DNA from: Erigeron canadensis
Lineage: Eukaryota > Streptophyta > Magnoliopsida > Asterales > Asteraceae
DNA: 64,000 nt
NCBI RefSeq assembly: GCF_010389155.1
Contig: NC_057764.1
Span: forward strand, 12,648,001-12,712,000
Direction of reading: 5' to 3'
Shown piece after piece: positions 1 through 64,000 of the stretch. The stretch's first letter is position 1. Each line of letters begins with the position of its first letter. Position numbers and translations under genes: made by a program. The notes under the pieces are model-generated. The model saw nothing but the letters and a program-made list of their open reading frames with translations, was not told the DNA's origin and did not search any database.

Positions 1-2
1 GT

Positions 3-122
3 GAGCAAAGAAATGGGTATGAGCGGTTTCTCATTGAGGAAGGATTGGATAGGAAAGTTGATGTAACAGTTGCCCCTTCATTTGAAGTTAAGCAAGAAAC
101 TGTAGATATCTTAGGAGGATAA
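3..122 (+). pseudogene. C-terminal end of the extra ORF of TE1 (Copia)
   Basis: An open frame enters from the left edge and ends at TAA 120-122, coding about 39 residues that end in DILGG. It is followed by about 200 bases of AT-rich DNA, a polypurine tract and an LTR, so its place matches the extra ORF that SIRE-type Copia elements carry between RNase H and the 3' LTR. I recognise no domain, and the body of the ORF lies outside the window. The call rests on position only. Confidence 0.35.
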
Positions 123-320
123 GTGAATTGTTTGTAAGATATTTTAAATTTTCACTTTTGTAATGTTCTTTGTATATACTCAATCAGTTTTTCTTGCTAC
201 AACTTCTAGTCTGATCAAAAAGAACCCAAAAGATTCAAAGGGTCAAATCTGTTAGTAATATTTTACTTTGATTCTTTGTAAGCTGATAGTTAGATAAGTG
301 TGTAGGGTTTTGTCATCATC

Positions 321-334
321 AAATAGGGGGAGAT
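321..334 (+). other. Polypurine tract of TE1
   Basis: A purine run (AAATAGGGGGAGA) sits directly before the TG that opens the LTR at 335. This is the normal position of the plus-strand primer in an LTR retrotransposon and shows that the LTR at 335 was the 3' LTR of an element lying to the left. Confidence 0.7.
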
Positions 335-1154
335 TGTTGAGTCCCAATGAATGTTGTAAATTTAATGATGACAAATCTGTGTATAAACACTTGTAAATCT
401 TTTGGTTCTTGTATAGTAATCTGGGTCAGCCTAAGCTGACACAGCTCGCAACCCAGATTACACTTCATACTTTGTAATTGTTATATCTTATGGAAGCAAG
501 TGTTGTTCAAGCTGCATCAAATGGTCATAGCATTTAGTCCAAGTCAAAAAGGAGGATTGAAGATAAAAGATCAAGTTGTTGGTGGAAGACAGCTTGGGAT
601 TAGCAGACAGCTTGGAAACACTTAGACAGATTTGCTCTTGACAAACGAGCAATCTGTGTCTGACAATCAGGTGAAGATTACAACCTGGATTTTGTGATAA
701 GGACGTATGACGTGACTAGGAAGGTTCCTAAAATCTAGGTTGGTGGTTTATTTGCAAGTGCGTGTCCATACTCTCATTGGACGATCAAAATTACGTGCTG
801 CAGGTTTGGGGACCACAAGTACGATGAAGGCACTATCTAATATTCTCTTGATCGTCCAACAAAATTCTTATACGTAGACAAATGTGGATGCCAAGTGATA
901 CTGAAGCTTTCGCCTATAAAACCTTCGATCCTTGAAGGCATATGTGTGACATTTCCATTGAATCATTCTTCACACAAGTTCTCTGCTCTTACACACAGCT
1001 TAGTCTGTGAGAAGTTAGCCTAGGCTGCTTCTCTTAAGCTAGAACATTCTAATTGTTGTTTGTCATTTCAAAGGGTTGTTTAGATATTGTAGGTTATCTT
1101 ATTTCCGCAACAACCCTGTAATTCTTTGTATAGATTATATCTTAATAAAGGATT

Positions 1155-2111
1155 TGTGAAGTCTCTCACTCGATGGTTTAACCCACAGTTGTAAAATACA
1201 ACAAGTCAAGTAATCACTAGATAGGACTAGTATGAAACGTCAAGTAAGCACTAGATTGGACTAGTATTACAATAAATATAAATGCAAGAATATATATAAT
1301 GTAATACGTACTTAAGCAATATAAAGATAAGCAAGTAAAGTAAATGGTGAGACACTATGTAATTTTCAAGTGTATTTTATTTATTGATGTTAAATAAAAT
1401 ACAATGTTGTTGCGGAACAAGATATTACAAAGTAAGTATCTAAACAACCTATGACTCCTTGATCGAAATACTTAAAGTTATGAAGTATAACTGTTTAGAT
1501 CGAGAGTATTTGAGCAAAGGCACCAAATTGCAAAAGTATATGTAATTTGGACGAGGAAGTGACTTGGTATTTATAGGCAAAAAGAATAAATATAATATTC
1601 TTTTTGCCGTACAAATATGGTTACATGCATTTAAGGAAATTACTTTAATTCCTTAAATGCATTGATTAAAGTACAAGAATAAAGTCACATGATAGTGACT
1701 TGTCTTCCAATTAACCAACCACCTTTACATGCGTGTAAGGCTTTTAAGAAATGACAAATGGATTGTCCGGGTAAAGGCATGTAAAGGCATAAAGTCAATT
1801 CCTCATAATCAGTGTTCAGACTTGTAAGGTCTAGAACACTGATAAGGACTCCAGTCAGGAGATCTGGTAAGTCTTCCAGTGAGCTCCGCTATTTGTCAGA
1901 CTTCTTTCTTCAGACTTCACTCTTGGACTTCAGTGAGAATGTTCTTCAGTGGAAAGATCTTGACTGGAGTGAAGTCTAATCAACAAATCTAGTGGAATCC
2001 AGATTCCTGTACAAGTAAGTTGTTCACTGGTCTTCACATAGATTCTGGACAAGTCTTCAGAGGGCTCCAGTAATCACATCTGGAGCGAGTCCAGTAAATC
2101 TGGACCTAACA
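1155..2111 (-). repeat. 3' LTR of TE2
   Basis: On the plus strand it runs from TGTGAAGTC to GGACCTAACA, so on the element's own strand it reads TGTTAGG...TTCACA. A TATA box in minus sense (TATAAATA) lies near 1570-1577. It matches 7832-8814 closely over its whole length. The right copy carries about 30 extra bases near 8131-8161. Confidence 0.88.
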
Positions 2112-2126
2112 AATTCCCCCTATTTG
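2112..2126 (-). other. Polypurine tract of TE2
   Basis: On the minus strand the sequence before the 3' LTR reads AAATAGGGGGAATT, a standard Copia plus-strand primer. Confidence 0.75.
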
Positions 2127-2404
2127 TTTAGAAATTATGCAAGGATTTTTAAGCTTTTATCTATACAAGTTTGTTGTTGAAAAATCCTTGAAAAATTTGA
2201 CTAAGTCAAATTTGAATTACTGGAGAGCTACTTTATAGATCATTAGTGTTCCCAGTTTATACAATTTAATTTCTAGACTTAATCTGGATAAGTACTTGTG
2301 AAAAATAGGAATTGCAACATATATTTATAGACATAAACTGGAGGAAAGTTACAATTTTATCAACATAAAAAAATTACAAGTACAATATAAGATTCAGCCC
2401 ATTT

Positions 2405-3590
2405 TCTTTTCAGCATGCCTAGATGGCTCTTTTGTGGCCTTCCTCTTTACACCTGGAGATGATGAAGTAGTAAGAGAAGTCCTTAAGCCCAATTCCATCT
2501 CCATCAGTTCCTTCCTCATCCATTCCTTGCCAATCCTCTTCATAAAATACTTAACATCCTGGGAAACATCTTTACCTCTGAAGGAAAGGCCAATCTCTCT
2601 AAGTTCTGACCATCCGAATGCCCTGATTGACGTGTCTTTTCTTTCATCAGTAAAGTTCCCTTCTCTGAAGAGTTTGACATGGAACTTTGAGAAGTTATCA
2701 TGGTTTTCTGCCAGATGGATCTCAACACTTAAGATTGGTCTGGCATCAGCTCTGAAGGTGGTCAGATAATAATACCTTTCTCTTGTCTAAGCCTTCCTTA
2801 TCATATCATCAACTTCTTTAGAGACCTCCTTCTGAATAACCTCCTTCAAAACACTTGATTTGTTAATTCTTTCTGAGGTGTTCAAAGGGATAAAAGTACT
2901 GAGATCAGCATCTCTTTCTGCTTTGCTTCTACGCACTGGAGGCTTCGACAAACCCTTGAATTTCTTCCTGTTCTCAGTTTCAAGGACTGCAGCATTTCTT
3001 CTTACTTGAGTCTGAAGCTTCTCCAGTGCTTCTTTTCTCTAGGCAATCAGATCCAATAGGGTCTCCCCATAAGTTTCAGCATCATACATCTGTTCATCCT
3101 GGGAGTATATTGACCTGATATAAACATCATCCAGAGCAACAATAAATTGATGAACTCTGGGATCATCCTTCATCATTTTGTAAACTTCAACAGGCACACC
3201 CAGCCTTCCAGCATGGTATGAATCCAGAGTTCCCATCTTTGCTATATCCATTTTGTGGAAAGCCAAGTCATTCCTCAGATTTTGTTTGAAGATTTCGATG
3301 GCAATGCACTGCTGCTCTAACCTCTTGGACGTTTCCTCATCCACTAAAGGAAACTCCTGAGTACTCTTCTTACCAACAACGTCTTCTTTAATATTTTCTT
3401 CAAGTTCCCCACCAGATATCACATGTTTCTTTCTTTTCACCATATTTAGTTCTGTTGGAATATCTGGAAAGGCCTCGAAGACTGGTTCACTGGCATCAGT
3501 ACCAGTAATCTCCTCCTCATCATTCTGAACACGTGCTTCAGTACTAGGTGCATTCGTTCCAACAATCTTCTTCCACACTTCAAATTTTGT
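2405..3590 (-). pseudogene. Extra ORF of TE2 (function unknown)
   Basis: Minus-strand reading from about 3590 to 2405 gives a long, charged, lysine- and glutamate-rich protein interrupted by stops near 3041 and 2790. The best stretch (3039-3578) has an acidic Ser/Thr-rich start and then a helical part around VPVEVYKMMKDDPRVHQF. It lies between the pol remnant and the PPT, the slot of the extra ORF in SIRE-type Copia elements. I recognise no conserved domain and it does not visibly resemble the extra ORFs of TE3 or TE4. Short plus-strand frames here are shadows. Confidence 0.5.
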
Positions 3591-4290
3591 TTGAACTGGT
3601 GAAGCTCTTCTTGCATAGCTATCACCAAACTTGGGTCATTCATTGCCTCGTCAATCTTCTTCGGTCCAATCAGTGATAAGAAGCTGACATATAAACATTG
3701 TTCACTGTAGGCACTTCTGGTCTGAACCCCTCTATTGGAGTCACCGATAATCTGGTTGATAGGGTGAGCTTTTGTCCACTTAGAGTATTGACACGGATTG
3801 TTTCTGACAACAATATCAGTGCAAGAATTCAATTGATTTTCTGGAATGGGATCTTGCCAGACAACTTCAGCATCTTCATTAGAATCTATAAGATAACGAT
3901 TTGCATCATGAAATTCTTCATTTAAAGGCATTTCTTGAATTACTGGCTCAAAAACAATTGAATCTGATATTGGTGGTGTAGTACGAACATCTGATCCAAT
4001 AACAAGTTCAAAGGGTAGTTTGAAACTTATTGAAGGATAAAATGAAGTATTACTGGGAGGTTTTTCGATTTGCACTAGTTCTAAGTCAAGATGACTGGAA
4101 ACATCTTCAGATAAATATTTATTGTAGTTGATAGGATCAGATTCACCAAAAATAATTGGACTTTCTAGGGGAGAGTTAAGGGTTGGCTTTTTATTGATTG
4201 CTTCATTTGACTCATCAAATGTGACATGAATTGACTCCTGGACCTTTTCCAGTCTCTTGTTGTAGACTCTGAAGGCTTTGCGAATGCCTG
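3591..4290 (-). pseudogene. pol: TE2 integrase C-terminus and first residues of reverse transcriptase
   Basis: The minus-strand frame carries the linker after integrase and the conserved lead-in to Copia RT (KWTKAHPINQIIGD, then QEELHQF). In family members this continues into the RT fingers. Here, just after QEELHQF (about 3590), the reading passes into the extra ORF, so almost all of RT and all of RNase H are deleted. The break joins two similar short stretches (codons for VW-K), which hints at a deletion guided by short homology. Confidence 0.7.
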
Positions 4291-4296
4291 AATATC

Positions 4297-5271
4297 CTAA
4301 GAAATATCCTTCAGCAGCTTGGCATCAAATTTACCTAACTGACTGGAGTCGTTTAGGATGTATACAGAACATCCAAAAACGTGAAAATAACCAATATTTG
4401 GTTTTCTATTTCTTAATATTTCATAGGATGTCTTCTTGTGTCTCTTAACATATACTGAGCGATTCTGAGTGTGGCAAGCAGTTGCAATTGCTTCAGCCCA
4501 GTACTTTTTAGGAAGACCAGATTCAGCAAGCATGCTTCTGGCAGCTTCTATCAGCATTCTGTTCTTTCTTTCTACAACTCCATTCTGCTCTGGAGTGTGT
4601 GCTGATGAGAAATTCTGGGAGATGCCAGTGTCAGTGCAGAATTTCTCCAGAGTTGCATTCTGGAATTCTGTTCCATTATTACTTCTTAACTGACACACCT
4701 TTCGCTTATATTTGAGTTCAATTTGCTTGATAAGAGTGATGTCTTCAGCAGCAGTTTCATTCTTTGACCTAAGAAATATTACCCAACAATATCTGGAGTA
4801 TTCATCAACAACTACCAGGGTATATTTCTTACCAGCACGAGTCTGAACATTCACTGGACCAAAAAGGTCCATATGAAGCATATGAAGAGGTTCAGATATG
4901 CTAAAATTTTGTTTCGTCTTCAAACTGGTGCATTTCTACTTGCCCATCTCACATCCTAGACATGGCCTTTCCTTTTTGAAGGAGACAGAAGGTATCCCAT
5001 CTGCAAGTTGTTTTCTGGACAACTTGTTAATATTTTTGAAATTTAAATGGGATAGCCTTTTATGCCATAGCCAGTTTGTGTCTTCATTAGCCTTGGTATA
5101 GAAACACTGCTCTGAAGGAGAACTTTCCATATCCATCACGTACACATTCCCTTTTCTGGGAGCAATCAGTACTACCATCATCTGAGAGATGTTAAATAAC
5201 ACCTGGTAGCCATCATCACACAACTGGCTCACACTTATGAGGTTATATTTCAAACCATTTACATAAGCCAC
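4297..5271 (-). pseudogene. pol: TE2 pre-integrase zinc domain and integrase core
   Basis: Two minus-strand frames (4936-5271 and 4297-4923) encode the GAG-pre-integrase HHCC module (WHKRLSHLNF then CLGC) and the rve core (HMDLFGP, QNGVVERKNR). The core should carry the D-D-E triad. The first D (HMD) and the E (VVER) are present, but the second D, normally in RSDNGTEF, reads RSNNGTEF, so a catalytic aspartate is now asparagine. A stop separates the zinc module from the core. This is Copia integrase with high confidence, and it is inactive. Confidence 0.85.
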
Positions 5272-5480
5272 CCGTCTGAATTTGACTTGACCATTATTCG
5301 GAACACCATATCCTCAGTCTTTCCAAAACCATCATTTCCAAAAGTAATAGAGGGTTCGTCTGAAACTACAAACTCCTCTAGCAGTGTCTTACATCCGGTC
5401 ATTGTCCTTCCAGCAGCGCTGTCAAGATACCAAATATATTTCTTTCGATCACCCTGCACATCCACCAGATTATTAGTTTA
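5259..5480 (-). pseudogene. pol: TE2 aspartic protease remnant
   Basis: The minus-strand peptide IWYLDSAAGRTMTG matches the Copia protease active-site block, whose usual form is WYLDSGCSRHMTG. Here the glycine of the D-S-G triad is alanine and the following histidine is changed, so activity is doubtful. It overlaps the downstream zinc-domain frame, which shows a frameshift between them. Confidence 0.7.
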
Positions 5481-5544
5481 AAGGTTTGCGAACCCATCGA
5501 CTGATGGGTTCTCTGGATCCACAAGGATGGATCTCGGCTGGTAT

Positions 5545-7779
5545 CTAGTTGATTTCACTTTCAAAGATAGTGGGTTTCTCAGTAAACACCACTGGAACTG
5601 ACAGTTTTGAAACCTTTTTCTTTTTCTTATCAACAGGTGCGCTCAATTTTTCTTTCTTGGAAAAAGGTTTTTTATTTTGTTTAGGGCCAGATGAAGTACC
5701 CTCAAGATTGTTAATTCTTGCATTGCAACTTTGAACTTGACGAGCCAGTAGTTGAAACTGACTCTTCAGCCTTAACAAAATAGTTTCTTCAGATGACACC
5801 ATAGCCTTTCCAGATGACTGTACTTTTGGCTTAGGTGGAGGAACAACAATCTTTTTTTTTCTGAAGCATTCATGACTAGAGCCTTAACAAAAGGTTTATT
5901 CTGCTTAACCTTCTTGACTGGAGCATTCATCTGGGGAGCTCCAGTCTTAACCTCAGACAATTGAACAGGAGGAATAATACAAGTTTTGGGTGTTGTTGGT
6001 TCATCATAAATAGTGCTAGGTTTTAACACTTCAGGCAATCGGTCAACAACAGGTATTAATGCAGCAGCATTAACATCACCCCCTAGATATGCACGTTTTT
6101 GGGAGGGGTACTGGTTACGTGCAACATCATATGGTTTCTTGGTCTCAAGCCATGACTGGATAACATGTTTTTCTTTTGTTAAAATATTTTCCAGTTCTTC
6201 TTTTTCTTGGACCAGTTGTTCAGTAAAAGCGAGTTCAATATCTTGCAATTCTTTTAACTTTGATTGTAAATTTGCCATTTCAGAAAAATCTGTTTCAAAA
6301 TTATTTGACATTTCTGAACGAAAAGTTTCCACAAACATTAAATCAGAGTTTAAAGCTTCAGCAATGTCCAATTTTAATTCAAGATCAGTTTCTTTGTCAT
6401 AATCTATTACCTTCTTAATGACAATGTCCACCCATCTTCCAGATGTGACATCTTCTTTCACCAGATGCTCTTCATCAGCTAGAGTCATATAACAACAATC
6501 TCTTTCCTCTTCATCATCAACTGATGAGTCATCAGAGGGAACCCATTCTTCTTTAGCCACCATGCATTTATAATTATCTTTTTCTGCAGACATGAGAGCA
6601 ATTTGAGCCTTGAGCTTTTTGTATTTTAATCTGTAGCTATCATCAGGCTTGTTATAAGAAGTTGATGGACCAGATTGTGAGACAAACTGATTTGACTTGC
6701 ACTCTTTCATGAAATGACCTTTTTTGCCACACTTAAAGCATGTTAGATTGGTCTTGTCAGTGGAAGAAATGGGTGCATTGTTTCTAGTGGGTCTGTTAGC
6801 TCTGGCTTTGAAACGGTTAAACGTTTTAGCCATCAGATCATCACTATCAGTTTCATCATAATCTGGAAAGACATTATTCATGACTCCAGAATCCATTAAT
6901 TCAGACATCATCTTCTTCATCGAAAATACATTCTTGGAAGACATTAATGTTGCACATGGTGGTTCAGTATGACTAACCACAGGGGAACTACTGGAAGCAT
7001 GATTAATAGCATCTTTTTCTGCCTCAATTCTCTGGGCTTGATTCTCTTCAGTGAATCTGAAGGCTCCATACAATGTTGACAGAGTATGAGAGTGCAAGGT
7101 TTTACCTTGTCTCAAGACCACGATCATATGAAACCATTTAGATGGAAGAATATCACAAAATTTTTCAAGAAGTACCATTTAATCTGGTGTACGTACCATT
7201 TATTGATTCATTGGGTAGAGCAAAAAATGACTCGTACTTCTTATTTAAAGCCACTTTCCTGGTAACAATAGTATCATCACCACCTTCATACTGGTTCACT
7301 AGTTCATCCCACATGCTTTTAGCACTGGGATAAAGCACTAGTGTGGGAACAAGAGTTTCAGGAATGGCCCCGAGGATCTTGACTTTTAAGGTAGTGTCAA
7401 TATTGACCAGTCTCCTTTCCTTTTCAGACCAGTGTTCCTCCCTCTTTTCCCTCCCAGATATTGCTCCAGTTAGATCAAGAAGTAGATTGAGAGGACTTCT
7501 AGGAATATAGGGTCCTTCATTTAAAATTTTAAGCATATTCCTCTCAATACCAGTAACATGTAATAATATCCTAGCTTTCCACGTGCCAAATTCATCACCA
7601 TTCCCACTGAATTTGGGAACAGGAATGTTTGAGTAGTGCACATGCATGTGTGCAGAAACAGGAATAGGAGGTGGTGGTGGTGGATTATTGTTAACATAGT
7701 CATTAGTCTGTTCAGTTTCATTAATGGGTGGAAGTCCAGCATTTAAAGGGTTTCCTTGTGTATTCTCTGGGTTGGCCAT
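5545..7779 (-). pseudogene. gag: TE2 gag (capsid and nucleocapsid)
   Basis: The start is the ATG at 7779, next to a Pro-rich tract (PPPPPP) and about 50 bases inside the PBS. The N-terminal part has the Copia gag capsid signature (WSEKERR..., SAKSMWDELVNQYEGGDD). A frameshift near 7170 moves reading to a second frame that holds the CCHC zinc knuckle CFKCGKKGHFMKEC at 6699-6740, then an acidic coiled-coil-like stretch (about 6200-6540). A second frameshift lies at a T-run near 5850. Gag would form the virus-like particle and bind element RNA. The disrupted frames mean no full-length product. Confidence 0.85.
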
Positions 7780-7814
7780 CGAGAAAATGCAGATCTAGGT
7801 AAGTATGTTAGCCT

Positions 7815-7829
7815 TCTGCTTTGATACCA
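7815..7829 (-). other. Primer binding site of TE2
   Basis: Read on the minus strand just inside the 5' LTR the sequence is TGGTATCAAAGCAGA, matching the usual Copia initiator tRNA-Met primer site TGGTATCAGAGC except for one base. Confidence 0.75.
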
Positions 7830-7831
7830 AT

Positions 7832-8814
7832 TGTGAAGTCCCTCACTCGATGGTTTAACCCACAAGTGTAGAATACAACAAGTCAAGTATTCACTAGATA
7901 GGACTAGTATGAAACGTCAAGTAAGCACTAGATTGGACTCGTATTACAATTAATATAAATGCAAGAATATATATAAAGTAATACGTACTTAAGCAATATA
8001 AAGATAAGCAAGTAAAGTAAATGGTGAGACACTATGTAATTTTCAAGTGTACTTTATTTATTGATGTTAAATAAAATACAAGGTTGTTGCGGAACAAGAT
8101 ATTACAAAGTAAGTATCTAAACAACCTATGAATTACAAGTGATCTAATTTTGCTAAATAAACTCCATGATCGAAATACTTAAAGTTGTGAAGTATAACTG
8201 TTTAGATCGAGAGTATTTGAGCAAAGGCACCAAATTGTAAAAGTATGTAATTTGGACGAGGAAGTGACTTGGTATTTATATGCAAAAAGAATAAATATAA
8301 TATTCTTTTTGTTGTACAAATATGGTTACATGCATTTAAGAAATTACTTTAATTCATTAAATGCATTGATTAAAGTACAAGAATAAAGTCACATGATAGT
8401 GACTTGTCTTCCAATTAACCAACCACCTTTACATGCGTGTAAGGCTTTTAACAAAGGACAAATGGATTGTCCGGGTAAAGGCATGTAAAGGCATAAAGTC
8501 AATTCCTCGTAATCAGTGTTCAGACTTGTAAGGTCTAGAACACTGATAAGGACTCCAGTCAGGAGATCTGGTAAGTCTTCAAGTGAGCTCCGCTATTTGT
8601 CAGACTTCTTTCTTCAGACTTCACTCTTCGACTTCAGTGAGAATGTTCTTCAGTGGAAAGATCTGGACTGGAGTGAAGTCAGTGAACAAATATGGTGGAA
8701 TCCAGATTCCTGTACAAGTAAGTTGTTTACTGGTCTTCACATAATTTCTGGACAAATCTTCAGAGGGCTCCAGTAATCATGTCTGGAGCGAGTCCATTAA
8801 ATCTGGACCTAACA
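7832..8814 (-). repeat. 5' LTR of TE2
   Basis: Same sequence as 1155-2111 with a TATA box in minus sense near 8275 and about 30 extra bases near 8131-8161. The ends are TG and CA on either strand. The 5-bp flank GAATT follows at 8815. Confidence 0.88.
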
Positions 8815-9036
8815 GAATTACATTTGAAAAACGCAATCTGTGTCTAAGAATGTTTATTTTGCTTTACTGTTTTAATTGATTCTTGCTTACTATATTAAGT
8901 TATATATTTATCTGATTCTCTAAAACTATTTTCTTAAAGTTTGCTAAGGAAAAAAAACGAAAAGTTGTATTCACCCCTCTACAACTATTTGTGTACATTA
9001 TACTTTGGTATTCTGTTACACCTCTGGGACTTTATA

Positions 9037-9517
9037 GTATGGTATGTTGACTTGGGATGTTCTCGTCACATGACTGGAAACAAGTCTCTACTTTCTAATT
9101 TTGTTGAGAAGTTCATGGGAACGGTCAGATTTGGGAATGATCATATAGCCCTTATTCTTGGTTATGGAGACATTGTCAAGAATGGAATTACTATCAAGAG
9201 AGCTTCCTATGTTGAAGGACTAGGTCACAATCTTTTTAGTGTTGGACAATTTTGCGACAATGATCTTCAAGTGCTTTCAAAAGATATGAATGCAAAGTTC
9301 AAACCGTAGACGGGGTAGATATTCTCACTGGAACAAGGGACAATAATTTGTTCACCATTGATCTGAATAATGTTGCAAATCTAGATTCTAACATCGTCAT
9401 TTGTCCCATCTTAACTTTCAAACTATCAATGCTTTAGTGGACAAACAGCTTGTTGAAGGTCTTCCTGATTACAAGTACGGGTGAGAACATGTTTGTCCAG
9501 CTTGTGCAATTGGAAAG
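9037..9517 (+). pseudogene. pol: TE3 protease and pre-integrase remnant
   Basis: From GTATGGTATGTTGAC at 9037 the sequence matches TE9 (63385-63618) nearly base for base. The protease block reads WYVDLGCSRHMTG, so the serine of the D-S-G active site is leucine. The frame stops at TAG 9307 and the pre-integrase part after it is frameshifted. The element has no gag, leader or LTR to its left. Only 53 unrecognised bases separate it from the TE1 LTR, so this end is truncated or is a recombination joint. Confidence 0.8.
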
Positions 9518-10648
9518 ATGAAAAAGGCATCTCACAAACCAAAGAAACATCTGAGTACCGAAGCTCCTTTGCATCATTTACATATGGATTTTTGTAGACC
9601 AATGAGAGTCAAAAGCATTCATGGAAAGAGATACATTCTTGTGATTGTTGATGATTTTTCTCGTTACACTTGGATTTTCTTTCTTCATGCCAAAAGTGAT
9701 GCTCCAAAGGAAATCATTGATTTCATCAAACAAACCCAAGTCAATCTTCAATCCCTAGTTCGAATTGTTCGTTCCTACAATGGCACTGAATTCAAGAATG
9801 CAACAATTGATTCTTTCTTTAAATCATAAGGCATTACTCATCCATTTTCTGCCACAAGAACACCTCAACAAGATGGAGTAGTTGAACGTCGAAATCGCAC
9901 TCTTGTTGAAGAAGCAAGAACAATGCTTGCCTATTCAAAGCTACCTCCAAATCTTTGGGCTGAAGCTGTAGCTATTGCTTGTTTTACCCAGAATAGGTCC
10001 ATTATCAACAAGAGATTTGATAAAACTCTATAAGAGATGATCAATAAGAGGAAACCCAATGTGAACTTCTTATACATTTTTGGATGTGTTTGTTATGTTC
10101 TCAATGATCGAGACAATTTCGGTAAATTTGAACCGAAAGGTGATGAGGCATATTTTATTGGTTATTCAAGAGAATCGATTGCATATCGTGTCTACAATCG
10201 TTGGACGAAGAAGATAGTTGAGAGTATGAATGTTCGATTTGATGAACTCTCTGGAATGGTTCTTGAACAAAACAGTTCAAGACCCGAACTTAATCGACCA
10301 CAAGCTTCCGCAACAATAACCGCTTCCAATGTCAAATCTCAATTCAGTACTCCAACCACAGAGGATTTGGGTATTCTGTTTGAAGAATTTTACCATGATC
10401 ACCCAAGAATGTCTGAACCCGATTTAGAAACAAATGCAGTTTCCAGTACCATGAATACTTCTTCAGCACCAAATGGAGATGATGAGTCATCACCATCACT
10501 CAATTCAGATATATCTTCACTATCATCTGAATCTCATCTTCATACTGCCATTTCTGAGTCACAAGGTCCACATACTCATATTTCACAAGTGACAAATCCT
10601 GCAACTAACCCAGAATTTATGCCACTGAAGATTTTGTTGAACCACTAG
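9518..10648 (+). pseudogene. pol: TE3 integrase
   Basis: One frame with stops at 9827-9829 (TAA) and 10031-10033 (TAA) encodes the Copia integrase core and C-terminal region. Landmarks are HMDFCRPM (first D), RSYNGTEF (the second catalytic D is Y) and QQDGVVERRNR (E), then LNDRDNFGKFEPKGDEAYFIGYS of the C-terminal domain and a long Ser-rich linker to RT. Integrase would join cDNA to the host chromosome. The lost aspartate and two stops make it inactive. A frameshift near 10620 separates it from RT. Confidence 0.88.
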
Positions 10649-11460
10649 CAACTTCATTTGAGCAAATAACTGCACAACATACTCCGACGTTCATTGATAC
10701 TGAAGAACTGAATGATCCACATGAACCTCTTCCTCGTTCAACCAAATGGACTAGATCTCATCCGATTTCTCAGATAACTGGCAATCCAGATTCAGGATCA
10801 CAAACAAGATCTGCATCAGCGAATGAATGCATGTTTGTGAATTTCCTGAGTATTGTTGAGCGTAAAACAATGAATGAAGCACTCAGTAGTCCAGATTGGG
10901 AGAAAGCTATACAGGAAGAACTTAATCAGTTTGAGAGGCTTCAAGTGTGGAGATTGGTTCCAAATCCTTACAAGAACAAAGAACCAATCAAAACAAAGTG
11001 GATCTTCAAGAACAAAAGGATGAAAACGGAGTTGTTGTACGCAACAAAGCACGTTTGGTTGCCAAGGGATATTGTCAACAAGATGGAATCGATTATGATG
11101 AGACATTTGCACCTGTTGCACGAATTGAAGCAATACGTATGTTTCTTGCCTATGCTGCTTACAAGAACTTTACTGGATATCAGATGGATGTCAAAACAGC
11201 ATTTTTGAACGGAGTTCTCAAAGAAGAAGTCTATGTTGACCAACCAGAAGGGTTTGTGAACTCTGAACATCCAGATTATGTCTACAGGTTAGATAAAGCC
11301 TTGTATGGTTTGAAACAAGCTCCTCATGCATGGTATGACACTCTCACTGCTTTTCTCTTAAAATCTGGATTTAATAAAGGTTCAATTGATACTCCCTTGT
11401 TCATTAAAAGACAAGGTAGTGACATTATTCTAATCCAGATATGTTGATGACATAATTTTT
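10649..11460 (+). pseudogene. pol: TE3 reverse transcriptase
   Basis: The RT palm and fingers are split over two frames. The first holds [19 protein letters not shown] and TKWIFKNK. After a frameshift near 11025 the second holds [24 protein letters not shown], the [11 protein letters not shown] block and [16 protein letters not shown]. The catalytic YVDD motif lies across another frameshift at about 11440-11455. It is closest in wording to TE5 RT. Confidence 0.88.
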
Positions 11461-12390
11461 GGGTCGACTAACCCTAAGTATTGTAAGAATTTTTCTGCAC
11501 TAATGTTCAGCAACTTTGAAATGAGTGTGATGGGTGAATTAAACTTTTTCCTTGGTCTTCAAGTGAAACAGTTGTCAAATGGTACATTTATTTGTCAAAA
11601 TAAGTATATCCTTGACATGTTGAAAAAGTTTGATATGATAAATTGTCAACCAATTGAAACACCCATGGAAACTCGAACAAAAATTCATGCTGATTTAAAT
11701 GGTAAATCTTTTGATCACAAGAAATATCGAAGTATGATAGGGTCACTTATGTATTTAACTGCCAGTCGCCCGGATATTATGTTTTCCACATGTATGTGTG
11801 CAAGGTACCAGGCCAATCCCAAAGAAAGTCATTTTCAGTCTGTCAAACGGATTTTCAGTTACCTTAAAGGCACAGTGAACCTTGGTTTGTGGTATCCAAA
11901 GGATACCGGCTTTCAATTAGTTGCATACTCGGATGCTGACCATGTAGGTTGTAATTTGGATAGAAAGAGCACTTCGGGAAGTGTACAGTTTTTAGGGGAT
12001 AGGTTGGTAAGTTGGTCTTCAAAGAAACATAATTGTGTATCTACATCTACTGCAAAAGCTAAATATGTTACTGCAGCTAGCTGTTGTAAACAAGTTCTTT
12101 GGATGAAGACACAATTAACTGACTATGGATTTCAGTTTGAGAGAATCCCTATCTACTGTGACTCCAAGAGTGCCATTGCTATATCCTGCAATCCAGTACA
12201 GCATACTAAAACCAAGCATATAGATGTTCGGTACCATTTTATTAAAGATCATGTTGAGAAAGGTAACATCGAACTTTATTTTGTTCCCACTGACTACCAG
12301 TAGGCTAACCTTTTCACTAAACCACTGGATGAACAAAGGTTCAATTTTCTCAAAACCAATCTTGGCATGCTTGATTTACAAACTTAATTG
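11440..12390 (+). pseudogene. pol: TE3 RT connection and RNase H
   Basis: Open from [10 protein letters not shown] through the thumb ([30 protein letters not shown]) and the RNase H part ([46 protein letters not shown]). A TAG at 12301 falls just before [11 protein letters not shown], the last conserved block. RNase H would strip the RNA template during cDNA synthesis. Apart from the terminal stop this is the best preserved part of TE3. Confidence 0.88.
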
Positions 12391-13356
12391 ATTTCATGCT
12401 ATGTATTCTATGTTCATTTTCCGTTTCAAACATTGATGTGTTTTACTTGATATTACATGCAATGTTTGATGGGGAGAAAAAAGGGTAGAATGTATGATTA
12501 TAGGGGGAGTTTGTAAATTATTATTATTTTTTTAACCTTTATGCTAAATTCAAGGGGAGTATGCAAATGCATGTAAATATTTGTGTTTTTATTTTTGTTT
12601 GTTATGTTTTGTTTATATTTTACTTTCATTTTTGTGTTTTTATTCTAAAATTTGAAAATCAAATACAAAATTAGAAAAGATAAAAAGACAAACAGATTTT
12701 TTTTTATGTTTTTCATTTATTTTTTTTCTGTTTTTGTTAAAAGCCCTAAATTTTTGTTGATTGCTCAATACCCAAAAAGGATGAGCCCAAATTGTTTACA
12801 CAAATCCAAATTTTTGCTTAGCCCACGAAGGTTTGAAAGCCCATCAGGCAATCTGGGTAGACACGCGGGTCATACCCAGACCCGTGACCCGAGTTTGAAT
12901 GTTAAAAAGAAAAAGAATGGGCGAGGCTCATTAAATATTTTTTCCAATTTTTCAAAACTTACTTATTTTCTCTCATCCTCATCTGATCGACTTCAAACAA
13001 ATTTCTACATCACTCTGTTGATTCGTTTGGGTTATAGCTTGAAAGGGTTGTGTTTTCTGAGTATTACTAAGTCCATTTCATCTTCTTTCATCATCAAATC
13101 ATCGAGTTTTAAAGGTAGAAATCCTTAATTCTTATTTGACTACAAACTGTTTGATTAAATGCATGTATGAACTGATCATGTTTGTTATGAGCTCTGTGAT
13201 GTTTTGATGTATTATTTGATGAACTTAGATGCATGTTTAGGCTGTATAAGTGTTATTTGTCACTTTAATCTGCTATGTTTTTCATCTGAATGAAATTTCT
13301 GGGTTGGATTTGATGGTTTGGGTGAATTCTAGAAATGGGTTTGAATTTGTTCTAAG

Positions 13357-14329
13357 TGCCGAGGTATTTGCTCGACAATTAATACAAGTGTCAACGGTCA
13401 TCTTCAAACCTTCATGATTTCTGGGCTTGAAATTATCTATCTCTAATAAAGGATGTCGAGATGTTTGCTCGGCAAACAAGTGTTTTCATAAACTTCGTTC
13501 AAGTGTTTTTCAACTATATGTAGAGCTCTTTACTCGGCATACTTTAAAAGTGTTTAACCAAACCTTTAAACTTTCACGAGGGATAAATAACATGATCATG
13601 ATTGCCATTTGCCGAGATGTTTGCTCGGCAAACCATTGATTTCTCAAAACCCATTCAAAGGACTTTAAATATATGCAGTGCTTTGACCTTGATTCCTTCC
13701 AGTGTTTCATGAAAATTTTTCCAAAGTACTAAAGTTCTCATTTGCAGAGCATTTTGCACGGCAAATCTATATAAATCTTTTTCAAAATACATTGTTTACA
13801 GAACTTTGTACTTGAATTCTTTCACGAGATTTCCTTGAAATAATTTTCATAAGTTTTTCTTGAATAAAGATGTTTGCAGAGCTTTAAGCTCGGCAAACAA
13901 CACATTTCATATGAAAATTTTTCTAAGTCATTTTGAACCATTTGCAGAGCAATAAGCTCGGCAAGTCACATTTTTTCAATTTATACTATTTGCATAGCAT
14001 TTTGCCCGATAAACAGTTAACATCTCTTCAATATGAGTTGAAACTAATTTTTACTTGAAATGATCCTTTATCAATTGGCAACATTCTTGTTGTTTAATCA
14101 AAGGATTTTTCATATATATTCAAAGTGAAGTCCAATTTATTTGTTCTATACGCCGAGGTATTTGCTCGGTATATCATGGACTTCATAAACATTCCTTCTG
14201 TCTGCCGAAGTTTATGCTCGGTAAATCTTAGAAGTTGCACAAAATTTGTTCCAACACCATTTTCCATACTTGTAATGTTTCTAGACAAAATTTTTCTTTT
14301 ATACTATCTGCCGAGTAGTAAGCTCGGCA
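13357..14329 (+). repeat. Array of about 11 GCCGAG...CTCGGC palindromes (TE3)
   Basis: Short inverted repeats recur every 40-150 bases. Good copies are TTTGCCGAG 13608-13616 with CTCGGCAAA 13624-13632 (9-bp arms, 7-base loop), 13872-13898 (GTTTGCAGAGCTT with AAGCTCGGCAAAC, 12 of 13 paired) and 14309-14329. Others lie at 13357-13376, 13454-13478, 13521-13539, 13741-13765, 13941-13965, 13989-14013, 14147-14173 and 14203-14226. Sequence between copies is unrelated. The same motif fills the gag leader of TE9. Confidence 0.85.
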
Positions 14330-14414
14330 AACACCTCATTTTGTCAAATTTGCTTTATTGTCAAAAATTCTTGTCTATGTCTTGTTAAATGTACTTGTGC
14401 TATATGTAAGTTCA

Positions 14415-14515
14415 TTTATAGTTTTCATGAGTATTAGGGTAAGAAGCAAGGTATTGAACGCCTTTGTGCACTACCTTCGTTATCTTATTATTAAATACTT
14501 ATGTGATTCTATAAA
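14415..14515 (+). other. Conserved GAACGCCTT hairpin, copy 1 (TE3)
   Basis: Nested complementary arms surround the core. They are TTTATAG 14415-14421 with CTATAAA 14509-14515, CATGAGTATT 14426-14435 with AATACTTATG 14494-14503 (one G-U pair) and GGTAAGA 14438-14444 with TCTTATT 14483-14489. The top of the hairpin holds ATTGAACGCCTTTGTGCACT. Function is unknown. Confidence 0.75.
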
Positions 14516-14519
14516 TTGT

Positions 14520-14615
14520 AATGTTTTCTTATATATATTAGGGTGAGAAGCAAGGTATTGAACACCTTTGTGTACTACTGTTGTTGTCTCATACTTAATA
14601 TATGTACGAAACATT
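14520..14615 (+). other. Conserved GAACGCCTT hairpin, copy 2 (TE3)
   Basis: Arms are AATGTTT 14520-14526 with AAACATT 14609-14615, ATATATTA 14533-14540 with TAATATAT 14596-14603, and GTGAGA 14543-14548 with TCTCAT 14587-14592. The core is ATTGAACACCTTTGTGTACT. The arms differ from copy 1 but pair in the same places. Confidence 0.75.
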
Positions 14616-14748
14616 GTGTTTGTGAACATAATGTGTATTATTTGTAATAATGTGTATATTTCTAAGTGTAATGTCTAAAGTTGTTTTTCTGGTCAAAATT
14701 TTGGTCAATTTGGTTTTATTTCAGGTTCTTCTTAAAAATCATAAAAAG

Positions 14749-17040
14749 ATGTCTATATTTGAAGAATGTGCCTCTATGAAGATGCAAGCTAATCAAGCTT
14801 TGCACATCCCATTTGCTTCAAAATTCCCAATCATTACTGAAATCCTTAATCACCATCCACTGAACATAGCTCTCACTAATGGAGCTATAGTTCCAGAGAA
14901 ATATGTATTCGATTAGTGGGAATCTATCGAGTACATAAAAGCTGACAAAAGAAAGAAGTCCGAAGACTACTTTCAATATACTCTGGAGTCAGAAGGAAAA
15001 TTTTTCTTATGCAAGTTTAACTTGGAACAACTCAGAGCTATATTGGGATTCCCAGAATATGAAGAACTGCCTTCAGTAGAAGAAATGTTAACTGCAGTTC
15101 AAGCACTGTGATATGAAGGAGAGTTGTCTTCATTGAGAGACTTCAAAAGGATGAATGTGGCTACATTGTGGCACACAATGTACAATGTACTGAACACTTG
15201 CTTGATACCATCCCAGAAAGGAATTGATGCAATGACACGACATTCTCTGTCACTTTATTACGCTGTCACTCATAACGTACAATGTGATTATGCAAAGATA
15301 ATCTAGGAGAAAATGGCTCAAGTGGTGAAAGGCAAAGATGGGCAAGAAAGAAAGTACATCCCGTACTTCAGATTATTCACTCTCATAATTGAAGATGTTC
15401 TGGATTCCACCGATATCATTCCCAAGTTAGAAGAATCATTCAAATGAGTCATTGCAATGTATAAATCAAATATAAGAGGCACAGAGAGTGATATTGCTAA
15501 ACCATTTCCCATTCCACCATTTTTACTAAATCTTGTACCTGCTAACAGTCCCCATCTTAGGACATGTAGAGAGTGGTTAGACACAATTCTGGGGTCTGAA
15601 AGCCGACAGACTCCTACCCCAACTGTGCATAGGTCGCCAAGTGAGGGTCCTAGGATAACTAAAAGAAAAAGAGGGGATAGAGGAGAGGGGACTGTTGAGG
15701 AACCAAGGAGGAAAGCTAAAAGAGTATCCTTTGAAAATCCTATCACACCAACTATCTCATCTTCTCAAACAACACCACCACCATCACAATCAACACCATC
15801 AATTCCTACAACACCTTCTACACCACTTCCTTCCATTTCTTCTCCAATTCAACCAATTCTTTCTCCACCACAATTATCCATAATTCTTGAAACTACATCA
15901 AACATTACTTCTCCCATTCTTGGGAGAAGAATAAAAATGCAAGCTAGAAGGATTTGTTAAAACTTACAAAGAAGATTAAATCTAAATCCGGTTTGTTAAA
16001 ACTTACAAAGAAGAAGCACAGGAAGAGACACTCTGCTTCATCTTCTAGCTTGCAGAGAGATGAGTCGGGTACACTTGATATTGATCAATCTTTTAGTACC
16101 TCGACAGATTTTGATGAAGAACATATCACACAAACCATAGAGATGAGGAACAAGGCACTAGAGATGAGGTTGTGCCGGAGGTACAAGGAGGGACTGAGGG
16201 AGGAGTTGAAAATACCCGAGAGGTTGAGAGGTCCGGTCTAGGACAAGGGCAAAAAGAAAACGTTAGCCCTCCAATAGATGAAACCAATGAGTCTAGCCGG
16301 GATGAAAACCCTAGGGTAGAAGTCGAGAGCTCCCCACTCTTGCATGCACAAACATCTCCCAGCCATTCTGACTCCTCACAATAGGAGTTAATCTCAGATA
16401 TGCACGGGGAACAACCACGTTCACCACACTCTCCTCATTTGGAGGATGAGAGTGTTGAAATAAGAAAGGACCAGCCCCACCTTTTGCCTTCATTTCGTGC
16501 ACAAGAGTCTAGTTCTCCTAGGGACATGGACCTGCAAGCTCAGTTTAGTACTGATGCTGAAACAAGCGGAGAGGGACCCACTTTGTATGACCCTCTAGGA
16601 CAGCTTGGAAGTCTTTCCTTAGCTAACATCATGCCAGCTTTAGCCACAGGTAACAGTTCTCACACCGAGACTGAGAGACAGTATGAACGCCAAGGTGACA
16701 CTGCTGTTTCTCAGGATCAACCTGAGACTTTATTAACGGGCATTCTCAGTGACCCCGGTGTTACCGAACAACAAGTCCCGGACAGTGATTTATCACAGTC
16801 TAGGACACACCTTGATTCTAGTTGTGAAGCCAGTGAATCTCAAACAGCTGGTGAGGGTTTACCCCAAGGATTTACAGGAAATCCTGAAATATCTTCGGCT
16901 AGTTTAGGGTACACCACCAGTGTGCCAACAACCTCTGGGTTGGGTCCACCATCTATACAAACACCAGCACCACTTCAAACAACAACAAAACCATAACAAA
17001 CTTCATCAACCTCCAAACAACAAGACAAAGATAACACATG
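14749..17040 (+). pseudogene. TE3 extra ORF, N-terminal part (function unknown)
   Basis: The start is ATG 14749 (MSIFEECASMKMQ), 25 bases after an acceptor-like CAG. One frame runs to about 15959 with four stops at 14914, 15109, 15304 and 15445. Two are TGA and two TAG, all obtainable by C-to-T change of CGA or CAG. After a frameshift it continues as a Pro/Ser/Thr-rich, low-complexity region (about 15590-16996) with a basic KRKRGDRG stretch and a 39-base in-frame duplication at 15953-16013. No domain is recognised. It sits where SIRE-type Copia elements carry an env-like ORF. It is cut at about 17040 by TE4 and resumes at 41611. Confidence 0.6.
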
Positions 17041-17104
17041 CAAACATTTACTAAAGATGAACTTGATCCGAAAGGCACAATCATGGTTTAGGAGTTCTTG
17101 ATCC

Positions 17105-17798
17105 GAAAGATGAACTTGTGGATGCAACTTATTATCATGCTATTATTGGCTCATTGATGTATCTGACTGCTTCGCGTCCAAATATTATGTTCGCTGTTTG
17201 TCTTTGCGCTAGATTTCAAGCTAGTCCGAAAGAGTCACATTTGACTGCAGCAAAGCGTATTCTACGTTATCTTAAGGGAAACCAAGGGCTTAGTCTATGG
17301 TATCCAATGGGAGGAACGTTTGATTTTCTTGCATATACTGATTCGGATTTTGGCGGTTGTAACAATGATAGAAAGTCTACGACTGGAGGTTGTCAGTTGT
17401 TAGGAGGAAGATTAGTGTCGTGGCAATGCAAGAAGCAGACATGTGTTGCTCAGTCTTCATGTGAGGCAAAGTATATGGCTGCTTGTAGCTGTTGTTCCCA
17501 AGTATTATGGATTCAGCAACAACTTCGTGACTACGGTATGGATTTTCTTGATACTCCTATTAGAATAGACAATAAGTCAACTATAGACATTACAAATAAC
17601 CCTGTCATGCATAAGGTCACCAAGCATATTGATATTAGACATCATTTCTTGCGTGATTGTGCCCAAAAGAAGTTAATTCATTTGGAAAAGGTTATAACCG
17701 ATGATAATTTAGCTGATCTGTATACCAAAGCATTTGATAAGACTCGATTTGAGAAGTTAATTCTTCTCAATGGGATGAAGAATGCTGATTCATATTAA
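17105..17798 (+). pseudogene. pol: TE4 RNase H fragment
   Basis: The frame encodes GSLMYLTASRPNIMF, YTDSDFGGCNNDRKST, SCEAKYMAACSCCSQ, TKHIDIRHHFLRD and LADLYTKAFDKTRFE, all conserved blocks of Copia RT-RNase H, up to a normal stop at 17796-17798. It is open over its length but lacks everything upstream. The 17045-17117 lead-in is scrambled. AAAGATGAACTTG and CTTGATCCGAAAG each occur twice within about 70 bases, as at an error-prone repair joint. Confidence 0.88.
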
Positions 17799-19328
17799 AT
17801 CTCTCAAAGAACTAATTTTGTAAGTTTATGTCTGTAAATAGCTAGAGTCATAAAAATACAAAAAGAGTTCTTAGTGTCATGAAAATCATAAAAATGTGAA
17901 AAATGAGAAAATGACAAAAATATGGGGAGATTTAAGTTAATGTTGTCAGATGATTAGAAGTGAGGATACTTAGCTTTTAAGTCTGCTTAATCGTAATATA
18001 ACTGCTTAGTTCAGTGACTACAATTTGGGATATATTGGTAGACACAAAGTATCAAGGTTTCCTTAATCTGAACTTAATTTATACAATGTTCTTGTGGGAA
18101 ACATATTCAGATATATGGCTGAGAATGCTTGCTTTTCAGTAATGAATTGATTTAGTCCTTAAATTTTGTGAAAGATCTAGCATTACTATAAGATTTGTTC
18201 AATATATAGGCAAAAATCTCTACCAATCATGATCATGAAAAGTAAATGTGATATTGTTATGCAAATGAAATGAATGTAAATTAAGGGACTAATGTGGTCT
18301 TTGAGATTCGGACAAGTATGTCCTCGGGGTGTCTTTGTATACCTAGCCTACCTAAAGCTTCCAACTTGGGTTAGATTGTCAGAAAGTTCGCCACATGGGT
18401 CTCATAGAAAATCACGGGTTCCTTATAACTAATGAAATGCAAAAGCAAATAAGTTAAATCACAATGTAATTAAAATTCTGTTATCTAAAAAGTGTCTCAT
18501 GATTTGTTTAAGGGTGTTTTTGAATATATATTGAAATTTTGTTATCTTAGTGCTTGTATCGATTACGGAAGTATATCTGAATGTGGGTCACATAAGTTCG
18601 CAAACTATTCAATGGCATATTAGGCTACTCGGGTTACATGGTGACTGTCCTTGGCCAGGGTATGTCGAAAGTGTCAGAACACAAAGGAAACTGGAAGTAC
18701 CGAGTGTTTAAGAGGACAAGTATACCGGTAATTGTGGTTGAATCACTGTTCATAATTAATAATAAGAGAATTATTTCTCACTTGTAGACTTATGTAAATG
18801 CTAATCTGATCTAATATGCAGAAACTTAAGATTTCTTGTAAATAAATAAAGTAGCTCAGTTTGTGTGTCAAACCAGTTCTTATTGCACGAGAGATTTGAT
18901 AAGCATTAAAAAGTTATAATTCTTAGTGAATTATATAAGTCTTGTTGCTTACGGTATAAATGTGTAAAAGATGGATTTTCTAATTAAAACATAAGTTGTT
19001 CAATTTAGAAAATGAAATGTTTTCAAAATTGAAAAGTCAAAATATTTTTTGAATATGTTTCATGTAAATATTTGAAATTTTAATTGTTTGTGGTTGATAA
19101 GTATGCTTGACAAAGATTGGACTTGCCTTAGATCTTGTAATAATTACTAAGTTAAGTTTTTGGTTGTTTTGCATATGTATGATATTTTTATTGTTCTTGA
19201 TGCATTGATGAAATTTGTTAAGTGTGCAGGTTACAGATATCAAATTTTATTTGAATACCATGTTGAAACAAGTCGGATTGGATATATCATGATTAATCTA
19301 CATACGAAATGCATCATTGCCTATTTAT

Positions 19329-19402
19329 TAACCTAAGACTTAGTGTGATAGGTTATAGTTTTATTATCAAAATCACAACCTAAGATGTAATGTGATAGGT
19401 TG
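19329..19402 (+). other. Pair of covarying ACCTAAGA...TGTGATAGGT hairpins (TE4)
   Basis: Copy 1 has TAACCTA 19329-19335 pairing with TAGGTTA 19349-19355. Copy 2 has CAACCTA 19376-19382 pairing with TAGGTTG 19396-19402. The loops (AGACTTAGTGTGA and AGATGTAATGTGA) are nearly the same, and the closing pair changes from T-A to C-G, a compensated difference. Confidence 0.65.
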
Positions 19403-19729
19403 TTGATATGATATTTTTGATGTATTGTAATGCATTATCCATTAAAATGCTTTGCATTGTTGAGTTAAACATCAATGAAAAAATGATCAATTTTATGTCA
19501 AGATAATAATGTAAGATTTATTTGATACATTATTGTAATGACAAGTTAGTACGGATGATTTACGATAGCATATTCGAGTAGATACAGGTTTTTAGTAACG
19601 AGTATCTACAGGTTTATGTTTCTAGAATTTCTGGAATTTTTCCTTGTTTACATTTCTGGAAAATTCGCGAAATTTGGCTAAGGAATGAAGCTTTTGTGGT
19701 TTAAAATCTAGAAATTCGAAATCACCTCG

Positions 19730-20480
19730 TGCTGACGTCAGCATGCCTCGCACTGACATCATCACGAAGCTCACGAACTGCGTGTTCAGCCCGGCCCATG
19801 TGGATTCAAATATATATATGGGTTATTATTATTCATTAATTACCAATTACTCGAAATTAACCCTAAGTAAATCACACGAACTTCGTCTCCTTCGTGCCAC
19901 TATTCATTCGCACTTCTTTCGATCGATTCCTTCTTTCTTCGTGTTATTCATCCAGATTTGTTGGTATAATTCCAATCTAGGATGATTGATTGATGTTTTG
20001 ACTATAAAAATTAACGATTACAAGTCGTTATAATGCCCGATTTTTTATTTTACCTTGCGTGAACAGTACTACGAACGAACTAAGGATTGAATCTTTGATT
20101 TTTGATGATTTGGACTGAAATTGGACATAAACTTAGATTAATCAATGTTTGTACACTTTAAATCTATTAAAACTTCACATTAACATGTTTAAAATCAAGA
20201 TTAATTGAAGAATCTATGGCTCGTTTACTATTCACACAAAGCAGATGACGAACACGAAGAACATCCACTTCGTGTTCATCTATATTGAATTCGTTTCGAT
20301 TTCTTAGTTTTTCTGGGCATACGCGAACCATAAACAAGTCCACGATGATGTTTTAGATTAATCTTAACATCATATGGAGATGTTTTTGTGCTTCGTGTTC
20401 TGGGTTCATGCTTGGCTCGTGCTGACATCACGACGAGGGAAATCCTCCTCGTGATGACGTCATCACGAAGCAGACGAGCC
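19730..20480 (+). repeat. TGACGTCA-centred CTCGTG palindromes (TE4)
   Basis: Perfect palindromes are TGCTGACGTCAGCA (19730-19743) and TCGTGATGACGTCATCACGA (20449-20468). GAACACGAAG 20250-20259 pairs with CTTCGTGTTC 20268-20277, and an outer GGCTCGT 20414-20420 pairs with ACGAGCC 20474-20480. TGACGTCA is the known core for plant bZIP (TGA/CRE-like) binding. Whether protein binding or RNA folding matters here cannot be told from sequence. Confidence 0.75.
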
Positions 20481-20553
20481 AAAACCCTAATTTTTATTTT
20501 TGTTTATTCTAATCTTTGTTTTTCTTGTCGTTTTTGTCTGTTTTTGTGCAGGT

Positions 20554-22814
20554 ATGGCAGGACAAGGTAACAACGCTCGTGTGTTTGTTAAGGAGCACAA
20601 TGCTGCACTCGATCTCAGCATTACGTAGACGGGGTGCACTTCAGAGTTTCATGGTGTCCAACAGTTTCTTGCACGTTCTCGTGTTCATTTTGCTGTGACA
20701 GAGAACCCTCCGGTGGTGATAAGTCTCATTAGAGAGTTTTGGAACTCAGCCGGTTCAGTGCAGATGGGTGCTCATACATACATTCGCACTACTGTTGGAG
20801 GACGTTCATTCTCATTTTTTGCTGGAGACTTACGGACGATATTATACTTAGGTGATGTCGAGATAGAGCAAGGTCCGACTGAGTTTTCTGAGGAATTCTG
20901 CAACAGTGCTCTATGTCGTATGGGGTATACTGGTGCCATTTCTCACCCATACTTCAGGAATCATCTTCGTGGCAAATGGAAGCTTCTTGCTTACTATTTG
21001 TTGAGGGCCATTAGTCATCGGAGTACAGGCTATGACCAGATGAATATACAGAATGCTTCTCAGATGGTTGCCTGGGTGCTGAACAAGCCATATAGCTTCT
21101 CTCAGTACATTTTTGATAATTTGGAGAAGGAGTTGAGGTCATTTGGTACAGACAAGAAATTCTTTCTATTTCCAAGATTTGTGATGATCATAATTCATCA
21201 CTTTGCAGCTGATTTGCCATTTGACGGTCCTACATCCAATTTAGGTCGTCTTACGTATAAGGGATTTGTTGAAAGTTTGAAGCACTTGTCGGGTGGAAAT
21301 GTTCCGATACATGTTGATTATCCACCTCTGTTCGGACATTTGATTAATCCTAACTATGTTGCACCCAGACAAGGTTGGGAGGATGAAGAACCTGTTGTTG
21401 TTGCTGGTGGTGGTGATGATCAGGCTCAAGAAGATCCTCATGAAGAACGAGCTGATCAGTTTGAGGGACTAAATGATGTTCCTCTGTATGCTAGTGATTT
21501 GGAGCATGATTCTGATATGGATGCTCTCATGGAGGATATTGATGATCCTACAAATCTTGTACCACCATCTACTGGAGTTTTTACTTCTACCTCTGCTCCA
21601 GTTGATGTTGATCCTTCTGAAGTCCCAGTTAATGTTGTTGAGGATTTAGAAGATGAAGAAGAGGAAGAAAGACTGCCAAAGCGAAGAAGAAGACATGCAC
21701 GATCTCAAGCTGAGTTGATAGAGAGTTTGCTGCTTATTTTGAAGCCATGGAGAGGTCTCATGCACCTACTGTTGGTGATACTCCATTGGTTGCTGCTTTA
21801 AGAGCTTCAGTTTCTGATGTTCCTGCTTCTGTGTCTGCTCCTTCTGCTGTTGGTGTTGCTGTTGGGGAGAGAAGGTCGAGACCAAAGTTTATCATTCGAG
21901 GAATTGGTTCTCGCGCAAAAGTTGTTACTAAGGCTACAATTGTTACGATTCATGCTGCTTCGGAGTCTCCAGTTCGTCAAGAGCCAGAGTCGACACTTCC
22001 TGTTTCTACTGTCATGGGACGTCTGTTGGCTCCTCTGCAAAAACCACAGATGCCTCCCACAGGAACTTCCAGTGCTCGTATGCCTTCGTTTGAAGCTACG
22101 ATGCCACCTCAGGCCTCTACATCTGATGTTGCTTCTACTTCACATCCACCTGTACCTGTTCAAGTGCAGCTGAGTCGTTTATTTTCAGAGAAGAAGATGT
22201 TGGAGTTGAGGGTTACAGCTTTGGAGAATCAGCTAAAGCTCCAAGCTGCTAAGCATCAAGAAGAGATGGACGTAATGACAGCTTTTGTTCATTCTCTTGG
22301 ATCTAGACTTGACCAATTCTTGGCTCAAGGGGGAGATGAAGATGGTTGTAAGGATGATGAGCTAGCAAAGAAGACTAGAGATGATGATCATGATGATCAA
22401 GATCGAGCTCAAGATCCAAATCAACAACAAACAGATGGTGAGCCAGCGAATAGAGGTCAAGATCAAGATGCTGCTGCTGATGATGCTATGGATACAGAGA
22501 CTGCAGATGTTCAGGGGGAGTCATCAAGACAAAGAGAGTCAGAGATCGCTGGTACAGCTGGTGCTAGTAAATCTAGCAGATCCTGATGATCCAGATAACA
22601 ATGATGATGGGGAAGATTCCAATTCAGGTAACTCCGATTCTAATTCTGATAGAATAGAAAGGGAGACAGTGAATGATCCTCATAATTATAAAGAAAAAGA
22701 AAATCTTAGCAAAGGAAAATCTACTCAGGATGGTGAGTCAACTAAGACTGATCTACTACCAATGCCTCTACAGAGTCAGATTTGCACCCTTTAATTGTGC
22801 ATAGACTAGAAAAG
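20554..22814 (+). pseudogene. TE4 extra ORF, N-terminal and middle part (function unknown)
   Basis: The start is ATG 20554 (MAGQGNNARVFV), two bases after an acceptor-like GCAG. The frame carries one stop (TAG 20626), then a well-conserved folded-looking part with EFHGVQQFLARSRVHFA, LIREFWNSA, HPYFRNHLRGKWKLL and FPRFVMIIIHHF. An acidic linker (about 21390-21670) follows. A frameshift near 21750 leads to a Ser/Thr/Pro-rich segment, a coiled-coil-like helix (about 22180-22300) and an Asp/Gln-rich tail. I know this type of protein as an uncharacterised product of plant Copia elements. It is cut at 22814 by TE5. Confidence 0.65.
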
Positions 22815-23031
22815 TGTTAGAAATCCAAAAATAGTGATAAATTATAATTTAAGTTAGTGGACGTTTTGTTGTTAAGACATGGTGAAATGATTTCTAAGGT
22901 TGAACCGCCATTGTTGAGATGGTGAAATGTCTCTCTCTCTAGAAAATCACACACACTAAACACACCAAGAACACACACACTTAAACCGCCATTGTTGAGA
23001 TCAAATCAATAGCAGAAATCGTGTTGTTACA
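22815..23031 (+). repeat. 5' LTR of TE5, internally rearranged
   Basis: It matches the 3' LTR at both ends but is 217 bases long instead of 312. About 120 internal bases, including the TATA box seen at 39120-39127, are replaced by 26 bases copied from elsewhere in the same LTR (22904-22920 repeats 22984-23000, and 22921-22929 repeats 22881-22889). Without its TATA box this LTR is unlikely to drive full transcription. Confidence 0.9.
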
Positions 23032-23033
23032 TG

Positions 23034-23045
23034 TGGTATCAGAGC
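23034..23045 (+). other. Primer binding site of TE5
   Basis: TGGTATCAGAGC starts two bases after the LTR end, the standard plant Copia site for initiator tRNA-Met. Confidence 0.9.
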
Positions 23046-24244
23046 AAAACATCACTTTGATATCGATCCATAACTGATTTTGATCTCAATTTTCATCCAA
23101 TTTCATTTCAAAAATCGTTTTTCATACCGTCACTGTTTCATCATTTTTCACCAGAAAAATCACATAAAATCATTAGTTTTTGTTCACCAATCGATTCCTC
23201 GTAGCTCAAAACATAATCTGTCATTAGTTTTGGCGCTAAAAATTGGGTTTTGATTCTGTTGTGTTATAAGCTGAATTGTGTATTAGGATTTGTTACGGAC
23301 GTAATTACAAACGTTTGGCAAGTGATTTCACATTCTAACACTCAGTAAATCGAAAGTTATTGAAGCTTGAAAATTCATCAATGGAGATTTTACTTTATGT
23401 TCTGTTGGAGAAGAAGACCTCAAAACGATCTTCACTAGGACGATTTCCTTAAGATCGTCTCAGTGGTTGTTTTTCCATAATTGATACATGTTGTGTTGTG
23501 GCTTGTAGGACGATCCTCACAAGATCGTTCTAGCAAGTGTGGTTGTTGGAAAAGTGTTGTTTGTGGCTAACTGATCCATTTTGGATTGGTTTAGTCAAAA
23601 TTCAAAGTGTTTAAACTTTGAAAAAGAGTTGGCAGAAACTAAGACGATCTTGCCAAGATCGTCTTAGTTACCTAACACTAAAACGATCTTGACCAAGATC
23701 GTCTTAGTGTTTGCTGTTTGTTGTGTTGGTGAGGTTGATCATCAGAAGTTGTTGTGATTGGGAATCACACACTTCCTGGGTAACTGATCATTATTGATTG
23801 GTTTTGCTTAAATCTAATTCCTTCCAATTCAAAACAAATCTCTGTCCAAAAATTCTCAAAAACACTTAGAAAAATTTCCAAGTCTTCTAAAACGATCTTA
23901 TCAAGACCGTTTCATTTCCTTGATCAAAATTCCAAGACGATCTCTTTTTAGATCGTTTCATTTTCAAAGTTCTTTATACTTCAATTTCTTTTTCAATTTC
24001 CTTTAATTCTTTTTCAATTTCCATTTCCAAATCACAAAATCATTCCTCAATTTCAGTTTCATTTCATACTTAGCCAAATTTCATCAAAGTTCATTCAAGA
24101 CGATCTTCTCTAAATCGCCTTACTCTTCTTAATCCTAAAACGATCTTTTCCAAGTCGTTCTTAAATTCAGTCATCAAGATCGTTTCAGCTTCTGAAAATT
24201 TCAACTTTCATTCTAATTCAAGTTCCAAATCAAATCTCTTTCAA
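23046..24244 (+). other. TE5 untranslated leader before gag
   Basis: About 1.2 kb without a gene. The distal half carries the ACGATCTT/AAGATCGT palindrome array. The remainder is AT-rich with pyrimidine-rich stretches (about 23980-24060). Confidence 0.7.
23424..24188 (+). repeat. Array of about 8 ACGATCTT...AAGATCGT palindromes (TE5 leader)
   Basis: The strongest copy is a perfect hairpin with 15-bp arms at 23638-23652 and 23654-23668 (ACTAAGACGATCTTG and its complement, one-base loop). A second at 23676-23709 has 16-bp arms with one mismatch. Others lie at 23424-23460, 23507-23531, 23890-23913, 23933-23960, 24095-24120, 24135-24160, and a half copy at 24175-24188. Spacer sequence differs between copies. 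Confidence 0.85.
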
Positions 24245-26752
24245 ATGGCTTCTCGTGAAGCTTTGGCATTAGGTTCAGACACAAGACCTCCAGTTCTCTA
24301 CCGTGGTTCTTATGGACTATGGAAGAAAGGATTCATGGATTATGTGGAATGTCAACCAAATGGTCACCTTCTAAAAGATTCCATTCTTAATGGACTTGCA
24401 GTTCATCGCCATCCCACCACTGGTGCAATACTCACTCTTGATCTTTTGAATGCTGAACAAAAAGATCGAACAACTACAGATAATAGAGCTAGATCATGCT
24501 TATACAAAGCACTGACAGATGAAATCTATGGTTCTGTTGATTCTTATGATACAGCCAAGGAGATATGGGATGAGGTGGCAAGACAAATGGAAGGATCTGA
24601 CCTAACTTCAACAATTAGATTGACAAATGTGTTGACTGAGTTTGACAACTTCAGCAAATTACCAAATGAATCTCTAGAGGTTGTCTACTGTAGATTCTGC
24701 AATGTCATAAATGAACTTAGGAAGAACAATGTCAAGAAATCAGAGATTGAGTTAAACATCAAATTCATCAAAGCTCTTGGTCCTGAGTGGGAAGATTATG
24801 GAACTCAGATTAAGCAACATCAAAATCTTCATGAATCCTTCAAACTCAATGAACATCAAGTTCTAAACAAAGCTTCATCAAACAAAATGCCAGAAGTTGT
24901 ATCTTCTGGTCCTTTGGCATTAATTGTTGAAAAGAAGGTTTCTTAAGCTCTTAAAAGGCAAATGGTAGTTGTTTCTTCGTCTGATGAGGAGGGAGATGAT
25001 ATGTTGGCTCCAAGAGATGGTGTTTCTGACGAATTATATCAAGCTCTTGCCGCAGTTACCAAGCACTTCAAGAAAAAGTACTACAAAGCGAGGCCAACTA
25101 ACAACAATTTCCGCACTTCTTCCACAAGTGCATTTCCCAAGAAGGAACACTATCATTCAAAGAATAATGGTCAAGGTGAATCAAGTGGATCCAAGCATGT
25201 GGAAAAGAAAGCTGATAGTTATGACAAGCAAGTTGAAAAGGGGAAAGCTTCTGATAAAAAATGCTACAACTGTGGTATTCCTGGTCATTTTGCAATTGAT
25301 TGCAAGCAACCCCGTAAGAGAAACTATGAGTACTACAAGCAGAAGATGCTTTTAGCAAAGCAAGTGGAAGCTGGTCATGCATTGCTGGCTGAAGATGACA
25401 AGTGGCTTTTGCTATCAGATGATGAAGATGAAGATCTCTCTGCAAATGTGTGCTTCATGGCGAGGTTGGCCAAGAACAAAGCATTTGAAGCTAAAAGCAC
25501 TGATGAAGAGTACCCGGATGATGAGGTAAATCTACACTCTACTTTTTCTTTAGTTAAAGCTAAAGAGTTGTTTGATTTAGCTTTATCTAACTTGAGAACT
25601 CATATTACGTCTTTAGCCAACAAAAATAAGAAGTTGAAAAATAGTATTTCATTTTCTAAAAGTGAATTTTCAAAACTCTTTGAAGAACATTCGAAATTAC
25701 TTTTTGATTATGATACTATTAAACAAGATTTTCAAACCTACAAAGATCAAATGTTGGTTAAAGAGTGTGAGTTGAATGCATCTCCTGATTCTAAGTTATT
25801 GCATAAGTGTTATAAACTTGAAAAGACCATTCATGATCTTAAAAAAGCCAATCAAGATCTTGAAATTCAAAAGACCAATGAGTGGCTTCAGGCCAATGCA
25901 AGACAAATGGATGTTGATATTCTTAACAAGAAACTTTTAGAATCCAAACCTAACAATATTGAACTTGAACGAAAGATTTCTGATTTAAATCATACTTGTT
26001 TTTTGAAAGGCGTTGAGATTGAAACTCTTCGAAACCAAAGAGAGGAATTTAAAAAGAATATACTTTTCTATCAAGAAAAGTTATATAAAGTCGAACAAAA
26101 CCCTCTTTTGGATTTTACCGCCTATTTCAACAAGTCAAAGATTGACAGATCGGAACTTCTTCATGGGTTGGGATTTGAGAATATCTCTCCATTACAAAAA
26201 GCCAAAGATCAAATTGAACCTCTGTATGATGAAAAATTTCTTCGCCTTGGTATGGTACAACAATTTATTCGTCCACTAGATAACGAATTTGAGACTGATG
26301 ATGTTGAGAAAATACCACAAAATGATTTTTTGGTTAATTATGATGTTATTAATGCTTCAAATAACTCGAAAGAATCTTCAATTTTCAAATTGGAAGAAAT
26401 AGCATCAAATTTCCAAAACCAAGAGTCAGTTGGTAATTCACCTAAACCTACTAAAATGTATGTTCCATCTACCATTTTGGAAAAACAAATAGAAGGTTTG
26501 CAACATACAGTGAAATCTCAACAAAATGAAATTGAAAAACTTAAGTCTCAAAGTTTGAATTCGGAGGATAAATTAGTTGTTGTGGATAGTAAGAAAGTTT
26601 GTATGGATGCTTCTACTCAAACTGACCTAAGTGCTTTAGTAGACCATTCCACTCAGACTACTTGTGTTTCATCTACTATTTCCTCCACCCAAACCTTGAC
26701 TGTAAGTCCACCTAACAAGATGTACACGAGATCAAGATATAACAAGATATAA
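24245..26752 (+). pseudogene. gag: TE5 gag (capsid, zinc knuckle, coiled coil)
   Basis: The start is ATG 24245 (MASREALALGSD). One frame of about 835 codons has a single stop (TAA 24944). The capsid part shows LYRGSYGLWKKGF, SYDTAKEIWDEVARQMEGSD and FCNVINELRKN. The nucleocapsid zinc knuckle CYNCGIPGHFAIDC is at 25262-25303. A long Lys/Glu-rich coiled coil (about 25540-26100) follows, as in TE9. Gag would assemble particles and package RNA. The frame ends in MYTRSRYNKI, where similarity to TE9 is lost, so the true 3' end of gag is missing. Confidence 0.88.
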
Positions 26753-27333
26753 GGTTAGACAATAATAATCACAAGTTATATCAAGTAAGCCGACTGGCAA
26801 GTAAATTGAAACTAGATAGGACTAGTTAGAATTACGATCCAGATAATGGATAAGAGTAATACAGTATGACTACTTGAAACTATATAAATTACTGTTTTCA
26901 ATCATTTGTTCTATGATAAATAGATAACAAATAGGATTGTTTTTATATTTTTTGATAACAATTAAAACTCTTGATTTGAGTGACAATTGTAACTTTAAAC
27001 ATTAATACGCAAAACTAATTTGATATAAAAAGGGAGAAAATTTTAATACCTTTTTGATTGAGAGATAGAATGAGTCTTGAATGAAGTTCATACTAATTTG
27101 GATTTAATATTCAAGTAACCCTCTATTTTAAATCGTGTTTAGTTTAATGATCGTCCGATAGTATGAATCGTATTTTGTTTAGTAATAGTCTCATGTTATG
27201 TGACACCTATTGGATTTAATATAGAATTAATCGTATTGTTTGTATGTATTTTGTTGCCAGTTTTTTAAATAGTTAATAGAAATTATAAAGCCATATTACT
27301 ATCCATTAGATTATAAACAGAAAAGCATAACTT

Positions 27334-27471
27334 GGGACATGGGGGTTTTCTCTAGCATTTAGCTGGTTAGTGCAGTCATCCCCTCGGATTAACTATCTTT
27401 ATAACGTGGCCGATTTCTACCGGATGATGATAATGCAATGGCGCTAAGTCCAATCACCATTGTTGTTAAAA
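27334..27471 (+). mobile_element. TE7: SINE-like retroposon with 13-bp target duplication
   Basis: A 138-base segment starting GGGACATGG and ending in an A-run is flanked by perfect copies of AAAAGCATAACTT (27321-27333 and 27472-27484). The A-tail next to the right copy gives plus orientation. A GCTGGTTAGTGC stretch about 30 bases in resembles a tRNA-type A box. No good B box was found, so the promoter class is uncertain. Long duplication plus A-tail indicates LINE-type (target-primed) insertion. Confidence 0.7.
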
Positions 27472-27484
27472 AAAAGCATAACTT

Positions 27485-29333
27485 AAATTATAATTGTAAA
27501 TAACGAGAAGGCAATTTTTTTTCCCTGGATTTCCCATGGATGTCATTTCTTAAATTAAAAATACTTTTTTGTTCCTCCTCCTATAATTAAAAATACACTA
27601 ATTCAAAAACAAAATTAATCAAATAATATAAAAATTATTAAATTGCATAATAATCCAAATATTTAAGAAACACGTATATCCGCTAACAAAGTATTCATAC
27701 ACATCATTTGGAAGTTAAAAGATTTCAAAATAATCCAAACAAACAAGTCTTGAGAGTTAAGGTAGTATTGGGTAAATTCTTCATCATAATGGTGATGGTG
27801 GCTTTCATTTGTAGCATTTCGGATTCCTTTTTTGCTTCGATCTGCTAGCTCATTTCTTTGCCTTTGCTCTACGTTATGGGTCAGCACTTGTACCTACAAA
27901 AATCGAGATAAAGGTCAATATTTTAATTTACAACGGGATACTAACTCCTTTAATTTAGATACACATTCGTGTTACATAGCAGTTACTATCAAAAAAATTC
28001 AAGTTTGAGTTGGCGCGAGATAAAAAAACATTAAATTGAAACTCTATTGTTAATAGAACTATCAACAATGATCAACATAATTATATATATATATAGTAAA
28101 GTAATAGAAATTTGGACAAAGAGGGTTCCATGTTCTGTTTAGACTTTACCTGTTTTGACACCGTACCCAACCTACCCATTTTGACTTTCATTTGCAATTA
28201 AGGTAATAGCAAAGCCTGCCTACAATGAATACAAACACTAACCCCAGCCAAAAGGTCCATTGAGAGCCCCTGCTTTTGCTTTTCACCACCATCCCTGACT
28301 GGTTTTGTTTGACGGCACATGCGCATAACTTTTGCTGCCTGATGATCTCCTGAAATAACTGTTGTTGATCCATTCACTTCTTGGGTCATGCGCTTCTGCA
28401 AAAGCGAAAGATGATGTTAGGCTTTTTGTATGAATGAGCATCATTAACTTCAAGAATTCTTGTAAATCAGAATAAATCACATAAATCACAATTTGAATCC
28501 AGGGTTCTCATCTTTGGAAATGTAATGAAACAGACAAAGACTATTTTAAAACCCGACAGAAATTCCAATGATCAATGGTCTCCAGTATGAAGAGGCTCCT
28601 CTGGGCTAATACTTCCTGACCCGAACTATTTTCTACAGGTGGATAGTTCGACCCCTTAATTAATGAATGGGGCGAATCAGGTTAGTTATAACCTCTAACA
28701 GGTCAACGGGATAACGGATGATAAAAAAAAGATTGATTAAAGGGAATAGGTCTAAGCAAACAAAACCTCTTACTCTCTGTATATTAAAAGGAAAAACGAG
28801 TAAACTAGTAACAAAGATCATAACTCCGGCCGCTTCACCTGGCCTCTTAATCTCCTTCACTAGTTTCTTCTGACGTTTGATTTCTCGCTTAGAACTAGGC
28901 TGAAAACTATCATCAACCACATGAGCTACAAGTGCTAAATGAAGATGGTGTACCCGTCAACACATAACAAGGATCTGATGCATACAAAATTCAAGATGAA
29001 AATAATAAAAATACACTAATATTCACTTATATAAATGAGCATAATCCGTTCAATCCATACAATCTGGTATAAATCAAAGTGACCCGCGCATAAAGTAATG
29101 GGTCGAAACAGCTACCTCTTATGTTTTAATTCATCATCTTATGTTTTAAGAAATTCAATCGATACCTCTTATGTGTACTGCACTACTCCAGCTTTTCAGA
29201 TGATCACATATGAGGTGTTGTGATACGGGTAGCTTCATGGTAAATTCTACACCTGCACTTGATTAATTGATAACATACAAATTAAAAAACACTAAGCTGG
29301 AAGAATACATATTTAACGCCTTAGTACCTGTCT
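27485..29333 (-). other. TE6 region with possible captured host exons
   Basis: No transposase is seen here. On the minus strand two exon-like pieces stand out. The first (about 28922 to 28840) encodes VVDDSFQPSSKREIKRQKKL and ends at a donor-like AG/GTGAAG. The second (about 28395 to 28190) follows an acceptor-like CTTTTGCAG and encodes about 65 codons. I do not recognise the protein. CACTA elements are known to carry gene fragments, so capture is plausible but not shown. The rest is AT-rich and empty. Confidence 0.35.
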
Positions 29334-30116
29334 TCAAGTAGAGCGAGGATTGTCAATCCATAATCCTTCATCATGGTCGGATCTCAAGTATATGGTATTA
29401 TCTGCCACAACAATTGTTGATTGAGTATCGGTAGAAAATGGGGGCAACTCATCAAGTTGATCGTATTCTTCTTCATTAACAACGTTCTCGACACCAAGAA
29501 TACGTCGTTTACCATGGAGAACGACATGCGATCTAGAGTTACTCGGGTCCTCGATATAGAATACTTGGGTGGCTAGCTTAGCTAAGATGAACGGTTCTGA
29601 TGCATAGCCATTTGTGGAAAGGTCTACTGTTGTGATACCAAAATTGTCGACTTTGACACCTCGTCGGTTTTCCACCCACTTACACTTGAGCATGGGTATA
29701 CTAAAGGCATTATAATCAAGTTCTACAATTTCTTCGATAACACCATAATAGGAATCCTTTGCGATCGACGACCTCGTGGAGAATCCTGTGGTTGTAGCTA
29801 TTAGCGTCACTCCACTGTTTTGCATTGTACTCTTTGCATCTTGTTGTTTCGTATAAAATGTATAGCTATTTATATCATAACCTTGATATTTTGTAACCCT
29901 CTCACTCGGACTGTATGCCAACCATTTCACTTCTTCATCCACATTTTCTGACCTACTTACTCTATATTTTAACCATGATTCAAATGTGTTGTGTTCAATG
30001 GCCAAAAATTTGTCACTCTTCCTCCTGTTTGTCTGATTTAAAAACCGCTTATGCTCATTTACATATGTATCAATACATGTCATGTGTTGTAAGACTGTAA
30101 AATGTGCTTGATGCAT
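29334..30116 (-). pseudogene. TE6 DUF4216-type domain of the CACTA transposase gene
   Basis: About 260 codons on the minus strand. Wording such as DSYYGVIEEIVELDY, LKCKWVENRRGVKVD and ASEPFILAKLATQVFYIEDP is that of the DUF4216 module found at the C-terminal end of plant CACTA TNP2 proteins. It ends at a stop at 29334-29336. It lies downstream of the DUF4218 piece in a different frame, with stops or a possible intron between (30117-30151). The role of this module is not established. Confidence 0.8.
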
Positions 30117-30151
30117 ATAATCTCTTGACGGAAACTCCTTTCTTTTCCCAA

Positions 30152-30838
30152 TTATACCAGCCCCTGACAGTCTACCCTGTGTCGACGCTCTGGGAGTCCA
30201 ATACTTTTTGAGCCTCTTAGGTAATCATTACAAAATTCAAGAATCTCCTCGGAAGCATAACCTTCAACAATGCTTCCTTCTAGTCGAGCTCTGTTCCTTA
30301 CATACTTTTTTAAGATACCCATATACCTCTCAAACGGGTACATGTATCGTAGAAAGACCGGACCGCAAGCCTTAATTTCATATACAATATGAGATACGAG
30401 GTGAACCATGACATAAAAAAATGAAGGTGGGAAGTACATTTCAAGTTGGCACAGAGTGACGATAACATCATGTTGCAAAGTATCCAACGCTTCGGGATCA
30501 ATCACTTTTGAATGGATAGAGTTAAAGAACAAACATAGTTTTGTTATTGTATAACGGATGTGTTCCGGAAGTATTCCACGAATTGCAATAGGAATCATTT
30601 GTGTCATCAAAACATGGCAATCGTGGGACTTCATACCAATCAACTTGTTGTCTTTCATCGAAACCAACCTTTTAACGTTCGAAGAATATCCTGATGGGAC
30701 CTTAACACCATTTAAGCATTTGCAAAAAGAAGTTCTTTCATCTTTGGACAAGGTATAACAGGCTGCTGGCAGATATGTTCGCTTCCCATCACTATTCTCC
30801 TGTGGAGCAAGCTTCGGTCGTATTTTCATATCGAACAT
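30152..30838 (-). pseudogene. TE6 DUF4218-type domain of the CACTA transposase gene
   Basis: About 228 codons on the minus strand with the hallmarks of DUF4218: GMKSHDCHVLMTQMIPIAIR, LEMYFPPSFFYVMVHLVSHI, RYMYPFERYMGILKKYVRN and EGSIVEGYASEE. It directly follows the TNP2 catalytic region, as in plant CACTA elements. Frame changes on both sides suggest decay or introns. Confidence 0.85.
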
Positions 30839-31479
30839 TAACTCCGTCTTTGGTTTTCCCTGGAATATTCAATAGTAACCCGATCAAACTATCACAAACA
30901 TTTTTTTCGATATGCATAACATCAATACAATGTCGGACCTGTAAATCCTTCCAGTATATTAAATCCCAAAAAATAGATTTTTTTTTCCAGATGTCATCCG
31001 ATTTCCCACGCTTTCTTTTTTTTACCGAACTCATTTTGGAAGTTTTCAACCCGGGAAAATACAGTTTCTCCATCTGGTGGTGGGGGTAGACTTCCGTACT
31101 CACTATAGCCATCAAACAGATTACCCATGTTACGATATGGGTGATCAGGTGGAAGTGATCTTCTATGGCCCATATACACTGTTTTCTTGCAGTATTTCAA
31201 CCATCTTGAACATGTGTTATCATGGCAAATGGGACACGCCTTAGACCCTTTTGTACCATACCCCGACAAGTTCCCATAGGCCGGGAAATCACTGATAGTG
31301 CAAAAAACCATGGCCCGTAATCGAAAATTTTCATTCATATACCCATCATGAACTACAAATCCCGGACTCCATAATGTTTTCAAGTCATCAGTTAAAGGAG
31401 AGAAATACACATCAATCTCATTACCAGGTTGTTTCGGACCTTGAATTAATAAAGACATCATGATATATTTTCGTTTCAT
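30792..31479 (-). pseudogene. TE6 TNP2-type transposase catalytic region
   Basis: Two minus-strand frames (30994-31479 and 30792-31115) encode Transposase_21 (TNP2) sequence: GPKQPGNEIDVYFSPL, ISDFPAYGNLSGYGTKG, ACPICHDNTCS and then WKDLQVRHCIDVMHIEKNV. The frames overlap at a run near 31005-31020, so a frameshift lies there. TNP2 is the DDE-type enzyme that cuts CACTA termini. This copy is not translatable as one chain. Confidence 0.85.
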
Positions 31480-31482
31480 GCA

Positions 31483-32568
31483 TTACCAAGGTGGAAGATT
31501 GTAAATGCATAAAATAACTGGCCAAGTGCTGTGACAGCTGCTCATGTTTCCAAAGGGATTAATTCCATCTGAACTAAGTCCGAATCTTAAATTTCTGATC
31601 TCATCTCCAAATTCGTCAAATGTATCTATATTCCTCCATTGAGGGGAATCAGCCACATGTCTAATTTTTCCATCGTTTTTACGTTCTTCATTATGCCAAC
31701 GCAACAATTTTGCATCTCTAGGGTTCGCAAATAATCGTCTTAATCTTGGTATGATGGGAAAATACCACAAAACTTTAGCTGGAGGAGGATTCTTCTTCAC
31801 ATCATCCCCGACTTTTGTTTTTTTGCGCTCATACCTAGACGCACCACATTTGAGACATTCATGGAGGTCGCTATCCTCATTTCTATATAACATACAATCA
31901 TTTGGACATGCTGGTATTCTTTCAACTTCCATTCCCATTGGATACAACATTTTCTTTGCTTCATATAACGAAACAGGCAACACGTTATCTTCTGGGAGCA
32001 TGTCATGCGCAACTTCTAAAAGTCTTTTGAAGCTTGCATCACTCCAACCATAGTTTCCTTTTAAAGTAAACAAATTCAATACCGCAGAAAGTTTTGAGTA
32101 TTTTTTACAACCATTGTACAAATCTTCTTTTGAGTCGGCAAACACTTGTTGAAATTCATCGTTTTCAGTTGCATCATCATCATATGCATCATCATAATTA
32201 TCATCTACATCATCTCCACCACTTTCATTATCATTAACATTTTTAGTAGCTTTTTCTCTCAATACATTAAACATTTCAGTAAAATTATCATTTTCATTTA
32301 TGTCGTCTACACCACTATCAACCAATAACTCCTCATGATATGACCAACAAGTATACCCTGGCACAAAACCCTTTACTACCAAATGTCTATATATTTCTCT
32401 CGCTTCATCATATTTTACACAGTTTTTGCAATCTGCACAAGGACATGATATTCTAGAATTTCCTTGCAACACTCGATCAGCCTCCGCTACTTCCATAAAA
32501 TCAGCCAAGTTTTTTTGGTATTCATTTGTATGACGACCAATCTCGTACATCCATTCACTCCGTTTCAT
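31483..32568 (-). pseudogene. TE6 transposase N-terminus (transposase-associated domain)
   Basis: The start is ATG 32568 (MKRSEWMYEIGR). The first about 80 residues match the Transpos_assoc module with its Cys/His set (SCPCADCKNC, then YTCWSYHEE). An acidic Asp-rich linker follows, then the first part of TNP2 (CPNDCMLYRNE, LKCGASRYER, WYFPIIPRLRRLF and FGNMSSCHSTWPVIL). A TAA at 31483 interrupts LPPW-CMKRKY, so one codon change separates it from the next TNP2 piece. Confidence 0.85.
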
Positions 32569-33340
32569 CTAGATATATACATAAAAAGACTATTATATAT
32601 GTTAAACTTAATTAACCTATAAAGGATGGCATATGCATGTATCATATACTATATGATAAATTTAATTATTGATATAAAAATAAAATATATATATATATAC
32701 ACATATATTACAATTATATGATACCATGTACAAAAAGTATATAACTAGATGGGGTTAAATGCTTGTATGATATAATAGTATGTATTTAAGGATATGCATA
32801 TAAGTTTAATCTGTTACAATATGATGAAGTTAAAAGAAACCATAATAGATATTACTAAAACATACAGTATGATATATTTAATATCTTGATTCAAACCAAC
32901 TACATCATAATCAATGAAACACAATAATAATTTTAAGCATCCTAATTTTTCCAAATTAATGTTATATATATGCACGATCAATTTCATGTATCATTGTACC
33001 TTTTCATATAATTGCTAGCTAATACCCATGCATAATCAAATTAAAATTAAAACTAACAGAATTACATAAAATAAAGGTGAGAATTAAAGGCGAGAAAGAT
33101 TGACAATCTACGTTAAACATATATATTAAAAAAGCTCAGTAAATAAGAACATGTACATAGTAATTTATTTATTTACATACCTTTTTTCCAAAAGCTGAAA
33201 CTTTATAATGTATTGTTTTAAGAAATTTGATGGTACTATATCTGTAATATTTTTTATGTGTTCAAATACTGGTGATTGAATTGAGAAAGAGAGATAACTA
33301 AATTTTACATCGTATATATCCTTTTAATTTGATGATATAT
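32569..33340 (-). other. TE6 upstream region of the transposase gene
   Basis: Very AT-rich DNA with TA microsatellite runs (about 32683-32700). No gene is seen. By position it holds the transposase promoter on the minus strand. Confidence 0.5.
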
Positions 33341-33359
33341 CCATTCTTCAAACAACTTT

Positions 33360-33704
33360 AGCCGAAACAAAGGTAGGAAAATACTTTAAAAGTGTTTTTT
33401 CCATAACGGGTTTTGATTTCAGAGTATAGAGAAGTGTTTTCTTAAAACGGGTCTCTATTTGATAAGTTTAGGGAAGTGTTATTATCACAAACCGGTCTTT
33501 ATGAAAAGATATCGTTTATTGCATTAAAACCGGTGTCCATTTGAACTTAAAGAGACCTGTTTTTTACTTTAAACTCCTCTTTATACATAGAGACTACTTT
33601 TTTATTCAAAACGGGTCTCCTTAGTTTTTTAAGAAACCAGTTTTATTAAAAAAATTTAAAACACGTTTCTATGAGGGGTGTCTATTTGGATTTTTGTAGT
33701 AGTG
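33360..33704 (-). repeat. TE6 right terminal repeat and subterminal repeats
   Basis: About eight related units of the form AAACGGGTCTCTATTTG (also as AACCGGTCTTTATG and AACCGGTGTCCATTTG) are spaced 30-50 bases apart up to the CACTA end at 33704. Such subterminal repeats bind the TNPA-type protein in known En/Spm elements. Confidence 0.85.
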
Positions 33705-34990
33705 TTTCTTGCCTCCAAAGATGAAACAACTCAAACTTTGATCGATTTCATCACTTCTACTCAAGTAAATCTTCAACTTCCAATTCGTTACATCCGTTTG
33801 GATAACGGAACTGAGTTCAAAAATGTCGTTTTTGATGAATTTTGTAAATCCAAAGGCATTACTCACCAATTCTCTGCGGTTCGTACCCCACAACAAAATG
33901 GTGTCGTTGAAAGAAGAAATCGAACGCTTGTGGAAGCTGCAAGAACCATGCTAGCTTATTCTAAGTTACCTTCCAACATGTGGGCTGAAGCTGTTGACAC
34001 TGCTTGTCACACTCAGAATCGGTCCATTGTTAATCAGCGTTTTGAGAAGACTCCTTATGAGGTTGTTAACAAACGGAAACCCAACATCAACTATTTTCAT
34101 ATTTTTGGGTGTGTTTGTTATACTCTGAATGATAGGGAAAATCTTGGAAAATTCGAGAAGAAAGGTGATGAAGGTTACTTTGTTGGTTATTCCAAGACAT
34201 CGATTGCCTACCGAATCTACAATCGCCAAACAAATACGATTCAAGAAACAATGAATGTTTGGTTTGATGAGATGTCGGGCATGATTTTCGAGCAAGAAAG
34301 TTTGCTACCAACAAATAATGGTTCAAGTGATTCAAGTACTTCATCAGGGACTTCTACTTTAGCATCCAAATTCAAGAAGTTTCCAGCTCCAACGAGTGAT
34401 GAGTTAGACATTCTTTTTGAAGAATTCTACAATTCAAAACCGATTCATGATAAGGAACCTCAAGTCATCATTGAACCAATTCCGAACAATGATCAAGTTC
34501 CTGACAACCTTCGTGAATCATCATCAAGTTCATCTGAGCAAAATGCTACTTCTTCAAGTAGTAGTTCTTCATCCTCTTCTAATGATTCTTCTTCTCAATC
34601 CTCTCCTGATAATTCTTCTCCAGTGAATGTTCAAGAACAACCTACCCAATTTACCCAGACTACCAATCCGATAGACACTCCAAATGTATATGTGCCTCTT
34701 GATTTCGATCATCCATCTTACGAGGAAGCTGTTCTACCAAGCTATGATTCCATCTCTCAACAAAACTCTGGTTTTAATGATGATGATGTTGATGTCAATC
34801 AACAAGATCCTCTTCCTCATGATCGCAAATGGTCATGTATGCGAAAAGATCATCCTACAGATCAAATTATTGGAGATCCACAAGCCGGAGTAACTACTCG
34901 TACTTCAGTAAATGAGTGTCTGGTTGCACTTTCTCTTAGCAACATTGAACCCAAAACTGTTCTGAAGCTCTTCGAGATCCAGAATGGGTT
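33705..34990 (+). pseudogene. pol: TE5 integrase (C-terminal two thirds) and linker
   Basis: Reading starts at FLASKDETTQTLIDFITS, immediately after the CACTA end, so the zinc domain and first catalytic D are absent. The second D (RLDNGTEF) and E (QQNGVVERRNR) are intact. The C-terminal block YFHIFGCVCYTLNDRENLGKF, a Ser-rich linker and RKWSCMRKDHPTDQIIGD follow. A one-base frameshift near 34960 separates this from RT. Confidence 0.9.
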
Positions 34991-36026
34991 AAAGCTATGC
35001 AAGACGAACTCACTCAGTTTGAAAGACTGAAAGTATGGAGATTAGTTCCAAATCCAAGGAAAAATGAACCTATTGGCACAAAGTGGATTTTCAAGAACAA
35101 GAAGGATGAGAATGGAGTGGTAGTAAGGAACAAGGCTGAATTAGTTGCAAAGGGTTATTACCCTTTGCAACTAACCTGGTGTTGATTTCGACGAAACTTT
35201 TGCTCCAGTTGCAAGAATGGAAGCCATTCGGATCTTCTTAGCTTATGCTGCATTCAGAAACTTCACTGTGTTTCAAATGGATGTGAAGACAGCTTTCTTG
35301 AATGGTGATCTCAAAGAAGAAGTTTACGTTGAACAACCAGAAGGTTTTGTTGATCCCAAAAGACCAAACCATGTCTACAGGTTAGACAAGGCTCTCTATG
35401 GTCTTAAGCAAGCACCCCGAGCATGGTATGATTCCTTATCTACTTTCTTAATTCGAGGTGGCTTTACCAAAGGTACTATTGATCCTACCCTGTTTATTCG
35501 CAAACAAGGTAAACATGTGCTTCTTGTGCAAATATATGTTGATGACATTATTTTTGGGTCAACCAGTCAAATGTTTTGTCGAAACTTTTCATCTCTAATG
35601 GTAAATCATTTTGAAATGAGCATGATTGGGGAAATGAACTACTTTTTGGGTCTTCAAATCAAACAACTACCAAATGGTATTTTCATATCACAAGGTAAGT
35701 ATATTCATGACATGTTGAAAAAGTTTGATATGACAACTTGTTCTTCAATTTCAACTCCAATGGCTGGTCTGAAATATGATCATATTCCCATTTATTGTGA
35801 CTCTCAAAGTGCCATTGCTATTGCAGTCAACTTAGTAAATCACTCTCGATCAAAGCATATTGATGTGAGATATCATTTTCTCAAAGATCATATTGAGAAA
35901 GGTGACATTGAGCTGTACTTTGTGGGAACTGACTATCAGCTTGCAGATTTGTTCACTAAACCACTAGATGAGAAAAGGTTTAACTTTCTTATCTTTAAGC
36001 TTGACATGTTAAATCTTGAACCTTAA
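34940..36026 (+). pseudogene. pol: TE5 reverse transcriptase with shortened RNase H
   Basis: RT reads DELTQFERLKVWRLV and [13 protein letters not shown], is broken by a fold-back insertion at 35141-35174, and resumes with [29 protein letters not shown] and an intact YVDDIIFG (about 35535). After KKFDM and STPMAG it jumps straight to [16 protein letters not shown], so the middle of RNase H, including the AYSDAD block, is deleted. The end ([30 protein letters not shown]) is normal, with a stop at 36024. Confidence 0.9.
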
Positions 36027-36300
36027 CTTATTTTGTTCTTGATACATTCTTGAAAAACAAAATTTAAAATTTGAAAAGACAAAAATCAAATACAAAAATA
36101 TAAAATTTTGAAAAATAACAAAAATATTTTCTTTATTTTTTTCTTTCTTCTTTTTTATCAAAATGGCTTGCATATATTCTGTATGCAACCCGTTCTTCAT
36201 TGAGCTATTTATTTTAAAATGACTTATGCATACTTTGTGCATAATCTGTTCTTATTTGAAATTATTTATATTTCAAAGTTGGTATAAAATGTGTTGTTAT

Positions 36301-36675
36301 ACATATAGATTGATATAAGATAATGCGGAATTGAACGCCTTTGTGTACTTCCAAATGGTCTTATATGAATATGGATGTGTAATGGCAATTTTTCATTTTT
36401 TAAAATTGCAAACAATTCTCTTTAAGAGTCTTGATTTTGTTGCAAACAACTTCAAATTTTTCAAATGAATTTCATGTTTCAAAAAACTCTCAATTGTTGA
36501 TATGAGAAGCAAAGGATTGAACGCCTTTGTGTACTCCCTAGTTGTCTCATCTTGAACAATTGATTGAGTTAAATTTGTGCTTAAATGTGTTATTTGCATC
36601 CAACTTGTTGATGTAAGATGCGAAGGATTGAACGCCTTTGTGTACTCCCTAGTAATCTTACTATGAACATTGTTG
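36301..36675 (+). repeat. Three conserved GAACGCCTT hairpins (TE5)
   Basis: Copy 3 has ATATAAGA 36313-36320 pairing with TCTTATAT 36359-36366, plus CATAT 36302-36306 with ATATG 36369-36373. Copy 4 has CAATTGTT 36491-36498 with AACAATTG 36555-36562 and ATGAGA 36502-36507 with TCTCAT 36545-36550. Copy 5 has GTAAGAT 36613-36619 with ATCTTAC 36655-36661 and TGTT 36606-36609 with AACA 36666-36669. All three cores read ATTGAACGCCTTTGTGTACT. Copies 4 and 5 also show an inner AAGG/CCTT helix. Confidence 0.8.
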
Positions 36676-37700
36676 TTGACGCAAAACTTTGTGTTTCTTA
36701 AAATCTTGTTCACTTTTAGACTCTCAAATTTTTTTCCATGTATATATCACAACAAAGATTTTACTCTAGTTGACTTCACAAAAACCAATTTTTGCTCTAC
36801 CTTTCTATGAAAAACATTTTTGATCTACCTTTGCATAGATTAAGGGGGAGTTTTGTGATTTCAAAATTTTCAAAAAACTTCAAATGTGTTTTCAAATCAT
36901 TTTCATACACACATTTGATGATTTTCAAATGATTCTCATCAATTCAAGTTCGGTGTTTAGTTTGCACTTGAGAGATTCATTCACTCCATGAACTTCATCA
37001 TCACCGATAAGTTCTAACCCCGGAGTATTCAATTCTTTCTTTAGATTGTAAGGGTATTTTGAGTGATGATGGTTTCGTGCAAATAGGATGGAGGGAGTAA
37101 AGTTGAAAAGTGAGAGGTTATGGTGATATGTTGTGAGAAAAGGGTTAAAAGAAATGATACCCTTCCCTAAAACTCTCAAATCGCCGGGTACAACACATTT
37201 CTATCGGATGTCATTTGTTGATATGTTGATAAAGACTTCATGGACCCAATGAAGCGATGCACATCTTTACCTAACCACTCAAGTGTTTCTTAACAAATGC
37301 TTGTTTTATTTCTCACGGAGATTTTTCACATCTCTATTAACTCTTCATTTGGAAGATGTTGATATTGAAAAAGGGAGACATTCTGCTCCAGTCCCCGACT
37401 TCATTTGATCACGTTGTGTCTAGAGCTATCTTGCTTGATCATTATTTTGATCCTTATTCATTTTTCTTAAGACACATTTGAGTCATATCTTTGTGATATT
37501 ATTGCATATCTATGTGATATAGCCGGAACATTTGTAGTGATATCTTAATAGGTATTCCACAATGATCAAATGGAAATCCTACCAATGCTAACATATTTTC
37601 CAACATTGAACGTAGGTCTCATAATTACATTTATGTGATTATTGAGTGAACGAGAAGTCTATTAGTGACCTCGGATGTTTCCTAACAAGTCTTTAAGGAT

Positions 37701-37752
37701 AATAGATTGTGGTTATCGAACGCCTTAGGTGACACTGACCATGATTTCTATT
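37701..37752 (+). other. Diverged GAACGCCTT hairpin, copy 6 (TE5)
   Basis: AATAGA 37701-37706 pairs with TCTATT 37747-37752, and TTGTGGT 37707-37713 with ACCATGA 37738-37744 (two wobble pairs). The loop holds CGAACGCCTTAGGTGACACT, matching the core at GAACGCCTT and ending in a similar ACT. Confidence 0.6.
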
Positions 37753-38978
37753 CTTTGAAGCAATCTCGTAGTTGAAAAGCTACCAGACCGAACTATGTTA
37801 GAAAATTGCTCTGTGCATAATTCAATGATAAATAGGAAATCCAAAAAATGTCACACATTTCTTTCGGTCATTTCATTAATCATTTTGATTTTTGAACATG
37901 TTAACGGATCATCCTTATCCGGTTTTTCCATTTCTCATCTCACAAACACAAAAACCACCAATATCATACTATAACATTTGTTTCAACAATTTCAACCTTA
38001 CATTTTAGTTACCCTGGTTAGGACTATTAAATTGGGTTGATGTGTTGCTGTTTGATACTTCTTCATGCAAATCTAGTTTTAACTTGTGATATTTCTTTTC
38101 GTATTCGATCAATCAATGTTTGCATAATGACATTGGTTTCCAACTTTGTCATTATGAGGGGGAGAAAAAGATTATGATTGATCGAGAAAGAAAACCTTTG
38201 AGCTTGATTTGTGCAAACATGGAGTTAGTAAGAAGGTTGTAGTGAGTGTATGGAGGTTACAGATAAAAGATAAGAGAGAATATTTAGTGTATGGGATTGA
38301 TGGGAAAACTTGAGTTGTTCATTTTCAGAATTGAGTTCTTGACTTGGAAAAAGGGATAATTACAAAGATAAGGATATGATAATTCAAAGATGCTCCAAAA
38401 TGCTTACACTCATGAATTGAGAGGAAGCATGATTAATTCAAGTTTTGTTCAAAAGTTTACTCTCCAAAGTGTTTAAGTCAAAATGACAAAGATCAAAGCT
38501 ACAAAAGTTGAAAGATTGATTGGAAGATTCAAGACAAAGAAGTAAAACTTCGAAAGAGTCTTCATCAACACATTTCATTCAAGATCTTCAATCAAGAAGC
38601 TTCAATGCATATATCAAGGGGGAGAGTTTAAGTTTTTGATACTTCATTCCAAGGAAACAAATTTTCATTCAAGAATCGAAGATTGAAGAACCAAATTTAT
38701 ACCTTCCACACTTCAAAATACAACTCTGATTCATGGTTCAACAATTTTCAAAGATTCTAGACTCATTCATTTTATTCTCTATTCAAAAAGAACATTGAGA
38801 ATTTCATCATGTTTTAACTACAAAAAGTCCAAGACCAAGATTGATTCAAGTTCTCCAGAGACAATGAGAAAGCTTTGAAGACTTGTTTCATCACACCAAT
38901 TGTCTTCACCATCGGGCTCATCAACTTAATTCCTACAAGACAAAATAACACGTACTTCATTCATTACAATATATCACT

Positions 38979-38989
38979 AAGGGGGAGAA
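38979..38989 (+). other. Polypurine tract of TE5
   Basis: AAGGGGGAGAA immediately precedes the TG of the 3' LTR. Confidence 0.85.
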
Positions 38990-39301
38990 TGTTAGAAATC
39001 CAAAAATAGTGATAAATTGTAATTTAAGTTAGTGGACGTTGTTGTTGTTAAGACATCGTGAAATGATTTCTAAGGTTGAGGGACTAGGAGTGTCAATTAG
39101 CTTAATTGTAGATTTAGACTATAAATACCCTTAACTCCTAAGAAATCATAAGCTTTTGATCCATTTTTACACATACAACATATACAGATCGTCTCTTTCT
39201 CTCTCTCTCTAGAAAATCACACACACTAGACACACCAAGAACACACACACTTGAACCGCCATTGTTGAGATCAAATCAATAGCAGAAATTGTGTTGTTAC
39301 A
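38990..39301 (+). repeat. 3' LTR of TE5
   Basis: 312 bases, TGTTAGAAATCC to GTTGTTACA, with a TATA box at 39120-39127 and a CT-rich then CACA-rich stretch. Followed by the target duplication AAAAG. This is the complete version with which the rearranged 5' LTR can be compared. Confidence 0.93.
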
Positions 39302-39480
39302 AAAAGAGATTGGGATATGATCCACAAGCTCATATGAGAGCTAGAGCAGAGATTATGGATTATGATAATTATTATGATCCAGGATCACTTAGGGATCAAA
39401 TGAAAGAACAGTCAGGGTTAACTCATACATCTTCAGAGTCAGAGTCAGATTCGGATTCAGATTCAGATTATGAACCTTAG
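39302..39480 (+). pseudogene. TE4 extra ORF, continuation after TE5
   Basis: Past the AAAAG duplication the frame that was open before TE5 continues, reading GYDPQAHMRARAEIMDYDN, then a Ser/Asp/Glu-rich tail and a stop at 39478. This confirms that TE5 inserted into an ORF. The sequence between 39481 and 39740 is AT-rich and ends in GAATTGCAG, an acceptor-like site at about 39744, so an intron may join this piece to the next. Confidence 0.65.
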
Positions 39481-39744
39481 TGCTAATGATTCTTGATTTT
39501 GTTTTTGCAATATTTATAAGATAAATATGAATGTATGTGTTACATTATATTTATGAAATAATATTATAGTTGTAAGTTAAAATAGATAAAGATTATAAGA
39601 TAAATATTAATGTAACTGTTGCATTATATTTATGATATAGTATTATTTATTTTAATTTCTTTTATGTATTTATACTATTTTAATATGTCTTGACTTATAA
39701 TTCATGTTCTTTATCTTTGTATATGTAAATTGTTTGAATTGCAG

Positions 39745-40890
39745 ATAAGCTTCAAAGAATAGGTGCATTGGACGATCTTGATGCTGAAGAAGATCTAGAA
39801 AGTATCGATGATGAAGATTTGGAAGAAGGAGAGTTCATTACTTCGGAAGCTGATAGACAAAGGTTGCTTGAGACACCTTATGACTTTGATCGTGTCTTTA
39901 ATGAAGATGAAGTCATTCAAGTTGAACCAATAGCTGAAGTAGAACATCTCAATCTTAATCCAATCAGAGATAGTCCAGATGAACCTAAGAATGCTGCAAG
40001 GTTGAGATTTGCTGTATATGCAAACATAGTCGATGAAGGACATCACAATATTTTTGATCTATACTGGACTATAGATGCTACACGAGAGGTTGACCTTGGA
40101 AGATTTAATATACCTCCGGTGCAGCAAGATCATGAGTTTATTGTTAATAGACTAGTTCCAGGTTATAGAGGACATACTGGTTTGATGATACGTGATACGT
40201 ATAAACCATCGATGTTTTGGGAATATGTCTCAGACAAAGATGCACCCAAATACTTCTCAGTGATACAAAGTTGGTTCTATGATCACAGAATCAAATTGTT
40301 TATTATCAAGAGAAAGGAGGGTTGCCAGTACATGTCAATAAGTCAACGACACTTCCACTCTCAGTGATTCTGACATGATAAATTTGGGAAGACACTGGGT
40401 CGTTAATCTTCAGAGGAATGGACTTGCAGATTTCTATTGGAATAGATTCAGAGATGAAAGAATTAAGTATTTCAGTGATAGAGGTCTGAAGCCAGAAGAA
40501 AGGTTGATAAAGCCAACACCTTTGAAGAAGATTAAGAATCCAGATGGCACATTTCGGTTTGTCCAGAGAAGGATTAAATGTGTTAAGAAGGTTCCCGCTA
40601 TCAGATGGGATCAAGATATGCTGACAGAGATGACATTTTGGCAAATAGATATCAAACCAGGAGAAGCACAGATGTTTGTTGATGATTCAAAGAAACAAAT
40701 GTTGCTACGCATGTATGATCCAATGCAGGTTGTCAACTTGTCAAGAGGTGATCAAAGAACACTTTTGAATACACCTTGCTTAGCTGTGGACTTTTGGAGA
40801 GTAGAGGAAAGGCGCTATCGCAACATTCTCGCTCATTGTTTACAAGAGAGAATTCATGCGAATAGCATAAGACTGTTGTTTAAAGAATAG
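39745..40890 (+). pseudogene. TE4 extra ORF, C-terminal part (function unknown)
   Basis: Starts after an acceptor-like GCAG. The first frame (to about 40320) is acidic (DAEEDLESIDDEDLEEGEF) and then ordered-looking (FDLYWTIDATREVDLGRF, PVQQDHEFIVNRLVPGY). A one-base frameshift near 40320 moves to a second frame with LGRHWVVNLQRNGLADFYW, VKKVPAIRWDQDML and FWRVEERRYRNILAHCLQER, ending at TAG 40888. No known domain is recognised. It ends 50 bases before the PPT, so it is the last gene of TE4. Confidence 0.6.
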
Positions 40891-40937
40891 CTTTGAAGTT
40901 CAAGTTCGAAGACTTTAAAGAGATCTAGTTGCAATCG

Positions 40938-40950
40938 TCAAGGGGGAGTC
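40938..40950 (+). other. Polypurine tract of TE4
   Basis: TCAAGGGGGAGTC directly precedes the TGTAGATG that opens the LTR. Confidence 0.8.
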
Positions 40951-41610
40951 TGTAGATGCAGATTCGTTGTGACAATCGCAACATAGATTTGATTATCGTT
41001 TATGTTTTTAGGAACTTGTGTGTAATCATTTAAATAAGAACTTGTGTTGATATTTAATGATTACGTTTGAACTTCAATATTATATATGTTTATGTTTTGT
41101 ATTGTATTTGTGTGTTATATATTGTTTTGCAGGTACAAAAACATAGAATCAAGGTTTATAAGTGTCGTAGAACACTTGAACGGTGATTGGATGTTATGTA
41201 CGAGTCAAACAAAGTCAAACAAAGAACAAAGGGTCGTCCGTCGTGCTGACGTCATCAGCATGTAGGAACAACCTCGTGTTGATGTCAGCACGAGGAAGAT
41301 TGGTTGTTTATTGTTTCGGGCCTAATACGTAATTAAGGCCTAAGCCCACACGATCCAATACGTAATTAGTATAAATACAAGACCTAATCTACGAAATTAG
41401 GTAAATGATTGACGAGTTCTTGAGAGATATTCACGAATTTACGAGCTAAGGTTATTTGTTCTTTCGTGTGTTCTTCTACACGAACCACAAGCCTTGTGCA
41501 TCTCCTTGGGTTGGTTAATTGCTTATTAAGCAACAAAAGGCAATAACGATCTAGTTATCTCAAGAGGATTCCGCACTCTTGACATAACAAATCACATCTT
41601 ATTACGATCC
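40951..41610 (+). repeat. 3' LTR of TE4
   Basis: Opens TGTAGATGCAG at 40951. It contains TGCTGACGTCATCAGCA (41244-41260) and a second hairpin with CCTCGTGTTGA 41272-41282 pairing with TCAGCACGAGG 41285-41295. A TATA box lies at 41370-41377, with GGGCC/GGCCT/GCCCA boxes before it. The end is uncertain. CATAACA at about 41588 ends in CA as expected, but recognisable TE3 sequence may begin only at 41611. Confidence 0.75.
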
Positions 41611-42883
41611 ATGCAACAATAGGGCACCTTACATCTACTAGACGGGATGATCCTGATTTCGATGATCACCCCAAGGGGGAGAACCAAGGAGATGATCAAG
41701 CTAATGTAGAGGCAAGAGTTGAAGAAACAATGTTTGATGTAGAGATGGGGGAAAGGACTGAAGGGGGAAATGAAGATGTAGTTGAGGATGATCAAGCTGT
41801 GTAAGATAGATTAGCCGAGTATAGGGCCAGATCTGATGAAATATGGAAAGGACTTGGGTTGAATGTTGAGGAAATAAAAAATACTGAACAAAGGGAAGAA
41901 ATAAGGAAGAGGTGTTTGGGATGGGAGAGATAGAAGGAGAGGAGGAAGAAAATGAGTTTATTGATGAAGATGTAGTTGAATAGGCTTTAATAGAATTTGC
42001 TGAGGGAGAGGCTGACACAGAAGAGATCAAAGACAATATAGTATTGAATGTTCCGGAATTTGTTGAGACTCAAAAATCTACTGATGAACCAGTGTTTGAA
42101 GAATTTGCTGATCTTGATTATATTACCACTGGTACTTCAGAAAGAAATAAAGATGAAGAGTCTACAATTCCATATGTGTCTACTCCGAAGCAATACTCTT
42201 TCAATGATTTTGAAGGGTTTGATGAGCTAAGAAAAACCCAAGATGTTGTCTCTCAAGATTTCAATAAGTCTACATTTATACAAGTGTTAAGAGAAGCTAT
42301 CATTTCTGAAGAAGAACCACTTCCCGACTACTTCCCTACAGAACTAACCAAAGAACAATGGAACTTCGTGAATAGGGGGTACTTCCTCAGACATCAAGCT
42401 AGAATGGTTGCGCTTGGAATTAAGCTAAAGCAAGCTGCAATCAAGTCAAGATTCTTGGAAGAAAAAGCATTTCCAATCTTCTGCGGAGCTACTAAGGTTG
42501 TCAAAGTGGGAAGACCGGAATTTGCTGCTATGTACAAGTTTAAGGATCCGAAACGAGTTGAAGAATACAGATCTCTCCTTAAACTTGCCGATAGCTACAA
42601 TCCAAGTATTCTTGAAGATCAAAGGAAGTACAGGATAGTGGTGCTAATTAGAGTGATCTTGATAAGAAAGACTCACATCTCGATACCTTGTTTTCATGTC
42701 AAAAGAGAGAAGCTCATTTCAAACTTTTGCCAGTTGATGACTTGATTTTCCTTTACAACCACTATGTGAATGCTATTCAAAGATATCATGAAGATCTTAT
42801 TGCCTTTGATGCAGTGAAGAGATACATGTCTAGCGTCATTCAACATGCATCATTGGAAGATTTTCATATTGGGTTTGAGTTGG
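41611..42883 (+). pseudogene. TE3 extra ORF, middle part
   Basis: An acidic region (about 41620-42040) with stops and a frameshift leads into an ordered part open from about 42000 to 42650 (PEFVETQKSTDEPVFEEFAD, SFNDFEGFDELRKTQ, FPTELTKEQWNFVNRGYF and AMYKFKDPKRVEEYRSLLKL). After a frameshift it continues with LLPVDDLIFLYNHYVNAIQRY until TE8 interrupts at 42883. The reading resumes at 57895, so this belongs to the element that hosts TE8. Linking it to the TE3 ORF before 17040 is inference from order and family. Confidence 0.55.
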
Positions 42884-44365
42884 TGATATGTCCATTTATA
42901 TGCATATTTGTATATCGTTTCTAAGTCGTTTTAAGCTTAATTATGTGCAAATTATATGTATATTCGATGCTTTAATGGTATTGTTAGTGATTTCAGGCTT
43001 AGAACAGGTACATGGGTTAGAAATAGCATTTGGAAGGTTAAAAGATGCATTAGGATGATTCTTGGACGAGTACGAGTGAAGACGAGTTGAAAAATACAAG
43101 TTTTGCGGAATCTGGAAGCTTGTGCGGCGCATAGATGTGGTATGCGGCACACAGAAAGTCGAGATTTTGGACAGGGAATTTGGAAATTGTGCCTTGCGGC
43201 GCACACATAGGACGTGCGGCGCATAACGGGTTAAGGAAAGTCTGAAACATGGAAATCTTTGGTTTTGTGCGGCGCATAAAATAGGTCGACTAAAGGGTTT
43301 TTGATTTTTCACTATAAATACAAGACCATAACCCTCCCATTCGATATACAATCACCTCTAGTCGATTTTAGGGTTCTTTGGGCTATTCTCAGCAGCTTTT
43401 TCGTCCATCAAGGTCCAAGGGTTGTTCGTGAGCTTCAAGGCATTCGGTTGTCGATTTTCTTAGCGTTTACTTGTTTTCTACACATTGGTACAATATGTTC
43501 TTCTATATTTTTACTCTTTGTGCTTTGTTTATGATTATGAGTAGCTAAATAATTCGTCATCCACTGAGATGAAGTGATACATTGAATAATGGTTGCATAA
43601 TCTTTTGAATTCAAGTTGATTTGATTTAACGTTGTGTCATAATCTTAGCTTATTAATTCTTTGTTATGTAACTCTTAATTGTGGATAGTTTGTGCATGAT
43701 CTCAGTGGTAACTTAGGTTGTGTAGAAGTTATTTTGATTGCTTGGTTAGAAGCAATTGTTTCTATGACGGGTACGGTAGAAAGTAATTAATAGTTAATAA
43801 TGGTTAACGGGTTAATGGTTGGGTACAATCAATAGACACAATTGTTACCTAAATAACAAAAACAATTAGTTGGCTAGGAAAGTTATGAAAGGCATCTTGG
43901 GGTACCAGTCTTAGTAATGGAACTAGTAAATTAAGAGAATTGAATAAAGTAACGAACTTGACGGATACGGGGTGAGTCTTTGTTTAGTTCTCGGTTATAA
44001 ATCAACATATTTGAATTGGTTCTTCAATTATATGCAACCTAAATAATGTGTATCATGGAGTCGAAGCGGATGATCTTCTCATCCTATTTGATTTAAAATA
44101 ATTTTCTTTTCGATAAATTCTTTGGAATTTCTAACTCTTTCAATCAACTTGCTTTTAATATAAAAAACCAAGATGACGTGGTGTCTTAAAAAACCAAACT
44201 CTTTTTAACTACATAAAACTCACTAGCTCTTTGTATTCTCCGTGGAACAAACCTTTACTTACTTTAATCTATATTACATACGAACGGGTCCACTACCTGA
44301 TTGTGTGTGGTATTCGATTTGGAGTATTTTTAAGGATTTTAATTTATCTAGATTTTCACACATCA
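42884..44365 (+). repeat. 5' LTR of TE8
   Basis: TGATATGTCC to CACACATCA, 1482 bases. A TATA box (TATAAATA) is at 43313-43320. TGCGGCGCA occurs at 43123, 43195, 43215 and 43268, with a variant at 43143. Minus-strand frames here that begin MRRT come from this motif and are not genes. Confidence 0.95.
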
Positions 44366-44371
44366 AGTTTT

Positions 44372-44390
44372 TGGCGCCGCAGCCGAGGAC
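44372..44390 (+). other. Primer binding site of TE8
   Basis: TGGCGCCGCAGCCGAGGAC lies seven bases inside the LTR. It corresponds to the TGGCGCCGTTGCCGGGGAC type of plant Gypsy PBS (tRNA-Asp class) with a few differences. Confidence 0.8.
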
Positions 44391-44577
44391 TAATTTAAGA
44401 GCTTTAGTTTGAGATTTCGTAGTTGATCCTTTCTTGTACTCAAGTGCAAGAAAGTTACTTGCTTTCTTAGTTTAATTTTTGATTTTTAGTCTTAATTTTT
44501 CTGTTTTGTTTAGTTTGTGTAACTTGGTCCGATTTACGGTTTTCTTTGTTTGTGTTTTCAGGTTTGTTTCTTAGTTA

Positions 44578-46904
44578 ATGACCATAAGGGCTGCCGGTAT
44601 ACCACTAGTAAGTCTTCAATCTAATCCGGGAAAGTCGAAGAGACGAGGAAAGAAACCTTCTAAAACCGTTAACCTTTCACCAAGCAAAATAGATTCCTTA
44701 AACTTAAACGTTGAAGCCGAAAGTTCCACACCACCGGAAAATAAACAACCAACTCCACCGAAAACTTCACCTAAAAATTCACCAAATTCAACACCAAACT
44801 CCACTCCACCCTTTACACCTCCTACTACACCTAGAAACATGGCCGAAGACATGGTTCATCCTTTTGATAGGACTATTGGGAAGAGTACTCGAGTCATTGC
44901 ACCTAATAGGGGCTCGGCTATTCGTCCTCCAACCACCGCTCCAAATTTCAATGTCAAAGGTAATCACTTGTCTCGGGTTGAAAAACTCAGTTTGATGGGG
45001 TTGTTAAGTGGGATCGTTATGATCATCTAGAGAAGTTTGAAAAGGTTTGTCGTTTGTTCAAGTATGGGGAGACTCAAATGCCACATGTTTAGCTTGAATT
45101 GTTTCCGTTGTCTCCCACGGGAGAGGCGGCGAATTGGTATAAGAATGTCGATGACAACATATTTGAAATATGGGAAGAGTTGAGGGAAGGATTCATTGAG
45201 CAGTTCTTTCCGACTCAATTGGTTGAAACAATGAAGTTGGAGATTCGGGCGTTTAAGCAACTTAGTGGTGAGGATTTGGTAGATGCTTGGAAAAGGTTGA
45301 AGGAGTTGATGAGGAATTGTGTCGGTCATGGTATTCGATTGAATGAGCACATTCTTACTTTCTTCTGGGGTTTAGATAGTCGTACTCAAAGGGAATTGGA
45401 TTGGGCTTGTGGAGGTAACATTAATAATGTCATTTACAACGAAGCCTATAAAATTATGGAAGATATGGTTCGTACTAGTGTGATTCGAGAAGCGGGTAGG
45501 ACTAAACCGGATCTTGTGAAAACAAGAAGAAGAAGTGTGGCTCAGGTTGATAGTGGTGGAAGTAATGATGTTGTGGCTGAAATTAAGGCATTGGCAAGTC
45601 ACATGGATAAGCAATTTGCAAGTATGGATAGTAGGTTCGGGTTGATTGAAAAGGATTTGAAGACGGCGGTTGCGGGTTGTGATATTTGTGGTGATAGGCA
45701 TTACACGGAAGATTGTGATAAAGTGCCACGGAATGAGGAAGTTGATTATGTTCAAAATCAATATCAACCACCGTTTGCAAATCGAGGGTTATTTCAAAGG
45801 AATGAAGCTTCTCAAAACCGGTACCAAGGTAATTCTATTTCTAGTTTTAATTCTAATGGTGCTGGGAATTATAGGTCCACATTGGGAGCTTCATGGCAAG
45901 GAAGAAATCAAGGAGGTCCTTCGGTTCAACCGGTTGAAGTTGTTGATCCTAATGCCGAGCTTAGGGATCTTGTGAAGAAGTTTATGGTTGATCAAGATAA
46001 GAAGAATGAGAACTACCGAACCGATATCACCGCTTTGAATGATAAGATGTATCAAAATATCAAAAGTCAACAAGTGGCGATCAAGGATTTAGGAGTTAGG
46101 CTTGAAAGAATGGGTAATTCTAATCGTCAACAAGGATCTTTGCCAAGTAATACTCAACAAAATCCTAAGCCTTCTGGTTCGAATGATGGAGGTAATAAGT
46201 ATCAACACCCGAATGTTAGGAATGAGCATGTAAATGCCATTACTACTCGGTCGGGTAAGGTAGTTAATTCTCCTATTTCTCCTCCTATTTCTAGTGCTAC
46301 TAATGTTCCTACGCAAGTTGATAGTAAGGACGAAGAAGATGAACAAGTTGATGAAGAGATTGTAATGGAGCCGAACCAAGCCGTGAAACCACCGGCCATT
46401 CCACTTAGATCTACTACACCGGTTGCTACACCGGTAGCTAAACCGACGGTTGTTGAGCCTCAAGTCAAGCCATATAAGCCTAAAGTTCCTTTTCCTCAAA
46501 GATTGAAGAAGGATAAGCTCAAGGAACAATACGGTAAGTTTGTAGACATGATTAAATCGGTTTATATTAATGTGTGTTTGGTTGATTTGCTTTCAGGGAT
46601 GCCGAATTATGCCAAGTTTATCAAGGATCTTGTAACGGATAAGAGGAAGTTAGAGGAAGCTAAGGCTACTTTCCTCAACGCGGAGTGTTCGGCAATTGTG
46701 CAAAATCAAATCCCTCCTATGCTTGAAGACCCAGGGAGTTTTCTAATTACTTGTTCTCTTGATGCTAAGCTTACTTGTGATGCTTTGGCCGATATTGGTG
46801 CAAGCATTAATTTGATGCCTTTCTCAGTTTATAGGCGACTGTCTTTAGCGGCTCTTAAGCTAACTCGGATGAGCATTAGGCTCACCGATCATTCATTTCA
46901 ATAA
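44578..46904 (+). pseudogene. gag: TE8 gag and aspartic protease
   Basis: Start at ATG 44578. A Pro/Ser-rich N-terminus, then a frameshift near 45030 and a TAG at about 45090 before the retrotransposon gag fold (LFPLSPTGEAANWYK, EQFFPTQLVETMKLEIRAFKQ, DAWKRLKELMRNC). A short CCHC-like knuckle (CDICGDRHYTEDC) is at about 45680-45718. A Gln-rich, Pro-rich linker leads to the protease motif DIGASINLMP at about 46791. The stop at 46902 lies three bases before the next frame, so protease and RT are separated by one change. Confidence 0.9.
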
Positions 46905-46907
46905 CCC

Positions 46908-49073
46908 ATGGGGATTGCGGAAAATCTGTGTGTTAAATTAGGCCATATTGTCTTTTTGGCCGATCTTGTTATTCTTGAGATGGAAAAGGATGCCAAGGTT
47001 CCTCTTATTTTAGGCCGACCTTTCTTGTATACGGCCGATGCCATCATTCGTGTTAAGGATAAGATTATTTCATTAGGAATAGGGAATGATAGAATTTCGT
47101 TTTCAATTGATAAAGCTTTGCAACATCCTTATTCTACCAATGATTCATGTTTCAAGATTGATGTAATTGAAGAAGATGAAGCTTTCGAAATTCAATTGAT
47201 GAGTTTCTTGGACATGGATGAAGGAGAAGCTTTGCTAGCTTGTAGTGAAGAGGAGCAAGTGATGGTTGCGGACATGGTAAGAGAGATTATGGAGGTAAGC
47301 ATGGATGAATCAACAACGAAAGATGAGACTTTTAAGGAGATTGAGAGGGATGGTTTGAAGATTGAAACTTCGGTGGACAATCCACCAACCGATTTGGAGC
47401 TCAAGCCACTTCCCGAGCACTTGGAATATGCATTCCTTGAAGGTAAGTCACTTCTTCCCGTTGTCATATCATCATCACTTTCGGATGATGAAAAAGGTAA
47501 GTTAATGACTGTGTTGAAGGCTCATAAAAGAGCCTTTGCTTGGCGTACTACTGACATACCTGGAATTAGCCCTGAATTTTGTAAACATAAGATTAATTTG
47601 CATGAAAATTTCAAACCAAGTGTTCAAAGGCAAAGGAGGCTAAATCCGAATATGAAAGATGTCGTTAAGAAAGAGATAATTAAACTTTTAGATGCTGGAA
47701 TTATTTATCCTATCTCTGACAGTCCATGGGTAAGTCTGGTCCATTGTGTACCAAAGAAGGGGGGAATGACCATTGTCACTAATGAACATAATAAACTTGT
47801 GCCTACTAGAACGGTTACCGGGTGGCGGGTGTGTATTGATTATAGGAAGTTAAATGATGCGACCCGTAAAGACCACTTCCCTTTACCCTTCATTGACCAA
47901 ATGCTCGAACGGTTAGCCGGAAACGAGTATTTTTGTTTTCTTGATGGTTTCTCCGGGTACTTTCAAATACCCATTGACACCAACGATCAAGAAAAGACGA
48001 CCTTTACATGTCCCTTTGGCACGTATGCTTATCGTAGGATGCCATTTGGATTGTGTAATGCTCCTGCCACCTACCAAAGGTGTATGATCGCGATTTTCCA
48101 AGACATGTTAGAAACATGTATGGAGGTTTTCATAGATGACTTCTCGGTCTTTGGTGACTCTTTTGACAAGTGTCTTTCCAACTTGGATAAGATGCTTGAG
48201 CGATGTGAGCGGGCACACCTTGTTATTAATTGGGAAAAATGTCATTTTATGGTTAGAGAAGGCATTGTGTTAGGTCATAAGGTGTCTAGTGTAGGAATTG
48301 AGGTAGATAAGGCTAAAATTGATGTTATTGCTAAATTACCTCCACCGACTAATGTAAAGGGCGTTAGAAGTTTCTTGGGTCATGCCGGGTTTTACCGTAG
48401 GTTTATTAAAGATTTTTCTAAGATAACCCGACCTATGACTCGTTTGCTTGAGAAAGATGTGCCTTTTGAGTTTAAATCGGATTGTTTGAAGGCATTTGTT
48501 TTATTGAAAGATTGTTTGACTCATTCACCCATTATGGTTTCTCCTGATTGGTCTCAACCATTTGAACTAATGTGTGATGTGAGTGATTTTGCAGTTGGAG
48601 TTGTTTTAGGACAATGAGAAGGTAATCATTTTCGTCCTATTTACTTTGCTAGCAAGACTCTTAATAGTGCTCAACAAAATTACATCACTACTGAGAAAGA
48701 GTTGCTTGCGGTTGTGTATGCATTTGATAAGTTTAAGTCGTATTTGGTGCTTAGTAAGACCATTGTTTTTACCGATCATTCAGCCCTTAAGTACTTGTTT
48801 GCTAAACAAGATGCTAAACCTCATCTCATACGTTGGGTCTTGCTTTTGCAAGAGTTCGATATTGAGATAAAGGATAAGAAAGGGGCTGAAAATTTGGCGG
48901 CCGATCATTTGAGTAGGTTAGAGGATCCTCACCGTGAGGAACTAAAGGGGGATGATATTGATGATGCATTCCCGGATGAGTCTTTGATGAGTATTGAATC
49001 TAATGTTCCATGGTATGCAGATTTTGCTAATTATCTTGTTGCAGCGGTACTTCCAAAAGGATGGACAAATCAA
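46908..49073 (+). pseudogene. pol: TE8 protease end, reverse transcriptase and RNase H
   Basis: One frame interrupted only by TGA 48615 (next to RNase H, a likely CGA or AGA change). It begins with the protease C-terminus (PLILGRPFLYTADAIIRV), then RT with WRVCIDYRKLNDATRKDHF, FLDGFSGYFQI, FGLCNAPATYQRCM and the catalytic FIDDFSVFG (about 48130), then SFLGHAGFYRRFIKDFSKI. RNase H follows with [17 protein letters not shown] and [10 protein letters not shown]. It ends at TAA 49071 inside the linker to integrase. All RT catalytic residues are present. Confidence 0.95.
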
Positions 49074-49079
49074 TAAAGG

Positions 49080-50310
49080 AAAAAGTTCTTTTCCGATGTT
49101 AAGCATTATTATTGGGAAGAACCATATTTGTTTCGTGTTTATGCAGATGGAATGATTAGAAGATGTGTTGCGGGTGGATAAACTCGTTTGATTTTGGATG
49201 GATGTCACCGAGGGCCAACAGGTGGTCATTATGGATCAACCGTTACTAGTAAGAAAGTGTTTGATGCAGGTTTTTATTAGCCAACAATTTTCAAGGAAGC
49301 TCAAACTTTGGTGGATACTTTTGATGCGTGTCAACGTCAAGGGAACATCACAAAAAAAGATGAGATGCCTCAAAACTTTATCCAGGTTTGCGAAGTTTTT
49401 GATGTTTGGGGTATTGATTTTATGGGACCCTTTCCGCCTTCAATAAGTGTCTTTACATTTTAGTGGCGGTTGATTATGTGTCTAAATGGGCCGAGGCTAA
49501 GGCCTTGCCAACAAATGATGCAAGGGTTGTGATAGATTTCTTGAAACAATTGTTTTGTCGTTTTGGTTGTCCTAAGGCCTTAATAAGTGATCATGGAACT
49601 CATTTTGCGAATCACCAACTTGCTAAGTTGTTGGAGAGATATGGTGTTCATCATCGTTTCTCTACTTCTTATCACCCGCATACAAGTGACCAAGCAGAAA
49701 ATACAAATAGGGCATTAAAACGAATTTTGGAGAAAACCATAGGTGATAATCCTAAAAATTGGTCAAAGAAATTAAATGATGCATTATGGGCTTTTAGGAC
49801 CGCATTCAAGACTCACTTGGGACTACACCTTATAGGTTGTTGTATGGGAAAACATGTCATTTACCTTTAGAAATAGAGCATAAGGCTTATTGGGCTCTTA
49901 GAAATTGTAATATGAATTTAATTGAAAGTGGTGAATTAAGAATGTTACAATTGAATGAGTTAGATGAGTTAAGATTGCATGCTTATAAAAATTCAAAGCT
50001 CTATAAAGAAAGGACAAAGGTTTGGCATGATCGTAGGTTGAGAAAGAAAGATTTCAAGGTAGGTGATAAAGTTTTGTTGTTCATTTCAAAGTTTAAATTG
50101 AAACAACCTAAATTGAATTCAAGATGGATGGGACCCTATGTCATTAAACATATTTATCCTTCGGGGTATGTGGAATTGTATAAGGGGAATGGGGAAACAT
50201 TTATTGTCAATGGCCATAGGTTGAAGATTTTTAATGAAGAAACTTGTGATGAGGGAGTTGAGGTGGATCAACTCTCGTTTTATGAAATTAATAAGCGATT
50301 GGGGATGTGA
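49080..50310 (+). pseudogene. pol: TE8 integrase
   Basis: The HHCC zinc module ([11 protein letters not shown] then FDACQRQGN) is in frames broken by stops near 49180 and 49278. The core holds [18 protein letters not shown] and QAENTNRALK, so D, D and E are kept. Reading shifts near 49460 and near 49830. The last frame (49837-50310) has FKVGDKVLLFISKFKLKQ and SRWMGPYVIKHIYPSGYVEL, the GPY/F C-terminal module. It ends at TGA 50308. Confidence 0.92.
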
Positions 50311-51010
50311 GTCTAGCTAACGACTCCTTAATAAATTAAGCGCTTCACGGGAGGCAACCCGTGTGTTTTTAATTTTATGTTATTTCATATTTTCGTTCTT
50401 TATATTGAAAAACCCAAAAACATTTGAAAAATCGAAAAAACCAAAAAGATTTTTTTGTTTTGTTAGTTAGTTATGTTTATTTTTTTTCGTTTTTATAGCT
50501 TTTTGTTGAGATGTGCAGGTCCCGAAGTGTCCACAAGTGTTACGGTAAGTTAAAACGAGCCAAGGTAAGTTTTTAGTTTCGAGAAAAGGCTTTGTGCGCC
50601 GCATAGGTTGGTTGTGCGCCGCACAGAATATAACCAAAACTCACAGAAAATTTGGAGAAAGTGTCCATGCGCCGCACATATTGGTTATAGGCCGCATATC
50701 GGGCCAATTTTACAAAGGAATTCTGAAAAACTCGTTTTATGTGCCGCATGAGCCATTCTGTGCGCCGCACAGAGTGCTTTGACTTGCGTTGACCCGATTG
50801 TTTTGTTTAAAATATGAAGTTAGATTGTGTTTGGATAGATGAGGCCACAAAAATCTTTAGTCTTTCTTTTGTTTTGGTCCTGGAACGATTAAACACACAT
50901 ACAAGCAAACATTCATAACTTTTAAAGAGTTCTTTGTTTTCTCTCAAAATCAAAACCAACCACCAATCTTTTAATTCGAATTTTCTTCTTGTTTCTCTTG
51001 TTTATTCATC
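50311..51010 (+). other. TE8 region between integrase and the env-like ORF
   Basis: No gene. TGCGCCGCA occurs at 50595, 50615, 50668 and 50761, with variants near 50690 and 50740. The block 50590-50780 is similar in arrangement to 51610-51725 and to the LTR motif block. Confidence 0.75.
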
Positions 51011-53510
51011 ATGGTTCGCACATCCAGGGTATGTTTCTCTCCCTCTATCTCTTTCTATTTGATTCTTGCATTGTGGGAGGAATTAGGTCCGAAATTTTCA
51101 AAGACTTTTCAAATTAATTTCAATTGAAACAAAATTGCTTGATTCTTTGTTATGGGTTATGTTTTAAATGATGAATGCAACTGATTTTAACAAGAAAATT
51201 GTGTTCAATTCGAAATTATCGGATCTAGGGTTCATATGAAATTCGAAAAAGATTGGGGCTTTTGATTGTTATTGATTGGGAATGGTTTGAATATGCTTTA
51301 ATTGATTGTATCTAGTTTCAATTTGAATTAATTGCATGATTTGGATTCGAATTTAGAACTAGGGTTCTTGAGTATGAATTAAGTTTGGGGGAAATTAATG
51401 TATGATAATGTTTAAGGTTTGGGTATGATTAATTTGTCGTTAATTTGTGAAAAACATCATTGTTTTGATTGATTGAGTAAAAATTGGTTTGGAAAGGTTG
51501 AGTTGACTTTTGTTGACCTGTCATGTTCTTGAAGATGATTGAATAGTGTTTGAATTTAGGTGGGAAGTGATTTAAGTGGATAAAAATGCAAAAATTTTCT
51601 GGAAAATGAAGTTGTGCGCCGCACAGTTAGGGTGTGCGCTGCATATCGGGGCTAAATTTCTACAGAAATTGCTGAAAACTGGTTATGTGCGCCGCATAGA
51701 TCATTTGTGCGCCGCACAGACTGTCTGTTGCTGAAATTTTCGATTTTTCGTGATTGTTTTGGTTTGATTATGGTATGTTTGAAGTTCTACTGTGATTATA
51801 TGAATGTTTTGTGTGTTTTTGCAGAGAGGAAAGGCAGTAGCTTCTTCATCAAGTACCCCGACATTTGTTCCGGGTATTGTTGAAGGAAACGATTACACGA
51901 ACCCGGAACCTAGCGACCCATTTACCTATAGAGATATGCCATTGGATTCTAGGGCAGAAAATCTTCCGGCCGATACTCATATTTGGTTAACATTTCCAGG
52001 TTCGGAGGGGCGAGAAAGAATCCACTTTCTAAACAAGTTTCAAGAGATTCGTTACCATGGGGTGATGCAACCTAAGATTCTAAATTGGAGAGACTTTGAA
52101 ACTTTGGGGATTGCTACTGAACTAAGAGGGATGATGCAAACCAAGTTTAGTAACTCAAATGGTCTAATAAAAACATATAGGATGTGGGAGGAAGCTTTTG
52201 ATTGTGATTATTCGCCAGTTAGGGAATGGTGCTTGGAGTTTTTGAGCACAATTCGAGTTGATACTAGATTGAATGGGAATGAGTTCTATACCAAGAAGGT
52301 GATTCATTTTCGGGCTGGTGGGATACAGAGGCATTTTTCTATGCCAGAGTTTGCTTATTTGACAGGGATGTTAGGAGATAGATCTTTAGGTGATATTGAT
52401 GGTTATGACTTTTTGCTTAATGGAGTTTTTGATAAAGGGAATTATGGTTTTGATGATGATCAAGATGTGAATGGTTATTAGAGAGAGATTGGAGGGTCGG
52501 GAGATGTTAAGTCATCTTCCAGTCGGCATACAAAGATCGAGGATCCATTGATGCGTGTTGTCTATAAGTTGATCACACATTGTTTTCTGCAGAGGGGTGA
52601 CCATGCTGATAAAGTCACACCTCAAGATGTTTGGTTGATGAGATTGTTTAAGGAGGGAGGAGATTCTAGGTATGCTTGTGCTCCATATGTTTTGGCTCGA
52701 TATATGGCGACCCATCGAGATCCCGAGATTTTTTGCGGGAATTATATTGCTTTGATTTTCGGACAGTTGAATGTGGATGGGATGAGGCCTAGTAGGGGGC
52801 TTAATAGGATACCTTGTTTGTCCTTTGGCTTGGATGATTTGAGGAGGGCTGGTTTGGTTGTTATGGTTAATAACCGTGATACTTTCATTGGTAGTATTGA
52901 GGGGGAACAAAGACCGAACCGGAGGAGGCGTAGGGAGGATGGTACTAGTGAGCCTAGGTTCACGGGTGGTGCATCTTCTTCATCATCTGCTTTTGATTTC
53001 TCTTCTTTGCAGGGTCATCTTTTCGGTATGTAGGGGTCTATGGATTTGATACTTGATCAGACTCGCTCGATGTCGGGTATGTTACATCGAGTAGTGGACC
53101 AGCAAGAGCTTTATCGTCCACTTTGGGAGAGACAAATGGAGGACTATCATAGGCAGCAGAATGAGTCTCTTCTGGAGTCTAAGCGTACTGAGTTTGTTGG
53201 CTATACCCCTCCAGCGATCACGCCTCTTAGCGAGCGAGCTTTTGATTTTTTTTCCCTCAGCAGGAGCAGTATCGTTTCCAGCCTCCTCCATTTGACCCTA
53301 CATCTCAGTCTTCGGGTTTTGGGATGTACACCGGTGCTCCTCGATATGTGGGAGATTTCTTTAGTTATTCCACACCGGTGAGAGAGGAGACTAGAGGTCA
53401 TACGGGTATGGGTACTCCTCGTGTTGCTCCGGGAGATGATTGGTTTATTGCTGAGCGTAATCTTGATGGTGCTGACAGTGTTCCCTCTGTGTTCCCTGAT
53501 CCTTGATTTT
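51011..53510 (+). pseudogene. TE8 env-like ORF, spliced form proposed
   Basis: Exon 1 is 51011-51028 (ATG GTT CGC ACA TCC AGG, MVRTSR), ending at GTATGT. The intron is 51029-51824, ending TTTTTGCAG. Exon 2 starts in frame at 51825 (RGKAVASSSS). It continues through FPGSEGRERIHFLNKFQEIRYHG, WEEAFDCDYSPVREWCLEFL and IHFRAGGIQRHFSMPEFAYL, with TAG at 52479 and 53031, then a frameshift at a T-run near 53250 and an end at 53506. This is the ORF found after integrase in Athila elements. I see no clear signal peptide or membrane helix, and its function is unproven. Confidence 0.75.
51029..51824 (+). other. Candidate intron in the TE8 env-like ORF
   Basis: Donor AGG/GTATGT at 51029 and acceptor TTTTTGCAG/AGAGG at 51824. 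The length is 796 bases, AT-rich, with stops in all three frames. It contains TGCGCCGCA at 51615, 51688 and 51708 and a variant at 51635. Confidence 0.65.
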
Positions 53511-56410
53511 GATGATGTGTTGGTGATGAGTTGGCGGTGCCGGATTCCGTGGGCATTAAGTCATCATGATTATATTTGGTTCACTTTGGTAGATGGTTAT
53601 TGAAACATTGCACATTTATTTTCGATTTGGTTGTAATGCCTTTGTTGGCATCCATAACATTTTACTTTTTCCGTATTTAGGGTAGTTTATTTGGTTATGT
53701 ATGGTAAACACTAAGTGGGGGGGGGGGGGGGTTGGTTGGTTATTTCATTTGACTAATAATCTAATGCTTATTATGTTTGAGTTTGTTTTGGTTGTGTTTT
53801 ATGCTTTTGGAGATGAGTAATTCATATGCATATGCTGGCAGTAAGTTCAGCGCCCATTCATTGTGACGATTCTACCAAGCATACCAACATTTACCAACAT
53901 CCGACAAGTTTTCGTGATTCTTTTTCTTTTCTTTTTATTTTGCTTTTACCTATTTCCCATAGATTGACGTTAGTTCATTGTACAATGAGGACATGGTACA
54001 ACTCAAGTATGGGGGGTAGGTAAATAGGAAAAAGCCGGGTGAAATTGAGACTTTTTGATGAGATTGGGTAGATTTTTAACTTTTGATTGTTTGTCCTATA
54101 GTTTAATTACTTTGTCATTTAATATTTAATCATATTAGTAAGTAATTGAGCTATATTCCCTTTGGTAAAAATGTTTTAAATTGTGAAATGTGTTTTGAAT
54201 GATCGTTAAGGCATAATTCCTTTGGGATTACTTACATGACTAGCACACTCTACCACAAAAAACCAAATATGTGAGATCTTGATTTATTTAGAGATTTGAT
54301 GGGTGTTACGGTTTTGGTTTAGTTACCTTGTAAATTTGTCCCTCTCATAGGCTTTTGGATTTATCCGGAAGTAAGAGTCTCTTTTAGAGCTTTGAACTAT
54401 GACGTGCAAGTTTGAGGTTAATTTATTCCATTTCCGCATTTCTTTCTTTGATATGAATGTGCCGGTGATTGCGTTGATTCTAGAACTTGTAGTTTGCTAG
54501 ATGATAAAGAGGTAAATTTAGGTTTTAAACCCGTTTTCTTTGTTTATTCACCCTTTGTTATGTTTATTATTGTTTAACCATGTTTATGTGCATGTGTTTT
54601 AATAGCTAATCACATTGGTTAATGAATATCCCTTGTTAAACCTTTGTTGCACTCATTTTTAGTGTAAGATACACTTAGAAAACATGTTGAGCCTAACTTT
54701 TCGTTTGTGTTAAATCCACTTAAATATGTAACCTATTCTCGCCATACCGATAGTCGAAATCCTCGGTTGATCATTAGTTGCCTATGCTAGTTGGATGGTT
54801 TGGGGTTATCTTGATTGTGTCGGGTTGGTGTATTCTTTATTGGGGGTAGATTGATGTCGTCATAATTATTGATTAAGTCGAGATTGTTCGGATTAGCATG
54901 ATTGTTATGATTTGTCAACAAATTTCAAAATTGTAAAAAGGAGGTACCAATTAGAGTCTCTTTTAGAGCTTTGAACTATGACGTGCAAGTTTGAGGTTAA
55001 TTTATTCCATTTCCGCATTTCTTTCTTTGATATGAGTGTGCCGGTGATTGTGTTGATTCTAGAACTTGTCTTAGTTGATTGTCTCGTAGTTTGCTAGATG
55101 ATAAAGAGGTAAATTTAGGATTTAAACCCGTTTTCTTTGTTTATTCACCCTTTGTTATGTTTATTATTGTTTAACCATGTTTATGTGCATGTGTTTTAGT
55201 AGCTAATCACATTGGTTAGTGAATATCCCTTGTTAAACCTTTGTTGCACTCATTTTTAGTGCAAGATACACTTAGAAAACATGTTGAGCCTAACTTTTCG
55301 TTTGTGTTAAATCCACTTAAATATGTAACCTATTCTCGCCATACCGATAGTCGAAATCCTCGGTTGATCATTAGTTGCCTATGCTAGTTGGATGGTTTGG
55401 GGTTATCTTGATTGTGTCGGGTTGGTGTATTCTCTATTAGGGGTAGATTGATGTCGTCATAATTATTGATTAAGTCGAGATTGTTCGGATTAGCATGATT
55501 GTTATGATTTGTCAACAAATTTCAAAATTATAAAAAGGAGGTACCAATTAGACAGGGTAAAAGTAGTTCATTAAAAAGAAAAGAGAATGAAAAACAGAAA
55601 AAAAAGTATATAAGAAAAAGAAGAACTTGGACTGTCAATTGGTATTTCCCTAATGTTTGGCAAATCAATGTAGAGTTGGTACATAAGTTTAAACCAACAA
55701 AGTGTTCTTTGATTGATTATAATCTTCATTTGAAGTTGGTATCTTCGTTAAAACCAACATTGGTATGTTATGGTGGTTAGAAGTTGTTTTGAAGGTTATA
55801 CACCACAATGGTGTCGGTATTTATCGGTCTATTGGGGGAGTAGAGTCGGGAGAACGTCTTTTGGGTTGTGGATAGATGGCAACTAGTGATATGGGTTGTG
55901 TTGGACTAAACTAAATTGTAAAACTTTGTTAATTACTGTGTTATTTCCTTTTAACACCAACTATATCCTTAATTTCCATACACATTGTTAATGACCTTTG
56001 TAAGCCTTTGTACATTTCAACCATGTTATTGACCTCTTTTGATAGACGTTTTATGGTGCTTACGCCATGGCGACATAGGGACGATTCTATTACAAGCCTA
56101 TGGTTAAAATATATGCATCACGACTAGGCTTCGAGTGATTGATATGATATTTCAACCCAATAGTATGTTAGTTGGAGAAAGTTAGTTGAGATGTTCTTTT
56201 TTCGTTTGATTAAAGTGCTTAGTCGTGTTTTCGAGGCTTATGGATCATTCAAGTATTGTCAAACATTTCAATTTTTCATTTAAGATTAAAACTGCTTAAC
56301 TATTCTTATGATTTTGCTTCATTTTGGATTATTGTCATGTTTTGCAATTAAGAACCAAGGGAATGAATGTTTTGAAATCTGAATTTGCTTGAGGACAAGC
56401 AAGGCTTAAG
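53511..56410 (+). other. TE8 long 3' non-coding region
   Basis: No gene in 2.9 kb. A run of 15 G occurs at 53717-53731, a second PPT-like AAGTATGGGGGG at about 54006-54017, a tandem duplication at 54374-55551 and an A-rich tract at about 55560-55630. Confidence 0.75.
54374..55551 (+). repeat. Tandem duplication of about 0.58 kb in TE8
   Basis: Unit 1 (54374-54952) and unit 2 (54953-55551) both begin AGAGTCTCTTTTAGAGC and end GGAGGTACCAATTAG. They are nearly identical. Unit 2 has about 20 extra bases (near 55068). The closeness suggests a duplication not much older than the insertion. Confidence 0.9.
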
Positions 56411-56422
56411 TATGGGGGGATT
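56409..56422 (+). other. Polypurine tract of TE8
   Basis: AGTATGGGGGGATT precedes the TGATATG of the 3' LTR. The same AAGTATGGGGGG block occurs about 2.4 kb upstream. Confidence 0.85.
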
Positions 56423-57889
56423 TGATATGTCCATTTATATGCATATTTCCATATCGTTTATAAGTCGTTTTAAGCTTAATTATGTGCAAATCATATGTAT
56501 ATTCGATGCTTTGATGGTATTGTTAGTGATTTCAGGCTTAAACAGGTACATGGGTTAGAAATAGCATTTGGAAGGTTAAAAGATGCATTAGGATGATTCT
56601 TGGACGAGTACGAGTGAAGACAAGTTGAAAAATACAAGTTTTGCGGAATCTGGAAGCTTGTGCGGCGCATAGATGTGGTATGCGGCGCACATAAAGTCGA
56701 GATTTTGGACAGGGAACTTGGCAATTGTGCCTGTGCGGCGCACACATAGGACGTGCGGCGCATAACGGGTTAAGGAAAGTATGAAACATGGAAATCTTTG
56801 GTTTTGTGCGGCGCATGGATGGTTTGTGCGGCGCATAAAATAGGTCGGCTGAAGGGTTTTTTATTTTTCACTATAAATACAAGACCATAACCCTCCCATT
56901 CGATATACAATCACCTCTAGTCGATTTTATGGTTCTTTGGGGCTATTCTCAGCAGCTTTTTCGTCCATCAAGGTCCAAGGGTTGTTCGTGAGCTTCAAGG
57001 CATTCGGTTGTCGATTTTCTTAGTATTTACTTGTTTTCTACACATTGGTACAGTATGTTCTTCTATATTTTTACTCTTTGTGCTTTGTTTATGATAATGA
57101 GTAGCGAAATAATTCGTCATCCACTGAGATGAAGTGATACATTGAATAATGGTTGCATAATCTTTTGAATTCAAGTTAATTTTTTGTTATTTAACTCTTA
57201 ATTGTGGATAGTTTTTGCATGATCTCAGTGGTAACTTAGGTTGTGTAGAAGTTATTTTGATTGCTTGGTTAGAAGCAATTGTTTTTATGACGGGTACGGT
57301 AGAAAGTAATTAATAGTTAATAAGGGTTAACGGGTTAATGGTTGGGTACAATCAATAGACACAATTGTTATCTAAATAACCAAAACAATTAGTTGGCTAG
57401 GAAAGTTATGAAAGGCGTCTTGGGGTACCAGTCTTAGTAATGGAACTAGTAAATTAAGGGAATTGAATAAAGTAACGAACTTGACGGGTACGGAGTGAGT
57501 CTTTATTTAGTTCTCGGTTATAAATCAACATATTTGAATTTGTTCTTTAATTATATGCAACCTAAATAATGTGTATCATGGAGTCGAAGTGGATGATCTT
57601 CTCATCCTATTTGATTTAAAACAATTTTCTTTTCAATAAATTCTTTGGAATTTCTAACTCTTTCAATCAACTAACTTTTAATATAAAAAACCAAGATGAC
57701 GTGGTGTCTTTAAAAAACCAAACTCTTTTTAACTACTTAAAACTCGCTAGCTCTTTGTAGTCTCCGTGGAACGAATCTTTACTTACTTTAATCTATATTA
57801 TATACGAACGGGTCCACTGCCAGATTGTGTGTGGTATTCGATTAGGAGTATTTTTAAGGATTTTAATTTAACTAGATTTTCACACATCA
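56423..57889 (+). repeat. 3' LTR of TE8
   Basis: 1467 bases, closely similar to the 5' LTR. TGCGGCGCA occurs six times (56661, 56681, 56734, 56754, 56807, 56827), one more pair than the 5' copy keeps intact. Followed by GTTGG. Confidence 0.95.
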
Positions 57890-58427
57890 GTTGGTTAAGA
57901 GGAAGATTAATGTCCCGTATCCAGATCAAAGTCTTTACATAGAAGACATAGAAAGATTGAATATTGGTCATGTTCTCGAGAAACCAACACTTGGTGTAGT
58001 ATTTCTTAACAGCAGGGAGAAGAAGATCTTTCTCTGATGGAACCCTTGAATTCTACAAGAATGTGCTGTTTTGCTTATTCGAAGATGAAGAGTCAGATCA
58101 GAAGAAAGCTCTACTTAATAAAGTAATCAACAAGATTGATAAGAGGTTAGGTTTCAGAGAGAGTATTAGAATGTTAAGGGAAGCAAAGAATGTTAAGAAA
58201 TCCAAGTACATTGAGAGGAGAAGAGGAGGATGATGGATCAAGTATGAACCAAGTAATGTTTTAGGACCACATAACATTCCTCCTAGAGACTATGAAGCAA
58301 ACATGGTGGTAAGATATACCTGAAGGTGATAACTGGTTCTAGCATCCACATGAGAAAAGACCAAGGAATCGAGCCTAAAGACTGTCGAATCTTGGATACA
58401 TTTTTGACAAATCACTACTAAGGGTGA
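57890..58427 (+). pseudogene. TE3 extra ORF, C-terminal part
   Basis: After the GTTGG duplication the frame open before TE8 continues with KRKINVPYPDQSLYIEDI and LNIGHVLEKPTLGVVFLNS. A frameshift near 58035 leads to LEFYKNVLFCLFEDEESDQ and KVINKIDKRLGFRESIRML, with a stop near 58231. A PPT follows. This shows that TE8 split an ORF and that the host element ends here. Confidence 0.7.
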
Positions 58428-58430
58428 GAT
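58419..58430 (+). other. Polypurine tract of TE3
   Basis: TAAGGGTGAGAT directly precedes the TGTTAG of the LTR. One T interrupts the purine run. Confidence 0.6.
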
Positions 58431-58707
58431 TGTTAGAAATATAATTTCTAGTAGTTGATTTGCATGTTTATAATACTTTGTACTTATTTGTATTTCTCAT
58501 AAGTATGGAAGGGGGACTAGTGTAAATTGTATAGAAAGTATATAAAACCCCTCCATAGCTTTGAATTGAAACTTTGATCACATTACATACTATCCAATCT
58601 TTCCACACACTTACTTTTCTCTCTCGGCATCTACACACACTAACACACACACAACCTCCATTAACACACACTAAAACACATAGTAAAGCTCAATTACATA
58701 TATTACA
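58431..58707 (+). repeat. LTR shared by TE3 (as 3' LTR) and TE9 (as 5' LTR)
   Basis: TGTTAGAAATATAATTTC to ATATTACA, 277 bases, with a TATA box at about 58539-58547 and a CACA-rich stretch. It has a PPT on its left and a PBS on its right, so it serves as the end of one element and the start of another. Confidence 0.85.
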
Positions 58708-58709
58708 TT

Positions 58710-58721
58710 TGGTATCAGAGC
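58710..58721 (+). other. Primer binding site of TE9
   Basis: TGGTATCAGAGC begins three bases after the LTR, the initiator tRNA-Met type. Confidence 0.9.
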
Positions 58722-59654
58722 AAAATCAGTCAATCTGAACGATCCAGAATCGAAATAGAAGTTGAATTTGTTCTTAATTTTGGTGTTTTTGAGCTATTCA
58801 TAAACTTGTTGTTTTGCCGAGATTACTGTTTGATTAATTTCAGCAAAATTAGTGTGTTTTTCTTCCAAGTTTTTTCACCGATCATCTAGGATTTTGATTA
58901 GCATCATTTCTGTATCAAAATTAGAGTTTAATTCAATCAGAAAGCTGGATTTGATCTAAGCTCGGCAAAAGCATAGATCAGTGGGATTATATTCTGGTTG
59001 ATTTTAAAGTTTAATATGTTCAAGGATTTGTTCGCACTTAGTTTCTGAACAATTTGGTACAAATTTGGAGTATTAATTCCCAGTATTGAAGAAGAAAATG
59101 GAGATTTACAGTGTGCTCGGCATTTGAAGGGTTGCTAGACGAAGAAGACGACTGAAATTCGACTATTTTGTCATTTTTGTGATATCTGGTGTTTGTAGAG
59201 GTTGTTGATCAGGATTTGTTCTCTTTGCAGAGCTTCTTGCTCGGCAAAACTAAGCATAAAACAAAGAGTGGAGAAATTGTTTTATTTGCAGAGTTGTTAA
59301 CTCGGCAAATAACTGAGATTATACCTCTTTAATTTCTTGGTTAAGTGTTGGAAGAAATTGTTCAGTTTGTAGAGATATTATCTCGGTAAGCAAGTGAAGT
59401 TGAGAAATTTGATTAAGTGTTGGTGATATGTTAGTGATTGTACTAGTTGCCGAAGTACAACCTCGATACTTGGTTAAAATTGACATTGATCATAACACTT
59501 AGTTTATATACTGAGATATTTGCTCGGCATCCTTCACAACTCTACTTGTGTCAAAGACAACTTCTTCTATTTGCCGAAGTATAAGCTCGGCATTCTTCAA
59601 AAATCCACTTTCAAAAAACTTAAACTTTTTTGTTTTATTTTCAAATCTTTTACT
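58722..59654 (+). other. TE9 untranslated leader before gag
   Basis: About 0.93 kb without a gene, AT-rich, dominated in its second half by the GCCGAG/CTCGGC palindromes. Confidence 0.7.
58812..59593 (+). repeat. Array of GCCGAG...CTCGGC palindromes in the TE9 leader
   Basis: Clear pairs are TTTGCAGAG 59224-59232 with CTCGGCAAA 59240-59248, ATTTGCAGAGTT 59284-59295 with AACTCGGCAAAT 59299-59310, and 59571-59592. Weaker or half copies lie at about 58812, 58961, 59116, 59365-59390, 59447-59470 and 59511-59529. The motif is the one found in TE3 at 13357-14329, but there it precedes the extra ORF and here it precedes gag. Confidence 0.8.
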
Positions 59655-62600
59655 ATGGTTGCAAGAAAGGCTTTGGCTCTTGGTTCAGATGGAAGACCTC
59701 CAGTGTTGTTTAGAGGATCTTACCCTCTATGGAAGAAAAGATTTCTGAATTGGATTGATCGACAAAAGAATGCCAAGAACATCAGAAAGTCTTTGAAAGA
59801 TGGTCCTGAAATTCCCAAAAACCCTGTGAACAATGAACCACTTCCAGAAGAAAGCTGGAATGCTGAGCAGAAAAATCGTGTTGAAGTTGATCAAATGACT
59901 ATTGCTTATCTCTATCAAGAATTCCCAGATGATATATATTGCAATGTAGACTCATATGAGACAGGAAAAGATATTTGGAATGAGGTTGAGAAACAAATGG
60001 AAGGTTCTGATGTTTCTAACACTATAAGACTGTCAACTGTTCTGAACATGTATGAAACCTTCAAACAGCAAAAAGGAGAACCTCTTAATGATGTCTACAT
60101 CAGATTTTGCAATATCATCAATGAATTGAGAAAAAATGATGTCAAAGGGACAAACATGGAGCTGAATATCAAGTTCATCAAGAATCTTGAAGAGTGGCAA
60201 GTGTATGGAACTCAGCTGAACCAACAAGCAAACTTTGAAAACTTGGCAATTCATACTTTGTTTGAGAAACTAACATTTAACACTGATCAAGTTCTAAAGA
60301 CACAAAAGATGAAAGAGGAAACGGTTCATTCTGATCCACTGGCTCTTGTTTCTGAGAAGAAGTCTTCTAGAGGTTCAAGGAAATGCAGAATTGAACTTGA
60401 AACTGATTCGGAGGTGAGTGATGTAAGTGATCCAGAACTAGATGAAAAGGATCTTGAGATGTATAAAGAGTTGGCTTACTTCACCAAAGCTTTCAAGAAG
60501 AAATTCTTCAAAAAGAAACCCACCAATAATCAGCTTCAGTCTTCTTCAGTTTCATCATATGCCAAGAATTCAAGTGTTCCCAAATTTTAGACTTTCAAAG
60601 AACCAGTTGGAGAAAAGAAGTTTGAAAGTGAGAAAAGGTTTGAGAGGAAAGTCTTGGAGAAGAAGAATGGAGAGAGAAAATGCTACAATTGTGGAATTCA
60701 TGGTCATATTGCCACAGAGTGTACTAAACCTCGAAAGAAGAATTCAGAGTACTACAAGTACAAACTCATGTTGGCAAAGCAAGAAGAGAGTGGAATTGCT
60801 CTTTTGGCTAAAGATGACAAGTGGCTTCACCTCACTGATGATGAGACTGATGAACTGGCAGCAAATGTGTGCTTCATGACGAAGATCAAGAAGTCAAAGG
60901 AACTCGATTATGAAGCTGCAGATTCTACTGAAGAGGATGATGTAATCACAATTCCCAAGAAACTGTTAGGTTTTTACATGGATAAAAGTGAATCAGCTAT
61001 TCTAGAAGGTAAAAAGAAAAACAAAGAGATTTCAAAAATAAACAATGATTTGAAAGAAAAAGACCAAATTTTGCTCAATTTTCAAGATAAGTTTGATCTT
61101 CTTCAAAAAGAATTTGACAATTTGAAATCTGAAAAAGTTGCAGTCACTTTTACTCCAAATTCAAAGCTTCATCTTGAGAAAACAAGAACTTGAAACCAAA
61201 GTTCTTGAATTATACAAGCTCATGACATAATTGGAAGTTGAAAAAACCAATGAGATGTTTCGGGCAATTGCTTTGGCAGAGGACATAGAGTCATTAAATG
61301 TCAAACTGAATGAGTCTACCCCTGACTTGAAAGAATTGGAAGATCAAATTTCAAACCTAATATATGATTGTTGTATAAAAGATTCTCTTTACCAACAACT
61401 TGAAAAGACAAACGAAGAACTCAAAGCTGAAATAGATTTTTATCAAGAAAAGTTGTATAAGATAAATCGAACTTATCAACAAATCTATTTAAATAGGCCA
61501 AGAAATTCAAAAACTCAATTCAACTCCAGGTTAGGGTATGTCAATCCAGAACATTTGCTCAAAGCACAAGAAGAGGTTCCTTCACTATATAAAGAATCTC
61601 ATATGAAAAGTGGGATGACCGACCAATTTGTGAGACCAAGTCATGGTGATGTTGATGAAGATGATTTTCTAAAGAAGGGTGCAAATGCTTACTTCAATTA
61701 TGAATTAATTGATGAGTCATTTGATTTTTTAACTCACCCTGTGTGTCAAAGTAATAAAGATAATAATGAGGTAGAGGTTCCTGAAATACTTGAGTGTTTT
61801 AAGGAAAAACCTTTGGATGATTCAACTTCATTTCCAAAACCTAAAATTGTCAGACCTTATATACCACAAAGTGTTTTGGAAAAAGAAATTGATGATTTAA
61901 AAAAGTCTCTTGATGAAAAACATGCACTCATAAAAAATCTTGAGACTCAAACTCACTGTGATAACAAAAGCAACCCATCCAAGACAACTACTTCAATCTG
62001 TGACCAATCGGGATGTTCTGTTTGTGAAATCATGAATGAACCTGAGCAAAACAATTCTGTAAACATGAAAACTTCAAATCAGTCTACTTGTTCTATCTGT
62101 GAAATTTTGAATACATCTGTTCAAACTGATCTTGAAGTTGTAAATATTTCTGTTCAAACTGACTGTGCTCAAGATGAATGTGATGTTGTTTCTGTTGATC
62201 CAAATGATATTTATTTTGATACATCAATTCCTATGTTTTCTGAGGACACTCAAACTTACTTTAATGAATTTAATGATGTGATCAAAAAGTTTGAAAAGGA
62301 AAAGGATCAACGAATAAAAATGATTGAGGAACTAAATAAAGTCAAAGTGGAACTGACTTTGACAAAATTGCAACTTCAATCATTTTTGGACAAAGAAAAA
62401 GCATCATAATTATTTAAGCAAAGTTCAAGACCAACAAATTTGACTGAAATAAGTGTGAAATTGGAAACAGAATCTCAGCAATTCAATGATTTTATGGATG
62501 GAAATTATAAATTTAATCCTGCTTTTCAAAAAATCTTTGAGAAAAAGGAAAACAAACCTACTTTTGCTGAGATAAAGAATTCAAAATCATACTCGTCAGC

Positions 62601-63100
62601 AAAAACCAAACAAGGTAAGAAGCCAAATAAAGTTGTTCAAGTTGTCAAGACCAGTGGTGACTCAAAACCAAATAAAGTCAAAACTGAAACTAAGTTACCA
62701 AAAGATGTGAAACCTCACAAGTGTCCAAAGAATGTGAAGAATGAATTATTAGGTAACACACAACCAAAGACTAGCAAAACATCTAGTACTGATAGGAAGC
62801 CTCAAACGACCTTTAAGTCCACTTTGAAGGTAGTTAGAGACACAACCTCAGGGATTACTAAATATAAAGATCAGTATGGTTGGTTGTCACCTAATAATAT
62901 TAAGAAAAGTCAAGTGAGCAGTGAAACCATCAAGAAAAATCCTGGCAAGAACTCAAGAAAAACTCGTTTTCTAATTTAAAGAATGTTCATGTTTCAGGTG
63001 ACGTGTGCTTAACTAGTAGCAGTAAATGGATTCCAAAAGATAGATTTTTACATGCTTCTAGAAAAATCAAGCTTCATGGCATTTCTACTCGAATCAAATA
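59655..63100 (+). pseudogene. gag: TE9 gag
   Basis: Start at ATG 59655 (MVARKALALGSDG), the same N-terminus as TE5 gag. Capsid blocks are LFRGSYPLWKKRF, SYETGKDIWNEVEKQMEGSD and FCNIINELRKND. After TAG 60588 the same frame holds the zinc knuckle CYNCGIHGHIATEC (60679-60720). A TGA at 61191 and a frameshift follow, then a long coiled-coil region (about 61230-62409) with repeated SVQTD and CSxCEI phrases. A Lys-rich part runs to 62979, and a last frame reads KWIPKDRFLHASRK near 63030. TAA at 62407 and 62977 also interrupt it. Confidence 0.85.
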
Positions 63101-63372
63101 AGTGTGGATTGTTCGTAGATCAAATTCATTAGATTGGGCTAATACATCTAGAACTACTCCCGCTTGTATCAAAACTTGTGTTTAAACTTTGTCTGTTTCT
63201 GTAATTCGTATGTCCAATTTGAACAATTATGTGTGTTTACTTGTTAAATTTGAATAAATTCATGTTTGTGTGATCTTGTTTGTATATATGTGTATTTGCA
63301 TATTGTATCCCTCTCTCACCCGCAAGGACCTAGTATATGTGGGGACCTTAACATCATAACTTCTTTCTGCAG
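63101..63372 (+). other. Candidate intron between gag and pol in TE9
   Basis: About 270 bases without a sensible frame, T-rich, ending in TTCTTTCTGCAG at 63372, a strong splice-acceptor match. Protease coding starts directly after it. A donor was not pinned down. It could instead be plain decayed gag-pol spacer. Confidence 0.4.
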
Positions 63373-63618
63373 GAACATATGATTTGTGTATGGTATGTTG
63401 ACTCGAAATGTTCTCGTCACATGACTGGAAACAAGTCTCTACTTTCTAATTTTGTTGAGAAGTTCATGGGAACGGTCAGATTCGGGAATGATCATATAGC
63501 CCCTATTCTTGGTTATGGAGACATTATCAAGAATGGAATTACTATCAAGAGAGTTTCCTATGTTGAAGGACTAGGTCACAATCTTTTTAGTGTTGGAAAA
63601 TTTTGCGACAATGATCTT
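63373..63618 (+). pseudogene. pol: TE9 protease fragment
   Basis: WYVDSKCSRHMTG shows the protease active site with the glycine of D-S-G replaced by lysine. The part up to LGHNLFSVGKFCDNDLE is nearly identical to TE3 9037-9270. At GATCTTGAAGG the sequence switches to a TE1-type LTR, so the rest of pol is absent. Confidence 0.85.
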
Positions 63619-64000
63619 GAAGGCATATGTGTGACATTTCCTTTGAATCATTCTTCACACAAGTTCTCTGCTCTTACACACAGCTTAGTCTATGAGAAGT
63701 TAGCCTAGGCTGCTTCTCTTGAGCTAGAACATTCTGATTGTTGTTTGTCATATCAAAGGGTTGTTTAGATATTGTAGGTTATCTTATTTCCGCAACAACC
63801 CTGTAATTCATTGTATAGAATTATCTTAATAAAGGATTACATTTGAAAAACGCAATCTGTGTCTAAGAATGTTTATTTTGCTTTACTGTTTTAATTGATT
63901 CTTGCTTACTGTATTAAGTTATATATTTATCTGAATCTCTAAAACTATTTTCTTAAAGTTTGCTAAGGAAAAAAATGAAAAATTGTATTCACCCCCCTCT
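63619..64000 (+). repeat. 3' part of a TE1-type LTR, running off the window
   Basis: Matches 937-1154 plus 8820-8980 with only a few differences, and shows the uninterrupted site where TE2 inserted in the other copy. The first about 600 bases of the LTR are missing because of the joint at 63613-63622. The window ends three bases before the expected ACA terminus. Confidence 0.88.

What the first reader, a model, noticed from the sequence alone, without database searches (positions are those of the whole stretch)
36301..36675. A covarying stem-loop with an almost fixed core, three tandem copies in TE5
Seen directly: three hairpins about 70-100 bases long share the core ATTGAACGCCTTTGTGTACT. The flanking arms differ in sequence yet stay complementary: ATATAAGA/TCTTATAT, ATGAGA/TCTCAT and GTAAGAT/ATCTTAC, each with a further outer helix (for example CAATTGTT/AACAATTG). 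Conserved loop plus changed but paired stems is the classic sign of a selected RNA structure. I know of no described retrotransposon element with this core. Inference: a 3' RNA signal for packaging, export, translation or template switching.
Basis: partly seen in the sequence, partly recalled or inferred. Interest (0 to 1): 0.87.

Follow-up and report, generated by a model that had tools for sequence, protein, structure and literature searches.

The report
Repeated covarying RNA hairpins in Sirevirus-like retrotransposons
A plant retrotransposon carries, after its polymerase gene, several copies of an RNA hairpin whose tip is almost fixed while its stem keeps changing yet stays paired; over a thousand copies of the tip sequence exist in this genome, so the hairpin is probably a docking site that decides the fate of the element's RNA.

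Summary
The window holds five copies of the core (0 to 1 mismatches; 0 expected); a 15-base piece occurs 1,454 times in the 426 Mb plant genome, reversed control 0. RNAalifold on 27 copies finds the helices itself, with double-sided compensatory changes at 7 of 16 pairs. Within the core, one A-U pair is flipped to U-A: 1,349 A-U, 281 U-A, and 1 and 0 of the two broken single-change forms.
I extend the finding. A second hairpin (B) shares GAACGC...GTG and lies in non-coding linkers and within an env-like reading frame, on quite different stems; 28 of 30 sites pair in one fixed register with at most two mismatches in 11. A-C mismatches are depleted and G-U is not, which points to sense RNA. A third small hairpin (C) also covaries.
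The hosts are copia elements resembling Sireviruses. Hairpins persist with an env-like ORF, without one, and where no RT/RNase H was found. Best reading: a repeated protein-docking RNA element for unspliced genomic RNA (export or packaging). The ligand is unknown; no second plant could be searched.

The parts
36292..36387 (+). hairpin A, copy H1 (core 36330-36349)
36485..36570 (+). hairpin A, copy H2 (core 36516-36535)
36600..36677 (+). hairpin A, copy H3 (core 36627-36646); its single-sequence MFE prefers a competing pairing of the tip
37704..37747 (+). hairpin B in the non-coding linker (GAACGCCTTAGGTGACAC between 12-base arms, 12 of 12 pairing with G-U)
16671..16714 (+). hairpin B inside the env-like ORF (13 of 13 arm pairs with G-U)
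14414..14516 (+). hairpin A, copy H6a, between pol and the env-like ORF of a second element (core 14453-14472)
14519..14616 (+). hairpin A, copy H6b (core 14557-14576; G.U to A-U in the core stem)
36168..36188 (+). hairpin C, copy 1 (arms TTGCATA/TATGCAA, loop TATTCTG)
36224..36244 (+). hairpin C, copy 2 (arms TTATGCA/TGCATAA, loop TACTTTG)
33678..36026 (+). copia pol of the host element, in broken ORFs (integrase part, RT); ends about 300 bases before the H1 core
36843..36850 (+). polypurine octamer AGGGGGAG in the linker; further copies at 38157, 38617 and 38980
38988..39301 (+). beginning of the 3' LTR of the host element (its end not determined); 5' LTR remnants match at 22815-22903 and 22930-23031
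14724..14725 (+). candidate 3' splice junction TTTCAG|GT between hairpins A and the env-like ATG (14749)
   Evidence: inference from sequence only
14749..16996 (+). env-like region of the second element, broken by stops; called env-like by position only (no Pfam match)

Best explanation
The element is a repeated, sense-strand RNA docking hairpin. A long, freely evolving stem presents a fixed tip: a closing A-U pair, a conserved asymmetric internal loop (5' side U[U/C]GAA, 3' side UAC in type A or ACAC in type B), a short CGC/GUG helix with a G.U pair, and a loop of four or five bases (in type A a G-C, an A.A mismatch and a covarying A-U pair may close part of the internal loop). Shown here: the structure, its selection as RNA, its multiplicity, and its place downstream of pol. 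Inferred: a protein reads the tip, several copies act together, and the outcome is handling of the full-length unspliced genomic RNA, most likely nuclear export and cytoplasmic fate in the manner of a retroviral constitutive transport element (CTE). In lineages with an env-like ORF the type A array lies before a candidate 3' splice site just upstream of the env-like ATG, so it would mark unspliced RNA.
For: Covariation in type A and type B. Core pair: 1,349 A-U, 281 U-A, 1 U.U, 0 A.A copies genome-wide. Sense strand: B stems have 39 G-U and 1 A-C cells where random pairing of the same letters gives 33 and 15; MFE is lower in sense than antisense for 13 of 14 pieces. Cores differ less between 13 copies (0.008, 0.044, 0.036) than the linker around them (0.175 to 0.278). 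Type A hairpins occur in the lineage of the window (no env-like homology found in its linker), in the lineage with pol and env-like ORF, and in one with gag-like and env-like ORFs but no RT/RNase H hit in 10 kb. Gag-like proteins of two lineages 44% identical over 371 aligned positions. Candidate 3' splice site just before the env-like ATG in 5 of 6 copies by pattern. Several CTEs per transcript enhanced RNA targeting to the microtubule-organising centre, suggesting cooperation (PMC4829213, abstract and passages).
Against: No ligand, transcript or splice junction was observed. The 3' splice site is a short motif and may be chance. Type B lies within the env-like ORF and would remain on a spliced RNA. 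The window's own lineage has no env-like ORF, so it may have no splicing to escape. Single-sequence folds miss the shared tip in 5 of 6 H3 copies; two ORF-type B pieces and the linker B piece fold only weakly better than shuffles (z -1.7, -2.5, -2.0), and for one of them (L185) the antisense strand folds better; for H2, H3 and H8 sense and antisense are close. The flipped core may stem from few ancient events, and single transversions are rare anyway. That plants lack a clear NXF1 is recalled, not tested; if so, the route would differ from M-PMV. All comparisons rest on one genome.
Confidence: 0.4

Rival explanations
1. Packaging signal: the element's own Gag (with its CCHC zinc knuckle) binds the repeated tip and gathers genomic RNA into particles, as coat-protein hairpins do.
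For: Repeated copies on genomic RNA; present in a lineage with gag-like and env-like ORFs where no RT/RNase H was found, as expected of a cis-acting mobilisation signal; a CCHC gag ORF in the window.
Against: Known packaging signals of LTR elements usually lie near the 5' end (recalled; for Ty1 the start of the abstract of PMC5454406 in the listing says so). The core hardly changes between lineages whose gag-like proteins are 44% identical, which fits a host ligand better. No Gag binding was tested.
Confidence: 0.3
2. Control of the env-like gene: the array lies directly upstream of the env-like ORF and regulates its splicing or translation (leader structure or internal entry).
For: In the two env-like lineages seen (6 copies), the last core used lies about 130 to 225 bases before the env-like ATG.
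Against: The lineage of the window keeps up to three A copies plus B although no env-like homology was found in its linker (tblastn, E up to 0.01); B itself lies within the ORF.
Confidence: 0.17
3. A reverse-transcription element: the structured linker helps choose among the several polypurine tracts or promotes template switching.
For: The array lies upstream of several AGGGGGAG copies in the same linker; L162 is a recombinant between the H1 and H2 cores.
Against: In the second element of the window a polypurine octamer (12502) precedes the array and the env-like region runs on for more than 2 kb after it, so the array is not tied to the 3' LTR. The recombinant is one case and may be an ordinary genomic deletion.
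Confidence: 0.05
4. Not RNA: DNA palindromes, promoter boxes, microRNA-like precursors or recent tandem duplicates that pair by descent only.
For: Hairpin-forming repeats in plant retroelements can be DNA-level cis boxes and small-RNA sources (PMC2829016, PMC10760457; passages).
Against: Arms differ between copies and stay paired; the tip, not an arm, is conserved (opposite to a miRNA precursor); A-C is depleted on the sense strand; no CGG-CCG core as in the Sirevirus repeated motif.
Confidence: 0.04

Closest known systems
Sirevirus linker motifs (multiple polypurine tracts, inverted repeat at the 3' LTR, CGG-CCG repeated motifs; Bousios et al. 2010, PMC2829016)
   Same: Same kind of host element, same linker; the polypurine octamer AGGGGGAG is present several times here.
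   Different: Those motifs are a purine tract, an inverted repeat forming a stem loop at the LTR junction, and short palindromes. In the opening part, one section and the passages I read, no loop-conserved hairpin with changing stems is described; the word hairpin has 0 occurrences in the text.
Constitutive transport elements of simple retroviruses (M-PMV CTE; PMC4829213, abstract and passages)
   Same: Cis-acting structured RNA; several copies act more strongly; downstream of pol (location of the M-PMV CTE recalled).
   Different: No sequence relation was tested; no Rfam family matched the window at gathering score. Ligand here unknown.
Palindromic LTR hairpins of maize Sireviruses that attract small RNAs (cited in PMC10760457, passages)
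   Same: Hairpin-forming repeats in Sireviruses.
   Different: Those are palindromic motifs in the LTR; here the tip is conserved, the stems vary, and the site is internal.
Ty1 5' RNA structures for dimerisation and packaging (PMC5454406, start of abstract in a listing)
   Same: RNA structure with a cis-acting role in a copia-type element.
   Different: Ty1 structures are at the 5' terminus; these are repeated and downstream of pol.

Membership tests
Sirevirus (host element) | copia-type gag and pol | tested here: met
   Retrotran_gag_2, zf-CCHC, SH3_retrovirus and RVT_2 above cut-off, rve just below it, in window ORFs
Sirevirus (host element) | several identical polypurine octamers AGGGGGAG in the linker | tested here: met
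   four in the linker of the window's element (36843, 38157, 38617, 38980); two to five in the 13 copies with a located pol end
Sirevirus (host element) | terminal octamer joined to the LTR through the conserved attachment dinucleotide AT | tested here: inconclusive
   here AGGGGGAG-AA-TG, one base from the published pattern
Sirevirus (host element) | env-like gene in the linker of some members | tested here: inconclusive
   homologous ORFs after the array in two lineages, named env-like by position only: no Pfam match, no homologue in the protein search; none found in the window's own lineage
Sirevirus (host element) | RT phylogeny inside the Sirevirus clade | not tested
   no reference set was compared
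Constitutive transport element | promotes export of unspliced RNA | not testable with these tools
   needs an experiment
Constitutive transport element | direct recruitment of the NXF1/NXT1 export receptor | not testable with these tools
   ligand unknown; plant NXF1 status recalled only
Sirevirus repeated motif (CGG-CCG palindrome) | palindromic CGG-CCG core | tested here: not met
   the core UUGAACGCCUUUGUGUACU holds no CGG-CCG palindrome
microRNA precursor | conserved arm, variable loop | tested here: not met
   tip conserved, arms more variable; no Rfam match at gathering score; three matches far below their cut-offs, two of them miRNA families

The most novel reading that the evidence does not exclude
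Plant Sirevirus-like retrotransposons share a repeated RNA docking code, used by several lineages, possibly also by pol-less ones, and embedded even within an env-like reading frame, that a host RNA-binding protein reads to export or sort the unspliced genome: a plant counterpart of the retroviral constitutive transport element, with an RNA tip that has no match in Rfam.
Probability: 0.33. Interest if true: 0.86.

Novelty: new variant of a known kind. Interest (0 to 1): 0.72.

Why it matters
How plant LTR retrotransposons get unspliced genomic RNA out of the nucleus and into particles is, to my knowledge, an open question with few defined cis-acting RNA signals. A compact motif with a near-invariant tip, over a thousand genomic copies and clear covariation gives a bait for finding the protein and a simple stem-break/stem-repair test in a reporter. 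Hairpin B within the env-like frame also shows coding sequence shaped by RNA structure.

Tried and rejected
Searches outside this genome gave nothing usable. GTDB contigs: 0. Protein search with one env-like piece: 202 candidates, none at E <= 0.001. So conservation in other plants is untested.

Rfam: 0 matches at gathering score in the whole window; three weak matches in the region, far below their cut-offs.

An antisense copy of the core in L169 first suggested long-range pairing between linker and LTR. It lies just after the pol end of another copia element on the opposite strand, so the idea was dropped; that copy has an altered core and may be a further lineage or a decayed copy. Its genome count did not complete. 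L168 at 186 (UUCG loop) has the core but no good stem and was set aside as possible chance.

A second count on alignment A3 was weaker where my hand-written lower helix ignored a one-base bulge: 85.0% of cells paired, lower helix 71.3%; pairs with a change on both sides (151/500 shuffles as high) and further pair types (473/500) not beyond shuffles; cells with double changes and covariation score 0/500. In A1 the number of further pair types was also unremarkable (121/500).

Covariance model R1 took only the eight apical pairs from RNAalifold. Over 264 kb it gave 54 strong matches at core copies that patterns had found, and six core sites also scored weakly on the opposite strand.

Rows dropped. 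Of 61 copies listed, two were excluded by hand (L168_186, L154_6799) and the B copies by the mismatch limit; 24 were left after a 90% identity filter; the recombinant L162_6499 was dropped and four window copies added, giving the 27 of A1. Of 30 B sites, L173 and L178 (7 and 5 mismatches in 11) were left out of the G-U count: 28 rows, 16 distinct stems, 176 cells. With them, 18 distinct stems and 198 cells hold 136 Watson-Crick, 42 G-U, 5 A-C and 15 other. In A5 I gave 12 of the 30, and several minus-strand rows were cut short by my coordinates; gap cells are set aside by the tool.

Full report
What was checked. The core ATTGAACGCCTTTGTGTACT is present exactly at 36330, 36516 and 36627 and with one mismatch at 14453 and 14557; 0 expected in 100 shuffles. 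Two further sites share GAACGCC and GGTGACACT: 37717 and 16684. Of 14 pieces of 101 to 111 bases folded against 300 dinucleotide shuffles each, H1, H2, H3, H6a, H6b and the ORF copy of B in the window give z -4.0, -3.3, -2.8, -4.9, -4.4 and -4.2; five pieces from other loci (H1, H4, H5, H8, H9) give -5.1 to -7.6; the linker copy of B gives only -2.0 (12 of 300 shuffles as low) and two more ORF-type B pieces -1.7 (20 of 300) and -2.5 (2 of 300). Single-sequence folds miss the shared tip in some copies, notably 5 of the 6 H3 copies.

Genome-wide count. The window lies in a held genome of 426 Mb. TTGAACRCCTTTGTG has 737 forward and 717 reverse exact matches and 0 for the reversed pattern. The second core GAACGCCN{1,4}GGTGACACT has 173 and 147, control 0; in the listed first places the inner bases are TTA, TT, TA or AA. 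In viral contigs the 15-mer hits look like chance; stricter patterns give 0 there and in GTDB contigs.

Host elements. The window's element has copia pol domains, pol ending at about 36026 and four AGGGGGAG octamers in the linker. Its 3' LTR starts at about 38988 and matches remnants at 22815-22903 and 22930-23031. This fits the Sirevirus description of Bousios et al. 2010 (PMC2829016; I saw the first of seven parts, one section and passages), except that the attachment dinucleotide reads AA, not AT. I built no RT tree. The ORFs called env-like here are named by position: they match no Pfam family, and one piece searched found no homologue.

Covariation, type A. MAFFT plus RNAalifold on 27 copies gave 16 pairs; 7 have double-sided changes that keep the pair, e.g. 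columns 31-78 A-U 14 / G-C 12 and 43-64 A-U 12 / G-C 9 / U-A 4. Cells paired 94.9% against 88.1% in shuffles (0 of 500 as high); pairs with double changes 7 against 3.9 (3 of 500); cells with double changes 39 against 11.7 (0 of 500); further pair types not beyond shuffles (121 of 500); versions slid by 1 to 3 columns 21.8 to 56.4% paired. The structure was derived from these sequences and shuffles do not correct for relatedness, so these numbers are not probabilities. A second, hand-drawn count was weaker (see Tried and rejected).

A compensatory change inside the core. In the structure the core folds as G-C, A.A, A-U, C-G, G.U, C-G around CUUU. In the H9 hairpins (L158, L164) the A-U pair is U-A and the closing A-U is G-C. 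Genome-wide, with 18-base patterns: A-U form 686 + 663 = 1,349; U-A form 139 + 142 = 281; broken U.U form 1; broken A.A form 0; reversed controls 0 in all four. The 281 copies belong to repeated families and may go back to few events, and single transversions are rare in young copies, but no lineage with a broken pair was seen.

Type B. Sites were chosen by core only. Of 30, in the first 11 pairs of one fixed, ungapped register 19 have no mismatch, 8 have one, 1 has two, and L173 and L178 have 7 and 5. In 12 aligned sites 96.4% of cells pair against 77.7% shuffled (0 of 500); 7 of 15 pairs have double changes (17 of 500 shuffles as high); single pairs show up to four types (U-A, A-U, C-G, G-C); slid versions pair 28.0 to 47.7%. 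The three CGC/GUG pairs never vary and so say nothing. Seven of the 18 short pieces (L176, L180-L185) lie in open frames that read ERQGDT or ERLGDT over the core, whereas the B sites of the window's lineage lie in a linker without env-like homology, so protein coding alone does not explain the shared letters.

Which strand. In 16 distinct B stems (176 cells, L173 and L178 left out): Watson-Crick 129, G-U 39, A-C 1, other 7; random pairing of the same letters gives 48, 33 and 15. A-C is depleted while G-U is not, as expected if selection acts on sense RNA. Shared ancestry inflates these counts. Sense MFE is lower than antisense in 13 of 14 pieces, widely for H1 (-31.3 against -13.4) but narrowly for H2, H3 and H8, and the reverse holds for L185 (-26.3 against -33.2).

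Conservation. In 13 linkers of the window's lineage, mean pairwise difference is 0.008, 0.044 and 0.036 in the three cores, 0.033 to 0.145 in the arms, and 0.175 to 0.278 in four stretches around them; it is 0.231 over the C hairpins and 0.372 over the last 27 bases of pol. The last value, over coding sequence, and 1,451 columns for 860-base pieces show that the alignment is poor in places, so only the contrast near the cores is safe.

Where the hairpins lie. Covariance model R1 over 264 kb (window plus 20 loci) gives 54 strong matches, at core copies found by pattern. In 13 copies of the window's lineage with a located pol end, one to three A cores follow 290 to 795 bases after it, and B, found in 9 of the 13, follows at 1.4 to 1.9 kb. 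In the second lineage (window, L152) two A hairpins lie about 2.1 kb after pol, and B lies in the env-like ORF; B in L152 and L167 has one changed core base. In L157, L158 and L164 a gag-like ORF is followed by A hairpins and, in L157 and L158, env-like ORFs, with no RT/RNase H hit in the 10 kb fetched. The gag-like ORF of L157 is 44% identical over 371 positions to a gag ORF of the window, though Pfam gives a gag match only in L164 and below its cut-off. This lineage may lack pol or the loci may be rearranged. Env-like pieces of the two lineages are about 28 to 45% identical.

A clue to function. A candidate 3' splice site lies 11 to 24 bases before the env-like ATG, after the hairpins, in 5 of 6 copies by my pattern (window, L152, L167, L158, L164); in the sixth, L157, a similar CAG is visible by eye. 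If used, array A would be intronic and mark unspliced genomic RNA. This is inference from sequence. Retroviral constitutive transport elements act on such RNA, and several copies per transcript had a stronger effect on RNA targeting in the cytoplasm (PMC4829213, abstract and passages).

A third hairpin. Upstream of H1, loops TA[CT]T[CT]TG occur, in L168 four times at 56-base steps. Of 54 loop matches within 700 bases upstream of an A core, 31 carry a shared CC- or TC-starting tail (my reading of the list); of these 28 pair at 7 of 7 and 3 at 6 of 7, with six different 7/7 arm pairs. Elsewhere in the loci 1 of 127 loop matches reaches 6. The linker thus holds several structured RNA families.

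Mechanism and rivals. I commit to a protein-docking hairpin acting on unspliced genomic RNA, most likely for export and sorting (0.40), ahead of Gag packaging (0.30), env-like gene control (0.17), a reverse-transcription role (0.05) and non-RNA explanations (0.04). The near-identity of the core between lineages whose gag-like proteins differ is the main reason to prefer a host ligand. No ligand, transcript or second plant species was examined.

Literature. Searches (listings; passages of PMC2829016, PMC10760457, PMC3599292 and PMC4829213) show Sirevirus purine tracts, an inverted repeat at the LTR and LTR palindromes, but no repeated loop-conserved hairpin. A letter search for the core and pieces of it gave one paper, on zebrafish, with one 13-letter match. 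The library holds open-licence papers only.

Noticed in passing
window 36168-36188 and 36224-36244; L151-L170 upstream of H1: A second small hairpin family (loop TA[CT]T[CT]TG, six different 7/7 arm pairs, 56-base steps in L168) lies between pol and H1.
   Followed up: partly
L157, L158, L164: Loci with a gag-like ORF and the hairpin array (env-like ORFs in L157 and L158), but no RT/RNase H hit within the 10 kb fetched; possibly a pol-less lineage.
   Followed up: partly
L162 6499: A copy with the left arm of H1 and the right arm of H2 joined at the core, as by a deletion between two cores.
   Followed up: no
window 13360-14330: Repeated short palindromes of the form CCGAG...CTCGG upstream of the env-like ORF, read by eye; they resemble the published Sirevirus repeated motifs.
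   Followed up: no
window 29334-32568, minus strand: tnp2-type transposase ORFs (CACTA-like by recall) with DUF4216 and DUF4218 lie between a copia gag and the pol of the host element, probably a nested insertion.
   Followed up: partly
L157 env-like ORF, around the site aligned by eye with window 16685: A strong predicted hairpin with a different tip lies near where other lineages have hairpin B.
   Followed up: no
L169 9394, minus strand: A core variant ATTGAACGCCTTGATGTACT lies shortly after the pol end of another copia element with a short linker; genome count not obtained.
   Followed up: partly
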